Of a DNA stretch of 64,000 bases, positions 1 to 64,000 are shown in pieces (position 1 is the stretch's first letter; each line of letters begins with the position of its first letter). The notes beneath the pieces were generated by a model, which made no database searches, was not told where the DNA came from, and saw only the letters and a program-made list of their open reading frames with translations. Made by a program: the position numbers and the translations under genes. Source of the DNA: Aromatoleum anaerobium (GTDB lineage Bacteria > Pseudomonadota > Gammaproteobacteria > Burkholderiales > Rhodocyclaceae); the NCBI RefSeq assembly GCF_012910705.2, contig NZ_WTVG02000035.1:186001-250000 (forward strand). Reading direction: 5' to 3'.

Positions 1-394
1 TCCCCACGCCCGTGGGGATGAACCGGCGCCGGAGGGCTACATCCGGCGCTCGCTCTGGTGTTCCCCACGCCCGTGGGGATGAACCGAGCGTTTTGCCGTC
101 GCTCATCGTCGGGCCGAGGGTGTTCCCCACGCCCGTGGGGATGAACCGGCCACGCCGTTGATGTTTTTCGAGGCGTTCGGCGTGTTCCCCACGCCCGTGG
201 GGATGAACCGTCGCTGTGGGCCGGCAACCCGACCGGAAACGCGTGTTCCCCACGCCCGTGGGGATGAACCGCTCGTGCATCCGCACACCCTGAGGCACAG
301 CTTCGTGTTCCCCACGCCCGTGGGGATGAACCGCATGGGCCGTGACTGACGCCCGGAGCGCGCCAGTGTTCCCCACGCCCGTGGGGATGAACCG
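1..394 (+). CRISPR. Type I-E CRISPR array, trailing end, 7 repeats and 6 spacers
   Basis: A 29-bp repeat beginning GTGTTCCCCACGCCCGTGGG and ending GATGAACCG occurs at 58-86, 120-148, 182-210, 243-271, 305-333 and 366-394. A repeat cut by the window edge lies at 1-25. The full copies appear identical. Spacers are 32-33 bp (26-57, 87-119, 149-181, 211-242, 272-304, 334-365). Repeat length, its internal hairpin and the GATGAACCG end match the Escherichia coli type I-E class. In that orientation the leader and any I-E cas genes lie upstream of the window, so the oldest spacers are seen here. Confidence 0.97.
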
Positions 395-466
395 ACGACA
401 CCCGCCGCTGGCCGATCGACACCTACCTACGGAGCAAGACCTGACAAGCTCGCGCCCGACGAACAC

Positions 467-697
467 ACGTGCGAAGACCTGATCGTGCAGTGCGCGATTC
501 ACGCCTGACTGGAAGATACCGCCCGCAGCGTCGCTCAGATCCAGGCCGTCATCCACACCCTCAAATCCATCCACTTCGACACACGCGGCACCGATCTGCT
601 TCGCGCGCGTGATTCGCTCGGCCGGCTCCGCATGGTGAACGCCGAACTGGGACAACCGCTGCCGCGTGGAGATATCGAGGGGCGTGAGGCGACGTGA
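467..697 (+). pseudogene. Coding remnant upstream of the csy2-like relic
   Basis: One frame is open from 467 except for a TGA at 506-508, then runs 62 codons (509-697) with a normal coding look (LLRARDSLGRLRMVNAELG). It ends in a TGA that overlaps the ATG of the next remnant as TGATG, as in an operon. No start codon or ribosome site is visible. In a type I-F operon the gene before csy2 is csy1, so this could be the end of a decayed csy1. I cannot confirm that from the residues, and it may be an unrelated relic. Confidence 0.4.
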
Positions 698-927
698 TGA
701 GCATATTTCCTGAAAGCCAAGGCCTGCTTGTGCTTCCCTGTCTGCGCACGCAGAACGCCAATGCGATTTCCAGCCCCCTCACGCGCGGCTTCCCACCGCA
801 AGCCTGCCGGCCAGCAAGGGAATTTCCGCTGCGGACGACGTTCGAATTGCGCGAGGGATGGTGCTTCTTCCGAATCGTCGGCGGGCCATCAGTCTCATCG
901 AAGGGCAGCTTCAAGCGGCCGGGGTGA
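697..927 (+). pseudogene. Truncated type I-F Csy2 (Cas5f)-like start
   Basis: The frame starting ATG 697 reads GLLVLPCLRTQNANAISSP and then LTRGFP. This is very close to the conserved start of Csy2 proteins (LLVLP.L..QNANAISSPLTWGFP). Similarity stops after about 32 residues. The next 45 codons are unrelated and end at 925-927, whereas Csy2 is normally about 300 residues. It is therefore a relic of a Cascade gene of type I-F, lying beside an array whose repeats are type I-E. Confidence 0.6.
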
Positions 928-931
928 CACC

Positions 932-3900
932 GTGAGAAAAGCAATTCAGGGAAGTTCGTTGTCTCACCCGGAGAACAATCCCCAGGTCAAGGCCGCATGG
1001 GAGAAGCTCCTGAGCGGGCAATTCCGTGGCACGACCCGCGCGCTGCGCCCGGCGATCGACGATTCGTGGCGGCGCTGCCTCATCGGGCAGGTGGATCCCG
1101 GGGGCGGTGGGGCGCGGCCGGCGGTGGAGCGCGGCGAACTGGAGGCATTGCGCAACCGGAATGAACGCCTGATCTCGGCCAGCGCTCCCTTCATGATCCA
1201 GGCCCGGGAATTTCTCGCCCACACCGGCACGGTGATGATCCTCACCGACCCTGAGGGCACGATCCTCGACGTGGAAGGCGACGCGCACCTGCGGGACCCG
1301 ATCCAGCGCGCGGGGCTGGTCCCGGGCCACAACTGGCACGAGTCGAGCATGGGCACCAATGCCATCGGCACCGCGCTGGCCCTCGGGCAGCCGATCCAGG
1401 TCCATGCGTCCGAGCACTTCTGTGAAGAGGTCCAAAGGTGGACCTGCGCCGCCGCCGTGATCCGCGACCCGGTGGACGCGTCAATCCTCGGCGTGCTCGA
1501 CCTTTCCGGCCTCCGGCACGATTACAGCCAGCACAGCCTGCCGCTGATCGCCACCACCGCGAACAGCATCGAAGCCCGCCTGGCGCAGATGGAACTGGAG
1601 CGGCGCTTCCAGTTGCTGGAGGCAGCGGTGCAGCGGCTGTCCGCGGCCGACGGCGTGATCGTCTTCGATACCCGCGGCCGGCTGGTCAAGGTCAACGAGC
1701 GCGCCGCGCCGGCGCTGGCCGCATGGGGAGTCACGCTGAGTACGGACACCCGCATTCCAGTCGGCAGCGGACTGTCCGGGGTGGCCTCGCCGCAACTGCC
1801 GGACTGGGTCCTCGCCAGTCGCATCGAGCCCGTCTTCCGCGGCGTCGGACTGCTCGGATTCGTCGTCTCCATCCCGCTGCCCGCGGTCTTGCCGCAAACG
1901 CCGGACAACGTCCCGGCCGAAACCGCGCCGGTGCCGGCAAGGGAGTCGGGCGGCCGGCAAGCGATGCTGGCGACGATGATCGACCAGACGGCCTCGCTGG
2001 TTTCCCTCAAGGACCTGGACGGCCGCTACGAATTCGTGAACCGCCGCTTCGAAGAGGTGTTCGGCATGAAATCCGCTGACATCGTGGGTCGGACCGATGC
2101 GCAGCTGTTCGAGCGGGAGCAGGCCCGGCAGATGCGCGCGCGGGATCTCGAGGCCGTCGAGCGGACTGTCCACAGCGAATCGACGGACGAGATCGACCTC
2201 GGCCACCGTCGGGTCCGCCTCGCCGCGGTGCGCTTTCCGATCTTCGACGAAGCCGGTCGGGTCACGGCGCTGTGCACGCAGGCGACCGAACTCGGCCGAC
2301 CCGGCCTGCAGGGCCCGGCGCCGAGCGCGGCCGATGCGATGGAGCGTGCCGACGAAGGGGTCATGATCACCGATGCGCGGGGCGTGATCCTGACCGTCAA
2401 CGCCGCCTTCACGCGGATCACCGGCTACAGCCTGCAGGACGTCGCGGGCAAGCTTCCCAGCATCCTGCAGTCCGGGCTCCATTCGCAGGAGTTCTACGAA
2501 AGCTTGTGGCTCAGCCTGGCCGAGCACGGCCGCTGGCAGGGGGAGATCCAGAACCGGCGCAAGAGCGGCGAGATTTTTCCGGAGTGGCTGACGATCTATG
2601 CGGTGAAAAGCGCCGACGGCGAAGTGCAAAGCTACGTCGGCATTTTCGGCGACAGCAGCGCGTTGCAGACCTCACAGCGGCGCATCGAGTTCATGACCAC
2701 GCACGACGGGCTGACCGGCCTGCCCAACCGCAATCTGCTGATGGACCGCCTGTCGGACTGCATCGCCGACGCCCGCCGGCGGCGCGACAGCCTCGCGGTC
2801 ATGCTCATCGACCTGGACCACTTCAAAGGCATCAACGACTCGCTCGGCCACGACGTCGGCGACCTGCTGCTGCAGCAGGTCGCCGAGCGTCTGCGGCGCT
2901 GTCTGTGCGATGCCCACACGCTGGCCCGGGTCGGCGGCGACGAGTTCGCCGTCATCGTGCGCAGCCGCACGGTCGACGAGATCCGTCGCCTGGCGGCCCA
3001 CACCCTCGAGTATCTGTCGGTGTCCTTCTGCATTCGGGGGCACGAACTGTGCGGCGCCGCCAGCATCGGGATCAGCCTCTTTCCCGAGGATGGCGACACC
3101 GCGACCAGCCTCCTGCAGAATGCCGACACCGCGCTGTACGAGGCCAAGGCGCAGGGCCGCAATCGCTTCCGCTTCTTCGCCGCGGCGATGCAGGCCATGG
3201 TGCAGCAGCGCATGACGCTGGAAACCGGCCTGCGGACGGCAATCGACAACGACCGCTTCGAGATCGTCTATCAGCCGCAGAACGCGCTGGCCGGCGGCGA
3301 GCTGGTGGGCGCCGAAGCCCTGTTGCGCTGGCGCGACCCGGTCCTCGGCGAGATCCCGCCGGGGCGCTTCATTCCCGCGGCGGAGGAAGCCGGGCTGATC
3401 GTCACGCTGAGCGAGCACGTGCTGACCAAGGTGCTGAGCCGCATTGCCCTGTGGCGCCGTCAGGGTTTCGTGCCGCCCCGGATCTCGATCAACATCGTCG
3501 CTCAGCAGCTGCGCGAACCGCATTTCGTCGAACACCTGTGCGAACTGCTCGAAAGCCGCGGCGTGCCGCCCGCAGCGATCTGTCTCGAGCTGACCGAAGG
3601 GACGCTGATGGAAGACCTGGACGGCGCCAGCCAGATGCTGTCCCGACTCACCGAGCGCGGCATCGCCGTCAGCATCGACGATTTCGGCACCGGCTATTCT
3701 TCTCTCGCCTATCTCGGCCGTCTGCCGATCCACGAACTCAAGGTGGACCAGAGCTTCGTGCGAGGCATCGCCAGCGAGGCCAGCAAGCGTTCGATCATTG
3801 CCGCGATCATCGACATGGCGCACGCGCTGGGGATGCAGGTGCTCGCCGAAGGCATCGAGACCGAAGACCAGCTGGCGTTCCTCAAGGAGCGGCACTGCGA

Positions 3901-4021
3901 AATGGGGCAGGGCTACCTCTTCCATCGCCCCCTCAGCGCCGAAGCCTTCGAGCGGCTGTTCGTACCCTGCGGCGGGCTGCCGCCCTGCGCGGCGGCGCCG
4001 GCTGCCCGCGTCGTCTCGTGA
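932..4021 (+). CDS. Cyclic-di-GMP signalling protein: AcoR-type GAF, PAS, GGDEF and EAL domains
   Basis: This 1029-residue protein combines regions normally found apart. Residues about 30-235 resemble the GAF sensor of AcoR-type sigma-54 activators (WHESSMGTNAIGTAL). PAS-like segments follow at about 225-320, 345-450 and 466-580, then a diguanylate cyclase domain (GGDEF intact at 668-672) and a phosphodiesterase domain (EAL at 795-797, with DDFGTGYSSL downstream). It probably makes or degrades cyclic di-GMP in response to a cytoplasmic ligand; no membrane segment is evident. I chose the GTG at 932 because the frame upstream overlaps the csy2 relic and is not conserved in character. The stop overlaps the next start (GTGA). 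Confidence 0.88.
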   Translation: MRKAIQGSSLSHPENNPQVKAAWEKLLSGQFRGTTRALRPAIDDSWRRCLIGQVDPGGGGARPAVERGELEALRNRNERLISASAPFMIQAREFLAHTGTVMILTDPEGTILDVEGDAHLRDPIQRAGLVPGHNWHESSMGTNAIGTALALGQPIQVHASEHFCEEVQRWTCAAAVIRDPVDASILGVLDLSGLRHDYSQHSLPLIATTANSIEARLAQMELERRFQLLEAAVQRLSAADGVIVFDTRGRLVKVNERAAPALAAWGVTLSTDTRIPVGSGLSGVASPQLPDWVLASRIEPVFRGVGLLGFVVSIPLPAVLPQTPDNVPAETAPVPARESGGRQAMLATMIDQTASLVSLKDLDGRYEFVNRRFEEVFGMKSADIVGRTDAQLFEREQARQMRARDLEAVERTVHSESTDEIDLGHRRVRLAAVRFPIFDEAGRVTALCTQATELGRPGLQGPAPSAADAMERADEGVMITDARGVILTVNAAFTRITGYSLQDVAGKLPSILQSGLHSQEFYESLWLSLAEHGRWQGEIQNRRKSGEIFPEWLTIYAVKSADGEVQSYVGIFGDSSALQTSQRRIEFMTTHDGLTGLPNRNLLMDRLSDCIADARRRRDSLAVMLIDLDHFKGINDSLGHDVGDLLLQQVAERLRRCLCDAHTLARVGGDEFAVIVRSRTVDEIRRLAAHTLEYLSVSFCIRGHELCGAASIGISLFPEDGDTATSLLQNADTALYEAKAQGRNRFRFFAAAMQAMVQQRMTLETGLRTAIDNDRFEIVYQPQNALAGGELVGAEALLRWRDPVLGEIPPGRFIPAAEEAGLIVTLSEHVLTKVLSRIALWRRQGFVPPRISINIVAQQLREPHFVEHLCELLESRGVPPAAICLELTEGTLMEDLDGASQMLSRLTERGIAVSIDDFGTGYSSLAYLGRLPIHELKVDQSFVRGIASEASKRSIIAAIIDMAHALGMQVLAEGIETEDQLAFLKERHCEMGQGYLFHRPLSAEAFERLFVPCGGLPPCAAAPAARVVS

Positions 4022-4785
4022 CCGCGTTCATCGGTGTGCCGCGGCGCCCGCAAGCGCTTCGATGGGCGCCTCGATTCGGGCCTGCTTGCGGCCTGATGGC
4101 TATCGCCGCAGTGGCGCTCCCCCTTGCCGCGCATGCCGGGCCCGGACGCGCCCCGCTCGTCGCCGTCGACGTCGGCCACACGCTCGCCGCGCCGGGTGCG
4201 ATCAGCGCACGCGGCCGCGCCGAGTTCGACTTCAACCGCGACCTCGCGCTGCAAGTGGTCGCGGCGCTCGCCCGGCTGAACGTCCGGACCGAACTCGTGA
4301 ACCCGGACGGCGCGATCGAATCGCTCGCGGCGCGGCCGGCGCAGGTGCCGGCCGCAGACTTCTTGCTGTCGATCCATCATGATTCGGTCGGCGAGCGGGA
4401 GCTCGAGCACTGGCAGCCGGATGGCGAGACGCACAGCTACAGCGACCGCTGGGCGGGGCATTCGCTGTTCGTGTCGCGGCGCAATCCGGATCCGGGGCAC
4501 AGCGTGCTGTGCGCGGTGGCGATCGGGGCGCGGCTGCAGCGGGCGGGTTTCGTGCCGACGCAGAAGAACGGCCGCCAGCGGGAATACGCCGACCGGCCCC
4601 ATGCCGTGCATTTCTACGACAACCTGGTCGTGCTGTACCGCGCGCGGCAGCCGGCGCTGCTGTTCGAAGCCGGAGTCATCAAGCACCGCGATGAGGAGCT
4701 GCTGCTGCGCGACCCGCGGCGCCAGGCGCTGATGGCCGGCGAAATCGCGACCGGTATCGCGGCATGCCTCGCCGCGGGGCGCTGA
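4018..4785 (+). CDS. N-acetylmuramoyl-L-alanine amidase-like protein (Amidase_3)
   Basis: A 255-residue protein with a hydrophobic export-like segment near residues 27-40 (MAIAAVALPLAAHAG). The Amidase_3 zinc-hydrolase pattern follows: His in VDVGHTL, Glu in RAEFDFN, His in LLSIHHDS and the late acidic residue in LLFEAGV. Such enzymes cleave the amide between muramic acid and the stem peptide of peptidoglycan in the periplasm. The GTG start overlaps the preceding stop by 4 bp, so translation may be coupled to the cyclic-di-GMP protein. A start at ATG 4096 is possible and would leave a shorter signal peptide. Confidence 0.8.
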   Translation: MTAFIGVPRRPQALRWAPRFGPACGLMAIAAVALPLAAHAGPGRAPLVAVDVGHTLAAPGAISARGRAEFDFNRDLALQVVAALARLNVRTELVNPDGAIESLAARPAQVPAADFLLSIHHDSVGERELEHWQPDGETHSYSDRWAGHSLFVSRRNPDPGHSVLCAVAIGARLQRAGFVPTQKNGRQREYADRPHAVHFYDNLVVLYRARQPALLFEAGVIKHRDEELLLRDPRRQALMAGEIATGIAACLAAGR

Positions 4786-4798
4786 CGGCAGTCGCGGT

Positions 4799-4822
4799 GC
4801 GGCGCGCTTTCCGGCGCGCCGC
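4799..4822. terminator. GC-rich hairpin between convergent genes
   Basis: Arms 4799-4807 and 4814-4822 pair perfectly (9 bp, GCGGCGCGC) around a six-base loop. It sits between the amidase gene and prfC, which converge. There is only a short T-run on the plus side, so this is a plausible but weak shared terminator. Confidence 0.4.
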
Positions 4823-4827
4823 GGCTT

Positions 4828-6453
4828 TCAGCTCAGCTTCTCGCCGTGTTCCCGCGTCGCGTGGAAGCCGACTTTCGGCCACTTTTCCATCGTCACTTCG
4901 AGGTTGTAGCGGCTCGTCGCCAGATACACCGGATTGCCGTCGACATCCTTGCCGACGCGCATGCCCTGTTCGCGCTCGAAGTTGCGGCGCGTGACTTCGT
5001 CCGGGAAGGTCAGCCAGCGCGCGGTGTGGATGTCGGCGGACTCGAAGACCGCGTCGACCTTGTATTCGTCCTTGAGGCGCTGCGCGACGACTTCGAACTG
5101 CAGCTGGCCGACCGCGCCGAGCAGCATGTTGCCGCCTTCCTGCTCGAACACCTGAATCGCCCCTTCCTCGCCGAGCTCCTGCAGGCCTTTCTGCAATTGC
5201 TTGGACTTCAGCGGGTCGCGCAGGCGCGTGGCACTGAAGAGTTCCGGCGAGAAATACGGGATGCCCTTGTAGCCGAGGTTTTCGCCTTCGGTCAATGTGT
5301 CGCCGATGTGCAGCTGGCCATGGTTGTGGATGCCGATGATGTCGCCGGCGACGCCGTCTTCCATCAGCACGCGCTCGTTGGCCATGAAGGTCAGCGCGTT
5401 GGCGAGCTTCATCTCGCGCCCCATGCGCACGTGCTTCACTTTCATGCCGGAGCTGTAGCGGCCCGAGCAGATGCGGAAGAACGCGATGCGGTCGCGGTGC
5501 TTCGGGTCCATGTTGGCCTGGATCTTGAACACGAAACCGGTGAAGGGTGCTTCGGCCGGCATCACGAGGCGGGTGTCCGCCGCATTGACGCCAGCCGCCG
5601 TGACGCCTGCCACTCGCGGCTGGGGCGGCGGCGCCCAGTCGAGCAGCGCCTGCAGGATCTCCTGCACGCCGAAGTTGTTGATGCCGGAGCCGAAGAACAC
5701 CGGCGTCTGCTTGCCGGCGAGGAAGTCGCCGAGCGAGAACGGGTGCGAGGCGCCCTGAATCAGCTCGACTTCCTCGCGCAGCTTGCCGACTTCGAGCGGG
5801 AACAGCTCGTCGAGCTGCGCGTTCGCGATGCCCTTGATGACTTCGGCCTCGCTGCGCTTTTCCTCGCCGGGAGCGAAGCGCAGCACGCGGTCTTCGAGCA
5901 GGTGATAGACGCCGCGGAATGTCTTGCCCATGCCGATCGGCCACGTGATCGGCGCACAATCGATCTTCAGCACCTCCTCGATCTCCTGCAGCAGATCGAA
6001 GCTCTCGCGCACTTCGCGGTCCATCTTGTTGACGAAAGTGATGATCGGCGTGTTGCGCAGCCGGCACACTTCGAGCAGCTTGATCGTCTGCGCCTCGACG
6101 CCTTTCGCCGCGTCGATGACCATCACCGCCGCGTCGACCGCGGTCAGCACGCGGTAGGTGTCTTCCGAGAAGTCCTGGTGGCCAGGCGTGTCGAGCAGGT
6201 TGATGGTGTGCCCGGCGTAATCGAACTGCATCACCGAGCTGCTCACCGAGATGCCGCGCTGCTTTTCGACTTCCATCCAGTCGGAGGTCGCGTGGCGCGC
6301 GCTCTTCCTCGCCTTGACGGTGCCGGCAAGCTGGATTGCGCCGCCGAACAGCAGCAGCTTCTCGGTCAGCGTGGTCTTGCCGGCGTCGGGGTGGGAGATG
6401 ATGCCGAACGTTCTTCTTCGCTTGACTTCATCTGCGATTGGACCATTCGACAT
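4828..6453 (-). CDS. prfC: Peptide chain release factor 3
   Basis: A 541-residue translational GTPase that recycles release factors RF1/RF2 from the ribosome. G1 ([12 protein letters not shown]), G2 ([11 protein letters not shown]), G3 ([14 protein letters not shown]) and G4 (NKMDR) are all present, and the length is normal for the family. The start at 6453 ([18 protein letters not shown]) was preferred over ATG 6471 because an AAGGG sequence lies about 8 bases before it. The gene is divergent from the fic gene. Confidence 0.96.
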
Positions 6454-6529
6454 CAGCAAACCCTTCCCCATATGTACGCAGCCATGTACGCAATCCTTTC
6501 GGATGCGTCCCCGAGTGACATAACATGAT

Positions 6530-6607
6530 AACCTAAAAATTGCGTGACAGAAAAACCTAGATGCGATAAAACATAAAAACCTATAAACCGCAAGACAGGA
6601 TATCCTG
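6530..6607 (+). promoter_or_regulatory. Three 24-bp-period direct repeats and a palindrome before fic
   Basis: AACCTA recurs at 6530, 6554 and 6578, exactly 24 bp apart. The rest of each unit is partly conserved (GCGTGACA / GCAAGACA in units 1 and 3). A perfect 12-bp palindrome, CAGGATATCCTG, follows at 6596-6607, eight bases before the fic ATG. Regular spacing just upstream of a gene with a DNA-binding-like N-terminus suggests an autoregulatory operator. The segment also lies upstream of prfC. Confidence 0.55.
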
Positions 6608-6614
6608 GAAACAC

Positions 6615-8150
6615 ATGGCCACTCCTTCAGACAAGCTTGCCCAGTCTCTCGCGGCGCTCAAGAGCTTCCAGGACGCCGGGGTTGTTGCCATCCGCGCAAC
6701 GAACCTGACCCGCGTCCATCGCGAGCGCCTGCTGAAGAACGGATTCATCCGGGAAGTCATGAAGGGTTGGTACATCCCCGTCCGCCCCGACGGATCGGCG
6801 GGCGAGACTACCGACTGGTACGCTTCCTTCTGGCCGTTCTGCGGTGCCTATCTCTCGGAGCGGTTCGGGGACGAATGGTGCCTCGGCGCGGAACACTCGC
6901 TGGCGCTTCATACCGGCCACTGGACGGTTCCCCGGCAGTTGCTTGTTCGGGCGTCCAGGGGCGGGAACAAGCCCACGGGCCTACTGCACGGTACGTCGAT
7001 CTTCGATGTGCGGCTGGAAGTTCCGGCGGCAGGCGATACGGAAGTCATCGATGGAATGCGCGTCATGCGGCTGCCCGCAGCGCTGATCGTGTGCTCGCCG
7101 GGACATTTTGCATCCCACCCTGTCGAGATGCGCGCGGCGCTCGCCATGGTCGCGGATGCCTCGGACGTTCTCACTCGTTTGCTTGCGGGAGGTCATAGCA
7201 GCATTGCCGGACGCTTGGCCGGGGCCTTCCGCAACATCGGGCGCGCCCGGATGGCGGACATGATCACCGAAACCATGCGGGCCGCTGGTTACACGATCAG
7301 CGAGACGGACCCGTTCAATGACCGTCCCCCTGTCGCGATCGGCACGCGGCAAACCTCTCCCGCCGTCAACCGGCTCCGCATGACATGGGGGCTAATGCGC
7401 GAGGACGTGCTGGCCCGCTTCCCGAAGCCGCCCGGCCTTCCCTCTGACGTTGCCGGGTATCTGCGCAGAGTCGAGGACGCCTATGCAGCGGACGCCTATA
7501 ACTCGCTCTCCATCGAGGGCTACAGAGTCAGCGCCGATCTTATCGAGCGCGTGCGTTCGGGCGACTGGAATCCTGAGGATGCGCGTGACCGCGAACATCG
7601 CGACGCGCTGGCTGCGCGCGGCTACTGGCAAGCGTTCCAGCAAGTCAAGAAAAGTGTAGGCCGCATCCTTGCCGGCAAGAATGCGGGCGATGTCGCGCAG
7701 GACGATCACGGTGCCTGGTACAGAGAACTATTCGGCCCGAGCATTGTGGCCGGGATACTGAAGCCCGCGGACCTCGCGGGATACCGCAACGGGCCTGTCT
7801 ATATTCGGCAGTCGATGCATGTCCCGCCACGCAGCGAGGCGGTACGCGAACTGATGCCCGCACTCTTCGATCAACTGCGCGAAGAGAGCGAGCCTGCGGT
7901 ACGGGTTGTTCTCGGGCATTTCTTCTTCGTCTATATCCATCCGTATTTCGACGGGAACGGGCGTATGGGGCGCTTCCTGATGAACGCGATGATGGCCTCG
8001 GGCGGCTATCCGTGGACCGTCATACCTCTGGCAGAGCGCGCCCGCTATATGGCTGCGCTCGAAACTGCGAGTGTCCATCAGGACATCAAGCCCTTTGCGG
8101 CGTTCCTTGCTGAACTCGTGAAGCGGCGCAAGAACGAAGCGCAGCGATGA
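6615..8150 (+). CDS. Fic-domain protein with AbiEi-like N-terminal winged helix
   Basis: A 511-residue protein. The C-terminal half has an intact Fic motif ([16 protein letters not shown]), the active site of AMP-transferring Fic enzymes. Upstream of it, SLSIEG fits the inhibitory helix motif [S/T]xxxE[G/N], so this is probably a self-inhibited Fic protein. The first 230 or so residues look like the AbiEi/DUF6088 type of antitoxin-like domain ([15 protein letters not shown], winged-helix style). It may thus repress its own promoter through the repeats just upstream. No separate antitoxin gene is adjacent. The target protein is unknown. Confidence 0.85.
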
Positions 8151-8296
8151 CGAAGGGTTCCGATCGCCTGCCCTGCGAATCGCGGGAGGCCGGGACAAGC
8201 CCAATTCTATCAAGTAATTACCGGAGCGCAGCAGATTGGCGCGGGCGGGCGGAAATCTGCGATGATGCGGTCCTCCCGCAATTCGACGATATCGTC

Positions 8297-8554
8297 ATGC
8301 CCCGAGCCACTCCAACGCTGCGCCAGCGCAAGATCTTCGCCCTCACCCGCATCCTCGCCGGCCTCGTCGCCGCGTGCTATCTCGGCTACGTCGTCGTCGC
8401 CAATCTCGCCGCCGGGCTGCCGTTCGACCGCACGCTGCTGTTCACGGCGCTGGTCTCGGTCGCGGGATTCGCGTATGCGGCGTGGTATCTGCGCGACCTG
8501 TCGGCCGTCGCCCGCGAGGAGCGCGAACAGCGCGGCGCGAACGACTCGCGGTAA
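8297..8554 (+). CDS. Small two-helix membrane protein, unknown function
   Basis: An 85-residue protein starting MPRATPTLRQRKIFALTR. It has two hydrophobic stretches (about residues 15-35 and 43-63) joined by a short loop, and a charged C-terminal tail (REEREQR). The start at 8297 was chosen because the open frame upstream has no membrane-protein character. I do not recognise the family. It stands alone between fic and the convergent terC-like gene. Confidence 0.55.
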   Translation: MPRATPTLRQRKIFALTRILAGLVAACYLGYVVVANLAAGLPFDRTLLFTALVSVAGFAYAAWYLRDLSAVAREEREQRGANDSR

Positions 8555-8654
8555 CGGCGCCACGTCGCCGCCGCGCCGGCTGTGCGGCGGTCTCTCCCAA
8601 GGCACGCCCCGCGCCGCAGATGGACTCCGGAGCGCGGGATTGCCGCCGCTTCGC

Positions 8655-9419
8655 TCAGGCCCGCTCCCCCGCCTTGTCGGCAACATACGGCTCGTGCAGC
8701 ACCACCGGCTTCGCCGCCCGCTTGCGCATGCGGATGTTGAGCATCTCGACGACGACCGAGAACGCCATCGCCGAGTAGATGTAGCCTTTCGGCACGTGGT
8801 GGCCGAAGCCTTCGGCGATCAGCACGACGCCGACGACCATCAGGAACGACAGCGCGAGCATCTTCACCGTCGGGTGCGCCGAGACGAATTCGCTGATCGG
8901 CCCGGAGGCGACCATCATCAGCCCGACCGACGCGACGACCGCCGCGACCATCACGGCGAGGTTGTTCACCATGCCGATCGCGGTGATGATCGAGTCGAGC
9001 GAGAACACCAGGTCGATGACGATGATCTGCGTGATGATCGCGGCGAACGTCGCCTTGACCGCGCTCGACGCTTCGCCCTCCTCGCCTTCCATCAGCTGGT
9101 GGATCTCGCCGGTGCTCTTCCACACGAGGAACAGGCCGCCGAGCAACAGGATCAGGTCGCGCGCCGAGAAACCGTGCCCGAACAGCTCGAACAGTGCCCT
9201 GTTCAGGCCGGCGAGCCAGGCGAGGAGCGACAGCAGCGCGAGGCGCATGAACATCGCGAGGAACAGGCCGAGCCGCCGGGCGAAGGCGCGCCGCTCGGGC
9301 GGCAGCTTGTCGACGAGGATCGAGATGAAGATGATGTTGTCGATCCCGAGCACCAGCTCGAGAACGGTGAGGGTGAGGAAAGCGACTATCAGCTGCGGGT
9401 CGGTCAGGAGTTCGATCAT
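8655..9419 (-). CDS. TerC/YgdQ-family integral membrane protein
   Basis: A 254-residue protein with about seven hydrophobic segments. It carries the acidic family motifs in membrane helices, LELVLGIDNIIFIS near the start and DLVFSLDSIITAIGM in the middle. TerC-family proteins are linked to tellurite resistance and metal-ion (manganese) export; the substrate here cannot be read from sequence. It is transcribed alone; the nearest upstream gene on the same strand is separated by a strong hairpin. Confidence 0.9.
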   Translation of the reverse strand: MIELLTDPQLIVAFLTLTVLELVLGIDNIIFISILVDKLPPERRAFARRLGLFLAMFMRLALLSLLAWLAGLNRALFELFGHGFSARDLILLLGGLFLVWKSTGEIHQLMEGEEGEASSAVKATFAAIITQIIVIDLVFSLDSIITAIGMVNNLAVMVAAVVASVGLMMVASGPISEFVSAHPTVKMLALSFLMVVGVVLIAEGFGHHVPKGYIYSAMAFSVVVEMLNIRMRKRAAKPVVLHEPYVADKAGERA

Positions 9420-9476
9420 GGCGTGTCATGCGGATGCGATGGCGCCCGACTATACAACACGTTGTCGTCAAAGATG

Positions 9477-9515
9477 CCAAACCGCGGGTTCCGGCGCCGG
9501 ACACCCGCGGTTTGG
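9477..9515 (-). terminator. Long GC-rich hairpin after the glycine-zipper lipoprotein gene
   Basis: Arms 9477-9489 and 9503-9515 pair perfectly over 13 bp (CCAAACCGCGGGT), and the loop is itself palindromic (TCCGGCGCCGGA). It lies downstream of the lipoprotein gene and upstream of terC on the minus strand. It lacks a clear T-run, so termination is inferred. Confidence 0.5.
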
Positions 9516-9551
9516 CGACGCAACCGCGCCTTCGCGCGCGCTGCGAAAACC

Positions 9552-9776
9552 TCAAGGATGGCGCCGCTTGCCGATCTGGTCGCCGATCACGCCGCCGATC
9601 GCCGCACCCCCGACGGTACCGAGCACCCCGCCGTCACTCATGACTGCCCCGGCCGTGCCGCCGACACCCGCGCCGATCACGGCACTCCTTTCGCGCGACG
9701 ACATGTTGTCCCACGTTGCACAACCGCTGGCGGCGATCGCCAGCACTATTGCCGAAACACCGGTCCGGATGTTCAT
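9552..9776 (-). CDS. Glycine-zipper outer-membrane lipoprotein
   Basis: A 74-residue precursor with an N-terminal signal and lipobox (IAASGC, Cys 19). Glycine-rich repeats follow, typical of glycine-zipper lipoproteins of the OsmB/SlyB type (GAGVGGTAGAV, GGAAIGGVIGDQIG). A strong AGGAGG ribosome site lies just before ATG 9776. The frame stays open far upstream by GC bias only. Its role is probably envelope structure or stress; no specific function is shown. Confidence 0.85.
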   Translation of the reverse strand: MNIRTGVSAIVLAIAASGCATWDNMSSRERSAVIGAGVGGTAGAVMSDGGVLGTVGGAAIGGVIGDQIGKRRHP

Positions 9777-10133
9777 GATGACCTCCTGACTGCAAAAGCA
9801 GGTTTTCCCGGCGGCGACGGTCGACCCGACTCGCGCCGCTCCTTTTTCGGACGAAACGCGGAAACACGGCGTTCCCGTTTTCCAGCCGCTTTTGTTACCA
9901 GAAATTCCGTGACTCACGCTCCGGCCGGCGGCATACAGCGACCCGGTGCGCCTCCGGGCACCGCGCGGGGTTCGATGCCGGAAATCAACATTTACATTAT
10001 TCTTGCCACGTCGGACCACCTGCGCCTGCGCGACTGCGGATGGGGAGGCGGCCGCCAATACCTTCGACGTAGTAGAAGCGGTATCCTTCGCGCCGTGCTG
10101 CCACCGGCTGTGCAGCCCTCCGCCCCGACCACG
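9777..10133. other. Divergent intergenic region, no gene seen
   Basis: These 357 bp separate the lipoprotein gene (minus strand) from the TonB-receptor gene (plus strand) and must hold both promoters. I looked for a cobalamin riboswitch B12 box before the receptor and for coding frames and saw neither. Confidence 0.5.
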
Positions 10134-12146
10134 ATGACGATTTCCCGTACCGCCCGATCCCTGTGGGTGCCGTTCGCAAGTTGCGCAATCGCGACATGCG
10201 CGGGTGCCGGCGAAGTGCCGTATCTCGAAGAACTGCCCCGCGTGCTCAGCGCGTCGCGGCTGTCGCAGCCGCTGCACGAGGCGCCCGGCGCCGTCACGGT
10301 GATCGACCGCGAACTGCTCGCCGCCACCGGTTACCGCGACCTCGCGCGGGTGTTCCGGCTCGTCCCCGGCATGCAGGTCGGGCAGGAGCGCGGCCACGCC
10401 CAGTGGGTCACGTACCATGGACTGTCGAACGATTTCCCGACCGAGATGCAGGTGCTGATCGACGGGCGCTCGGTGATCACGCCGAGTGCGTTCGGCGGCG
10501 TCGACTGGAGCGCGCTGCCGCTGACCCTCGACGAAATCGACCGCATCGAGATCGTGCGCGGCACCAACGCGGCGAGCTTCGGCGCCAATGCGTTTCTCGG
10601 CGTCATCAATATCATCACGCGCCACAGCGCCGAAGGCGCAGGCACCCGCGGCGCGCTGCGCTTGGGCAGCGGCGGCGTGCGTGACGCCGAAGCGGGCTGG
10701 ACGAGCAACGGCGGCTCGCCGGTTTCGCTGCGGATCAACGCCGCTTCGCAGCGCGACGACGGCTTTGACGGGCTGCACGACACGCGCCACATGGATATCG
10801 CCACGGTACGCGGCGACTGGCAACTGTCGTCGCAGGACAGCGTGATGCTGCGCGCCGGTGCGAGCGCCGGACTGCGCGGCGAGGGCTACGCGGATTCGGT
10901 GTTCGGCAACAATGGCCCGCGCAACGCGCGCAGCGAAACCACGACGCTGCACCTGAAGGGGCGCCACGGCGTCGACGACGGCGAGGAATGGCTGCTGAAT
11001 TATTACCGCACCGACGAACATGTGCGGGACGAATGGATTGCGAGCGCGCCGGGCTACCCGCTCGTACCGCTCGACCGCAACCGGCACAGCGTGCGCAACC
11101 ACCTCGAACTGCAGCATCGCAGCAGGCCGTCGCCGGCCATGCAGCTGGTGTGGGGCGCCGGGGCACGGCGCGACGAGGTCGACGCGCCGTTCCTGTTCTT
11201 CACCGGCAACCCCGCTCCGCAGCACCTGTATCGCCTGTTCGGCAACGCCGAATGGCGCCCGCTGCCGCAGCTGACGCTGAACCTCGGCGGCGCCCAGGAA
11301 AAGTATTCCACCGCGCCGGCGCATTTCAGCCCGCGCGCGTTCGCCAACTGGCAGGCGACCGACACCGACACGCTGCGCGGCGGCTATTCGCGCGCCTGGC
11401 GCCAGCACAATCTCTTCGAACGCCATGGCGACATCCGCGCCATCGACCCGGCCAGCGGAGAACTCCTCGCCCGCCCGTTCCTGCCGCATCGGGATCTGCG
11501 CCAGGCGCGCGTCGATACCGTCGAATTCGGTTACTTCGGCCGCTTCGCAACGTGGAACACGAAGCTCGACGTGCGCCTCTTCAACGAGCGCATCGACGAT
11601 TTCGTGGTGCGCGTGCCGCAGCCCGAGCTGCTGCCGGCGCCGGTCCTCGCCGGCTTTCTCGGCTCGACACGCTACGAGAACCTCGACCGGCCGGTCACGC
11701 TGCGCGGCGTCGAATACCAGCTCGTCGCGCGGCCGCGTAGCGGAACCGAACTGCGTCTCGCGCACAGCCTCATCGACCGCGACGCCGGGGACCGCGGCCT
11801 CGAAGCCCGTGCGGCGCCCTACACCGCGAGCCTGAGCTGGCTGCAGGATTACGGCACGGGCTGGAAAAGCATGCTCAGCGTGCTGCGCATCGGGCCGCTC
11901 GCCGGCGGCGAGGGCTACGTGCCGCGCTTGCGCTACGTCGCCCGGTCCTATACGACGGTCGACGCAAACCTGAGCTACGAGACGCGACTCGGCGGAAAAC
12001 CGCTGCGATTCGCGCTGAGCGCGCTGAACCTCGGGCCACGCCACCAGGAGATCGCGAACGGCAGCGAGCAGATGCTGCATGGCGGGCGCGTGGCCAATCC
12101 GGCAACGCGGCAGGTCTATCTCTCGATCGCGCTGGCGCTCGACTGA
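10134..12146 (+). CDS. TonB-dependent outer-membrane receptor
   Basis: A 670-residue protein with a short N-terminal export segment. A plug domain follows (PGAVTVIDRELLAATGY, VLIDGRSVITPSAFGGVDW, EIDRIEIVRGTNAASFGANA, GVINIITR), then a long beta-barrel region. Such receptors import large scarce ligands such as siderophores or cobalamin, using TonB energy. The ligand is not evident: no ABC transporter or siderophore gene adjoins it. The start at ATG 10134 precedes a hydrophobic signal (SLWVPFASCAIATCAGAGE). It may be co-transcribed with the next two genes, whose spacings are 8 bp and an overlap. Confidence 0.88.
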   Translation: MTISRTARSLWVPFASCAIATCAGAGEVPYLEELPRVLSASRLSQPLHEAPGAVTVIDRELLAATGYRDLARVFRLVPGMQVGQERGHAQWVTYHGLSNDFPTEMQVLIDGRSVITPSAFGGVDWSALPLTLDEIDRIEIVRGTNAASFGANAFLGVINIITRHSAEGAGTRGALRLGSGGVRDAEAGWTSNGGSPVSLRINAASQRDDGFDGLHDTRHMDIATVRGDWQLSSQDSVMLRAGASAGLRGEGYADSVFGNNGPRNARSETTTLHLKGRHGVDDGEEWLLNYYRTDEHVRDEWIASAPGYPLVPLDRNRHSVRNHLELQHRSRPSPAMQLVWGAGARRDEVDAPFLFFTGNPAPQHLYRLFGNAEWRPLPQLTLNLGGAQEKYSTAPAHFSPRAFANWQATDTDTLRGGYSRAWRQHNLFERHGDIRAIDPASGELLARPFLPHRDLRQARVDTVEFGYFGRFATWNTKLDVRLFNERIDDFVVRVPQPELLPAPVLAGFLGSTRYENLDRPVTLRGVEYQLVARPRSGTELRLAHSLIDRDAGDRGLEARAAPYTASLSWLQDYGTGWKSMLSVLRIGPLAGGEGYVPRLRYVARSYTTVDANLSYETRLGGKPLRFALSALNLGPRHQEIANGSEQMLHGGRVANPATRQVYLSIALALD

Positions 12147-12154
12147 CAGCCGCG

Positions 12155-12757
12155 ATGAGCGTCGCCGGCGATTCCATTGCGCTGTTCCCCCATCCGCGAA
12201 CGCCGTGCGCGGCAGTCCAAGCGCTCGATGTGCGGGTCGGCGTCGCGCCCGATGGCATGCTCGGCCTGCGCTACCGGCTGCAAGGCGACCTGGCGCGGCT
12301 GCGCATTCCGTCGCCGCGCCCCGCCGCCCGCGTCGACGGCCTGTGGGCGCACACGTGCTTCGAATTTTTCGTCGCCGCGGCCGGCACCGGGGCTTACCGC
12401 GAATTCAATTTTTCGCCGTCCGGCGAATGGGCGGCATATGCGTTTCGCGCCTACCGCGAGCGCGACGACGAGGTCGCGCCCGCGCTGGCGGCGGTCGCGC
12501 CGCGCATCGTCATGCACGCGGACGGCGGCCGGCTCGATCTCGACGTCCACGTTCACGCCGCCGCGTTGCCCGCAGGCAGCATCGACGGCCTGCAACTCGG
12601 GCTGACGGCGGTCATCGAAGACATCGACGGCGTGTGCTCGTACTGGGCGCTGCGCCATCCCGGCGCGGCCCCCGACTTTCACCTTCGCGGGGGCTTCGCA
12701 CTCACGCTCGGACACGCCGCCGCGGCCATTCCGCGGCTGCGTCAAAGGACCCCATGA
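12155..12757 (+). CDS. DOMON-like domain protein
   Basis: A 200-residue protein without signal peptide. The segment LWAHTCFEFFVAAAGTGAYR with EFNFSPSGEWAAYAF downstream matches the DOMON-like domain found next to DUF1343 genes in betaproteobacteria. DOMON folds bind sugars or haem in characterised proteins; no ligand can be read here. It starts 8 bp after the receptor gene and overlaps the next start as ATGA, suggesting one operon. Confidence 0.75.
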   Translation: MSVAGDSIALFPHPRTPCAAVQALDVRVGVAPDGMLGLRYRLQGDLARLRIPSPRPAARVDGLWAHTCFEFFVAAAGTGAYREFNFSPSGEWAAYAFRAYRERDDEVAPALAAVAPRIVMHADGGRLDLDVHVHAAALPAGSIDGLQLGLTAVIEDIDGVCSYWALRHPGAAPDFHLRGGFALTLGHAAAAIPRLRQRTP

Positions 12758-13974
12758 AACCCTCGATCCAGTTCGGCCTCGACCGCCTGCTCGACACCCC
12801 GGCGCTGCGCCGCCCGCTCGCCGGACGCCGTGTCGCGCTGCTCGCGCATCCCGCTTCCGTGACCCGCAGCCTCGTCCATTCGCTCGACGCGCTCGCCGCC
12901 CTGCCCGACCTGCAGCTGAGCGCCGCCTTCGGGCCGCAGCACGGGCTGCGCGGGGACAAGCAGGACAACATGGTCGAGTCGCCCGATTTCGTCGACCCGC
13001 TGCATCACATCCCGGTATTCAGCCTGTACGGCGAAGTGCGCCGGCCGACCGACGCGATGATGGACAGCTTCGACGTGCTGCTCGTCGACCTGCAGGATCT
13101 GGGCTGCCGCATCTACACCTTCATCACGACGCTGCGCTACGTGCTCGAAGCCGCTGCCGAGCACGGCAAGACGGTGTGGGTACTCGATCGCCCGAATCCC
13201 GCCGGGCGGCCGGTCGAAGGCCTGCTGCTGCGCCCCGGCTGGGAAAGCTTCGTCGGCGCCGGGCCGCTGCCGATGCGCCACGGCCTGACGATCGGCGAGC
13301 TCGCGCGCTGGTTCATCACGACGCTGCGGCTCGACGTCGACTGCGAGGTCGTCACGATGCAAGGCTGGGAGCCCGACGCCGCGCCTGGCTTCGGCTGGCC
13401 GGCGGGCGAGCGCAGCTGGGTCAACCCGAGCCCGAACGCGCCGAGCCTGTCGATGGCGCGCGCGTATGCCGGCACCGTGATGCTCGAAGGCACGACGCTG
13501 TCCGAAGGCCGCGGCACGACGCGCCCGCTCGAACTCTTCGGCGCGCCGGACATCGACGCCCGCGCGCTGCGGGCCGGCATGCGCGCGCTCGCGCCCGACT
13601 GGCTCGCCGGCTGCGTGCTGCGCGAATGCTGGTTCGAGCCGACCTTCCACAAGCACGCCGGCCGCCTGTGCAGCGGCCTGCAGATCCACGTCGACGACCC
13701 GGCACACTATGACCACGCCGCGTTCCGCCCGTGGCGCCTGCAGGCGCTCGCGTTCAAGGTGCTGCGCCTGCTGTGGCCCGACTACCCGCTATGGCGCGAC
13801 TTCGCGTACGAATACGAGCACGACCGCCTCGCGATCGACCTGATCAACGGCAGCGAACTGCTGCGCGACTGGGTCGACGATCCGGGCGCGACCCCGGCGG
13901 ACCTCGAAGCGCTGGCGCAGCCGGACGAAGCCGCGTGGCAACAGGAGCGCGAAGCGTTTGTGCTGTACCGCTGA
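12754..13974 (+). CDS. DUF1343 / NamZ-like exo-beta-N-acetylmuramidase
   Basis: A 406-residue protein matching the DUF1343 family throughout (FGPQHGLRGDKQDNM, FDVLLVDLQDLGCRIYTF, VLDRPNPAGR, EGRGTTRPLELFGAP). Bacillus subtilis NamZ, of this family, releases terminal N-acetylmuramic acid during cell-wall turnover. No signal peptide is visible, so a cytoplasmic role in muropeptide recycling is more likely here than secretion. It overlaps the preceding gene (ATGA). Confidence 0.88.
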   Translation: MKPSIQFGLDRLLDTPALRRPLAGRRVALLAHPASVTRSLVHSLDALAALPDLQLSAAFGPQHGLRGDKQDNMVESPDFVDPLHHIPVFSLYGEVRRPTDAMMDSFDVLLVDLQDLGCRIYTFITTLRYVLEAAAEHGKTVWVLDRPNPAGRPVEGLLLRPGWESFVGAGPLPMRHGLTIGELARWFITTLRLDVDCEVVTMQGWEPDAAPGFGWPAGERSWVNPSPNAPSLSMARAYAGTVMLEGTTLSEGRGTTRPLELFGAPDIDARALRAGMRALAPDWLAGCVLRECWFEPTFHKHAGRLCSGLQIHVDDPAHYDHAAFRPWRLQALAFKVLRLLWPDYPLWRDFAYEYEHDRLAIDLINGSELLRDWVDDPGATPADLEALAQPDEAAWQQEREAFVLYR

Positions 13975-14060
13975 CGGCGGCTCGCAGGTTTGTTGCACAA
14001 TTTTTGCGGCGCGAGCCGAAAAGCCTACAATCCGCGCGTCAGCTTCCAGCGAGAAACGCG

Positions 14061-15002
14061 ATGAACGACGCCCTCCGCATTTTCGCCTGCAACTCGAACC
14101 GCGCACTCGCCGGGGAAATCTGCGAGCACCTCGGCATGCGCCTGAGCCCCGTCGACATCTCGCGTTTTTCGAACGACAACCTGCGCGTCCAGATCCTCGA
14201 CAACGTGCGCGAACGCGACGTCTTCGTCGTGCAGTCGTTCACCGAGCCGGTCAGCGACCACATCATGGAACTGCTGATCACGCTCGACGCCTTGCGCAGC
14301 GCCTCGGCGCGGCGGGTGACCGCGGTGATCCCGTATTATTCGTATGCGCGTTCGGACAAGAAAGACGCGCCGCGCATCTCGATCACCGGCCGGCTGATCG
14401 CCGACATGCTCGCGACCGCCGGCGCGAACCGCGTGCTGACGATGGATCTGCACGCCGACCAGGTGCACGGCTTCTTCAGCGTGCCGGTCGATCACCTCAC
14501 CGCGATCCCGACGATCGCCGAGCATTTCCGTCAGCACTACGACCTGTCGCGGATGGTCGCGGTCGCGACCGACGCCGGCGGCGCGAAACGCGTCGGCCGC
14601 TTCTCGGAGCGGCTCGGCATCCCGATGGCGATCATCGACAAACGCCGCGTCAGCGACACCGACGTCAAGCAGGGCCGCGTCGTCGGCGAGGTCGCCGGGC
14701 TCGATGCGGTGATCTTCGAGGACGAGATCTCGACCGGCGGCACGCTGCTGGCGACGATCGACACGCTGCGCGCGGCCGGCGCACGTTCGATCCACGCCGG
14801 CGCAGTGCACGCGGTGCTGTGCGGACCGGCGATCGAGCGGCTGCGCAATGCGCCGATCGAATCGATCGTCGTCACCGACACCGTGCATGTGCCGCCGGCC
14901 AAGCGGCTCGACAAGATCACGCAGCTGACCGTCGCGCCGTTGTTCGCGGCGGCGATCGAACGGATTCATACGGGCGAGAGCGTCGGCGCGCTGTTCAGCT
15001 AG
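14061..15002 (+). CDS. prs: Divergent ribose-phosphate pyrophosphokinase (PRPP synthetase)
   Basis: A 313-residue protein of PRPP synthetase type, which makes phosphoribosyl diphosphate from ribose 5-phosphate and ATP. Family motifs are present: FSNDNLRVQ, PYYSYARSDKKD, MDLHADQVHGFF and a PRPP-binding loop. The loop reads FEDEISTGGTL rather than the usual VDDMIDTAGTL or DDMIDTGGT, and the flexible loop reads YARSDKK rather than YARQDRK. It is therefore likely a second, specialised paralogue rather than the housekeeping enzyme. ATG 14061 follows GAGAAACGCG. It may be co-transcribed with the NamZ-like gene 86 bp upstream, but the gap allows its own promoter. Confidence 0.85.
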   Translation: MNDALRIFACNSNRALAGEICEHLGMRLSPVDISRFSNDNLRVQILDNVRERDVFVVQSFTEPVSDHIMELLITLDALRSASARRVTAVIPYYSYARSDKKDAPRISITGRLIADMLATAGANRVLTMDLHADQVHGFFSVPVDHLTAIPTIAEHFRQHYDLSRMVAVATDAGGAKRVGRFSERLGIPMAIIDKRRVSDTDVKQGRVVGEVAGLDAVIFEDEISTGGTLLATIDTLRAAGARSIHAGAVHAVLCGPAIERLRNAPIESIVVTDTVHVPPAKRLDKITQLTVAPLFAAAIERIHTGESVGALFS

Positions 15003-15058
15003 GGAAACGGCCGCGATCGACCGGTAGCGCCCGTCCCGCCCGGCACCAACCGCAGCCA

Positions 15059-15535
15059 TCAAGGCACGACCTTGATCGGCGTCCAGCCGGCATGGTCGAA
15101 TTGGCGACCGTAGTTATCCAGCGCGGCGATGATGTAACTGACGCCGTGGGTGCGCTGGTTCTCGGCCGTCCTCGCGGTGACCCGGTCGATGCCGCTCGAT
15201 AATTCCCCCAGGAGGTCGTGCAATACCGCGTCTGCCGCAGGCTCGAGTTTGCAGTTTTTCACAATATATGCCATTTGCGTTTCGATCGCCTGGCCCAGGG
15301 CATTATAGTGTTCCTCGCCGAATTGGTCTGCCCGAATCCGCGGGAGGCTCTGTTCGACGATTGCCCGAATATTCAGCATGCCTTGCTGGAGAGCCGTGTC
15401 AGTTTGCCATTTGACGTCGGCCTGCATCGGCGGTACTTGATCGTTTGCAGCGACTGCTCCCGTGGTGACGCCGGCAATCCCAGTCAGCGCGAGCGCGCAG
15501 GCGATGGCCAGTTTTCTTGCAGATTTCGCGTTCAT
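15059..15535 (-). CDS. Exported protein of unknown function
   Basis: A 158-residue precursor with a classic signal peptide (KLAIACALALTGIAGVTTGAVAA). The mature part is largely helical and charged (NIRAIVEQSLPRIRADQFGEEHYNALGQAIETQM). A strong AAGGAGACAGGAA ribosome site precedes ATG 15535. I do not recognise a characterised family; it resembles small periplasmic proteins of related betaproteobacteria. It converges on the prs-like gene. Confidence 0.7.
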   Translation of the reverse strand: MNAKSARKLAIACALALTGIAGVTTGAVAANDQVPPMQADVKWQTDTALQQGMLNIRAIVEQSLPRIRADQFGEEHYNALGQAIETQMAYIVKNCKLEPAADAVLHDLLGELSSGIDRVTARTAENQRTHGVSYIIAALDNYGRQFDHAGWTPIKVVP

Positions 15536-15918
15536 TTCCTGTCTCCTTTCTGTTGTCACTGAAGGCCGTCCCGCAATTCGGGCCAGCCTCGAAGCGGTCT
15601 GGGATGAAACGAGGGAGCCGGCGGCCGCAAACCGACTCCCCATTCCTTTCTTTACGGGGAGTTCATGACGTTCTCCAGTTACCGTGGAATCAGGTTTGAA
15701 CGTTACGCGGGTCGAGCTGAATGCAAAATGAACGGTGAGCACCGCTACGTACGCAGGCTTCATGCGCCTTCGCGCGCTGCGGCGGGCCGCGATCCAATAA
15801 GCCGCACGTGTGGAAGTCGGCAAGAATTCAGGACGACGCGCAGCGCTCGAAAAACCGGGATCTTTGGCCAGTACCGTCTCCGGTCGGGCTACGTGTAGTC
15901 ACTCGTTGGGAGCAGCAC
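15536..15918. other. Divergent intergenic region, no gene seen
   Basis: These 383 bp lie between two divergent genes and must contain both promoters. A 7-bp inverted repeat (ACTCCCC / GGGGAGT, arms 15635-15641 and 15656-15662) is the only structure noticed. No credible coding frame was found. Confidence 0.4.
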
Positions 15919-17175
15919 ATGAACTCGTTCAACAAGCGAACCGCGGTACGGATTGCGGTCGTCAGCGCGCTGCTCGCTGCGCTGGTCAGTCCGGTCGCGT
16001 GGTTCGTCGCGTATAAAGGTGCCGAGGACGGAACGGTATGGCTGGCAATCGACGAGTCACGCCGCCTTCTGCATCATTTCGGCGCTATTACGCTGACCGG
16101 CCCGGAGGCTGGGGACAACGCCCGCAAGGCCGCGAGTGCTCTTGCCGGGGGACTGTTCGACATCGCCGAAATCTATGACGGGCAAGGAGTAAAGCTCGCC
16201 CAGGCAATGACCGAGGAGGGCGAAGCGGTTGAACAACAGCTGCCCTCGCACGTACGTCCCGCTTACCGTGCCGGCTTTCATGAGAGCTTCAGACTTGAAG
16301 ACAGGCGTTGGGTGTTGCGAGTTTTTGTCCCGCTGCGAGGAGCCGCCGAGGCGGATCGGATCACGGGATACTTCGAAGGGGTTCGCGTCGTCCCCGCGTG
16401 GCAGCGCGAACAGATGCGCACGAATGCGCTCAACGCAGCCCTGATGGTCGGATTCGCCTCACTGCTGTGCGGCACCGCAATTTATCCCGTCGTCGTACGC
16501 TTGTCCGCCGACAACGAGCGCAAGGCCCGCGAAATCCTTGATTCACACCTGTCGATGATGGAAGCGCTCGGGCGTGCCGTCGCGATGCGGGATTCCGATA
16601 CCGGCGCCCACAATTTTCGCGTTGCGTGGCTTGCTGCGCGCATCGGCGAACGTCTCGGCCTGCGCGGCAGAGCGATGCAGTCGTTGATCGTCGGCAGTTT
16701 TCTGCACGACGTCGGCAAGATCAGCATTCCCGATGCGATTCTGCTCAAACCGGGCAAGCTCGACGCCGAAGAGAGCAAAATCATGCATACGCACGTCGCG
16801 CATGGCGAGGAAATTGTTTCCGGCATCGGGTGGCTCGAGGACGCGAATGCGGTGGTCGCGGCCCATCACGAAAAGTGGGACGGCTCGGGTTACCCGCGCA
16901 AACTGTCGGGCGACGAAATCCCGCTTGCCGCCCGCATATTTGCCGTGGCGGACGTCTTCGATGCGCTCAGCTCGAAACGACCCTACAAAGAGCCAATGGG
17001 CTTCGAGACCACGATGTCGATCCTGGAGGCGGACACCGGGAGCCATTTCGACGCGCATGTGATGGCCGCCTTCCGCCCGATTGCCCGCGAAGTGTTCAAC
17101 CGCCTGGGCCAGTGTAACGAGGAGGATGTCCGGCGCCTGCTGGAAGAGCGGGTTCGGTTTCATTTCGGCGTTTAA
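15919..17175 (+). CDS. Membrane-bound HD-GYP phosphodiesterase
   Basis: A 418-residue protein with two membrane segments (residues about 10-30 and 170-190) framing a periplasmic sensor region. A cytoplasmic HD-GYP domain follows, with FLHDVGKISIPD and AAHHEKWDGSGYP intact. HD-GYP domains hydrolyse cyclic di-GMP. With the GGDEF/EAL protein at 932 it is the second such enzyme in the window. ATG 15919 precedes the first membrane segment. The periplasmic ligand is unknown. Confidence 0.9.
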   Translation: MNSFNKRTAVRIAVVSALLAALVSPVAWFVAYKGAEDGTVWLAIDESRRLLHHFGAITLTGPEAGDNARKAASALAGGLFDIAEIYDGQGVKLAQAMTEEGEAVEQQLPSHVRPAYRAGFHESFRLEDRRWVLRVFVPLRGAAEADRITGYFEGVRVVPAWQREQMRTNALNAALMVGFASLLCGTAIYPVVVRLSADNERKAREILDSHLSMMEALGRAVAMRDSDTGAHNFRVAWLAARIGERLGLRGRAMQSLIVGSFLHDVGKISIPDAILLKPGKLDAEESKIMHTHVAHGEEIVSGIGWLEDANAVVAAHHEKWDGSGYPRKLSGDEIPLAARIFAVADVFDALSSKRPYKEPMGFETTMSILEADTGSHFDAHVMAAFRPIAREVFNRLGQCNEEDVRRLLEERVRFHFGV

Positions 17176-17380
17176 GACCGGAAGCGAGAAAAACTGACCG
17201 TCCTCTAAAACTGCGACCGCGGCGTCCGTACGCCAACGTTGCCTCATGCCTTCGTGGTGCACAGCTCCGTCGTGCAGATTTCGTTCGCCGCCGATCTTCA
17301 CGCCGCGCCGTTCAGCATGGATTCATGTCTGTTTCCACAGAATGTGTTCCATGCCATCCCGGCATGAAAGGAGAACAGCC

Positions 17381-17671
17381 ATGAAACTTCACCATCTCAT
17401 CGTCGCCGCTTCCAGCGTGCTGATTGGCACCACCGCTTTCGCCGGCCCGGCCTGCACCGAAACCCCGGAAAGCAGCTGGATGCCGCAAACGACCATGCTC
17501 CGCAAGCTCGTCGACGCCGGGTACACGCTCGAGCGCTTCCAGGTCACCAAGGGGAATTGCTACGAGCTATACGGCACGGACAAGGACGGCAACAAGGTCG
17601 AGATCTACCACAACCCGGTCGACGGCAGTGTCGTCGAGTCGAAGACGAAGACGAAGACGAAGAAGTCTTGA
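17381..17671 (+). CDS. Small exported PepSY-domain protein
   Basis: A 96-residue precursor with a signal peptide ending at TAFAG. A single PepSY-type domain follows (MLRKLVDAGYTLERFQVTKGNCYELYGTDKDG at about 40-72) and a lysine/threonine-rich tail. An AAAGGAG ribosome site lies 8 bases before ATG 17381. PepSY domains inhibit peptidases or accompany flavin reductases. Directly after its stop lies a relic of a flavin reductase-like gene, so it may once have been paired with one. Confidence 0.8.
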   Translation: MKLHHLIVAASSVLIGTTAFAGPACTETPESSWMPQTTMLRKLVDAGYTLERFQVTKGNCYELYGTDKDGNKVEIYHNPVDGSVVESKTKTKTKKS

Positions 17672-17674
17672 GCC

Positions 17675-17865
17675 GAGGCCGGGGAAATCGGCATCACGCC
17701 CTTCCTCGCCTGGCTCGACGCGCTTCGGGCAAGTCCCGCCGCAGCGCCGGTCGCCGACCTGCACTACTGCACCCGCGCCGGCGCCGACGATCCTTTCGTC
17801 GGGCGACTGGAAACGCTGTGCCGAGACATGCCATCGGTCACGCTGCATGTTCACGACACCGCTCG
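17675..17865 (+). pseudogene. Fragment of a ferric-reductase-like NAD-binding domain
   Basis: A frame reads GEIGITPFLAWLDALRA, then LHYCTRAGADDPFVGRLE and SVTLHVHD. This pattern belongs to the NAD-binding domain of ferredoxin-reductase/ferric-reductase-like flavoproteins. Only about 64 codons remain, with no start. It begins directly after the PepSY gene stop and runs into a metH-like fragment, so it is dead. Confidence 0.65.
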
Positions 17866-17872
17866 GCATGGC

Positions 17873-17965
17873 GCGCGGATGCCGCGGTATTGCTCGCGGG
17901 TCAGCGCGTCGTTGCCGAGTCGCCCGTTGGCGGCGTAGCCCCGGAAGTCCTTGCGCACCTGCGTT
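17873..17965 (-). pseudogene. Displaced fragment of a metH-like gene
   Basis: Bases 17876-17962 align without gaps to 19296-19382 inside metH, at about 84% identity (for example GCCGCGGTATTGCTCGCGG is shared). On the minus strand it would encode a GYAA...[13 protein letters not shown] peptide, like Met[23 protein letters not shown]. It is fused to the reductase relic and cannot be expressed as a product. It came from a diverged metH rather than a very recent copy of the neighbour. Confidence 0.7.
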
Positions 17966-17991
17966 GAACGGAAAAGGGCTCGAAATACGCG

Positions 17992-19011
17992 TCAACCGAG
18001 CCGGAAGACCGGCATCAGCCGGCCCGTCACGACGCCCGCGTGATTGCGGATTTCAGCGTCGCGCCATTGCAGCAGGGGTCTGGGGTCGGGCGGCAGCAGG
18101 CCGAGCTGCTCGAGCACCGCGTAGGTTGCGACCCGTACCGCCCGCGGGGCGCCGTCCGCGATCTTGAGCGCGATGCCGATGCCGCGGCTTGCGATGCCGA
18201 GCGCCTGCACCCCTTCGGCGCCGCCCTTCGCGACCCGATCTCCCGGGGCGCCCTGCATCAGGATCAGGTCACCGCGCCGTTCACCCGACACCATCCCGGG
18301 GTGAGCGGTCATCGCATTGAAAAGCGTGCCGAGATCGGCTGCCGGGCCGGCGTCTTCACCGGGCGCTGCGAGCCGCGCATAGGCGTACGCGAGCCGTGCA
18401 AGCGGAAGCGCGTAATTCGGCGCGCCGCAGCCGTCCGTGCCGGCGACGAACTCGTTCTCGCCGCAATCGAGAAACCCGGCGAGCGCGCGCCGGATGGCTT
18501 GCTGTAGCGGGTGGTCCGCGTCGAGATAGGTCTCGCATGGCTCGTCGTGCAGGCGGCACCACGCGAGAAAACCGGCGTGCTTGCCGGAGCAGTTGTGATG
18601 CAGCGGCGTCGCCGGCAGGGCGGGCGGAACGGGAATGCCGCTCGCAGCGTAAAAAAGCGGCGCATGCGAACCGCACTGCAGGTCGCGCTCGCTGCAGCCG
18701 ACCCGCGCGAGCATGTCGGCGACGGCCGCGACGTGGCGCGGCTCGCCGGAGTGGCTCGCGCACATCAGTGCGATCTGTTCCGGCGAGAAGCCGAAGCGGC
18801 CCGGGCCACCGTCGGCGACGAAGGGAAGCGCTTGGAACGGCTTCAGCGTCGAGCGCGTGAACACCGGGAAATCGACGTCGCCGGCACTGCAGACGAGGCT
18901 GCCCGTCGCGCTCGCGACTGCGATCGAGCCGTAATGCACGGACTCGACCGCAGCGCCCCGGGTCGCGACGACGAGCGGCACGTGCCGCGGAAGCGGTGTC
19001 GTTTCGTTCAT
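17992..19011 (-). CDS. Asparaginase of the Rhizobium-type (asparaginase II family)
   Basis: A 339-residue protein matching the PF06089 asparaginases related to Rhizobium etli AnsA rather than the E. coli type. Key stretches are STLKPFQALPFV, ASHSGEPRHVAAV, HHNCSGKHAGFLAWC and TDGCGAPNYALPLARLAYAYA. It should hydrolyse L-asparagine to aspartate and ammonia in the cytoplasm. Its start is 16 bp after the metH stop on the same strand, so the two may be co-transcribed. Confidence 0.88.
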   Translation of the reverse strand: MNETTPLPRHVPLVVATRGAAVESVHYGSIAVASATGSLVCSAGDVDFPVFTRSTLKPFQALPFVADGGPGRFGFSPEQIALMCASHSGEPRHVAAVADMLARVGCSERDLQCGSHAPLFYAASGIPVPPALPATPLHHNCSGKHAGFLAWCRLHDEPCETYLDADHPLQQAIRRALAGFLDCGENEFVAGTDGCGAPNYALPLARLAYAYARLAAPGEDAGPAADLGTLFNAMTAHPGMVSGERRGDLILMQGAPGDRVAKGGAEGVQALGIASRGIGIALKIADGAPRAVRVATYAVLEQLGLLPPDPRPLLQWRDAEIRNHAGVVTGRLMPVFRLG

Positions 19012-19027
19012 CGAGGCGACACGGAGC

Positions 19028-22858
<3,831 letters not shown>

Positions 22859-22950
22859 GGTTCTACCTCGGTCGTGCGGGTGGGTCACTGCGAAACACGC
22901 CGGGCAGACGCCGCAAAAGCAAACGGCGCGGCAAACCCGGCTGATGGTTT

Positions 22951-23026
22951 GCGAGCGCCGTTGTTCGGTTGCTGAGCCTGGCCCCGGGAATCACAATCCG
23001 TCGCGGGTCGCAGCGCTCCTCAGCAA
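22951..23026 (-). promoter_or_regulatory. S-adenosylhomocysteine (SAH) riboswitch before metH
   Basis: On the minus strand the leader reads GCTGAGGAGCGCTGCGAC, then GGCCAGGCTCAGC and AACGGCGCTC. These are the conserved blocks of the SAH riboswitch. GCTGAG pairs with CTCAGC for helix P1, and GAGCGC pairs with GCGCTC for the pseudoknot. The element ends about 93 bases before the metH ATG. SAH riboswitches turn on SAH recycling and methionine-cycle genes when SAH accumulates, which fits metH. Confidence 0.92.
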
Positions 23027-23348
23027 GGAGGTGATTCTAGGGAATTTGCCGCAGCGTGCCAAGGCAGCTCATGGGCGGATGCCCCCTGACCGGTGGCCGC
23101 GTCGTCGATCCGGATCACGCCGGAAAGCGTTCATCTGTCGCTTGCCCCGCGATCAGCCGGAGGCGACGCGATTCGGCCTCCGGAGCGGCTGGTGGCTAGT
23201 CTTCCACGCCGCCACACAACTTGATCACGCGTTGAATTATTTTTCGCGTGAAAGGAATTCCTTCACGCCAATTTATATTGTATACAGTAGAATTGTTTAA
23301 TTTCAACAAAAATGACGTCTGTCGAAAATAAAATATTTAAATATAAAA
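23027..23348. other. Border of the AT-rich island, no gene seen
   Basis: Base composition changes here from GC-rich to strongly AT-rich at about 23220. A near-perfect palindrome, GCGTGAAAGGAATTCCTTCACGC at one base short of symmetry, lies at 23246-23268 and could be an operator or terminator for the cassette downstream. No coding frame is credible. Confidence 0.4.
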
Positions 23349-23756
23349 ATGCAAAACAACCTCAGAATACTAGAAGCGTTTGCTTGTATGTTAGTTTATT
23401 TAATGATGCAGAATGCGACTTACGCTCAAGTCTCTCCCAAGTCGATCCCGACGGCATCTCAATATACAGCTCCTTACACACTACCTCTGACTGAAGAAGA
23501 GCTTGAGAATAGTTATCGGAAAGCTCTCATAATTGAAACAATTCGAAATCCATTTTCAGCAGCTCTCCGTGCTAGTGCAAATGAAATATCTGCTTCGGTG
23601 TATTGTATGATTGCATATATTGCAGAAAAATCAACACATTATGAGCGGTCGATTATCTTTTACAAGACAGCTGAAAGACTAAAGCGAGACGCTGGCGATC
23701 TCAGAGCTTGTGAATCTTTCGTTCACGCGACCCGCTGGTCACGCAAGCGGTTCTGA
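23349..23756 (+). CDS. Small exported helical protein, 3' end replaced by an IS
   Basis: The frame encodes a signal-like start (FACMLVYLMMQNATYAQ) and a helical, TPR-like region (IAYIAEKSTHYERSIIFYKTAERL). Codon use is AT-rich, unlike the surrounding genes. The last 16 codons lie in an IS1182-type element inserted at 23705. Removing the element and one CTCAG copy joins codon 118 to 25226, giving an end RRAQ with stop at 25236-25238, a native protein of 122 residues. The present product is 135 residues with a foreign tail. Function unknown; first gene of a three-gene cassette. Confidence 0.6.
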   Translation: MQNNLRILEAFACMLVYLMMQNATYAQVSPKSIPTASQYTAPYTLPLTEEELENSYRKALIIETIRNPFSAALRASANEISASVYCMIAYIAEKSTHYERSIIFYKTAERLKRDAGDLRACESFVHATRWSRKRF

Positions 23757-25220
23757 CGCCGTGGCGCCGGGCGGGATATGTGTTTTGCATCGTTTGTGCC
23801 GCTATAGCCTGCTCATCTGACCAGTTTCCGCCGATTTTTCGCCCTCAAGCCCCGATTCCGGGGATTGTGGACGCACCTGTCCCTATCCCGAGCAACTCCG
23901 GCGCGAGGGCGGCCATGCGCATCAGGTTGTGCGCCAGGGCAAACATCAGCATCACGCACTTGACCTTGGCCAGCCCGCGCACCCGAAACTGCAGCAAGCC
24001 GCGGTTGCGCGCCTGCGCATTGACGCATTCGGCGGTGGCCGCGCGCCGCTTGTAGATGGCCTTGGCCTCGTCGGTGCCCATGCGCTGCCGCCAGTCCGCC
24101 ACCGCAGCGCTGTCGCCGAGCTTGGGCTGGTGGGGATCGACCGTTTTGTCCTTGGGCGCGGGCACCGGGCCATACACGACCGTGTGCTCGGCGGCGCGCT
24201 CGATCTGTTCGTGGCCGACGAAGCCACCATCGACCAGCCAGGCGTCGGGCGCCTGGCCACAGCGCGCGGTGACCTGCTCGAGCATCGGCACCAGCTGCCC
24301 CTGGTCGCTGCCGACGGTGGCCACTTCGACGCCGACGATCACCAGACTGTCGGCATCCGAGGCCAGTTGCGGGTTGTAGGCGGGCCGAAAGCCGCCGTCG
24401 CCCATCTTCATCACCGTCGCCTCAGCATCGGTCATCGATGCGCGCGCCTCAGCCGCCTTCTTGCCTTGCCGCTGCTTGATCGCTTCGATCTCGGGCAGCC
24501 TTGAGAGCGCCTGCTCCAGCCGCGCTTCACGTTCCTTGGCCGCCCGCAGCCGCGCCGCTTGCCGTGCCCGTTCGGCCTGCGCCGGGTCGGCTTCGAGCTC
24601 GGCCTTGAGCCGGCTCACCTGCCCACGCGCCGCCTCCAGGTAAGCTTCGAGCTTCTCGTGCCGGCGGAACGAGCCCGCCCCGGCGCTCGCCCGCACCCGC
24701 ATGCCATCCTGCGCCACCTGACGCAGCTTGACCACGCCAGCGGCCATCAGACTGGCGATGCTCACCGAGAGCAACTCGTCGAGCGCCTCGCCGTGGTCCT
24801 TGCGAAAGTCCGACAAGGTGTGGTGATTGACCTGAACGCCCCCGCACAACCAGCGGTAGGCATCGTGCGATTCGATCAGTCGCGACACTGCCCGCGCGCT
24901 GCCCACCCCGTCGAGGGTGGCGTACAGCCACAGCGCCAGCAAGATCTCGGGCGCGATCGCCGCCCGTCCCACGCCACCGTCGACCGCACGAATGCCCGCG
25001 TAGAACCGCGTCAGATCCTGCCGTTCGACATAGGCCCACACCAGCCGCGCCCGATGTCCTGCCGGCAGCAGCGACTCCAGGTCGCTCGCCCGAAACTCCA
25101 TCTGCCCCCGGTTGGGCAACAACACCCGTGCTCGCGTCTTCATCAGCTGTGCAGTCCAGTTCCAATCTCAAGCAGCAATTATACTAAATGCATATATCAT
25201 GCCGGAAATTTTCACAGCCT
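23705..25220 (-). mobile_element. IS1182-type insertion sequence, copy 1
   Basis: The 1516-bp element has imperfect terminal repeats (AGCTTGTGAA at the left, TTCACAGCCT at the right) and is flanked by CTCAG at 23700-23704 and 25221-25225. It contains one transposase gene on the minus strand. The boundaries agree with copy 2 at 38093-39609, which has CTGAG duplicates. It inserted near the 3' end of a small gene. Confidence 0.88.
23845..25143 (-). CDS. IS1182-family transposase, copy 1
   Basis: A 432-residue transposase with an N-terminal DUF772-like domain (LVWAYVERQDLTRFYAGIR, HTLSDFRKDHGEALDELL), a charged coiled-coil insert (residues about 165-225) and a C-terminal DDE domain (YNPQLASDADSLVIVGVEV, DAWLVDGGFVGHEQI, KRRAATAECVNAQARNRGL). 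It is about 93% similar to copy 2 and appears full length, so it could be active. Confidence 0.92.
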   Translation of the reverse strand: MKTRARVLLPNRGQMEFRASDLESLLPAGHRARLVWAYVERQDLTRFYAGIRAVDGGVGRAAIAPEILLALWLYATLDGVGSARAVSRLIESHDAYRWLCGGVQVNHHTLSDFRKDHGEALDELLSVSIASLMAAGVVKLRQVAQDGMRVRASAGAGSFRRHEKLEAYLEAARGQVSRLKAELEADPAQAERARQAARLRAAKEREARLEQALSRLPEIEAIKQRQGKKAAEARASMTDAEATVMKMGDGGFRPAYNPQLASDADSLVIVGVEVATVGSDQGQLVPMLEQVTARCGQAPDAWLVDGGFVGHEQIERAAEHTVVYGPVPAPKDKTVDPHQPKLGDSAAVADWRQRMGTDEAKAIYKRRAATAECVNAQARNRGLLQFRVRGLAKVKCVMLMFALAHNLMRMAALAPELLGIGTGASTIPGIGA

Positions 25221-25263
25221 CTCAGACGTGCGCAATGATGATAAATAGCCAACGAGGTGCTGA

Positions 25264-25680
25264 ATGAGCGGGCAGGATTTCAAGTTATTGGTTATTTTAA
25301 TATTTGCCATTATTTTAATTCCGGCAACAATCCTCTCTATCGCGCGATTTGCTCTTGACCGATTTAATATCGACATTTCAGACGATCAAAGTGAACAGTC
25401 ATTGGTTTTGTTTTTTATTTTCGGTGTGTTTGCATACTCTTTATACTCGATATGGGATGATTCATTTCATATTGTGTACATAATTTCAAGAGCACTATTT
25501 ACTAGCATGGCAGTCTTTGCGCATGTAATAATCATCCGTATATCTTCTCTTGCAGTCGACAGAATGTTTTTCCAGCGTACCGCTCAAAATAGATTAGCAA
25601 CGGCTCTGCTGTACTATGGCGCCGCCATCATCTATTATTACTTATATAAAAACGACTTATTTATTCAACACGTGCATTAA
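25264..25680 (+). CDS. AT-rich polytopic membrane protein of unknown function
   Basis: A 138-residue protein with about four hydrophobic segments (LLVILIFAIILIPATILSIA, SLVLFFIFGVFAYSLYSI, SMAVFAHVIIIRISS, ATALLYYGAAIIYYYLY). A GAGGTG ribosome site lies just before ATG 25264. Before the upstream IS inserted, the previous gene ended 25 bp away, so these were probably one operon. Its base composition marks it as acquired. I do not recognise the family. Confidence 0.65.
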   Translation: MSGQDFKLLVILIFAIILIPATILSIARFALDRFNIDISDDQSEQSLVLFFIFGVFAYSLYSIWDDSFHIVYIISRALFTSMAVFAHVIIIRISSLAVDRMFFQRTAQNRLATALLYYGAAIIYYYLYKNDLFIQHVH

Positions 25681-25787
25681 AATAAAAATACGGACGGGAA
25701 ATCAAAATGAACAAGGAAGATGTTAAAATAATATCGGCTTTCATAATGGTCACGCAAGCTGCTGCAGCGCACTCAAGCGGTGACCTA

Positions 25788-26924
25788 GTGTTTAATTGCG
25801 TAAGTTAACAATAGTATTACGAAGCTGTGACCCGCGAACCTCTCGTTTGCGCCAGACGAATGGCGCTGCGTTTTCGTTGTAGGCGGCAGTGAAGGCATGG
25901 ATGGCCTCAATGAGTTGCTCGACGCTTCGGAAGCTCGCGTTGTTCAGCGTCTTTCGCTGGAAGATGCCGAACCAGATTTCGACTTGGTTGAGCCAGCTCG
26001 CACTGGTAGGCGTGAAGTGAAAGGTGACGTTCGGATGTGCGGCGAGCCAGTCCTCGTTCTTCTTGTGGGTGTTCAAGTTGTCCAGGATGACGTGGATCTG
26101 CCGGTCGACGGGCTGGTCGGCAACGACCTCGTCCATGAAGGCCTGGAAGTCGGCGCGCTTTTTAGTCTGCGTCGTCTTGCCTCGGATGACGCCGGTGGCG
26201 ACCTCCAATGCGGCGAACAAATTGACGGTGCCGTGCCGCTTGTAGGTGCTCTTCATTCCCTGGACGACCTTGCCACTGCTGGTCTGCACGTAGCCGCGCG
26301 CCCGCTCGAGGGCTTGAATCGAGGGCTTCTCGTCGACGCTGATCACCAGGGCGTTCTCGGGCGGGTTCAAGTACAGCCCGATTATGTCGGCCGCTTTGGC
26401 GGCAAACTCCGGGTCCGTGCTGACGCACCACGAACGGTGGCGCTGCAACTGGATGCCTTCCTTGCGCAGGATGCGCCACACCGCGTGATCGGACACGCTC
26501 AGCGCCTTGGCCAACGAGCCCCCGTCCCAGCTCGCCATGCCGGCCGGTGGCGGCAATTCGAGCTGCGCCAAGATTCGGTCGCGCAACTCGACGCCGTACT
26601 TGGCGGGCTTGCCGGGCCGGGGCGCGTCGCGAAGCCCTGCGATACCTTGCTCGGCAAAGCGTCGGCGCCACAGCCCGACCGTATTCGGTCGAACACCGAG
26701 CTCGCTGGCAACCTCGTCATTGCGCTTGCCATGCAGGCACGCCAGAACGATGCGCGCACGCTCGACCAGGCGAACCTCGCCGCTCCGACTTCGAGACAGA
26801 CGCTCAAGCTCCGACATCACTTCTGCCGGACACGACAACTCAACCGCCACTCGCGCCATGAGACCCCCTTGTGTCAAGCGAAGTGGGTATCATAATACTA
26901 TCTTGTATTAACGCAACTAAACAC
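25788..26924 (-). mobile_element. IS630-family insertion sequence, copy 1
   Basis: A 1137-bp element with terminal repeats GTGTTTAATTGCGT at the left and the near-complement ACGCAACTAAACAC at the right. It is flanked by the TA duplication typical of IS630 (25786-25787 and 26925-26926). It is nearly identical to copy 2 at 42348-43484, differing at four positions I can see. It interrupts a small gene. Confidence 0.95.
25792..26877 (-). CDS. IS630-family transposase, copy 1
   Basis: A 361-residue DDE transposase. It has an N-terminal helix-turn-helix region (NDEVASELGVRPNTVGLWRR) and a C-terminal catalytic domain with Asp in VISVDEKPSIQAL, Asp in HVILDNLNTHKK and Glu in SWLNQVEIWFG. The likely start is the internal MARVAVELSCPAE at 26859, though the frame opens at 26877. 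The protein is identical to that of copy 2, so both elements moved recently or exchange sequence. Confidence 0.95.
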   Translation of the reverse strand: MTQGGLMARVAVELSCPAEVMSELERLSRSRSGEVRLVERARIVLACLHGKRNDEVASELGVRPNTVGLWRRRFAEQGIAGLRDAPRPGKPAKYGVELRDRILAQLELPPPAGMASWDGGSLAKALSVSDHAVWRILRKEGIQLQRHRSWCVSTDPEFAAKAADIIGLYLNPPENALVISVDEKPSIQALERARGYVQTSSGKVVQGMKSTYKRHGTVNLFAALEVATGVIRGKTTQTKKRADFQAFMDEVVADQPVDRQIHVILDNLNTHKKNEDWLAAHPNVTFHFTPTSASWLNQVEIWFGIFQRKTLNNASFRSVEQLIEAIHAFTAAYNENAAPFVWRKREVRGSQLRNTIVNLRN

Positions 26925-27344
26925 TAGCATTCGACGTAAGTCGATGTTTTTTTGTATATGCTCCAATAGTTCAGGTCGGGAAAAATATATCTCATCCGGA
27001 AATACATCGGTTTGGACAAGAGAGAATGAGCGCAATAAAGCCATACATTGATAGTAATATTGCGAATCCTCATTTAAAGAAGATTTTTGAAGACAATCTC
27101 GTGAGCAATAAAGTGCTCGGCAAAAAAATAGAAGTTACTTTATTGAAATCTATTTCACAGCGCGACGCAATCGGCTTTTCGTGGGTATTTCAAGAAGCAG
27201 TTACATGCGACCGAGAACTCGGAATAGCGACTACCTTTATACCGAAACTTTGACGTCGTTTTCCTGTTCCTTGAGCTGGCCCCAGCCGGAGAAAAACGCG
27301 GCGCCGAGCATTTAGTTCAGCTGTAGTGAGGTTATGCGTCTAGC

Positions 27345-28019
27345 TCAACGCAACCTCACATTGCGAACGGCGAAGTGTTCTGTCTTCTTGTACTCAGCAT
27401 CGAGGCCTTTGGGAAGCAAGCCGAGAACGACGTGTTTGAGTGCGGAACCTACGGCGCTTACACCTTGGGAGTCGCTGAAACCCCAAGTTGGGTCTTCGTC
27501 ATTCGCGGACTCCGCGAAGCGGAAGACAGTTTCAAAGAACCGTTCGATGCTCTGAATCGCATGATCCGTCTTCATCGCATCGAGCTGGCAGCAGATGGCA
27601 GATGAGAAATCGAAGTATGCGGCTTTGGCTGTCGAGTCGAATCGAGCGTTCGTGAGAAGCAACTCGCAACCACCGCCGTACTGCCAAGTTGTGCGTGATT
27701 CGATTTCTTTTCGCAGGGCGTTGAAGCTCTTTGCGCTGTATAGCCATGGGTCTGAACCAGGAATGTCGACCTCTATGTAGTCCTGGGTGGGGGGGTGAGG
27801 ATAGGTGTAGCCAACGAAGTAAAAATCAATGTGGTCTCCGGACCGAATGTGCCAGTCATTGAGTTGCGGAATGATCTCGGATTTTGCGAGCGGCGAATTC
27901 GGTCTGGCGAAAATGATCCCGACCATACGCGTTCGATACGATGGGTCACCGTCGTATCGGGACCGGAACCGCTCCGTCAGGCGTCTGATAAGTTCGTGGT
28001 AGTCAACAGCCGGTTGCAT
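27345..28019 (-). CDS. Hypothetical protein
   Basis: A 224-residue protein beginning MQPAVDYHELIRRLTERFRS, with no signal peptide or membrane segment. Notable stretches are FYFVGYTYPHPPTQDYIEVDIPG and QYGGGCELLLTNARFD. A GGGAAG sequence 7 bases upstream supports ATG 28019. I do not recognise a family. It lies among mobile elements and beside a toxin-antitoxin pair, in the variable part of the window. Confidence 0.6.
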   Translation of the reverse strand: MQPAVDYHELIRRLTERFRSRYDGDPSYRTRMVGIIFARPNSPLAKSEIIPQLNDWHIRSGDHIDFYFVGYTYPHPPTQDYIEVDIPGSDPWLYSAKSFNALRKEIESRTTWQYGGGCELLLTNARFDSTAKAAYFDFSSAICCQLDAMKTDHAIQSIERFFETVFRFAESANDEDPTWGFSDSQGVSAVGSALKHVVLGLLPKGLDAEYKKTEHFAVRNVRLR

Positions 28020-28392
28020 AGATCTTCCCAAGTTGCTCTAAGGCGCAACACATTCAAGGGCACCCCGAATAACCCGAGGATTTCAGCAAATCCAGCTGCA
28101 GCGCGATGACTGCGGCCGAATTCGGTTCAATTTCTCTGGCGAATCATCGCTTTTCCCGGCTGTGTCGCCCCGTTTCTGCTTCGAATCGCCTCTGGCCGCG
28201 GCGATTCGGCCCACTGCGGGCGTCAGAAGCATACCGTTATACATAAATTCTTTGGCATGAAATATATTCATATAAATCAATGCTTTGCCGATTTGCATAC
28301 TTTTTTCGCAAAATCTTGCGATGCTTCTGGTAAAAACAAGCACTTACGGAAGCCTGGCTTCATGCCATACGAGTTGCGTGTAACGCAATGCG
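28020..28392. other. Intergenic region between unknown gene and IS5 relic
   Basis: These 373 bp hold no credible coding frame. The part nearest 28390 probably includes the non-coding end of the decayed IS5-type element, but I cannot place its terminal repeat. Confidence 0.4.
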
Positions 28393-28700
28393 TCAGAAGG
28401 CCTCGATTCCGGCCTTCCTGAAATACACCAGCGGCTTCAGGTTGTAGATGGCCGCCATCATCGTCATCGCGAAGTTCGTCCGCGCCTGACCGATCGTGCG
28501 GATCAGTTTCCCCCCATCTGTTCGATGGCCGCAAACACGTGCTCGACGCGCGCACGGGTCTTGGCGATGCGTTGGTTGCGTCGCTGCTGGCATTCGGAAA
28601 GCGGCTTGTTGCGCTTGCCCTTTCTCTGGATCTGATTGCGAAAGCCGTTTGCCTTGAGCCCGCCTTCACGCGCGTCCGACGTGGGTCATGGGTCTTGCAA
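28393..28700 (-). pseudogene. Remnant of an IS5-family transposase, frameshifted
   Basis: On the minus strand one frame reads GLKANGFRNQIQRKGKRNK, then TRARVEHVFAAIEQMGG, and stops. The next frame continues KLIRTIGQARTNFAMTMMAAIYNLKPLVYF. Together they are the C-terminal third of an IS5-family transposase. The break lies in the G-run near 28515 and fits loss of one base. No N-terminal two-thirds are present. Confidence 0.8.
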
Positions 28701-28841
28701 TACAACATCCCGTCCTCCTTCCTCGAATTTTCACCATTCTCCCTACCGACTCAACTCGTGCGGAGACAGTGCTCAACGAGCGCCACCATCATTTGGCGGC
28801 TCGCGCAATTGCGTTCATACACGCGGCAGCTGCGTAGCGGC

Positions 28842-29330
28842 TTATTCCGTCCGATCGAAACCGGAATCCCGTGTCCCGAAAAGACGCAGATCGGTGATGA
28901 ATTCCTGCGGCTGCCCGATGCCGATTCTTGCAAACGACGGGTGCAGCGGGTTCAGCAGGTAGTTGGTTTCCGATGGAATCACAGCGCTCGGCACGGCCAG
29001 CACGGCGGCCGATTTCCGTTTGCCCCATTCGCTGCCGATGGCCTGCAACGGCTCGCGCGCCGCGAGACTGCGCCAGTCGCCGGGAAGGTCTTCGGCAACG
29101 ATGCGTTCGATCTTCAGGTTTTTCGGCAACGTGGCCGGGATCATGACGTAGCGGGCGCGCAGCGGTTCGTCCTGCACGAGCATTTCGAGCATCGCCAGCG
29201 ACTGGCTCCCCGCCGTGTACACCATCGGCGTGCCCTTGCGGTTCCAGCGTCCGCCGTACAAGCGGGCGCCCTCGCCCGAGAACGCGGTCTCCGCGAATCG
29301 TGCCGTAAGCAGCCGCCAGACCGTCAGCAT
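28842..29330 (-). CDS. RES-domain toxin
   Basis: A 162-residue RES-family toxin. Characterised members degrade NAD+ when free of antitoxin. The family residues are visible in YGGRWNRKGTPMVYTAGSQS (Arg, Tyr) followed by LAMLEMLV (Glu). Its ATG overlaps the antitoxin stop by one base (TGATG), so translation is coupled. Confidence 0.9.
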   Translation of the reverse strand: MLTVWRLLTARFAETAFSGEGARLYGGRWNRKGTPMVYTAGSQSLAMLEMLVQDEPLRARYVMIPATLPKNLKIERIVAEDLPGDWRSLAAREPLQAIGSEWGKRKSAAVLAVPSAVIPSETNYLLNPLHPSFARIGIGQPQEFITDLRLFGTRDSGFDRTE

Positions 29331-29785
29331 CAGGCGAAAACGCCGTGCTCGATCCGACCCAGTGTATCCAGCACGCTTTCCGCGCCGATGTCCGTGTCCA
29401 TCAGCGAAAGCGGGATAAGCCCGGCAAGCGCCGCGTTCGGGGATTTCAGCCAGTTCAGGGCGGCGTCCAGATCCTCGAAGACCGCTTCGGCGCGTTCGAC
29501 CACGCGGGCCAGACGAACCAGCCTGGCCGATTCCTCGCTGTTGAGCGTGCCCTCCCGCTTGCGCCGGGCCAGGGTGCGCTCCGGGATGCCTAATGCCGCC
29601 GCAAGCTCGGCCTGCGTTACGCGCAGGGTTTTCGTCACCGCATCGACTGCTGCCGAGGAAATTCCCCGGCGAATGACCGCCACCCAGTCGAGCGCGGTAC
29701 GTGGCTTCGCGTGCAGCACGCCGTTGCCGCCGAGCAGCGATTCGATCGAGTGACCGGCGGGGATGGTGGCTGCGCTTGATGTCAT
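29330..29785 (-). CDS. Xre/ParS-type antitoxin (DUF2384)
   Basis: A 151-residue antitoxin partner of the RES toxin. It has an Xre-like helix-turn-helix (LRVTQAELAAALGIPERTLARRK) and a C-terminal DUF2384 region (RLVRLARVVERAEAVFED, ALNWLKSPNAALAGLIPLSLMDT). It neutralises the toxin and represses the operon. The start may be ATG 29785 or ATG 29797, which is 12 bases upstream. Confidence 0.9.
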   Translation of the reverse strand: MTSSAATIPAGHSIESLLGGNGVLHAKPRTALDWVAVIRRGISSAAVDAVTKTLRVTQAELAAALGIPERTLARRKREGTLNSEESARLVRLARVVERAEAVFEDLDAALNWLKSPNAALAGLIPLSLMDTDIGAESVLDTLGRIEHGVFA

Positions 29786-29799
29786 GCTTGCACCCATTT

Positions 29800-29838
29800 A
29801 TTGCCAACTGGCATCCAGTATAGGCAATATTGGCACAG
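29800..29838 (-). promoter_or_regulatory. Operator and promoter of the Xre/RES operon
   Basis: Two related palindromes lie immediately upstream of the antitoxin start: TTGCCAACTGGCA at 29801-29813 and GGCAATATTGGCAC at 29823-29836. On the minus strand TATACT sits between them as a possible -10 box. The arrangement suggests autorepression by the antitoxin. Confidence 0.6.
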
Positions 29839-30035
29839 CCTGCGATTTCGACCACGCAATCATCAGGCCGCAGCCTGGGCACGTCACGCCGCGCGCATCC
29901 TCCCGCTCAATCAACTGTCCTGCATCAACTCCCGGTGCATGTGTTATTGCAAGACCTGGCCCCATCGTCCCCTGCGGATCACGCCGGCGCACATGCCCGC
30001 CACATCCCGTTACAATCGCCGCAAAGGAGGGCGCC

Positions 30036-30479
30036 ATGAATATCGAATGGTGGCAGTGGACGGTCGCAGGCATCGTGCTGATTCTCGCCGAACTGGCGAT
30101 CCCGTCCTTCTTCGTGATCTGGTTCGGCGTCGCCGCCCTCGTGATGGCGCTCGTCGTGCTCGCCGCGCCGGCGCTCACGCTTACGACCCAGCTCGCGCTG
30201 TGGACCGCGCTCTCGCTCGCGATGGTCGCGCTGTGGTTCCGCGTGTTCAAACCCGGCTTTCACAAGACCCGCATCGGCACCTCCGCCGGCGAGGTCATCG
30301 GCGAGGTCGGCCTGCTCGTCGGCGCGGTTGCGCCGTTCCAGCGCGGCCGGGTGCGCTTCCAGCGCCCGGTGCTGGGCGCCGAGGAATGGGTATGCCTCGC
30401 CGAGAGCGAGATTCCCGCCGGCGAGCGCGTGCGCGTCGTCGCGGTCGAAGGCAGTTTCCTGAAAGTCGTCCAAGCCTGA
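30036..30479 (+). CDS. NfeD-like membrane protein
   Basis: A 147-residue protein with two to three N-terminal membrane helices (AGIVLILAELAIPSFFVIWFG, LALWTALSLAMVALWF) and a C-terminal OB-fold-like NfeD domain (GEVGLLVGAVAPFQRGRVRF, AGERVRVVAVEGSFLKV). NfeD proteins form membrane complexes with stomatin-like partners. The partner gene follows 13 bp later. AAAGGAGG precedes ATG 30036. Confidence 0.9.
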   Translation: MNIEWWQWTVAGIVLILAELAIPSFFVIWFGVAALVMALVVLAAPALTLTTQLALWTALSLAMVALWFRVFKPGFHKTRIGTSAGEVIGEVGLLVGAVAPFQRGRVRFQRPVLGAEEWVCLAESEIPAGERVRVVAVEGSFLKVVQA

Positions 30480-30492
30480 GCAAGGGGGTTCC

Positions 30493-31356
30493 ATGAGCGA
30501 AGGGTTCATCGTCGTCGTCGCAGTCCTGATTTTCGTCGTCATCACGCTCGCGAAGGGCGTGCGCATCCTGCCGCAGGGCGAGGAATGGATCGTCGAGCGC
30601 CTCGGCAAGTACCACGGCACGCTGAAACCCGGCCTCAACCTCATCATCCCCTACCTCGACAAGGTGGCCTACAAGCTCGTCACCAAGGACATCATCCTCG
30701 ACGTGCAGGAGCAGGAGGTCATCACGCGCGACAACGCGGTGATCGTCACGAATGCGATCGCCTTCATCAAGGTCACCGACCCGGTCAAGGCGGTGTATGG
30801 CGTCACGGACTTCGCCGAGGCGATCCGCAACCTGATCATGACGACGCTGCGCTCGATCGTCGGCGAAATGGAGCTCGACGCCGCGCTGTCGTCGCGCGAC
30901 AAGATCAAGGCGCGGCTGCGCGAGAGCATCGCCGACGAAGCCGTCGACTGGGGCCTCACCGTCAAGTCGGTCGAGATCCAGGACATCAAGCCGTCCGCAT
31001 CGATGCAGCGCGCGATGGAACTGCAGGCCGCCGCCGAGCGCGAGAGGAAAGCCGCGGTGACCAAGGCCGAAGGCGCGAAGCAGGCCGCGATCCTCGAAGC
31101 CGAGGCGCGCCTCGAATCGGCGAAACGCGACGCCGACGCGCAAGTGATGCTCGCCGAAGCCTCCGCCGAAGCGATCCGCCGCGTCGCCGCCGCGATCGGC
31201 GACCAGCCCGGGCCGATGATGTACATGCTCGGCGAGAAATACATCGCCGCGATCGAGCGCATGGGCTCGACCGACAGCGCCAAGCTCGTCGTGCTGCCGG
31301 CCGACCTGCACGAGACCGTGCGCGGCCTGCTCGCGCGCGGCAAGCTCGTGGTGTAG
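30493..31356 (+). CDS. Stomatin/SPFH-domain membrane protein (slipin, QmcA-like)
   Basis: A 287-residue protein anchored by one N-terminal helix (IVVVAVLIFVVITLA). A Band 7/SPFH domain follows (GLNLIIPYLDKVAYKLVTKD, EQEVITRDNAVIVTNAIAF), then an alanine/glutamate-rich coiled coil (ELQAAAERERKAAVTKAEG). It forms an operon with the NfeD-like gene, a common pairing in membrane quality control. The exact role is unknown. Confidence 0.92.
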   Translation: MSEGFIVVVAVLIFVVITLAKGVRILPQGEEWIVERLGKYHGTLKPGLNLIIPYLDKVAYKLVTKDIILDVQEQEVITRDNAVIVTNAIAFIKVTDPVKAVYGVTDFAEAIRNLIMTTLRSIVGEMELDAALSSRDKIKARLRESIADEAVDWGLTVKSVEIQDIKPSASMQRAMELQAAAERERKAAVTKAEGAKQAAILEAEARLESAKRDADAQVMLAEASAEAIRRVAAAIGDQPGPMMYMLGEKYIAAIERMGSTDSAKLVVLPADLHETVRGLLARGKLVV

Positions 31357-31593
31357 TGGCAACCGTCCCTTTGCTGGCATAGCTGACAACCGGTAATGAC
31401 CATCCGGTCGTAACAGGTCAACACCGGCGATCCGGTCACGGTAGCGTTCAAGAAGCGGTGCGTTCATCGCACCCCCACTTCGCGTCACTGAGCGCTGGCA
31501 CTTTAACCCGCAGCGGTACTGAATCGGCCGCGAAATCCGCACTGCCCGGGTCTAGGATGAAATCCCCTGCAGGTGAACCAACGGAGAGCCGAT

Positions 31594-32037
31594 ATGAAAA
31601 AAATTCTTTCCCTTGCCGTCCTTGCCGTCCTTGCTGCTGCCGCGATCTTGTCGCCGCTCGCGACGGCGGCCGGTCGCGTCTATTTCATCGAGCCCGCCAA
31701 CAGTGCGGCGGTGCCCGAGGAATTCACGGTGAAGATGGGCGTCGAGGGCATGCGCATGCAACCCGCGGGCCAGCTCGCCGAGGGCACCGGGCATCATCAC
31801 CTGATCGTCGATGGCAAGCCGATCGAAGCCGGCAAACCGGTGCCGACCGATGCGACGCACCTGCATTTCGGCAAGGGCCAGACGGAAACCACGCTCAAGC
31901 TCGCACCCGGAAAGCACACGCTCACGCTCCAGTTCGCCGACGGCCTGCACCAGTCGTACGGCCCCGGGTTCAGCGATACGATCAGCGTCCACGTGAATAG
32001 CCCCGTGGCCGCCACGCCGACAGTGCTCGAACCATAG
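31594..32037 (+). CDS. Exported DUF4399 protein
   Basis: A 147-residue precursor with a signal peptide (MKKILSLAVLAVLAAAAIL to about residue 26). A DUF4399 domain follows (VYFIEPANSAAVPEEFTVKM, GTGHHHLIVDG, QFADGLHQSYGPGFSDTI). The conserved His cluster could bind a metal, but no function is established. The 237 bp upstream hold no gene I can identify. Confidence 0.85.
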   Translation: MKKILSLAVLAVLAAAAILSPLATAAGRVYFIEPANSAAVPEEFTVKMGVEGMRMQPAGQLAEGTGHHHLIVDGKPIEAGKPVPTDATHLHFGKGQTETTLKLAPGKHTLTLQFADGLHQSYGPGFSDTISVHVNSPVAATPTVLEP

Positions 32038-32131
32038 AACGCGGGATGGCGGCAGAGCGCCGGTGCGCGGTGCGAAAAGCGTCAGCCGCTCGTCCGGCTG
32101 CCCCACCCGCCCGCAGCGACGGTGCGCGGCC

Positions 32132-32722
32132 TCACCACGGGTGCCACGGGTAGCCGTGCCACCCGAAGCCCCAGCCCCAGTAGGGCGACCGGTACGAAAA
32201 CGGATAGCCGTACGGATAGCGATAGGAATACGGGTACCAGTGGCCGAATACCATGCCGTCGCGGGGATAGACGTAGGTGCGGCTCGTGCGCACGACCTTG
32301 CCGTTGATGAAATGCACGTTGAACAGCGTCGCGACGCCCGGGCCGTCGTTGTACACGTTCCAGTCCCACACCTCCTCGCCGCTGAGCTTGAACACCTGCA
32401 CCGAGCGGTGCGTGCCGAGCAGGCGCGACACTTCATCCTGCGTCATGCCCGGCTTGACCCGCGCGAGATTCTCGTCGGAGAGCGCGTCGTGCTGGTCGAT
32501 CACGACGCCGCTCGCGTCAACGGTCACCATCAGGGCGCGGTGACCATACGGCTGCGTCGAGTATTCCAGCGTCGTCGTGCCGTCGCCGTTGTCCCAGCGC
32601 CGCGTCGGTTCGCCGTGCACGGCGAGTGCCTCGGCTTCGGTCGTCAGCGGAGGCGGCGGGGCGAAGGCGGCGCAGCCGGAGAGGATCAGCAGCGCAAGCA
32701 GCGTGAGGATGCGGGATGCCAT
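32132..32722 (-). CDS. BamE/OmlA-like lipoprotein with Tyr/Pro/Trp-rich tail
   Basis: A 196-residue lipoprotein precursor (lipobox LILSGC). Its SmpA/OmlA-like region includes LARVKPGMTQDEVSRLLGTH and VWDWNVYNDG, and the tail is dominated by Tyr, Pro, Trp and Gly (HWYPYSYRYPYGYPFSYR). BamE-type domains occur in outer-membrane assembly lipoproteins. The tail is unusual and suggests surface or peptidoglycan contact. Its ATG abuts the stop of the upstream paralogue (TGAATG). Confidence 0.8.
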   Translation of the reverse strand: MASRILTLLALLILSGCAAFAPPPPLTTEAEALAVHGEPTRRWDNGDGTTTLEYSTQPYGHRALMVTVDASGVVIDQHDALSDENLARVKPGMTQDEVSRLLGTHRSVQVFKLSGEEVWDWNVYNDGPGVATLFNVHFINGKVVRTSRTYVYPRDGMVFGHWYPYSYRYPYGYPFSYRSPYWGWGFGWHGYPWHPW

Positions 32723-33214
32723 TCAGCCTCCTCGATATTCGGTGTTCCGGCTCGTCTTCGCGACGCGCCCGTCGCTGTTGAAATGGACCGTGAAGAACAT
32801 CGGATCGCTCGAAGGCGGTGGCGGTTCGATGCGCCAGTTCCACACGGTCTCCTTGCCCAGCTCGAAGTACTGGCGCGACGCCGGCTTGCCCAGCACGCGG
32901 CGCACTTCGTCGCCGGTCATGCCGCGTTGGATGCGCGCGAAACCCGTTTCGTTCAACACCTGATCGACGCTGCGCAACACGTTGTCGGAGCCGATCGTGA
33001 TCATGTAGCACTTCGTGCCCTCGGGCTGGCGCGAATATTCCCACGTCACCGAGCCGTCGTCGTTCTTCCACTCCATGCCGGGAGGGCCGAAGCGGTCGCG
33101 CACATCCATCGCCGTGGACACCCCGGGCTTGAGTTCCTGCAAGTTGAAATAGTCGCACGCGGGCAGGCCGATGGCCGCGAGCACGCTGCACAGAAGCAGG
33201 AAAAGGCGCTTCAT
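32723..33214 (-). CDS. BamE/OmlA-like lipoprotein
   Basis: A 163-residue lipoprotein precursor (signal with LPAC). Its SmpA/OmlA-like region includes LKPGVSTAMDVRDRFGPPGM, RIQRGMTGDEVRRVLGKPAS and TVWNWRIEPP. It is paralogous to the protein encoded immediately downstream, so the pair arose by tandem duplication and is probably co-transcribed. The cell's general bamE would be expected elsewhere. Confidence 0.82.
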   Translation of the reverse strand: MKRLFLLLCSVLAAIGLPACDYFNLQELKPGVSTAMDVRDRFGPPGMEWKNDDGSVTWEYSRQPEGTKCYMITIGSDNVLRSVDQVLNETGFARIQRGMTGDEVRRVLGKPASRQYFELGKETVWNWRIEPPPPSSDPMFFTVHFNSDGRVAKTSRNTEYRGG

Positions 33215-33340
33215 GGACTGGTTTCTCCCCGATGCCGGACGGCTCCGATGGCTATCGTGCCGTGGGCTAGAATCGCATCATGCCGGCGTGCGAATCAAGT
33301 CGCTGCCGCTGGTGACCTGCATCCATCCGGGAGGAGCCTC

Positions 33341-34453
33341 ATGAAAAGGACATTGCTCGCACTCGCACTGGTCGGCTTCGGTTGGTCGGCCCACGCCCAG
33401 ACGTTAGTGAAGATCGGCCACGCCGGGCCGCTGACGGGCCCCATCTCCCACATCGGCAAGGACGGCGAAAACGGTGCGCGCCTGGCGATCGAGGACGCCA
33501 ACGCGAAGGGCATCACGATCGGCGGCCGGAAGGCGCAGTTCGAACTCGTCGGCGAGGACGACCAGGCCGACCCGCGCGTGGCGACGACAGTCGCGCAGCG
33601 CCTCACCGACGCCGGCGTCAAGGGCGTCGTCGGCCACGTCACGTCGGGGGCATCGATTCCGGCGTCACGCATCTACGAACAGGCCGGCATACCGGTGATC
33701 ACGCCGTCATCGACAAACCCGAAGCTCACGCTGCAGGGCTACGAGGTGACGTTCCGCGTCATCGCGAACGACCTGCAGCAGGGCGCGGCGATGGCCAGGC
33801 ATGCGGCGCAGAACCTGCAGGTCGGCAAGGTCGCGATCATCGACGACCGCACGGCGTACGGGCAGGGGCTCGCCGACGCGTTCGCCGACAGCCTGAAGCA
33901 GCGGGGCGTGCAGATCGTCGGGCGCGAATTCACGACCGACAAGGCGACCGACTTCACCGCGATCCTGACGAAAATCAAGGGCCGGCAGCCGGACGCGCTG
34001 TTCTTCGGCGGCATGGACGCGCAGGCCGCGCCGATGCTGCGCCAGATGAAGCAGCTCGGTATCGGCGCGCGCTTTCTCGGCGGCGACGGCGCGTGCACCA
34101 GCGAAATGATCAAGCTCGCCGGCGACGCGATGAGCGCCGACACGTATTGCACGCAAGCCGGCATCCCGATGGCGAAAATGCCCGGCGGCGCGCAGTTCAA
34201 CGAGCGCTTCAAGGCGCGCTTCAAGACCGACGTGCAGCTGTATGCCCCCTACAGCTACGACGCGACGATGGCGCTGATCGAGGCGATGAAGACGGCCGGC
34301 TCGGCCGAGCCGGAGAAATACCTGCCGGCGCTGCGCAAGCTGAACATGCAGGGCATCACCGGCACCATCGCGTTCGACCGGAACGGCGACATCCGCGACG
34401 GCGGCGTCACGATGTACCGCTTCAGCAATGGCAAGTGGGAAGCGCTGAACTGA
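33341..34453 (+). CDS. Periplasmic binding protein of a branched-chain-type ABC transporter (1)
   Basis: A 370-residue precursor with a signal peptide ending at AHAQ. Its type I periplasmic-binding fold is of the LivK class (IGHAGPLTGPISHIGKDGENG, PVITPSSTNPKLT, AIIDDRTAYGQGLA). A GGGAGGAG ribosome site lies 6 bases before the ATG. It is followed by a similar binding-protein gene and the liv permease/ATPase genes. Ligand class may be branched-chain amino acids or aromatic acids. Confidence 0.9.
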   Translation: MKRTLLALALVGFGWSAHAQTLVKIGHAGPLTGPISHIGKDGENGARLAIEDANAKGITIGGRKAQFELVGEDDQADPRVATTVAQRLTDAGVKGVVGHVTSGASIPASRIYEQAGIPVITPSSTNPKLTLQGYEVTFRVIANDLQQGAAMARHAAQNLQVGKVAIIDDRTAYGQGLADAFADSLKQRGVQIVGREFTTDKATDFTAILTKIKGRQPDALFFGGMDAQAAPMLRQMKQLGIGARFLGGDGACTSEMIKLAGDAMSADTYCTQAGIPMAKMPGGAQFNERFKARFKTDVQLYAPYSYDATMALIEAMKTAGSAEPEKYLPALRKLNMQGITGTIAFDRNGDIRDGGVTMYRFSNGKWEALN

Positions 34454-34686
34454 GCGCGCGACGTTGACGCCACGCGGCTGCGGCGCAGCGGGGCGAAATT
34501 CCGCTGCGCGGGAGGCGGCGGACTCGCCATGCCGCCATTGCCGGGCAGTATAGTGGCGCTTTCCGCAGTGTCCGTCGCCGCAGCCGGGCGGCACGGCCGG
34601 CTTGCCGCGCGCAGCTGCCGAGGGCGCGGGTGACGGGACGCGCGGCGCATCAGCCCGGTTTTCCGATTTTCACTGGAGGGGCAAGC

Positions 34687-35802
34687 ATGAAGAGAAGCGT
34701 TGTTGCACTCGCAGTCATGGGGCTCGGCCTGTCGCTGGCCCATGCGCAGGAAATGGCCGTCAGGCTCGGCAGCGTCGCTCCGCTGACCGGCACGATCTCC
34801 CACCTCGGCAAGGACAACGAGAACGGCGCGAGGCTCGCGATCGAGGACGCGAACGCGAAAGGCGTGACGATCGCCGGCAAGAAGGTCAGGTTCGAACTGC
34901 TGGGCGAGGACGACCAGGCCGACCCGCGCACCGGCACGACCGTCGCGCAGCGCCTCGTCGATGCCGACGTCAAGGGCGTCATCGGCCACCTGAACTCGGG
35001 CACGACGATTCCCGCGTCGCGCATCTACAACCAGGCCGGCGTGCCGATGGTGTCGCCGTCGGCGACAAACCCGACATTGACTCGCCAGGGCTACCCGGGC
35101 GTGTTCCGCACGATCGCCAACGACGTGCAGCAAGGAGGCATGCTCGGCAAGTTCATCGTCGGCTCGCTCGGCGCGAAAACGGTCGCGATCATCGACGACC
35201 GCACCGCGTACGGCCAGGGTCTCGCCGACGAGACCGACAAGGCAGTCAAGGCGGCCGGTGGCAAGGTCGTCGCACGCGAATTCACGACCGACAAGGCGAC
35301 CGATTTCAACGCCATCCTGACCAAGATCCGCGGCGTCAAGCCGGACGCGATCTTCTTCGGCGGCATGGATGCGCAGGCCGGCCCGATGCTGCGCCAGTTG
35401 AAGCAGCTCGGCATCGACGCGAAGTTCGTCACCGGCGACGGCGGCTGCAGCCCGGAGATGATCAAGCTGGCCGGCGACGCGATCAACGCCAGCGCCTACT
35501 GCTCGATGCCCGGCCTTGCGATCGACAAGATGCCGGGCGGGCCGGAGTTCCGCAACCGCTACAAGGCGCGCTTCAATACCGACGTGCAGATCTATTCGCC
35601 GTACGCCTACGACGCCGCGACGGCGATCATCAGGGCGATGCAGGCGGCAGATTCGGCCGAGCCGTCGAAGTACCTGCCAGCGCTGAAGAAATCGAACTTC
35701 CAGGGCGTCATCGGCACGGTCGCGTTCGACGACAAGGGGGACATCAAGGAAGGCGCGGTGACGATGTACCAGTACAAGAACGGCGCGTGGTCGCCGATGT
35801 GA
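34687..35802 (+). CDS. Periplasmic binding protein of a branched-chain-type ABC transporter (2)
   Basis: A 371-residue precursor (signal peptide ending SLAHAQ), closely related to the preceding protein along its full length (TISHLGKDNENGARLAIEDA, DDRTAYGQGLADE, FFGGMDAQAGPMLRQLKQLG). The two are tandem paralogues, so the permease may serve two ligands. It has its own ribosome site (GGAGGG) and a 233-bp upstream gap that could hold a promoter. Confidence 0.9.
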   Translation: MKRSVVALAVMGLGLSLAHAQEMAVRLGSVAPLTGTISHLGKDNENGARLAIEDANAKGVTIAGKKVRFELLGEDDQADPRTGTTVAQRLVDADVKGVIGHLNSGTTIPASRIYNQAGVPMVSPSATNPTLTRQGYPGVFRTIANDVQQGGMLGKFIVGSLGAKTVAIIDDRTAYGQGLADETDKAVKAAGGKVVAREFTTDKATDFNAILTKIRGVKPDAIFFGGMDAQAGPMLRQLKQLGIDAKFVTGDGGCSPEMIKLAGDAINASAYCSMPGLAIDKMPGGPEFRNRYKARFNTDVQIYSPYAYDAATAIIRAMQAADSAEPSKYLPALKKSNFQGVIGTVAFDDKGDIKEGAVTMYQYKNGAWSPM

Positions 35803-35893
35803 GCCTCGCCGAGAGGTGACGGCGCACGGCCGGAACCGGGGCGCGACAGAGGTGATCGCGCTCCGCAGTCGCCCCGGCATCACAAGGGTAACG

Positions 35894-36826
35894 ATGGAAA
35901 TCTTCCTGCAGCAGCTGGTCAACGGTCTGGTCGTCGGCAGCGTCTACGCGCTCGTCGCGCTCGGCTACACGATGGTCTACGGCATCCTCGGACTGATCAA
36001 CTTCGCGCACGGCGACCTCGTCATGGTCGGCGCGATGAGCGCGCTGCAGACGATGCTGTTCCTGATGGGGGTCACGCCCGGGATGTCGCCGCTCGCGATG
36101 CTGACGCTGTCGCTCGCCGTCGCGATTCCCGTATGCATGATGCTCGGCTACACGATGGAGCGCCTCGCATACCGGCGGCTGCGCAACGCGCCGCGGCTGG
36201 CGCCCTTGATCACCGCGATCGGCATGTCGTTCCTGCTGCAGACGATCGCGATGATGCTGTGGGGACGCAACTACCACACTTTCCCGCAGCTCGTCTCGAC
36301 CGCGCCGATGCAGCCGGTCGCGGGCGTGTTCGTCACGCCGATCCAGGTGACGATCATCGTCGGCTCGGCGCTCATCATGGCCGCGCTGATCGTGCTCGTG
36401 ACGAAGACGAAGCTCGGCCGGGCGATGCGCGCGACCGCCGAGAACCACCGTGTCGCGGCGCTGATGGGCGTCGACACCAACCTCATCATCGCGCTCACCT
36501 TTGTCATCGGCGCCGCGCTGGCCGCGGTCGCGGGCGTGATGTACGCGAGCAACTACGGCATCGCACACTACGGCATGGGTTTCATGCCCGGGCTGAAGGC
36601 CTTCACTGCGGCGGTGCTTGGCGGCATCGGCAACCTCGGCGGCGCGATGCTTGGCGGCGTCGTGCTGGGTCTCGTTGAATCCTTCGGCGCCGGCTACATC
36701 GAGCACATGACTTTCGGCTTTTTGAATTCGTCCTACCAAGACATCTTCGCCTTCATCATCCTCGGCCTCGTGCTCATCTTCCGGCCCACCGGCCTGCTCG
36801 GTGAACGCGTGTCCGACCGGGCCTGA
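35894..36826 (+). CDS. livH: Branched-chain-type ABC transporter permease
   Basis: A 310-residue polytopic permease of the LivH class ([52 protein letters not shown]). About eight membrane helices are visible. It lies between the binding-protein genes and livM. Confidence 0.93.
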
Positions 36827-36843
36827 ACGGGGAGCGCCGAACC

Positions 36844-37944
36844 ATGAACGAGCTCGCTTCGGCCGTCCCCTGGCTCGGCCGCCGCAACCCGCAGGCCGCG
36901 CGCTGGCTGATCGTCATCGTCGCGATCGCCGCCCCGCTCGTCGCGGTCCTGTTCGGCCGCACCTGGGTGCGGGTGCTCGACTTCGCGCTCTTGTATGTGA
37001 TGCTCGCGCTCGGGCTGAACCTCGTCGTCGGCTTCGCCGGACTCCTCGACCTCGGTTACATCGCGTTCTACGCGGTCGGCGCCTACACCGCCGCGTTCCT
37101 CGCGTCGCCGCATTTCGGCGTGCATCTGCCGTTCTGGATCGTGCTGCCGGTCGCGGCCGGCTTCGCTGCGCTGGCCGGGATCATGCTCGGCTTTCCGGTG
37201 CTGCGGCTGCGCGGCGACTACCTCGCGATCGTCACGCTCGGCTTCGGCGAGATCGTGCGCATCTTCCTGAACAACCTGAACTATCCGGTCAACATCACGA
37301 ACGGGCCGCAGGGGATCAACGCCCTCGACCCGCTCGTGCTGTTCGGCTGGGACCTGTCGCGCAACCTCGAGATCACCGAGAACCTGTCGATCAACTCGCT
37401 GTTCCTGTACTACTACTTCTTCCTCGCGTGCGTCGCAGGCTCGATCGTGTTCATCCAGCGCCTGCAGGTGTCGCGCGTCGGGCGCGCGTGGGCGGCGATG
37501 CGCGACGACGAGCTCGCCGCCAAGGCGATCGGCATCAACACGCGCAATCTCAAGCTGCTCGCGTTCTCGCTCGGCGCGACGTTCGGCGGCGTCGCGGGGG
37601 GGCTGTTCGGCGCGTTCCAGGGCTTCGTGTCGCCGGAATCCTTTTCGCTGATGGAATCGATCGCGGTGCTGACGATGGTCGTGTTCGGCGGCATGGGCAA
37701 CGTCGCCGGCGCGATCGCAGGCGCCTTGATCCTGTCGGCGCTGCCCGAGATCCTGCGCCACCTCGCGGTGCCGGTGCAGCAGGCGCTGTTCGGCACCGTG
37801 CTGCTCGACCCCGAGGTGCTGCGCATGCTGCTCTTGTCGCTGGCGATGATCCTGATGATGCTGCTCAAGCCCGCCGGCCTGATCCCGGCGAACGCGCGCT
37901 ACTCGCACGTCGAACACCTGAAACGCCACGGGGTGTCGCGATGA
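36844..37944 (+). CDS. livM: Branched-chain-type ABC transporter permease
   Basis: A 366-residue permease of the LivM class ([60 protein letters not shown]), partner of LivH. Its stop overlaps the livG start as ATGA. Confidence 0.93.
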
Positions 37945-38092
37945 TCACGCTGCTCGAAGCCCGCCACATCGACAAGCGCTTCGGCGGCCTGAAAGCGCTG
38001 TCGGAGGTGTCGCTGACGATCGGCAAGGGCGAGATCTACGGTTTGATCGGCCCGAACGGCGCCGGCAAGACGACGCTCTTCAATGTACTGAG

Positions 38093-39609
38093 AGGCTGTG
38101 AAAAATCCCCGGCCAGTTATATGCCGTTGTTATAATTAGGTCTTGCTACGAGGTCTGGATTTGCGCCGATGACGAAGATGCGAGCACGGGTGCTGCTGCC
38201 CAACCGGGGGCAGATGGAGTTTCGGGCAAGTGACCTGGAGTCACTGCTGCCGGAGGGGCATCGGGCGCGCCTGGTGTGGGCGTACGTCGAGCGGCAGGAC
38301 CTGTCACGGTTCTACGCCGGGATTCGTGCGGTCGATGGCGGGGTGGGCCGCTCGGCAATCGCGCCGGAGATTTTGCTGGCGCTGTGGTTGTACGCCACGC
38401 TCGACGGGGTGGGCAGCGCGCGGGCGGTGTCACGGCTGCTCGAATCGCATGACGCCTACCGCTGGTTGTGCGGCGGGGTTCAGGTCAATCACCACACCCT
38501 TTCGGACTTTCGCAAGGATCAGGGCGAAGGGCTGGACGAGTTGTTGAGTGTGAGCATCGCCAGCCTGATGGCGGCCGGGGTGGTCAAGCTCAAACAGGTG
38601 GCGCAGGACGGGATGCGGGTGCGCGCCAGCGCCGGGGCGGGCTCGTTTCGCCGCAAGGAGAAGCTCGAAGGCTACCTGGAGGCGGCGCGCGCGGCCGTGG
38701 CGCGGCTCAAAGCCGAGGTGGAGGCGGACCCGGCGCAGGCCGAACGGGCGCGGGAAGCGGCCCGGCTACGGGCGGCGAAAGAGCGTGAAGCGCGTCTTGA
38801 GAAAGCGCTGGCGCGGCTGCCCGAGATCGAAGCGATCAAGCAGCGGCAAGGCAAAAACCCCGACCAGGCGCGCGCGTCGATGACCGATGCCGAAGCGACG
38901 GTGATGAAGATGGGCGACGGCGGCTTTCGGCCGGCGTACAACCCGCAGCTGGCGAGCGACGCCGACTCGCTGGTGATCGTGGGGGTCGAGGTGGCCACCG
39001 TCGGCAGCGACCAAGGGCAGATGGTGCCGATGATCGAGCAGGTCACCGCGCGCTGTGGTCAGGCCCCGGAGGCTTGGCTGGTCGATGGCGGCTACGTCGG
39101 GCACGAGCAGATCGAGCAGGCGAGCCGGAGCACCGTCGTTTATGGGCCGGTGCCGCAACCCAAGGACAAGGCGGTCGATCCGCACCAGGCGAAGGCCGGC
39201 GACAGCGAAGCGGTGGCGGCCTGGCGGCAGCGGATGGGCACGGACGAGGCCAAGGTCATTTACAAGCGGCGAGCGGCAACGGCCGAATGCGTCAATGCGC
39301 ACAGCCGCAACCGCGGCCTGCAGCAGTTCCGGGTGCGGGGTCTGGCGAAGGTCAAGTGTGTGATGCTGATCTTTGCTTTGGCGCACAACCTGATGCGCAT
39401 GGTCAGCCTCGCACCGGAATTGCTCGGGGTAGGGACAGGTGCGTCCGCAGTTCCCGGAATCGGGGTTTAAGGGGCGAAAAATGGGGAAAAACGTCAAATG
39501 AACCGTCGATAGCAGCACAAACGATGCAAAAACCCTATCGCGCCCAGCAAAACGGCGTTAACCCCGCTCGCGCGTCTAATCGGTCCTGCGAACGAAAGAT
39601 TCACAAACT
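38093..39609 (+). mobile_element. IS1182-type insertion sequence, copy 2
   Basis: A 1517-bp element with terminal repeats AGGCTGTGAA and TTCACAAACT, flanked by CTGAG at 38088-38092 and 39610-39614. The flanks can be verified because they restore the livG frame exactly. One transposase gene lies on the plus strand. Confidence 0.93.
38169..39470 (+). CDS. IS1182-family transposase, copy 2
   Basis: A 433-residue transposase with the same architecture as copy 1: an N-terminal DUF772-like domain, a coiled insert and a DDE domain (LVIVGVEVATVGSDQGQM, EAWLVDGGYVGHEQIEQA, KRRAATAECVNAHSRNRGL). Scattered amino-acid differences show it is a related but separate lineage of the element. It is full length. 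Confidence 0.92.
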   Translation: MTKMRARVLLPNRGQMEFRASDLESLLPEGHRARLVWAYVERQDLSRFYAGIRAVDGGVGRSAIAPEILLALWLYATLDGVGSARAVSRLLESHDAYRWLCGGVQVNHHTLSDFRKDQGEGLDELLSVSIASLMAAGVVKLKQVAQDGMRVRASAGAGSFRRKEKLEGYLEAARAAVARLKAEVEADPAQAERAREAARLRAAKEREARLEKALARLPEIEAIKQRQGKNPDQARASMTDAEATVMKMGDGGFRPAYNPQLASDADSLVIVGVEVATVGSDQGQMVPMIEQVTARCGQAPEAWLVDGGYVGHEQIEQASRSTVVYGPVPQPKDKAVDPHQAKAGDSEAVAAWRQRMGTDEAKVIYKRRAATAECVNAHSRNRGLQQFRVRGLAKVKCVMLIFALAHNLMRMVSLAPELLGVGTGASAVPGIGV

Positions 39610-40228
39610 CTGAGCGGCGCCTACGCTCCCGACGGCGGAGAATTCGTGTTCAAGGGCGCAGCGCTGCCTTCGGCCAAGCCGCACCTCGTCGTCGCACAGG
39701 GGATCGCGCGCACGTTCCAGAACATCCGTCTCTTCCGCGAGCTGACCGCGCTCGAGAACGTGATGTGCGGCCATCACCTCCGCACGACGGCGAGCGTCTT
39801 CGGCATCCTCGTGCAGAACCGGCACACGCGCGAGGAGGAGCGCCTGACGACCGAGCGCGCGTACGAGCTGCTCAAGTACGTCGGCATCGAGCGCTTTGCC
39901 ACCGCGACAGCGAAGAACCTGTCGTACGGCGACCAGCGCCGCCTCGAGATCGCCCGCGCGCTCGCGACCGAGCCGCAACTGCTCGCTCTCGACGAGCCGG
40001 CCGCCGGCATGAACGCAACCGAAACCGCCCAGCTCAAGCTCTTGATCGAGCAGATCCGCCGCGACGGCATCACCGTGCTGCTGATCGAGCACGACGTGAA
40101 GCTCGTGATGGGGCTGTGCGACCGCGTCGCGGTGCTCGACTTCGGCTGCAAGATCGCCGAGGACATCCCCGCCGTCGTGCAGACCAACGAGGCGGTCATC
40201 AACGCCTACCTCGGCGGCGGCTGCCGGC

Positions 40229-40990
40229 ATGAACACTGACCCGCCTAACCCGCCCTCGCCGCTGCTGCAGCTCGACGGCGTGCAGATCGCGTACGGCGGC
40301 ATCCAGGCCGTGAAAGGCATCGGCCTGCAGCTCCACCGCGGCGAGCGCGTCAGCCTGATCGGCGCGAACGGCGCGGGAAAGACGACGACGCTGAACGCGA
40401 TCGCCGGCATCCTGCCGCTCGCCCGGGGCGAAATCCTCTACGAAGGCGACAGGATCGGGCAGGTGCCGGCGCACAAGCGGCTGCGCCGCGGCATCGCGCT
40501 GGTGCCCGAAGGGCGCGGCATCTTCACGCGTCTCACGGTCGAGGAAAACCTGCGCATGGGCGCGTATTCGCGCCGCGACGCCGCGGGCATCGAAGCCGAC
40601 CTGGAACGCGTGTACACGATGCTGCCGCGCATCAAGGAGCGCCTCGCCCAGGTCGCCGGCACGCTGTCCGGTGGCGAGCAGCAGATGCTCTCGATCGGCC
40701 GCGCGCTGCTGTCGCGCCCCAAATTGCTGCTGCTCGACGAGCCGTCGATGGGGCTCGCGCCGCTGGTCGTCGAGAAGATCTTCGAAGTCCTCCGCTCGGT
40801 CGGCAAAGAAGGCGTGACGATCCTGCTCGTCGAGCAGAACGCGAACCTCGCGCTGGAATTCTCGCAGCGCGCGTATGTCATGGAATCGGGCCGCATCACG
40901 CTGTCGGGCAGCGGTGCGGAGCTGCTGACGGACCCGAAAGTGCGGACGGCCTATCTCGGCGAGATCGACGCCGTCGGCGAACGTGGCTGA
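40229..40990 (+). CDS. livF: Branched-chain-type ABC transporter ATPase
   Basis: A 253-residue ATPase of the LivF class with Walker A (GANGAGKTTTLNAI), the LivF hallmark ALVPEGRGIFTRLTVEENL, signature LSGGEQQMLSIGRALLSRP and Walker B LLLLDEPSMGL. Its start overlaps the livG end by 11 bp. It appears intact, although its partner livG is disrupted. Confidence 0.93.
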   Translation: MNTDPPNPPSPLLQLDGVQIAYGGIQAVKGIGLQLHRGERVSLIGANGAGKTTTLNAIAGILPLARGEILYEGDRIGQVPAHKRLRRGIALVPEGRGIFTRLTVEENLRMGAYSRRDAAGIEADLERVYTMLPRIKERLAQVAGTLSGGEQQMLSIGRALLSRPKLLLLDEPSMGLAPLVVEKIFEVLRSVGKEGVTILLVEQNANLALEFSQRAYVMESGRITLSGSGAELLTDPKVRTAYLGEIDAVGERG

Positions 40991-41013
40991 ACCCGCCCTG
41001 CGGGCGTGCCGGA

Positions 41014-42198
41014 TCAGGCTTCCAGCCGGCGCTGCCAGGACAGGAAGCACAACAGGCCGAGCAACAGGAAGCCCGCCATGCCGGCGGCAAGCGTCAGCGG
41101 CGAGTACCACAGCAGCGGCGCGAACACCCCCGCGGTCACCGCATTGACGCCAACCTGCAAGAAGCTCTGGCAGCTCGACGCCAGCCCGCGGCGCGCGGGG
41201 AACCGGTCGAGCGCGATCAGCGTCAGGCTGGGCGTCGCCAGCGCCATGCCGATCGTGTAGATCGCGATCGGCAGCACCGACCACGGCAGGCCGGGCGTCA
41301 CCAGCGCGCCGATCAGCACGTTGAGCCCTGCCGCCCCGCCCATGATCGCGAAACCGGTCGTGATCGTGCGCCCGTGATGCCAACGCCCGGCCATGCGCCC
41401 CGACAGCGCCGAACCGCACACGAGCCCGGCGACCGTCGGCACGAACATCCAGCCGAACTGCTGCGGCCCGAGGCCGAGATGGCCGATCAGGAAGGCCGGC
41501 GCGGACAGCACGTAGAGGAAGAACCCGTTGAAGTTGAACGCGACCGCCCCGGCGACGAGCAGGAACGCGCCGCTGCCGAGCACTTTCGCGTAGGCGCGGC
41601 CGAGGCTGACCGGGTGCAGCGGATGGCGCGCCGCGGCGGGCAGCGTCTCGGGCAGGTAACGCCAGGTCAGGTAAGTCAGCCCCCCGGCGAAGAGCGCGAG
41701 GAACACGAACACCGCGCGCCAGCCGGCGATCGCCAGCAGCAAGCCGCCGATGATCGGCGCGATCGCCGGCGCGATGGCGAAGATCATCATGACGCGCGAC
41801 ATCAGGCGCTGCGCCTGCACGCCGTCGTAGAGGTCGCGGATCACGGCGCGCCCGACGACCATCCCCGCGCCGCCGGACAGCCCCTGCAGCACGCGCCCGG
41901 CCCACAGCCATTCGATCGACGGCGCCAGCGCGCACACGAGCGACGCCAGCACGAACAGCACCATCGACCCGAGGATCACGCGCCGCCGGCCGAAATGATC
42001 GGCCAGCGCGCCGTGCCACAGCACCATGAACGCGAAAGTCGCCATGTAGGCCGTCAGCGTCTGCTGCACTTCGATCGGCGTCGCCGCGAGCGAGGCGGCG
42101 ATCGCCGGAAAGGCCGGCAGGTAGGTGTCGATCGAAAATGGTCCGATCGCGGCAAGCGCAGCAAGAATCGCCGCGAGCCAGGGCGAGGAAGCAGGCAT
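41014..42198 (-). CDS. Bcr/CflA-family drug-resistance MFS exporter
   Basis: A 394-residue protein with twelve predicted membrane segments. Bcr/CflA features are DTYLPAFPAIAASL near the start, the MFS loop ADHFGRRRVILG and RVLQGLSGGAGMVVGRAVIRD. Such proton-driven exporters expel drugs or amino-acid derivatives. ATG 42198 was chosen over an upstream in-frame ATG because of GGAGAGA just before it and because the extension is highly charged. An IS630 element lies 150 bp upstream and may have separated it from its promoter. Confidence 0.88.
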   Translation of the reverse strand: MPASSPWLAAILAALAAIGPFSIDTYLPAFPAIAASLAATPIEVQQTLTAYMATFAFMVLWHGALADHFGRRRVILGSMVLFVLASLVCALAPSIEWLWAGRVLQGLSGGAGMVVGRAVIRDLYDGVQAQRLMSRVMMIFAIAPAIAPIIGGLLLAIAGWRAVFVFLALFAGGLTYLTWRYLPETLPAAARHPLHPVSLGRAYAKVLGSGAFLLVAGAVAFNFNGFFLYVLSAPAFLIGHLGLGPQQFGWMFVPTVAGLVCGSALSGRMAGRWHHGRTITTGFAIMGGAAGLNVLIGALVTPGLPWSVLPIAIYTIGMALATPSLTLIALDRFPARRGLASSCQSFLQVGVNAVTAGVFAPLLWYSPLTLAAGMAGFLLLGLLCFLSWQRRLEA

Positions 42199-42347
42199 CG
42201 GAATCTCTCCGGGAATCTTCTGTTTTTTTCTGTTTTTCTTCGCGTCGCCGGAGCGGGCCGCGGCTTCGACCCGAGCGCAGCCTTCGCCCGCGATGCACAC
42301 GCCGCCCGGCATCGGCCCGGCAGTGCAACGCGACCGGACACGCGCTA

Positions 42348-43484
42348 GTGTTTAATTGCGTAAGTTAACAATAGTATTACGAAGCTGTGACCCGCGAACC
42401 TCTCGTTTGCGCCAGACGAATGGCGCTGCGTTTTCGTTGTAGGCGGCAGTGAAGGCATGGATGGCCTCAATGAGTTGCTCGACGCTTCGGAAGCTCGCGT
42501 TGTTCAGCGTCTTTCGCTGGAAGATGCCGAACCAGATTTCGACTTGGTTGAGCCAGCTCGCACTGGTAGGCGTGAAGTGAAAGGTGACGTTCGGATGTGC
42601 GGCGAGCCAGTCCTCGTTCTTCTTGTGGGTGTTCAAGTTGTCCAGGATGACGTGGATCTGCCGGTCGACGGGCTGGTCGGCAACGACCTCGTCCATGAAG
42701 GCCTGGAAGTCGGCGCGCTTTTTAGTCTGCGTCGTCTTGCCTCGGATGACGCCGGTGGCGACCTCCAATGCGGCGAACAAATTGACGGTGCCGTGCCGCT
42801 TGTAGGTGCTCTTCATTCCCTGGACGACCTTGCCACTGCTGGTCTGCACGTAGCCGCGCGCCCGCTCGAGGGCTTGAATCGAGGGCTTCTCGTCGACGCT
42901 GATCACCAGGGCGTTCTCGGGCGGGTTCAAGTACAGCCCGATTATGTCGGCCGCTTTGGCGGCAAACTCCGGGTCCGTGCTGACGCACCACGAACGGTGG
43001 CGCTGCAACTGGATGCCTTCCTTGCGCAGGATGCGCCACACCGCGTGATCGGACACGCTCAGCGCCTTGGCCAGCGAGCCCCCATCCCAGCTCGCCATGC
43101 CGGCCGGTGGCGGCAATTCGAGCTGTGCCAAGATTCGGTCGCGCAACTCGACACCGTACTTGGCGGGCTTGCCGGGCCGGGGCGCGTCGCGAAGCCCTGC
43201 GATACCTTGCTCGGCAAAGCGTCGGCGCCACAGCCCGACCGTATTCGGTCGAACACCGAGCTCGCTGGCAACCTCGTCATTGCGCTTGCCATGCAGGCAC
43301 GCCAGAACGATGCGCGCACGCTCGACCAGGCGAACCTCGCCGCTCCGACTTCGAGACAGACGCTCAAGCTCCGACATCACTTCTGCCGGACACGACAACT
43401 CAACCGCCACTCGCGCCATGAGACCCCCTTGTGTCAAGCGAAGTGGGTATCATAATACTATCTTGTATTAACGCAACTAAACAC
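42348..43484 (-). mobile_element. IS630-family insertion sequence, copy 2
   Basis: A 1137-bp element with the same terminal repeats as copy 1, flanked by TA at 42346-42347 and 43485-43486. The right TA is part of the comM stop codon (TAG on the minus strand). Before insertion the site would also have read TAG, so comM is unharmed. Confidence 0.95.
42352..43437 (-). CDS. IS630-family transposase, copy 2
   Basis: The 361-residue protein is identical to that of copy 1. The DNA differs at 43074, 43084, 43126 and 43153, and all four changes are silent. Confidence 0.95.
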   Translation of the reverse strand: MTQGGLMARVAVELSCPAEVMSELERLSRSRSGEVRLVERARIVLACLHGKRNDEVASELGVRPNTVGLWRRRFAEQGIAGLRDAPRPGKPAKYGVELRDRILAQLELPPPAGMASWDGGSLAKALSVSDHAVWRILRKEGIQLQRHRSWCVSTDPEFAAKAADIIGLYLNPPENALVISVDEKPSIQALERARGYVQTSSGKVVQGMKSTYKRHGTVNLFAALEVATGVIRGKTTQTKKRADFQAFMDEVVADQPVDRQIHVILDNLNTHKKNEDWLAAHPNVTFHFTPTSASWLNQVEIWFGIFQRKTLNNASFRSVEQLIEAIHAFTAAYNENAAPFVWRKREVRGSQLRNTIVNLRN

Positions 43485-44977
43485 TAGCGCGCGTCCAGCC
43501 CGCGTCGATACTGGATCGCCTCAGCCAGATGCGCCGGACCGATGGCAGGCGCATCGGCCAAGTCGGCGATCGTGCGGGCGACTTTCAGGATGCGATGATA
43601 ACCCCGCGCCGACAGGTTCAACCGCTCGATCGCATGGGCCAGGAGCTTGCGGCCTTCGCCGTCGGGCGCGCACAACGCGTCCACGCGGCCTGCGGACAGC
43701 CGGCTGTTCGGCTCATTCTGGCGCTCGCGCTGGTGCGCCCACGCGCGCTCGACGCGCAAGCGCACCACTTCGCTCGATTCGCCGGCGGGTTGCGCGAGCA
43801 TCTCGGCCTGATCGAGCAGCGGCACTTCGATGATGACGTCGATGCGATCGAGCAGCGGTCCCGACAGCTTGCCGCGGTAGCGCGCGATCTGGTCGGGCGA
43901 GCAGCGGCAGCGGGCGTTGCCGGCATGGCCGCAGGGGCAGGGGTTCATCGCCGCGACGAGCTGGAAGCGGGCGGGGAATTCCGCCCGCCGCCGCGCGCGC
44001 GACACGGTCACGAGGCCGGTTTCGAGCGGTTCGCGCAGCGCCTCGAGCACGCGCCGGTCGAATTCGGGCAGCTCGTCGAGAAACAGCACACCATGGTGCG
44101 CGAGGCTGATCTCGCCGGGCCGCGGGTCGGCGCCGCCGCCGACGAGCGCCGGCGCGGACGCCGAGTGGTGCGGGGCGCGATACGGCCGGCGCCCCCAGTG
44201 CCGCACGTCGAACGAGCCTTCGATCGACTGGATCGCAGCGCTCTCGATCGCTTCGGCCTGCTCCATGCGCGGCAGCAACCCGGGCAGGCGCCGCGCGAGC
44301 ATCGACTTGCCGGTCCCGGGCGGCCCGAACAGCAGCAACGAATGCTGGCCGGCCGCCGCGACTTCGAGCGCCCGGCGCGCCTGGAGCTGTCCCTTGACCT
44401 CGGCGAGATCGGCCTCGGGCGGCCCGCTCCGGCTGCGCAGCGGGGGCGGGTGGCGCGGCAGCGCGGCGTGCCCGTTCAGGTGCCCACACACCGCGAGCAG
44501 GCTCGCCGCGGCCAGCACGCTCGCTCCCTCCGCGAGCGCCGCCTCGTCCGCATTGGCGACCGGCAGCACCAGCGCGCGCCCTTCTCGGGCGGTTTCGAGC
44601 GCGACCGCGAGCGCGCCGCGCACCGGCCGCAGTGCGCCGTTCAGCGACAGCTCGCCGACGAACTCGTGTCGCGAAAGCGCGCCGGCGTCGATCTGGCCGG
44701 ATGCCGCGAGGATGCCCAGCGCGATCGGCAGGTCGAAACGCCCGCCCTCCTTCGGCAGGTCGGCGGGGGCGAGGTTGACGGTGATGCGGCGCTGCGGGAA
44801 CTCGAACTGCGACGTGACGATCGCGGCCCGCACGCGATCGCGCGCCTCGCGCACTTCGGTGTCGGCGAGCCCGACGAGGTTGAAGGCAGGCAGGCCGTTG
44901 GCGAGGTGGACTTCGACCGTCACTTCCGGTGCGGCGAGGCCGACCAGCGCGCGGGTACGTACGAGAGCCAGCGACAT
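43484..44977 (-). CDS. comM: ComM-like Mg-chelatase-fold ATPase
   Basis: A 497-residue YifB/ComM protein with an N-terminal Lon-like domain (VEVHLANGLPAFNLVGLADT), a central AAA+ domain with Walker A (LLFGPPGTGKSMLARRLPGL) and Walker B (GVLFLDELPEF), the cysteine cluster NPCPCGHAGNARCRCSP and a C-terminal helical domain. ComM is a hexameric helicase promoting branch migration in natural transformation. ATG 44977 follows GGAGACC. The stop codon coincides with the IS630 target. Confidence 0.95.
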   Translation of the reverse strand: MSLALVRTRALVGLAAPEVTVEVHLANGLPAFNLVGLADTEVREARDRVRAAIVTSQFEFPQRRITVNLAPADLPKEGGRFDLPIALGILAASGQIDAGALSRHEFVGELSLNGALRPVRGALAVALETAREGRALVLPVANADEAALAEGASVLAAASLLAVCGHLNGHAALPRHPPPLRSRSGPPEADLAEVKGQLQARRALEVAAAGQHSLLLFGPPGTGKSMLARRLPGLLPRMEQAEAIESAAIQSIEGSFDVRHWGRRPYRAPHHSASAPALVGGGADPRPGEISLAHHGVLFLDELPEFDRRVLEALREPLETGLVTVSRARRRAEFPARFQLVAAMNPCPCGHAGNARCRCSPDQIARYRGKLSGPLLDRIDVIIEVPLLDQAEMLAQPAGESSEVVRLRVERAWAHQRERQNEPNSRLSAGRVDALCAPDGEGRKLLAHAIERLNLSARGYHRILKVARTIADLADAPAIGPAHLAEAIQYRRGLDAR

Positions 44978-45177
44978 CGAGGTCTCCGGAATGGACTGGG
45001 AGCAGTCTACCCTACCGGAGACGGGGACGATGACAAGCGCTTGGACGCGCCGCAGCCGAAAGCGCCGTCGTGCCAAAGGATCAGGGCGATCGCGGGAGCC
45101 CGCACGGCCGCAGGATCTCGTCCGGCGCATCGCGTTGCGCCGGATGAGGTGGCGGTGCGCGGGAGTGCCCCGCGGCG

Positions 45178-45441
45178 TCAGCCGGCGTCGTTTTCGGTGC
45201 GCACGCGCGTCAGTTCGGATTCCAGCGCGGCGACGCGGTCTTCGAGTTCGGCGAGTTTTTGCCGGGTATGGGCGAGCATTTCGCGCTGGACGTCGAATTC
45301 CTCGCGCGTGACCAGATCGAGCTTGCTGAAGGCACTGCCGAGCAGGGCTTTGGCGTTCTTCTCGAAATCGCGCGCCGGATTGCTCGCGGCAATTTCGGAA
45401 AGCTTGGCGCCGAGTTCATCGAGGATGCGGGGACCGGGCAT
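45178..45441 (-). CDS. ubiK: UbiK/YqiC-family ubiquinone biosynthesis accessory factor
   Basis: An 87-residue protein starting MPGPRILDELGAKLSEI, with the BMFP (membrane fusogenic) pattern: an amphipathic helix, then a C-terminal coiled coil (REMLAHTRQKLAELEDRVAA). UbiK assists the soluble UbiJ complex in ubiquinone synthesis. The start at 45441 gives the usual family length; no strong ribosome site is visible. Confidence 0.88.
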   Translation of the reverse strand: MPGPRILDELGAKLSEIAASNPARDFEKNAKALLGSAFSKLDLVTREEFDVQREMLAHTRQKLAELEDRVAALESELTRVRTENDAG

Positions 45442-45669
45442 GGCGGCACCTGTGCGGCGGTTGTGATGGGACGGGCAGTTTATCACGGTCGATTTCGACC
45501 CGCCGGCCAGGGAAAGGCACATGACGCACCATCGTGAGGCGAGCGCACCTTTAATGTGCATCGCGATCAGGGAGGCCCCTTGCCACGTGCTGCCAATCGG
45601 CGCGCGAGCATATCCTCATGCCGCGTAGTTTGTTTGCGAGTGCGAGGTTTGAGGGCGCATATCGCAAGA

Positions 45670-45685
45670 TGGCACAGACCGTGCT
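45670..45685 (+). promoter_or_regulatory. Sigma-54 promoter of the porin-glnK-amtB operon
   Basis: TGGCACAGACCGTGCT matches the -24/-12 consensus (TGGCAC-N5-TTGCW) at all but one position, with exact GG-N10-GC spacing. It lies 45 bases before the porin ATG. NtrC-type activation is expected for glnK-amtB, but I could not place a clear NtrC site. Confidence 0.75.
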
Positions 45686-45729
45686 TATGGTGCACTGCCA
45701 GATAATACCAATCCATGAAGGAGCACCCA

Positions 45730-46849
<1,120 letters not shown>

Positions 46850-46862
46850 CGGAGAAAAAATC

Positions 46863-48212
46863 ATGAAGAAACTGTACGCAATGCTGCCCGCGGCGCTTGC
46901 GCTCGGGCTGGCCGGCGGCGCGCTCGCCCAGGACGCTGCAACGGCTGTCGCCCCCGCCGTCGAAGCGGCCACGGCAGCGCCGATCGTCGAGAAAGGCGAC
47001 GTCGCGTGGATCATGACCTCGACGCTGCTCGTGCTGTTCATGGCGCTGCCCGGCCTCGCGCTGTTCTACGGCGGCCTGGTGCGCTCGAAGAACATGCTGT
47101 CGGTGCTGATGCAGGTGATGGTGGTGTTCTCGCTGATCGCGGTGCTGTGGGTGTTCTACGGCTATTCGCTCGCGTTCACCGAGGCGAGCCCTTTCATCGG
47201 TTCGCTCGACAAGCTGTTCCTCGCCGGGGTCACGACCGACACGCTCGCCGACACTTTCACCGACAACGTCAAGCTGCCCGAGTACGCGTTCATCGCGTTC
47301 CAGGCGACGTTCGCCGGCATCACCGGGGCGCTGGTCGTCGGCGCGTTCGCCGAACGGATGAAGTTCTCGGCGGTGCTGGTGTTCTCGGTGATCTGGTTCA
47401 CGCTGTGCTACCTGCCGATCTGCCACATGGTGTGGGGCCCGGGCGGCATGCTGCTCGGCGACGGCGCGCTCGACTTCGCCGGCGGCACGGTGGTGCATAT
47501 CAACGCCGGGGTCGCGGGTCTCGTCGGCGCGTACATGGTCGGCAAGCGCATCGGCTTCGGCCGCGAAGCGCTGACGCCGCATTCGCTGACGCTGACGATG
47601 GTCGGCGCGTCGATGCTGTGGGTCGGCTGGTTCGGCTTCAACGCCGGCTCGAACCTCGAAGCGACGTCGGGTGCCGCGCTGGCGTTCATCAACACGCTGG
47701 TCGCGACCGCCGCCGCGGTGCTCGCGTGGTCGCTCGGCGAGGCGCTGTTCAAGGGCCGGCCGTCGATGCTCGGCGCCGCGTCGGGCGCCGTTGCCGGCCT
47801 CGTCGCGATCACGCCGGCCTGCGGCTCGGTCGGACCGATGGGCGCGATCGTCATCGGCCTGCTCGCCGGCTTCGTCTGCCTGTGGGGCGTCAATGGCTTG
47901 AAGCGCATGCTCGGCGCGGACGACGCGCTCGACGTGTTCGGCGTGCATGGCGTCGGCGGCATCCTCGGCGCGATCCTGACCGGGGTGTTCACCGCCCCGT
48001 CGCTCGGCGGCACTGGTGCCGAGGACTTCTCGATCGCTGGCCAAGTCTGGATCCAGACCTATAGTGTATTGATCACGATCGCGTGGTCGGCGGTCGTCGC
48101 AGTGATCGCCTACAAGGTCGCCGACATCCTCGTCGGGCTGCGGGTGCCCGAAGAGGAGGAACGCCAGGGGCTCGACGTCAGCGCCCACGGCGAGACGGCG
48201 TACCACCACTGA
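46863..48212 (+). CDS. amtB: Ammonium transporter
   Basis: A 449-residue channel with a signal-peptide-like start and an alanine-rich periplasmic segment, then eleven membrane helices. Family motifs include LFYGGLVRSKNML, the pore histidines in GGTVVHINAGVAGL and VFGVHGVGGI, and WVGWFGFNAGSNL. It conducts ammonium and is gated by GlnK. GGAGAAAAAATC precedes the ATG. Confidence 0.96.
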   Translation: MKKLYAMLPAALALGLAGGALAQDAATAVAPAVEAATAAPIVEKGDVAWIMTSTLLVLFMALPGLALFYGGLVRSKNMLSVLMQVMVVFSLIAVLWVFYGYSLAFTEASPFIGSLDKLFLAGVTTDTLADTFTDNVKLPEYAFIAFQATFAGITGALVVGAFAERMKFSAVLVFSVIWFTLCYLPICHMVWGPGGMLLGDGALDFAGGTVVHINAGVAGLVGAYMVGKRIGFGREALTPHSLTLTMVGASMLWVGWFGFNAGSNLEATSGAALAFINTLVATAAAVLAWSLGEALFKGRPSMLGAASGAVAGLVAITPACGSVGPMGAIVIGLLAGFVCLWGVNGLKRMLGADDALDVFGVHGVGGILGAILTGVFTAPSLGGTGAEDFSIAGQVWIQTYSVLITIAWSAVVAVIAYKVADILVGLRVPEEEERQGLDVSAHGETAYHH

Positions 48213-48253
48213 GCTTCACGGCCGGGGTTCCCTCCTCTTCCCCGGCCACTGGG

Positions 48254-48283
48254 CGGGCGCCCCGTCGCGGGGCGCCCGTTTTT
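48254..48283 (+). terminator. Rho-independent terminator after amtB
   Basis: Ten-base arms 48254-48263 and 48269-48278 (CGGGCGCCCC / GGGGCGCCCG) with a five-base loop, followed by TTTTT at 48279-48283. Confidence 0.9.
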
Positions 48284-48301
48284 CGTCTGCGACCGGCAAA
48301 A

Positions 48302-48348
48302 GTGCGCCCATGCTGGGCGCACAGACAAAAAAGGAGGCTTGCGCCTCC
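48302..48348 (-). terminator. Tandem terminators after korB
   Basis: On the minus strand GGAGGC-GCAA-GCCTCC (48333-48348) is followed by six T. A second hairpin, GTGCGCCCA-GCA-TGGGCGCAC (48302-48322), follows with four T. Both lie just beyond the korB stop. Confidence 0.88.
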
Positions 48349-48377
48349 TTCCGCGTTTCGGCTGCGCCGCCGCCCGC

Positions 48378-49403
48378 TTACCCGATCGTCCAGGTCTCGC
48401 CGCCTTGCAGCAGATCGGCGAGGCGGCCGTCGCCTTTCTTCGCGCGCGTGTCGGCGTGCAATTGCGCGTTGAGCTCGTCGTAGCTGTCCTTGCGCACCGA
48501 GCGGAACACGCCGAGCGGCACCGGCAGGTCCGGCGTGTCGAACTGCGACAGGAAGAACGCGAGGCCGCTGTGCGCCGCCTTCTCGTCATGCACGACGAGC
48601 TCGCTCTCGGCGACGCCGCCTTCGCCGAGCGTCACGACTTCCGGCTCCATGCCGCGCAGGCGGATGCCGCGGTCGCGCGCCTTGCCGAACACCAGCGGCT
48701 TGCCGTCCTCGAGGATCACGCGCGCATCGTCGCGGGTCGCCTTGTCGGTCAGCGTCGAATACGCGCCGTCGTTGAACACGATGCAGTTCTGCAGGATTTC
48801 GACGAACGCCGTGCCCTTGTGCGCCGCGGCGCGCGCGAGCACTGAGCTCAGGTGCGGCAGGTCGGTGTCCACCGAACGGGCGACGAAGGTCGCACCGGCG
48901 CCGAGCGCGAGCGCAACCGGCGAGAACGGCCGGTCGATGCTGCCCAGCGGCGTGCTCTTGGTCTTCTTGCCCATTTCGGAGGTCGGCGAATACTGGCCTT
49001 TCGTCAGGCCGTAGATGCGGTTGTTGAGCAGGATCACCTTCAGGTCTACGTTGCGGCGCATCGCGTGGATGAAGTGGTTGCCGCCGATCGCCAGCGCATC
49101 GCCGTCGCCGGTGACGACCCACACCGACAGGTCCGGGCGGGCGAGCTTCAGGCCGCTTGCGATCGCCGGCGCGCGCCCGTGGATGCTGTGCATCCCGTAG
49201 GTTTCCATGTAGTACGGGAAACGGCTCGAGCAGCCGATGCCGGAGATGAAGGCGAAGTTCTCGCGCGGGATGCCGAGCGTCGGCAGCAGCTTCTGGATCT
49301 GCGCGAGAATCGCGTAGTCGCCGCAGCCGGGACACCAGCGCACGTCCTGGTTCGATTCGAAGTCTTTTTTCGTCAGCGCGACGGGGGAGGACATGTCGTT
49401 CAT
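48378..49403 (-). CDS. korB: 2-oxoacid:ferredoxin oxidoreductase, beta subunit
   Basis: A 341-residue thiamine-diphosphate subunit. Features are WCPGCGDYAILAQIQ, GIGCSSRFPYYM, GRAPAIASGLKLARPDL and the ThDP/Mg motif GDGDALAIGGNHFIHAMRRN with NNRIYGLTKGQYSPTS. With KorA it oxidises 2-oxoglutarate (or a similar 2-oxoacid) with CoA and reduces ferredoxin. In Thauera and Azoarcus such an enzyme supplies electrons to benzoyl-CoA reductase. The gene lies 58 bp after korA. Confidence 0.94.
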   Translation of the reverse strand: MNDMSSPVALTKKDFESNQDVRWCPGCGDYAILAQIQKLLPTLGIPRENFAFISGIGCSSRFPYYMETYGMHSIHGRAPAIASGLKLARPDLSVWVVTGDGDALAIGGNHFIHAMRRNVDLKVILLNNRIYGLTKGQYSPTSEMGKKTKSTPLGSIDRPFSPVALALGAGATFVARSVDTDLPHLSSVLARAAAHKGTAFVEILQNCIVFNDGAYSTLTDKATRDDARVILEDGKPLVFGKARDRGIRLRGMEPEVVTLGEGGVAESELVVHDEKAAHSGLAFFLSQFDTPDLPVPLGVFRSVRKDSYDELNAQLHADTRAKKGDGRLADLLQGGETWTIG

Positions 49404-49461
49404 GATGATCTTCCTGTAACAGTGGGGCTCGGGGACGCGGTTCGGCTCGTGCGGACGCGCG

Positions 49462-51372
49462 TCAGCTCAGTTCGAGGATGCGGTCATGGACTTCGCTGAC
49501 CTTGAAGGGCTTGCCCTGCACCTTGTTCAGCGGCACGACGTCGCGCAGGTAGCGTTCGCGCAGCAGCTTCGAGAGTTGCCCCATGTTGAGTTCCGGCACC
49601 AGCACCGTCTTGTAGCGCCCGAGCAGCTCGCCGAGGTCCGGCGGCAGCGGGTTCAGGTGGCGCAGATGCACGTGCGCGACCGAGCGGCCTTCGGCCTCGG
49701 CCTTCTCGCGCGCCTGCGCGATCGTGCCGTAGGTGCTGCCCCAGCCGATGACGAGCAGATCGCCGGACGCAGGCCCTTCGACCGTCGTCGGCGGGATGTC
49801 CTGCGCGGTGCCGGCGACTTTCGCGGCGCGCACATCGACCATGCGCTGGTGGTTCAGCGGGTCGTGCGAGATGTTGCCGCTGAGGAAGTCTTTTTCCAGG
49901 CCGCCGACGCGGTGCTCCATGCCCGGCGTGCCGGGGCGCACCCAGGCGCGGGCGAGATTCTCGTCGCGCGCGTACGGCTGGAAGCCTTCCGGATCGGTGC
50001 GATAGCTGACCTCGACTTTCGGCAGGGTCGCGACATCCGGAATCCGCCACGGCTCGGCAGCGTTCGCGATGCCGCCGTCGGTCAGCAGGATCACCGGCGT
50101 CATGTACTTGACGGCGATGCGGAACGCCTCGATCGCGCAGTCGAAGCAGTCGGCGGGCGAGCGTGCCGCGATCACCGGGATCGGGCATTCGCCGTTGCGC
50201 CCGTAGATTGCCTGCAGCAGGTCGGACTGCTCGATCTTCGTCGGCAGGCCGGTCGACGGGCCGCCGCGCTGCACGTTGACGATCACCAGCGGCAGCTCCA
50301 GCATCACCGCGAGGCCCATCGCCTCGGTCTTCAGCGCCATGCCCGGGCCGGAAGTCGTCGTCAGGCCGAGCGCGCCGCCGTAGGCCGCGCCGATCGTCGA
50401 GCAGATGCCGGCGATCTCGTCCTCGGCCTGGTAGGTCGTGACGTTGAAATGCTTCAGCGCGGACAGTTCATGCAGGATGTCGGTCGCCGGCGTGATCGGG
50501 TACGAGCCGAGGAAGAGCTCGACGCCCGACGACTCGGACGCGGCGACAAAGCCGAGCGCCGCGGCGTGGTTGCCGGTGATGCTGCGATAGATGCCCGGCT
50601 TCGCCGCCGCTTCGCGCACCTGGTAGGTCGCGGCGAAGATCTCGGCGGCGTCGGCATACGCGAAGCCGGCGCGCAGCGCATTGACGTTGGCGTCGGCGAA
50701 TTCCGGCTTCTTGGCGAACTTCTCGTAAATGTCGGCGATTTCGTCCTCAATCGGCCGGCCGTACAGGCACAGCATCAGGCCGAGCGCGAAGTAGTTCTTG
50801 CAGCGGCCGACTTCCTTCTTCGACAGGCCGGAATCGCGCAGCGCCGCCGCAGTCAGCGCCGAAATGTCGATCTTGAACAGGCGATAGCCGTCGAGGCTGC
50901 CGTCCTCGAGCGGATTGCTCGTGTAGCCGGCTTTCGCGAGGTTCGTGTCGGCAAACGCGCCGGTGTTCGCGATGATGATGCCGCCGTGCTTGACGTCGGC
51001 GAGGTTCGTCTTCAGCGCCGCCGGGTTCATCGCGACGAGCGCGTCGGGCGCGTCGCCGGACGTGAAGACCTGGCGCGACCCGTACTGGATCTGGTAGCCG
51101 GAGACGCCGAACAGGGTGCCGGTCGGCGCGCGGATTTCGGACGGGTAGTCGGGATGCGTCGCGAAGCCGTGTCCGGCCTTCGCGACGGCTTTCGAGAATT
51201 CCGAACCGGTGAGCTGCATGCCGTCACCGGAGTCGCCGACGAAACGGATCACGACGCTGTCGAGCGCCTCGACCGCCCGTACGCTCGACGCGCCGGCGGT
51301 TTCGGTGCTGCCGCTGCCGATCGCTTCCCTGGTATTCACTTCGGCCTCGGACGTGTATCCGGCTTCTGACAT
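49462..51372 (-). CDS. korA: 2-oxoacid:ferredoxin oxidoreductase, fused gamma-alpha subunit
   Basis: A 636-residue fusion. The N-terminal gamma domain (VIRFVGDSGDGMQLTGSEFS) is followed by the alpha domain (NHAAALGFVAASESSGVELF, SYPITPATDILHELS, TTSGPGMALKTEAMGLAVM). The 30 or so residues before the gamma domain are poorly conserved. GAGGAGG before ATG 51372 decides the start. korB follows in the same operon. Confidence 0.94.
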   Translation of the reverse strand: MSEAGYTSEAEVNTREAIGSGSTETAGASSVRAVEALDSVVIRFVGDSGDGMQLTGSEFSKAVAKAGHGFATHPDYPSEIRAPTGTLFGVSGYQIQYGSRQVFTSGDAPDALVAMNPAALKTNLADVKHGGIIIANTGAFADTNLAKAGYTSNPLEDGSLDGYRLFKIDISALTAAALRDSGLSKKEVGRCKNYFALGLMLCLYGRPIEDEIADIYEKFAKKPEFADANVNALRAGFAYADAAEIFAATYQVREAAAKPGIYRSITGNHAAALGFVAASESSGVELFLGSYPITPATDILHELSALKHFNVTTYQAEDEIAGICSTIGAAYGGALGLTTTSGPGMALKTEAMGLAVMLELPLVIVNVQRGGPSTGLPTKIEQSDLLQAIYGRNGECPIPVIAARSPADCFDCAIEAFRIAVKYMTPVILLTDGGIANAAEPWRIPDVATLPKVEVSYRTDPEGFQPYARDENLARAWVRPGTPGMEHRVGGLEKDFLSGNISHDPLNHQRMVDVRAAKVAGTAQDIPPTTVEGPASGDLLVIGWGSTYGTIAQAREKAEAEGRSVAHVHLRHLNPLPPDLGELLGRYKTVLVPELNMGQLSKLLRERYLRDVVPLNKVQGKPFKVSEVHDRILELS

Positions 51373-51691
51373 GACTTTTCCTCCTCGATGGGCCCGGGTT
51401 GCCTGCCCTCGTTGCGGGGCGACGTCATCGACCGCGGGCGGGTTTTTGTTGATTACAAACAGTTTGACGTCCATCAGTATTGACGCAGGTCAAGAGAAGC
51501 GAAATATCACCGAATTGAAACGCTGTTGCCGAACCGGCAGGATCACGCAAGCGCATCGTGCGCTTGCATGGAGCGCATGCGGTGACGGTCGAAACGGGCG
51601 GCAGCGGGCGGCGTGGGACCGGGCGCGGGGCACGACCGGACGCACCTCATCGCAGCCGTCGACGGAGCGGCGGAGCGGCGAAGCGGCCTTT
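51373..51691. other. Intergenic region upstream of korA
   Basis: These 319 bp hold the korA promoter and an FNR-type palindrome (51480-51493). No gene is seen in the remainder. Confidence 0.5.
51480..51493 (-). promoter_or_regulatory. FNR/Anr-type box upstream of korA
   Basis: TTGACGCAGGTCAA is a perfect TTGAC-N4-GTCAA palindrome, close to the FNR consensus TTGAT-N4-ATCAA. It lies 108 bases before the korA start. It suggests induction of korAB without oxygen. Confidence 0.5.
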
Positions 51692-52155
51692 TCAACCGGC
51701 GCAGTCGATCTCGTCGCGGTGGCCGAAGCCCGCGGAGTTGTCGATGAAATACAGCCGCTCGGGCACGAAGCGGTACCAGCGCACTTTCGCCAGCGCCTTG
51801 ACGATCGCGGCCGGGGCCAGCGCGAGCTTGCCGACGACCGGGTACCTGTCGCCATACAGCCGGCGCGCGCGCTTTTCCTCGTCGCCCGACACCTCGCAGG
51901 CGAGCCCTTCGGCCTGGATGCCCTTGATCTGCGGCCAGTCCGCGTAATCTTCCTGCACCGTGATCGCGACCCGCGCCGGCGCGGCGATCGCAGTGGCGTG
52001 CCGGCTTGCCGGCGCCGACAGGAAATACAGCGTGAAGCCGTCGCTGACGTAGAACACTGCCGCAGCCCACGGGCCGTCACTGCCGTGCGTCGCGAGCGTC
52101 ATCACGTGGTGCGCCTGCAGGTACGCGAGCGCCGCCTCGCGCGCCGTGGCCGCGG

Positions 52156-52159
<4 letters not shown>
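51692..52159 (-). CDS. Pyridoxamine 5'-phosphate oxidase-family flavin protein
   Basis: A 155-residue protein with the FMN-binding split-barrel pattern (HHVMTLATHGSDGPWAAAVF, FTLYFLSAPASRHATAIA, VAITVQEDYADWPQIKGIQ). It starts at TTG 52159, which overlaps the regulator stop as TTGA; no ATG or GTG gives a better start. It may use flavin or haem; the substrate is unknown. Coupling to the phenol regulator gene suggests a related role, but its reaction is not evident. Confidence 0.72.
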
Positions 52160-53892
<1,733 letters not shown>

Positions 53893-53945
53893 GCCTCGCC
53901 CTCCTCCTGGATCGCTTGTTCTACGCGTCGCCGCGACATCTCGTG

Positions 53946-53959
53946 TTGACCTGGATCAA
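53946..53959 (-). promoter_or_regulatory. FNR/Anr-type box in the pdeR-ppsA gap
   Basis: TTGACCTGGATCAA matches TTGAT-N4-ATCAA with one change. It is centred 60 bp upstream of the pdeR ATG. A TAGAAC sequence (minus strand, near 53920) could be the -10 box of a class II FNR promoter, placing the box at about -41.5. It would restrict the regulator, and thereby phenol genes, to anoxic growth. Confidence 0.6.
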
Positions 53960-54010
53960 ACAGTTCAGGCAACAACCACCTGGACAAAATCGGGCCCCTC
54001 TGAACGTCCA

Positions 54011-54067
54011 TTCATCAAATGATCAAGACGCCCGGCCGGCGGAGGTGAAATCTCATCAATTGATAAA
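54011..54067 (+). promoter_or_regulatory. Two upstream activator sites for the DmpR-type regulator
   Basis: TTCATCAAATGATCAA (54011-54026) and CTCATCAATTGATAAA (54052-54067) are palindromes that match the XylR/DmpR site TTGATCAATTGATCAA at 14 and 13 of 16 positions. Their centres are 41 bp apart, four helical turns. They lie about 160-220 bp before the sigma-54 promoter, the usual range for these activators. Confidence 0.78.
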
Positions 54068-54228
54068 GCCGCGGTCGCAGCCAACTGCCTGGTCGCGGCC
54101 CGTGCCCCGCGCCCTTGCGGGCATTTTGCATGATCTCGCAAAAACACCTGGATCGCCTGCCACGACTGAGCCGCGGCCCGGCCGAAGCGCCCGCGGAAAG
54201 TCCGTTTGCCGGACCTGCGCAGCCGCAA

Positions 54229-54244
54229 TGGCACACCCCTTGCA
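54229..54244 (+). promoter_or_regulatory. Sigma-54 promoter of the pps-ppc operon
   Basis: TGGCACACCCCTTGCA is a perfect match to TGGCAC-N5-TTGCW. It lies 79 bases before the ppsA ATG. With the two activator sites upstream and the divergent regulator gene it forms a complete sigma-54 control region. Confidence 0.92.
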
Positions 54245-54322
54245 AAGGGACTCCGGCAAGCGTCGTCCAACAAAATCCGGTTGCCACGATCGACACCGGA
54301 ATTACAAAGGAGGGGGCATCAG

Positions 54323-56161
54323 ATGAAGTTTCCTGTTCCGCACGACATCAAGGCCAAGACGATTCCGGGGACCGAAGGCTGGGAGCGGATGTATCCGTAC
54401 CAGTACCAGTTCGTCACCGACGACCCGCAGCGCAACCAGTACGAGAAGGACACTTTCTGGTTCTACGACGGGCTGCATTATCCGGAACCGCTGTACCCGT
54501 TCGACACGATCTGGGACGAAGCCTGGTACCTCGCGCTGTCGCAGTTCAACAACCGCATCTTCCAGGTGCCGCCGGTGCGCGGCGTCGATCACCGCATCAT
54601 CAACGGCTACGTCTATATCTCGCCGGTGCCGGTCAAGGACCCCGCCGAAATCGGCGCGCGGGTGCCGAATTTCATGGAGCGCGCGGGTTTCTACTACAAG
54701 AACTGGGACGCGCTCGAAGCGAAGTGGAAAGTGAAGATGGAGGCGGCGATCGCCGAGCTCGAGGCGCTCGAGATCCCGCGCCTGCCCGACGTCGAGGACC
54801 TCAGCGTCGTCACCGACGGCATCGGCGAGTCGAAGGGCTACCACCTGCTGAAGAACTACGACGACCTGATCAACCTCGGCATCAAGTGCTGGCAGTACCA
54901 CTTCGAGTTCCTGAACCTCGGCTACGCGGCCTACGTGTTCTTCATGGACTTCACGCAGAAGCTGTTCCCGAGCATTCCGTTGCAGCGGATCACGCAGATG
55001 GTTTCCGGCATCGACGTGATCATGTACCGGCCTGACGACGAGCTGAAGGAACTGGCGAAGAAGGCGGTCGCGCTCGAAGTTGACGACATCGTCGCCGGCC
55101 ATCGCGAATGGGACGACGTCAAGGCCGCGCTCGGCGCGCACCGGCACGGCGACGAGTGGCTCGCGGCGTTCGAGAAGGCGCGCTACCCGTGGTTCAACAT
55201 CTCGTCGGGCACCGGCTGGTTCCACACCGACCGCAGCTGGAACGACAACCTCAACATCCCGCTCGACGGCATACAGACTTATATCGGCAAGCTCCGCGCG
55301 GGGGTCTCGATCGACCGGCCGATGGAAGCGGTGCGTGCCGAGCGCGACCGGATCACCGCCGAATACCGCGATCTGATCGACAGCGACGAGGATCGCAAGC
55401 AGTTCGACGAACTGCTCGGCTGCGCCAAGACGGTGTTCCCGTACGTCGAGAACCATCTCTTCTACGTCGAGCACTGGTTCCACTCGGTGTTCTGGAACAA
55501 GATGCGCGAAGTCGCCGCGATCATGAAGGAACACGGCATGATCGCCGACGTTGAAGACATCTGGTATCTGCGCCGCGACGAGATCAAGCAGGCGCTATGG
55601 GATGTCGTCACCGCGTGGGCGACCGGCGTCACGCCGCGCGGCACCACGACCTGGCCGGCCGAAATCGAATGGCGCAAGGGCGTGATGCAGAAGTTCCGTG
55701 AATGGAACCGGCCGCCGGCGATCGGCGTCGCGCCGGAGGTGATCCAGGAACCCTTCACGATCGTGCTGTGGGGCGTCACGAACAACTCCCTGTCCGACTG
55801 GGCCGCGGTGCAGGACATCGCCGACCCGGACAGCATCACCGAGCTGAAAGGCTTCGCCGCGAGCCCCGGCACTGTCGAAGGCCGTGCCCGCGTGTGCCGC
55901 AGCGCCGAGGACATCCGCGACCTGCAGGAAGGCGAGATCCTCGTCGCACCGACGACCTCGCCGTCGTGGGCGCCGGCATTCGCGAAGATCAAGGCCTGCG
56001 TCACCGACGTCGGCGGCGTCATGAGCCACGCCGCGATCGTGTGCCGCGAATACGGCATGCCGGCGGTCGTCGGCACGGGAGTGTCGACACGCGTGATCCG
56101 CACCGGCATGACGCTGCGGGTCGACGGCTCGTCCGGCGTGATCTCGATCATCACGGCCTGA
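54323..56161 (+). CDS. ppsA: Phenylphosphate synthase subunit A (70 kDa, phospho-His)
   Basis: A 612-residue protein resembling the swivelling phosphohistidine part of PEP synthase. The C-terminal motif GGVMSHAAIVCREYGMPAVV holds His 569, the same number as the histidine reported to be phosphorylated in the Thauera aromatica enzyme. The larger N-terminal part (about 1-510) has the phenol-binding role by inference. With PpsB it converts phenol and ATP to phenylphosphate, AMP and phosphate, the first step of anaerobic phenol degradation. AAAGGAGG precedes the ATG by about 12 bases. Confidence 0.95.
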   Translation: MKFPVPHDIKAKTIPGTEGWERMYPYQYQFVTDDPQRNQYEKDTFWFYDGLHYPEPLYPFDTIWDEAWYLALSQFNNRIFQVPPVRGVDHRIINGYVYISPVPVKDPAEIGARVPNFMERAGFYYKNWDALEAKWKVKMEAAIAELEALEIPRLPDVEDLSVVTDGIGESKGYHLLKNYDDLINLGIKCWQYHFEFLNLGYAAYVFFMDFTQKLFPSIPLQRITQMVSGIDVIMYRPDDELKELAKKAVALEVDDIVAGHREWDDVKAALGAHRHGDEWLAAFEKARYPWFNISSGTGWFHTDRSWNDNLNIPLDGIQTYIGKLRAGVSIDRPMEAVRAERDRITAEYRDLIDSDEDRKQFDELLGCAKTVFPYVENHLFYVEHWFHSVFWNKMREVAAIMKEHGMIADVEDIWYLRRDEIKQALWDVVTAWATGVTPRGTTTWPAEIEWRKGVMQKFREWNRPPAIGVAPEVIQEPFTIVLWGVTNNSLSDWAAVQDIADPDSITELKGFAASPGTVEGRARVCRSAEDIRDLQEGEILVAPTTSPSWAPAFAKIKACVTDVGGVMSHAAIVCREYGMPAVVGTGVSTRVIRTGMTLRVDGSSGVISIITA

Positions 56162-56174
56162 AGAGGTGACCCCG

Positions 56175-57299
56175 ATGGGAAGCGTTATTTCTGCAGCAGC
56201 CCTGCCCTGGGCCGCCCTCGACAGCGTCGCGCCGAAAGTGTGTTCTTTCGAGGAATGCGGCAAGGACTCGGTGCAGCTGGTCGGCGGCAAGTGCGCGTCG
56301 CTCGGCGAACTGATCAACGCGGGTGTGCGGGTGCCGCCGGGCTTCGCGCTCACCACCCGCGGCTATGCACAGTTCATGCGCGAGGCCGGCATCCAGGCCG
56401 AAGTCGCGGGGCTCCTCGACGGCCTCGACCACGAGGACATGGACAAGCTCGAGGAGGCCTCGCACGCGATCCGCGAAATGATCGAATCGCGCCCGCTGCC
56501 GATCGAGCTCGAGGACCTGATCGCCGAGGCCTACCGCAAACTGTCGGTGCGCTGCTACCTGCCGGCGGTGCCGGTCGCAGTGCGCTCCTCCGCGACCGCC
56601 GAGGACCTGCCGGGCGCGAGCTTCGCCGGCCAGCAGGACACCTACCTGTGGATCCGCGGCGTCGATGACGTGATCCATCACGTGCGGCGGTGCATCTCCA
56701 GCCTCTACAGCGGGCGGGCGATCGCCTACCGCATGAAGATGGGATTCCCGCACGAACAGGTCGCGATCAGCGTCGGCATCCAGAAGATGGCGAACGCCTA
56801 CACCGCGGGCGTGATGTTCACCGTGCATCCGGCGACCGGCGACCGCTCGGTGATCGTCATCGACGCGAACTTCGGCTTCGGTGAATCGGTGGTGTCGGGC
56901 GAAGTCACGCCGGACAACTTCGTCGTCAACAAGATCACGCTCGACATCATCGAGCGGACGATTTCGACGAAGGAGATCTGCCACACCGTCGATCTGAAAA
57001 CTCAGAAGTCGATCGCGCTTCCGGTCCCTACCGAGCGCCAGAACATCCAGTCGATCACCGATGACGAGATCGGCGAACTCGCGTCGATGGCGAAGAAGAT
57101 CGAAAAGCACTATGGCCGCCCGATGGACATCGAATGGGCGATCGACAAGCACCTGCCAGCCGGCGGGAACATTTTCATCCTGCAGGCGCGCCCCGAAACG
57201 ATCTGGAGCAATCGCCAGAAAACCACCGGTGCGGCAAGCAGCACGTCGGCGATGGATTACATCGTGTCGAGTCTGCTCGCCGGAAAACGACTCAGCTAG
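56175..57299 (+). CDS. ppsB: Phenylphosphate synthase subunit B (40 kDa, ATP-binding)
   Basis: A 374-residue protein matching the ATP-grasp (nucleotide-binding) part of PEP synthase/pyruvate phosphate dikinase (LVGGKCASLGELINAGVRVP, AVRSSATAEDLPGASFAGQQ, GNIFILQARPETIWS). It transfers the beta-phosphate of ATP to His 569 of PpsA. PEP synthase has both parts in one chain; here they are split into two genes. AGGTG spaced for ATG 56175 favours that start over GTG 56166. Confidence 0.95.
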   Translation: MGSVISAAALPWAALDSVAPKVCSFEECGKDSVQLVGGKCASLGELINAGVRVPPGFALTTRGYAQFMREAGIQAEVAGLLDGLDHEDMDKLEEASHAIREMIESRPLPIELEDLIAEAYRKLSVRCYLPAVPVAVRSSATAEDLPGASFAGQQDTYLWIRGVDDVIHHVRRCISSLYSGRAIAYRMKMGFPHEQVAISVGIQKMANAYTAGVMFTVHPATGDRSVIVIDANFGFGESVVSGEVTPDNFVVNKITLDIIERTISTKEICHTVDLKTQKSIALPVPTERQNIQSITDDEIGELASMAKKIEKHYGRPMDIEWAIDKHLPAGGNIFILQARPETIWSNRQKTTGAASSTSAMDYIVSSLLAGKRLS

Positions 57300-57312
57300 G
57301 AGGACGACCAAA

Positions 57313-57981
57313 GTGATCGTACGTAACTGGATGCAGCCGAATCCGACCGTGTTGACCGGCGACACGCTGCTGTCCGAGGCGAAGCGGATCCTGTCGGAAG
57401 CCAATGTCCACGCGTTGCCGGTCGTCGATGACGGCCGCCTGCGTGGCCTCATCACGCGCGCCAGCTGCCTGCGCGCCGCGCACGCCGCGTTGCGCACCCA
57501 GGACACCGACGAGCTCAGCTATTTCTCGAATCACGTCAAGGTCAAGGACATCATGGTCCGCAACCCCGCGACGATCGACGCCGACGACACGATGGAGCAC
57601 TGCCTGCAGATCGGCCAGGAGCACGGCGTCGGCCAGTTGCCGGTGATGGACGGCGACAATGTCGTCGGCATGATCTCGGCGATCGAGATGTATTCGCTGG
57701 CGGCGCATTTCCTCGGCGCCTGGGAAAAGCGCAGCGGCGTGACGCTCGCGCCGATGGAACTCAAGCCGGGAACGATGGGGCGCATCGCCGACATCGTCGA
57801 GGCGGCGAACGCCGAACTGCTCGCGATCTATCCGATCAGCATTGGCCACCTGAACGCGTCCTCCGCGTCGCACGCCAAGAAAGTGATCGTCCGCTTTCAC
57901 GCCGCAGATACCGACACGGTGATCTGCGCACTCGGACGCGCAGGATTCGAAGTCATCGAATCCGTCCAGGCAATGCATTGA
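57313..57981 (+). CDS. ppsC: Phenylphosphate synthase subunit C (24 kDa, CBS pair)
   Basis: A 222-residue protein with two CBS motifs (NWMQPNPTVLTGDTLLSEAK, VHALPVVDDGRLRGLITRAS; DIMVRNPATIDADDTMEHC, VGQLPVMDGDNVVGMISAIE) and a C-terminal ACT-like tail. In Thauera the corresponding protein stimulates the synthase several-fold; CBS pairs usually sense adenine nucleotides. The start is GTG 57313, 14 bases after ppsB, preceded by AGGAGG. Confidence 0.93.
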   Translation: MIVRNWMQPNPTVLTGDTLLSEAKRILSEANVHALPVVDDGRLRGLITRASCLRAAHAALRTQDTDELSYFSNHVKVKDIMVRNPATIDADDTMEHCLQIGQEHGVGQLPVMDGDNVVGMISAIEMYSLAAHFLGAWEKRSGVTLAPMELKPGTMGRIADIVEAANAELLAIYPISIGHLNASSASHAKKVIVRFHAADTDTVICALGRAGFEVIESVQAMH

Positions 57982-58038
57982 ACCCTCATTGAACCCCCTT
58001 CCGCTGACTTGCACCGTCACTCACCAAGGAGTTTTCGA

Positions 58039-59457
58039 ATGGACCTGAGATATTTCATCAACCAGTGCGCCGAAGCCCACGAGCTCAAGCGCGTCACGAC
58101 CGAAGTCGACTGGAATCTGGAGATCTCGCACGTCTCCAAGCTGACCGAGGAGAAGAAGGGCCCGGCGCTGCTGTTCGAGAGCGTCAAGGGCTATGACACT
58201 CCGGTCTTCACCGGCGCGTTCGCGACGACCAAGCGCCTCGCGATCATGCTCGGCCTGCCGCACGACCTGACGCTGTGCGAATCGGCGCAGCAGTGGATGA
58301 AGAAAACGATCACCTCCGAAGGCCTGATCAAGGCGAAGGAAGTCAAGGACGGGCCGGTGCTGGAAAACGTGCTCAGCGGCGACAAGGTCGATCTCAACAT
58401 GTTCCCGGTGCCGAAGTTCTTCCCGCTCGATGGCGGGCGCTACATCGGCACGATGGTGTCGGTGGTGCTGAAGGACCCCGAGACCGGCGAGGTGAACCTC
58501 GGCACGTATCGCATGCAGATGCTCGACGACAAGCGCTGCGGTGTGCAGATCCTGCCCGGCAAGCGCGGCGAGCGGATCATGAAGAAGTACGCGAAGATGG
58601 GCAAGAAGATGCCCGCGGCGGCGATCATCGGCTGCGACCCGCTGATCTTCATGGCCGGCACGCTGATGCACAAGGGTGCGAGCGACTTCGACATCACCGG
58701 CACGGTGCGCGGCCAGCAGGCCGAGTTCCTGATGGCGCCGCTGACCGGGCTGCCGGTGCCGGCCGGCGCCGAGATCGTCCTCGAAGGCGAGATCGACCCG
58801 AACGCCTTCCTGCCGGAAGGGCCGTTCGCCGAATACACCGGCTACTACACCGACGAACTGCACAAGCCGATCCCGAAGCCGGTGCTCGAAGTCAAACAGA
58901 TCCTGCACCGCAACAACCCGATCCTGTGGGCGACCGGCCAGGGCCGGCCGGTGACCGACGTGCATATGCTGCTCGCCTTCACGCGCACCGCGACCTTGTG
59001 GACGGAGCTCGAGCAGATGCGCGTGCCGGGCATCAGCTCGGTGTGCGTGCTGCCGGAGTCCGCCGGCCGCTTCTGGGCCGTCGTGTCGGTCAAGCAGTCC
59101 TACCCCGGCCACTCACGCCAGGTCGCCGACGCAGTGATCGGCAGCAACACCGGCAGCTACGGCATCAAAGGCGTCATCACGGTCGATGAGGACATCCAGG
59201 CCGATGACCTGCAGCGCGTGTTCTGGGCGCTGTCGTGCCGTTACGACCCGATGCGCGGCACCGAACTCATCAAGCGCGGCCGCTCGACGCCGCTCGACCC
59301 GGCGCTCGACCCGGACGGCGACAAGCTCACGACGTCGCGCATCCTGATGGACGCGTGCATCCCGTACGAGTGGAAACAGAAGCCGGTCGAGGCGCGCATG
59401 GACGAGGAAATGCTCGCCAAGATCCGCGCCCGCTGGCACGAGTACGGCATCGACTGA
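58039..59457 (+). CDS. ppcB: Phenylphosphate carboxylase subunit beta (UbiD family)
   Basis: A 472-residue UbiD-family protein (about 53 kDa). The family glutamates are in LPEGPFAEYTGYYTD, the region that holds the catalytic Glu pair of UbiD/Fdc1. With PpcA, PpcC and PpcD it carboxylates phenylphosphate with CO2 to 4-hydroxybenzoate and phosphate. It has the T. aromatica gene position after ppsC. CAAGGAG precedes the ATG. Confidence 0.93.
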   Translation: MDLRYFINQCAEAHELKRVTTEVDWNLEISHVSKLTEEKKGPALLFESVKGYDTPVFTGAFATTKRLAIMLGLPHDLTLCESAQQWMKKTITSEGLIKAKEVKDGPVLENVLSGDKVDLNMFPVPKFFPLDGGRYIGTMVSVVLKDPETGEVNLGTYRMQMLDDKRCGVQILPGKRGERIMKKYAKMGKKMPAAAIIGCDPLIFMAGTLMHKGASDFDITGTVRGQQAEFLMAPLTGLPVPAGAEIVLEGEIDPNAFLPEGPFAEYTGYYTDELHKPIPKPVLEVKQILHRNNPILWATGQGRPVTDVHMLLAFTRTATLWTELEQMRVPGISSVCVLPESAGRFWAVVSVKQSYPGHSRQVADAVIGSNTGSYGIKGVITVDEDIQADDLQRVFWALSCRYDPMRGTELIKRGRSTPLDPALDPDGDKLTTSRILMDACIPYEWKQKPVEARMDEEMLAKIRARWHEYGID

Positions 59458-59521
59458 GCGACAACTACCACCGACACGCAACGGCCGTCCGGCGAGGCGG
59501 CCTCACCGAGGATATGGAAAC

Positions 59522-60031
59522 ATGGAACAGGCAAAGAACATCAAGCTGGTGATCCTCGACGTCGACGGCGTGATGACCGACGGCCGTATCGTCATCAATG
59601 ACGACGGCATCGAATCGCGCAACTTCGACATCAAGGACGGCATGGGCGTGATCGTGCTGCAGCTGTGCGGCATCGACGTGGCGATCATCACGTCGAAGAA
59701 GTCCGGCGCGGTGCGCCATCGTGCCGAGGAGCTGAAGATCAAGCGCTTCTACGAAGGGATCAAGAAGAAGACCGAACCGTATGCGCAGATGCTCGAGGAG
59801 ATGAACATTTCCGACGCCGAAGTCTGCTACGTCGGCGACGACCTCGTCGATCTGTCGATGATGAAGCGCGTCGGGCTCGCGGTCGCGGTCGGCGACGCGG
59901 TCGCCGACGTCAAGGAAGCCGCGACCTACGTGACGACGGCGCGCGGCGGCCACGGTGCGGTGCGCGAAGTCGCCGAGCTGATCCTCAAGGCGCAGGGCAA
60001 GTGGGACGCGGTGCTCGCGAAGATCCACTGA
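59522..60031 (+). CDS. ppcD: Phenylphosphate carboxylase subunit delta (HAD phosphatase-like)
   Basis: A 169-residue (18 kDa) protein of the HAD superfamily, KdsC-like. It has nucleophile motif LVILDVDGVMTDGR, motif II serine in IITSKKSGAV, Lys in RFYEGIKKKTEPY and acidic motif YVGDDLVDLSMM. In Thauera the delta subunit is needed for carboxylation starting from phenylphosphate, removing the phosphate, but not for the CO2 exchange reaction. Confidence 0.93.
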   Translation: MEQAKNIKLVILDVDGVMTDGRIVINDDGIESRNFDIKDGMGVIVLQLCGIDVAIITSKKSGAVRHRAEELKIKRFYEGIKKKTEPYAQMLEEMNISDAEVCYVGDDLVDLSMMKRVGLAVAVGDAVADVKEAATYVTTARGGHGAVREVAELILKAQGKWDAVLAKIH

Positions 60032-60081
60032 ACGGTTCAACACCTTTTCGAATCGCTTCCATCCACAGCAAGGAGATCGAC

Positions 60082-61542
60082 GTGGCAAAGATTTCGGCAC
60101 CGAAGAACAACCGCGAATTCATCGACGCGTGCGTCGCGTCCGGCGATGCGGTACGCATCAAGCAGGAAGTGGACTGGGACAACGAGGCCGGCGCGATCGT
60201 GCGCCGCGTGTGCGAGCTCGGCGAAGCCGCACCCTTCATGGAGAACATCAAGGACTACCCGGGCTTCAGCTATTTCGGCGCGCCGCTGTCGACCTATCGG
60301 CGCATGGCGATCGCGCTCGGCATGGACCCGGCCTCGACCTTGCCGCAGATCGGCGCGGAGTACCTCAAGCGCACCAACAGCGAGCCGATCGCACCGGTCA
60401 TCGTCGACCGCCGCGATGCGCCGTGCAAGGAGAACATCCTGCTCGGCGACGACGTCGACCTGTGCAAGCTGCCGGTGCCGCTGGTGCATGACGGCGACGG
60501 CGGGCGCTACGTCGGCACCTGGCACGGCGTCATCACCAAGCATCCGGTACGGGGCGACGTGAACTGGGGCATGTACCGCCAGATGATGTGGGACGGCCGC
60601 ACGATGTCGGGCGCGGTGTTCCCCTTCTCCGACCTCGGCAAGACGCTGACGGATTATTACCTGCCGCGCGGCGAAGGCTGCCCCTTCGCGACCGCGATCG
60701 GCCTGTCGCCGCTGGCCGCGATGGCCGCGTGCGCGCCGAGCCCGATCCCCGAGCCGGAGCTGACCGGCATGCTCGCCGGCGAGGCGGTGCGGCTCGTGAA
60801 GTGCGAGACGAACGACCTCGAAGTGCCGGCCGACGCCGAGATCATCATCGAGGGCATGATCCTGCCCGACTACAAGGTCGAGGAAGGCCCGTTCGGCGAA
60901 TACACCGGCTACCGCACCAGCCCGCGCGACTTCCGCGTGACCTTCCGCGTCGATGCGATCACCTATCGCAACAACGCGACGATGACGATCTCGAACATGG
61001 GCGTGCCGCAGGATGAAGGGCAGCTGCTGCGCTCGTTCTCGCTCGGACTGGAGCTGGAGAAGCTGCTGAAGAGCCAGGGCATCCCGGTGACCGGCGTCTA
61101 CATGCACCCGCGCTCGACGCACCACATGATGATCGTCGGCGTGAAGCCGACCTACGCCGGCATCGCGATGCAGATCGCGCAGCTCGCGTTCGGCTCCAAG
61201 CTCGGGCCGTGGTTCCACATGGTGATGGTGGTCGACGACCAGACCGACATCTTCAACTGGGACGAGGTCTATCACGCGTTCTGCACGCGCTGCAATCCGG
61301 AGCGCGGCATCCACGTCTTCAAGAACACGACCGGCACCGCGCTCTACCCGCACGCGACCCCGCACGAGCGCAAGTACTCGATCGGCTCGAAGGTGCTGTT
61401 CGACTGCCTGTGGCCGGTCGACTGGGACAAGACCAACGACGTGCCCACGGTCGTCAGCTTCAAGAATGTCTATCCCAAGGACATCCAGGAGAAGGTCGTC
61501 AACAACTGGGCCGATTACGGCTTCCGCGGCGCGAAGAAATAA
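60082..61542 (+). CDS. ppcA: Phenylphosphate carboxylase subunit alpha (UbiD family)
   Basis: A 486-residue UbiD-family protein (about 54 kDa), paralogous to PpcB. The glutamate motif is VEEGPFGEYTGYRTS and a flavin-region motif is DVNWGMYRQMMWDGRTM. It starts at GTG 60082 after AAGGAGATCGAC. With PpcB and PpcC it forms the core that exchanges CO2 with 4-hydroxybenzoate. Confidence 0.93.
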   Translation: MAKISAPKNNREFIDACVASGDAVRIKQEVDWDNEAGAIVRRVCELGEAAPFMENIKDYPGFSYFGAPLSTYRRMAIALGMDPASTLPQIGAEYLKRTNSEPIAPVIVDRRDAPCKENILLGDDVDLCKLPVPLVHDGDGGRYVGTWHGVITKHPVRGDVNWGMYRQMMWDGRTMSGAVFPFSDLGKTLTDYYLPRGEGCPFATAIGLSPLAAMAACAPSPIPEPELTGMLAGEAVRLVKCETNDLEVPADAEIIIEGMILPDYKVEEGPFGEYTGYRTSPRDFRVTFRVDAITYRNNATMTISNMGVPQDEGQLLRSFSLGLELEKLLKSQGIPVTGVYMHPRSTHHMMIVGVKPTYAGIAMQIAQLAFGSKLGPWFHMVMVVDDQTDIFNWDEVYHAFCTRCNPERGIHVFKNTTGTALYPHATPHERKYSIGSKVLFDCLWPVDWDKTNDVPTVVSFKNVYPKDIQEKVVNNWADYGFRGAKK

Positions 61543-61551
61543 GGAGCGGTC

Positions 61552-61809
61552 ATGGCAAACAAGTGGGAAGTGTTCGTGATGGACCTCGGGGAACTCGCCG
61601 AGGGCAAGGAGCTGGAACTGACGATCCGCACGCTCAACGACGGGCTGCACAAGTACACCTACCAGCGCGCGAAGGTGGAGGTATCGAGCAAGCTCGACCA
61701 GTTCGCCGACAGCCTGCAGGTGCGGCTCGGGCGCGGGCAGTTGAGTGACCGGAAGTTCTCGATCCGCGTGATCGAGCGCGTCGAGCGCTTGCCGGCGCAG
61801 TACCGGTAA
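61552..61809 (+). CDS. ppcC: Phenylphosphate carboxylase subunit gamma
   Basis: An 85-residue protein (about 10 kDa) rich in charged residues (DLGELAEGKELELTIRTLND, RAKVEVSSKLDQFADSLQVR), with no other recognisable family. Size and position match the small gamma subunit of T. aromatica. AAGGAG lies before ATG 61552, 10 bp after ppcA. Confidence 0.9.
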   Translation: MANKWEVFVMDLGELAEGKELELTIRTLNDGLHKYTYQRAKVEVSSKLDQFADSLQVRLGRGQLSDRKFSIRVIERVERLPAQYR

Positions 61810-61880
61810 GCACTCCGAACCGGGCGGGCCGCGAGGCTCGCCCGAACCCTCCACGCATCATCGAACGGAACACGAAGACG

Positions 61881-63227
61881 ATGGCCTACCCCGACCTGCG
61901 CAGCTTCCTGGCCGACCTCGGCGACGACCTGCTGCACGTGCGCGACGAGTTCGACCCGCAGTTCGAGATTGCGGCGGTGCTGCGCAGCCTGCCCGCCGAC
62001 GCGCCCGCGGCGCTCTTCGAGAACGTGCGCGGCTACCCCGGCGCGCGCGTCGCCGGCAACCTGTTCGGCGCCCGCCGCCGCGTCGCGCGCGCTTTCGGCA
62101 CGACGGAAGACCGGCTCGCGCAGGCCTGGCTCGCGAACAAGCAGCGCGCGATCGCGCCGGTCGTCGCGAAGAGCGCGCCGGTGCAGGAGGTCGTGCACGA
62201 ATCCCCCGACGATCTGCTGTCGCTGCTGCCGGTACTGACTCATCACGAGAAGGACGGCGGCCCCTTCATCACGACCGGCGTCGTGCTGTGCACCGACCCG
62301 GCGACCGGCCGTCGCGGCATGGGCATCCATCGCCTGATGGTCAAGGGCGGCCGCCGGCTCGGCGTGCTGCTCGCGAACCCGCCGCTGTCGCAGTTCCACG
62401 CCAACGCCGAAAGCCTCGGCCGGCCGCTCGACGTCGCGATCGCGCTCGGGCTGGAGCCCGCGACGCTGCTCGCGTCGGTCGTGCGCAGCGGCCCGCAGGG
62501 GCCGGACAAGATGGCCGTCGCCGGCGGCCTGCGCGGCGAGCCGGTCGAGCTGGTGCGCGCGCGCAGCGTGGAGGTCGAAGTCCCGGCGCGCGCCGAGATC
62601 GTCATCGAAGGCCGCATCCTGCCGGGCGTGCGTGAGAGCGAAGGCCCGTTCGGCGAGAACACCGGCTACTACTTCACGAACGTCAGCCCGGTGATCGAAA
62701 TCAGCGCGGTCACGCACCGCGACAACTTCATCTATCCGGGGCTGTGCCCGTGGTCGGGCGATGTCGATACGCTGCTGTCGCTCGCGGCCGGTACCGAACT
62801 GCTCGGCCAGTTGCAGACGATGGTCGCGGGCGTCGTCGATCTCGACCTCACATCGGGCACCGCCGGCTTCTCGGCCGCGATCGCGGTGAAGGGCTGCCCG
62901 CGGCACGAGGCGCGCCGCCTCGTGATGCTCGCGCTGAACCTGGACAAGCGTCTCAAGACCGTCACCGTCGTCGATGACGACGTCGACATCCGCAACCCGC
63001 GCGAAGTCGCCTGGGCGATGGCGACGCGCTACCTGCCCGAACGCGACACCGTGATCCTCGGCGGCGCCGAAGGCTACGTCATCGACCCTTCATCGGCGGG
63101 CAGCAGCGCGGGCTCGAAAGCGGGCTTCATCGCGACGCGCGGCGCCGGCCCCGAATTCGACCGCATCACGCTTCCCGCCGCCGCACTCGCGAAGGCGCAG
63201 GCCCTGCTCGCCACGCTGCACAAATAA
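61881..63227 (+). CDS. UbiD-like decarboxylase paralogue
   Basis: A 448-residue UbiD-family protein. The glutamate motif SEGPFGENTGYYFTN and NPRGMGIHRLMVKGGRR-type flavin/Mn region are intact, so it should be catalytically able. It is the third UbiD homologue in the operon and is not among the four known carboxylase subunits. It may decarboxylate a hydroxybenzoate, or serve maturation or a related phenol; I cannot decide. It starts 71 bp after ppcC. Confidence 0.85.
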   Translation: MAYPDLRSFLADLGDDLLHVRDEFDPQFEIAAVLRSLPADAPAALFENVRGYPGARVAGNLFGARRRVARAFGTTEDRLAQAWLANKQRAIAPVVAKSAPVQEVVHESPDDLLSLLPVLTHHEKDGGPFITTGVVLCTDPATGRRGMGIHRLMVKGGRRLGVLLANPPLSQFHANAESLGRPLDVAIALGLEPATLLASVVRSGPQGPDKMAVAGGLRGEPVELVRARSVEVEVPARAEIVIEGRILPGVRESEGPFGENTGYYFTNVSPVIEISAVTHRDNFIYPGLCPWSGDVDTLLSLAAGTELLGQLQTMVAGVVDLDLTSGTAGFSAAIAVKGCPRHEARRLVMLALNLDKRLKTVTVVDDDVDIRNPREVAWAMATRYLPERDTVILGGAEGYVIDPSSAGSSAGSKAGFIATRGAGPEFDRITLPAAALAKAQALLATLHK

Positions 63228-63240
63228 CGGAGACAGCACC

Positions 63241-63843
63241 ATGAGAATCGTCGTCGGCATTTCCGGAGCAAGCGGTGCGATCTACGGAATCCGCATCCTC
63301 GAAGTGCTCAAGCGCATCGGCGTCGAAACCGACCTCGTGATGTCGGATTCGGCGAAGCGCACGATCGCCTACGAGACCGATTACTCGATCAACGACGTCA
63401 AGTGCCTCGCCTCTTGCGTCCATGACATCAACGACGTCGGCGCCTCGATCGCGAGCGGCTCGTTCCGCCACGCCGGCATGATCATCGCGCCGTGCTCGAT
63501 CAAGACGCTGTCCGCGGTCGCAAACTCGTTCAACACGAACCTGCTGATCCGCGCCGCCGACGTCACGCTGAAGGAACGCCGCAAGCTCGTGCTGATGCTT
63601 CGCGAGACGCCGCTGCACCTCGGCCACCTGCGCCTGATGACGCAGGTCACCGAGACCGGCGCGGTGCTCGTGCCGCCGCTGCCGGCGTTCTACCACCGGC
63701 CGAAGACGCTCGACGACATCATCAACCAGTCGGTGACGAAAGTGCTCGACCAGTTCGACCTCGACATAGACCTGTTCGGTCGCTGGACGGGCGACGAGGA
63801 ACGCGAGTTCGCGAAGTCGCGCCAGGGGCAGCCGGCATGCTGA
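63241..63843 (+). CDS. UbiX-like flavin prenyltransferase
   Basis: A 200-residue UbiX/Pad1-type protein (VVGISGASGAIYGIRILEVL, IIAPCSIKTLSAVANSFNTN, RRKLVLMLRETPLHLGHLRL). UbiX joins a dimethylallyl group to FMN to make prenyl-FMN, the cofactor of UbiD enzymes. Its presence beside three UbiD homologues points to a dedicated cofactor supply. It starts 13 bp after the UbiD-like gene. Confidence 0.92.
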   Translation: MRIVVGISGASGAIYGIRILEVLKRIGVETDLVMSDSAKRTIAYETDYSINDVKCLASCVHDINDVGASIASGSFRHAGMIIAPCSIKTLSAVANSFNTNLLIRAADVTLKERRKLVLMLRETPLHLGHLRLMTQVTETGAVLVPPLPAFYHRPKTLDDIINQSVTKVLDQFDLDIDLFGRWTGDEEREFAKSRQGQPAC

Positions 63844-64000
63844 CCACCGCCACCAGCCTCGAACTCGAAGGCGAAGTCGCGCCGGGGCTCGGCGAAGGCT
63901 CGCGCTTCACGGCGATCGACTGGGTGATCGTGGAGTTTCGCAAGAAGCTCGGCTTCATCCCGTGGCCCGGCACCTTCAACCTGCGCATGCACGGCATGCG
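63837..64000 (+). CDS. CTP-dependent riboflavin kinase-like (DUF120) protein, cut by window end
   Basis: The first 54 codons read LEGEVAPGLGEGSRFTAIDW, then EFRKKLGFIPWPGTFNLRMH. This resembles the start of archaeal-type CTP-dependent riboflavin kinases (G.V..GLGEG..., LGF.P.PGTLNL). Such kinases make FMN from riboflavin. ATG 63837 overlaps the UbiX-like stop by 7 bp, so the two are translationally linked. The rest lies beyond the window, so activity cannot be judged. Confidence 0.65.
   Translation, partial: MLTTATSLELEGEVAPGLGEGSRFTAIDWVIVEFRKKLGFIPWPGTFNLRMHGM

Follow-up and report, generated by a model that had tools for sequence, protein, structure and literature searches.

Why should a bacterial operon for anaerobic phenol breakdown carry an archaeal-type riboflavin kinase gene directly behind a flavin prenyltransferase gene, when the same genome has an ordinary flavokinase gene elsewhere? 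The question is raised by a locus at the end of the window analyzed here, a stretch of 64,000 nucleotides of the Aromatoleum anaerobium contig NZ_WTVG02000035.1 (positions 186,001 to 250,000). Thirteen co-directional genes, with intergenic gaps of -7 to 71 bp, follow one another in the order ppsA, ppsB, ppsC, ppcB, ppcD, ppcA, ppcC, a third ubiD, ubiX, the stand-alone riboflavin kinase (henceforth RFK), a Zn-ribbon Nudix gene, a PPOX-fold gene and a PaaK-like ligase gene, and the window ends inside this run. The features up to that end, with phenylphosphate carboxylase abbreviated as PPC, are:

54229..54244, + strand: sigma-54-type -24/-12 promoter-like site, TGGCAC-N5-TTGCA, 78 bp before ppsA (regular expression on the intergenic stretch)
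54323..57981, + strand: ppsA, ppsB and ppsC, phenylphosphate synthase, with starts at 54323, 56166 and 57331 (open reading frames, named by position and synteny with Azoarcus sp. KH32C)
58039..59457, + strand: ppcB, PPC beta, UbiD family (TIGR02724, 1117 bits, cut-off 469)
59522..60031, + strand: ppcD, PPC delta, HAD phosphatase family (TIGR02726, 374 bits, cut-off 282)
60082..61542, + strand: ppcA, PPC alpha, UbiD family (TIGR02723, 1156 bits, cut-off 565)
61552..61809, + strand: ppcC, PPC gamma (TIGR02725, 139 bits, cut-off 135.6; PF09662, E 2.5e-51)
61881..63227, + strand: third UbiD homologue (UbiD3), 448 aa (three UbiD Pfam domains, PF01977/20695/20696)
63241..63843, + strand: ubiX, flavin prenyltransferase, 200 aa (NF004685, 262 bits, cut-off 188; TIGR00421, 246 bits, cut-off 109)
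63837..64000, continuing to 64277 (L002:3838-4278), + strand: RFK, stand-alone archaeal-type riboflavin kinase (PF01982)

All four PPC subunits, alpha, beta, gamma and delta, score above their equivalog cut-offs (TIGR02723-02726), and in this the locus resembles the PPC operon of Thauera and Aromatoleum (ppsABC, ppcABCD), on which the original papers are said to be Breinig 2000 and Schuehle and Fuchs 2004. The gene order also matches that of plasmid pAZKH of Azoarcus sp. KH32C, an annotated relative in which the flanking UbiD, UbiX, DUF120 and Nudix genes are present too, with no difference in content, and in which the RFK counterpart is named only as a "DUF120 domain-containing protein". The names ppsABC derive from position and synteny, the KH32C counterparts being annotated as PEP-utilizing, PEP-binding and CBS proteins. 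The promoter-like site fits the sigma-54 consensus, and in KH32C the annotation places a sigma-54-dependent regulator upstream of the corresponding cluster. The first-pass annotation had placed UbiD-like, UbiX-like and DUF120-like genes after the four PPC subunits, and Pfam and NCBIfam matches bear out all three; the best PDB match of the UbiX protein is PAD1 (6qlg, E 3e-60). The proposed overlap of ubiX and RFK is exactly 7 bp, with the RFK start codon at 63837 and the ubiX stop ending at 63843. The gene set drawn in that annotation was right in letting RFK follow ubiX but too short, as the run goes on through the Nudix, PPOX-fold and ligase genes. On balance, we lean towards regarding the locus as a phenol-to-4-hydroxybenzoate operon (ppsABC, ppcBDAC) equipped with a flavin-cofactor supply of its own.

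Reading past position 64000 on the same contig, a step the first-pass annotation had called for, yielded a complete RFK protein of 146 aa (63837-64277 in window numbering). It matches PF01982 (DUF120) with E 5e-30 and 104.4 bits (cut-off 25), over profile positions 1-120 of 121, and MJ0056 in the PDB with E 3e-14. With the archaeal CTP-dependent riboflavin kinase RibK (MJ0056; PF01982) it shares the full-length domain, the T, N, E and R positions and the GT-x-N motif; it falls below the equivalog cut-offs of the NCBIfam models for archaeal-type riboflavin kinase (RibK), with 64 vs 168 bits for NF040694 and 93 vs 279 for NF010762. When the PPC-linked RFKs are aligned to MJ0056 and chain 3cta, the residues G17, T46, N48, E109 and R117 prove invariant in all 28 distinct sequences. 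Of these, T46, N48, E109 and R117 correspond to T43, N45, E107 and R115 of MJ0056 and are common to MJ0056 and 3cta; we take T43 and N45 to be Mg2+ ligands, and E107 and R115 presumably line the FMN and CTP sites. The proposed check of the DUF120 active site accordingly came out well for these four positions but less so for the GxGEG loop, which we assume to be the CTP (nucleotide) loop of MJ0056: it reads GLGEG in the RFK of the window, and GDGVG (L095/L097), GDGVA (L100) or GLDKA (a second PPC cluster of genome G1021) elsewhere. Unlike MJ0056, the RFK of the window is bacterial, sits within a catabolic operon and is extra to an ordinary flavokinase gene, and the PPC-linked RFKs, some of them with the looser loop, have a C-x-A-x-C motif, which is found in all 28 bacterial proteins and is missing from the two archaeal ones.

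That RFK is not a chance open reading frame is indicated by the invariant residues common to 28 distinct PPC-linked orthologues. The six named relatives recovered with RFK, five of them Aromatoleum species and the sixth Azoarcus sp. Aa7, are 76-80% identical. Measured against four relatives, its dN/dS of 0.28-0.57 lies below 1 and denotes constraint, weaker than that on UbiX, UbiD3, Nudix and PpcA (0.07-0.22), and over 25 loci it diverges faster, with a mean pairwise distance of 0.47 vs 0.11 for PpcA and 0.18 for UbiX. The RFK tree has long branches, the PPC-linked proteins forming one clade in 52% of bootstrap trees, and horizontal transfer from archaea was therefore not adopted as an explanation of its origin. 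An AlphaFold model of an RFK orthologue (6 sequences) reached a mean pLDDT of 37. A single flavokinase-domain gene (PF01687) is found in the genome, on another contig, and RFK is therefore an addition to the usual route to FMN, not a substitute for it.

The phyletic pattern of RFK follows that of PPC. With genomes picked by PPC markers first and RFK looked for second, RFK was recovered in 28 of 28 distinct PPC-positive genomes (16 members of the genus, 11 further members of the family and G014 from the class sample), each time as a domain that is free of stops and covers 118 or more of the 121 profile positions. It lies within 2.7 kb of PPC in 27 of them; in G1033 the two are split over two contigs, with RFK beside the third ubiD gene on the contig other than that of PPC. 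A further genome with a full cluster, G449, was left out of the 28, having been found via RFK. At the level of the genus, PpcA scores above cut-off in 16 of 17 genomes, all 16 of which have RFK, 15 within 2.7 kb; in G1030, the sole member without PpcA above cut-off, we found no stand-alone RFK, its weak match being a partial domain inside a different, longer protein. In a sample of 199 genomes of the family, PPC gamma was detected in 17 and PF01982 in 21, the listed genomes indicating that both searches were run on one draw. All 17 are among the 21, such that PF01982 is matched in 17/17 PPC-positive (6 of them genus members already counted) vs 4/182 PPC-negative genomes; counted per genus, the figures are 7/7 PPC-positive vs 1/61 PPC-negative genera (Fisher 8e-9, with kinship between genera ignored). 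In the class sample PPC gamma occurs in two of 369 genomes (G000 and G014), both with RFK. The association of RFK with PPC is real and conserved. Searches of the openly licensed literature for phenylphosphate together with riboflavin kinase returned no report, and those for riboflavin kinase together with UbiX or UbiD returned, by their titles, nothing on the link; the association thus appears new in that we did not find it described there. These observations suggest that in anaerobic phenol degraders PPC has a dedicated source of flavin cofactor, through an RFK predicted to make FMN. Clusters for PPC also occur outside Pseudomonadota, for instance in Geobacter and Ferroglobus.

The first-pass remark that a CTP-dependent type of kinase is unusual in bacteria holds within Pseudomonadota, PF01982 exceeding its cut-off in 7/369 genomes of the class sample (the genome of the window included), 2/300 of the order and 2/398 of the phylum. 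The seven class-sample matches comprise the two PPC-linked proteins (G000, G014), four HAD fusions (G120, G150, G262, G357) and G180, a glycosyltransferase fusion, which we rejected as an RFK along with G216 (a match of 19 bits, judged by eye to be HicB-like), G423 (two matches of 22-23 bits) and G782 (a 184-aa protein with 29 bits). Likewise, the four RFK-positive, PPC-negative genomes of the family sample belong to one genus (g582) and all encode RFK-HAD fusions, so that stand-alone RFK in that sample is confined to PPC-positive genomes. These fusions, which in the PPC-negative genomes contain the archaeal-type kinase, are reminiscent of bifunctional proteins that join riboflavin kinase to a HAD phosphatase, of which we take plant AtFMN/FHy to be one, and differ from the RFK of the window, which stands alone. 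Among plasmid records six hold an RFK relative, and the sole bacterial one is that of KH32C, which bears a PPC cluster; a general link between RFK and UbiX is not supported, as 389 plasmid records with UbiX relatives stand against that single bacterial one with RFK (under differing E-value limits).

The gene neighborhoods differ in how firmly their parts are held. We mapped 30 loci, 28 of which have a PPC-type RFK (L094 and L098 are without) and at most 27 of these 28 represent distinct contigs. UbiX is encoded in all 28 RFK-bearing loci, UbiD3 in 27, Nudix in 25 and PPOX in 10. The ubiX gene overlaps or adjoins RFK in 26 of the 28, with an overlap of 7 bp in four loci, of 4 bp in three and gaps of up to 208 bp, spacings that rest on the chosen starts and leave out L090 and L092, to which no start codon was assigned. 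In L026 and L083 ubiX has shifted to the far end, with RFK still behind UbiD3. In the second PPC cluster of G1021, RFK adjoins ppcC, and the strand it is on bears no ubiX; such a gene is found 9.5 kb off on the opposite strand. UbiD3 is not supported as a needed part on account of L088, a cluster without it (looked for at the mapped locus only), and neither are Nudix and PPOX as fixed parts, the former being missing from three of the 28 loci (L028, L084, L088) and the latter being present in only the ten.

Besides the three UbiD homologues of the locus, the genome encodes one more on another contig, which together with Fdc1 and HmfF served as comparator in the UbiD alignment. We take N168, H191 and E233 of Fdc1 to be its metal ligands and E277, R173 and E282 its E-R-E triad. 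UbiD3 keeps the triad in all 26 distinct orthologues, and all of its metal-ligand positions are replaced in the same 26: N168 by G (25) or A (1), H191 by P (26) and E233 by K (26), with a conserved D next to the E233 position. With these replacements the extra UbiD of the first-pass annotation does not look like an ordinary member of its family, and it could be a relative that is non-catalytic or has been put to another use; its structure prediction (5 sequences) has a mean pLDDT of 38. The alignment of the H191 loop is uncertain, the other UbiD of the genome having a His two columns off, although no His is conserved in the UbiD3 loop. PpcA keeps the triad and the N and E ligand positions and has D in place of H in 25 of the 26 rows; the remaining row is a PpcA-like protein from L094, a locus in which no other PPC genes were found. 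PpcB keeps N in 24/24, has D for E in 23/24, and shows R at the H191 position with K one column before. By this comparison of ligand positions, the strongest candidate for a putative site of prenyl-FMN (prFMN) is PpcA.

From the directly observed gene content and order, the full-length RFK with its conserved site residues, its co-occurrence with PPC and the second flavokinase-domain gene, we infer the following chemistry. A CTP-dependent RFK would convert riboflavin to FMN outside the housekeeping RibF-type enzyme, UbiX would attach the prenyl group to reduced FMN, and the resulting prFMN would be taken up by UbiD-fold subunits of PPC, most likely by PpcA. Bifunctional RibF couples the formation of FMN to adenylylation to FAD, and a stand-alone kinase yields FMN without that step; high demand for PPC during growth on phenol would be the reason for tying the RFK gene to PPC. 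Riboflavin is very likely the substrate of RFK and prFMN quite likely the cofactor in PPC, CTP is the likely phosphate donor, and UbiX would be an equally likely destination of the FMN made. The reading as a whole, from RFK through UbiX to a PPC that uses prFMN, is the one we moderately favor. The line from riboflavin over FMN and prFMN to UbiD enzymes drawn in the first-pass annotation fits these data and is strengthened by the link of RFK with PPC across genera, except that the extra UbiD does not look like an ordinary one. In combining UbiX and UbiD with extra genes, the locus resembles LpdBCD and VdcBCD, UbiX-UbiD systems that include small accessory proteins; LpdD is described in PMC10865409 as a prFMNH2-binding chaperone. 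It differs in that the extra gene is predicted to encode an FMN-making enzyme. No LpdD- or VdcD-type family name occurs among the Pfam and NCBIfam matches of ten locus proteins, in libraries that may hold no such model.

A 2023 review (PMC10176493) cuts both ways on prFMN in PPC, as its substrate discussion groups PPC with prFMN-dependent enzymes and the entries for PPC in its table are K+ and Mg2+ or Mn2+ only. Against the favored reading we counted the variation of the GxGEG loop, the fast divergence of RFK, the G1021 RFK with no adjacent ubiX and the missed RibK cut-offs, and also the table entry, the low pLDDT of the RFK model, the changes at H191 in PpcA and PpcB, and a related enzyme reported to work with FMN. 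The last of these, the phenylphosphoamidate carboxylase of Desulfatiglans anilini (PMC7500099), speaks for an alternative in which PPC would use the FMN from RFK as such, as a cofactor or assembly factor, with UbiX serving another step or being non-limiting. The second G1021 cluster, which keeps RFK by ppcC, and the deviation of PpcA and PpcB at the H191 metal-ligand position point the same way. Nevertheless, we consider this unlikely, given that UbiX is encoded in every mapped RFK locus and beside RFK in 26, that PpcA keeps the E-R-E triad and that, in the same paper, the proteome shows a UbiX-like protein only under growth with phenol. Alternatively, RFK may add to the FMN/FAD pool at large to serve anaerobic aromatic catabolism, its location in the PPC operon being incidental. 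Two haloarchaeal plasmids have accessory RFK genes with ribB and near genes for LLM-class oxidoreductases, which indicates that other flavoenzymes, too, can be accompanied by genes for flavin supply. A gene for such general supply should, however, be present elsewhere as well, and the restriction of stand-alone RFK to PPC-positive genomes of the family sample makes such a role distinctly unlikely.

A change of substrate would turn RFK into a CTP-dependent kinase of dimethylallyl alcohol, making the UbiX co-substrate DMAP, or of another small alcohol of the pathway. We hold this to be improbable in view of the invariance of E109 and R117, the presumed FMN and CTP site residues, and we know of no member of the PF01982 family with another substrate. 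It would nevertheless accommodate the fast divergence, the variable loop and the C-x-A-x-C motif missing from the two archaeal proteins, and DMAP is given as the prenyl donor in UbiX reactions in PMC10865409. That RFK is a passenger with no function in phenol breakdown is hardly credible: its constraint is relaxed relative to its neighbors, but the domain has been kept free of stops in every PPC-positive genome and RFK remains where the order of its neighbors shifts, as in L026 and L083.

If the favored reading is correct, the stand-alone archaeal-type riboflavin kinase would, to our knowledge, receive its first function in bacteria, and co-expression of RFK and UbiX might be a way to load those UbiD-type carboxylases of which active preparations are difficult to obtain. 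It would also provide genetic evidence that the CO2-fixing PPC depends on a locally made flavin. A more elaborate version envisages a full private line to prFMN in which RFK with CTP bypasses the FAD-making RibF and Nudix, PPOX, UbiX and UbiD3 all take part; we regard it as doubtful. There, the Nudix protein would turn DMAPP into DMAP or recover FMN from FAD, the PPOX-fold protein would reduce or carry FMN, and UbiD3 would be a retired decarboxylase, now a carrier handing prFMN to PpcA/PpcB. A regular-expression search recovers the Nudix box in 24 of 25 Nudix proteins and the four-Cys ribbon in all 25; two loci of this set, L020 and L102, represent one contig. The best NCBIfam match of the Nudix protein is NAD(+) diphosphatase, with every NCBIfam match below cut-off, and DMAPP (to DMAP), FAD (to FMN) and nucleotides in a clean-up role are candidate substrates. 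An independent hint of a link between Nudix and UbiD/UbiX comes from a benzene-degrading consortium, for which PMC5852087 describes one transcript with UbiD, UbiX and a gene 58% identical to a NUDIX hydrolase.

The archaeal-type riboflavin kinase domain (RFK, PF01982) also occurs joined to a HAD phosphatase domain in eight proteins (8/8 confirmed by Pfam), in two domain orders: by Pfam, RFK-HAD is found in genus g582 and in the class-sample genome G120, and two genera within family f152 have the HAD-RFK arrangement. The fusion proteins are possibly bifunctional FMN kinase/phosphatases.

RFK/HAD fusions (Pfam) in the fetched loci
L103:9050-10093, fusion
L104:5832-6878, fusion
L105:9053-10177, minus strand, fusion
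L106:2968-4071, minus strand, fusion
L027:8910-9959, minus strand, fusion
L029:9677-10750, minus strand, fusion, order HAD-RFK
L030:8883-10133, fusion
L031:9725-10969, minus strand, fusion

In L029 (9677-12392, minus strand) a UbiD-family gene is followed 31 bp downstream by the HAD-RFK gene, and this locus is a second and independent RFK-UbiD neighbourhood.

A C-x-A-x-C motif, residues 78-82 of the stand-alone RFK (L002:3838-4278, a gene reaching past the window end), is invariant in RFKs linked to phenylphosphate carboxylase (PPC; 28/28) and recurs in the two g582 RFK-HAD proteins inspected, whereas the two archaeal RFKs compared lack it.

Genome G1021, with three RFKs, carries an additional PPC-like cluster (L096, G1021:C2:1768000-1787900) of ppcB, ppcA, ppcC, RFK and ligase genes, tblastn finding no ppcD in this stretch; facing it on the opposite strand is a separate UbiD3-UbiX-RFK-Nudix block. 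A further UbiD system is L094 (G1178:C20), whose PpcA-like protein (4244-5659, 39% identity) has histidine at the Fdc1 H191 position and a PaaK-like ligase nearby; the stretch fetched around this gene gave no RFK match.

Divergent DUF120-like domains are fused to a glycosyltransferase (L032:7045-8634, minus strand), lie within a 184-aa protein (L033:8261-8815) or, by eye, precede a methyltransferase-like stretch (L098 near 9500, minus strand); perhaps they form a kinase subfamily with a different substrate. Haloarchaeal plasmids carry ribB and CTP-dependent riboflavin kinase genes with LLM-class flavin enzymes nearby (L108:3010-4890, L109:2692-4075), flavoenzymes and flavin supply being packaged together in another domain of life.
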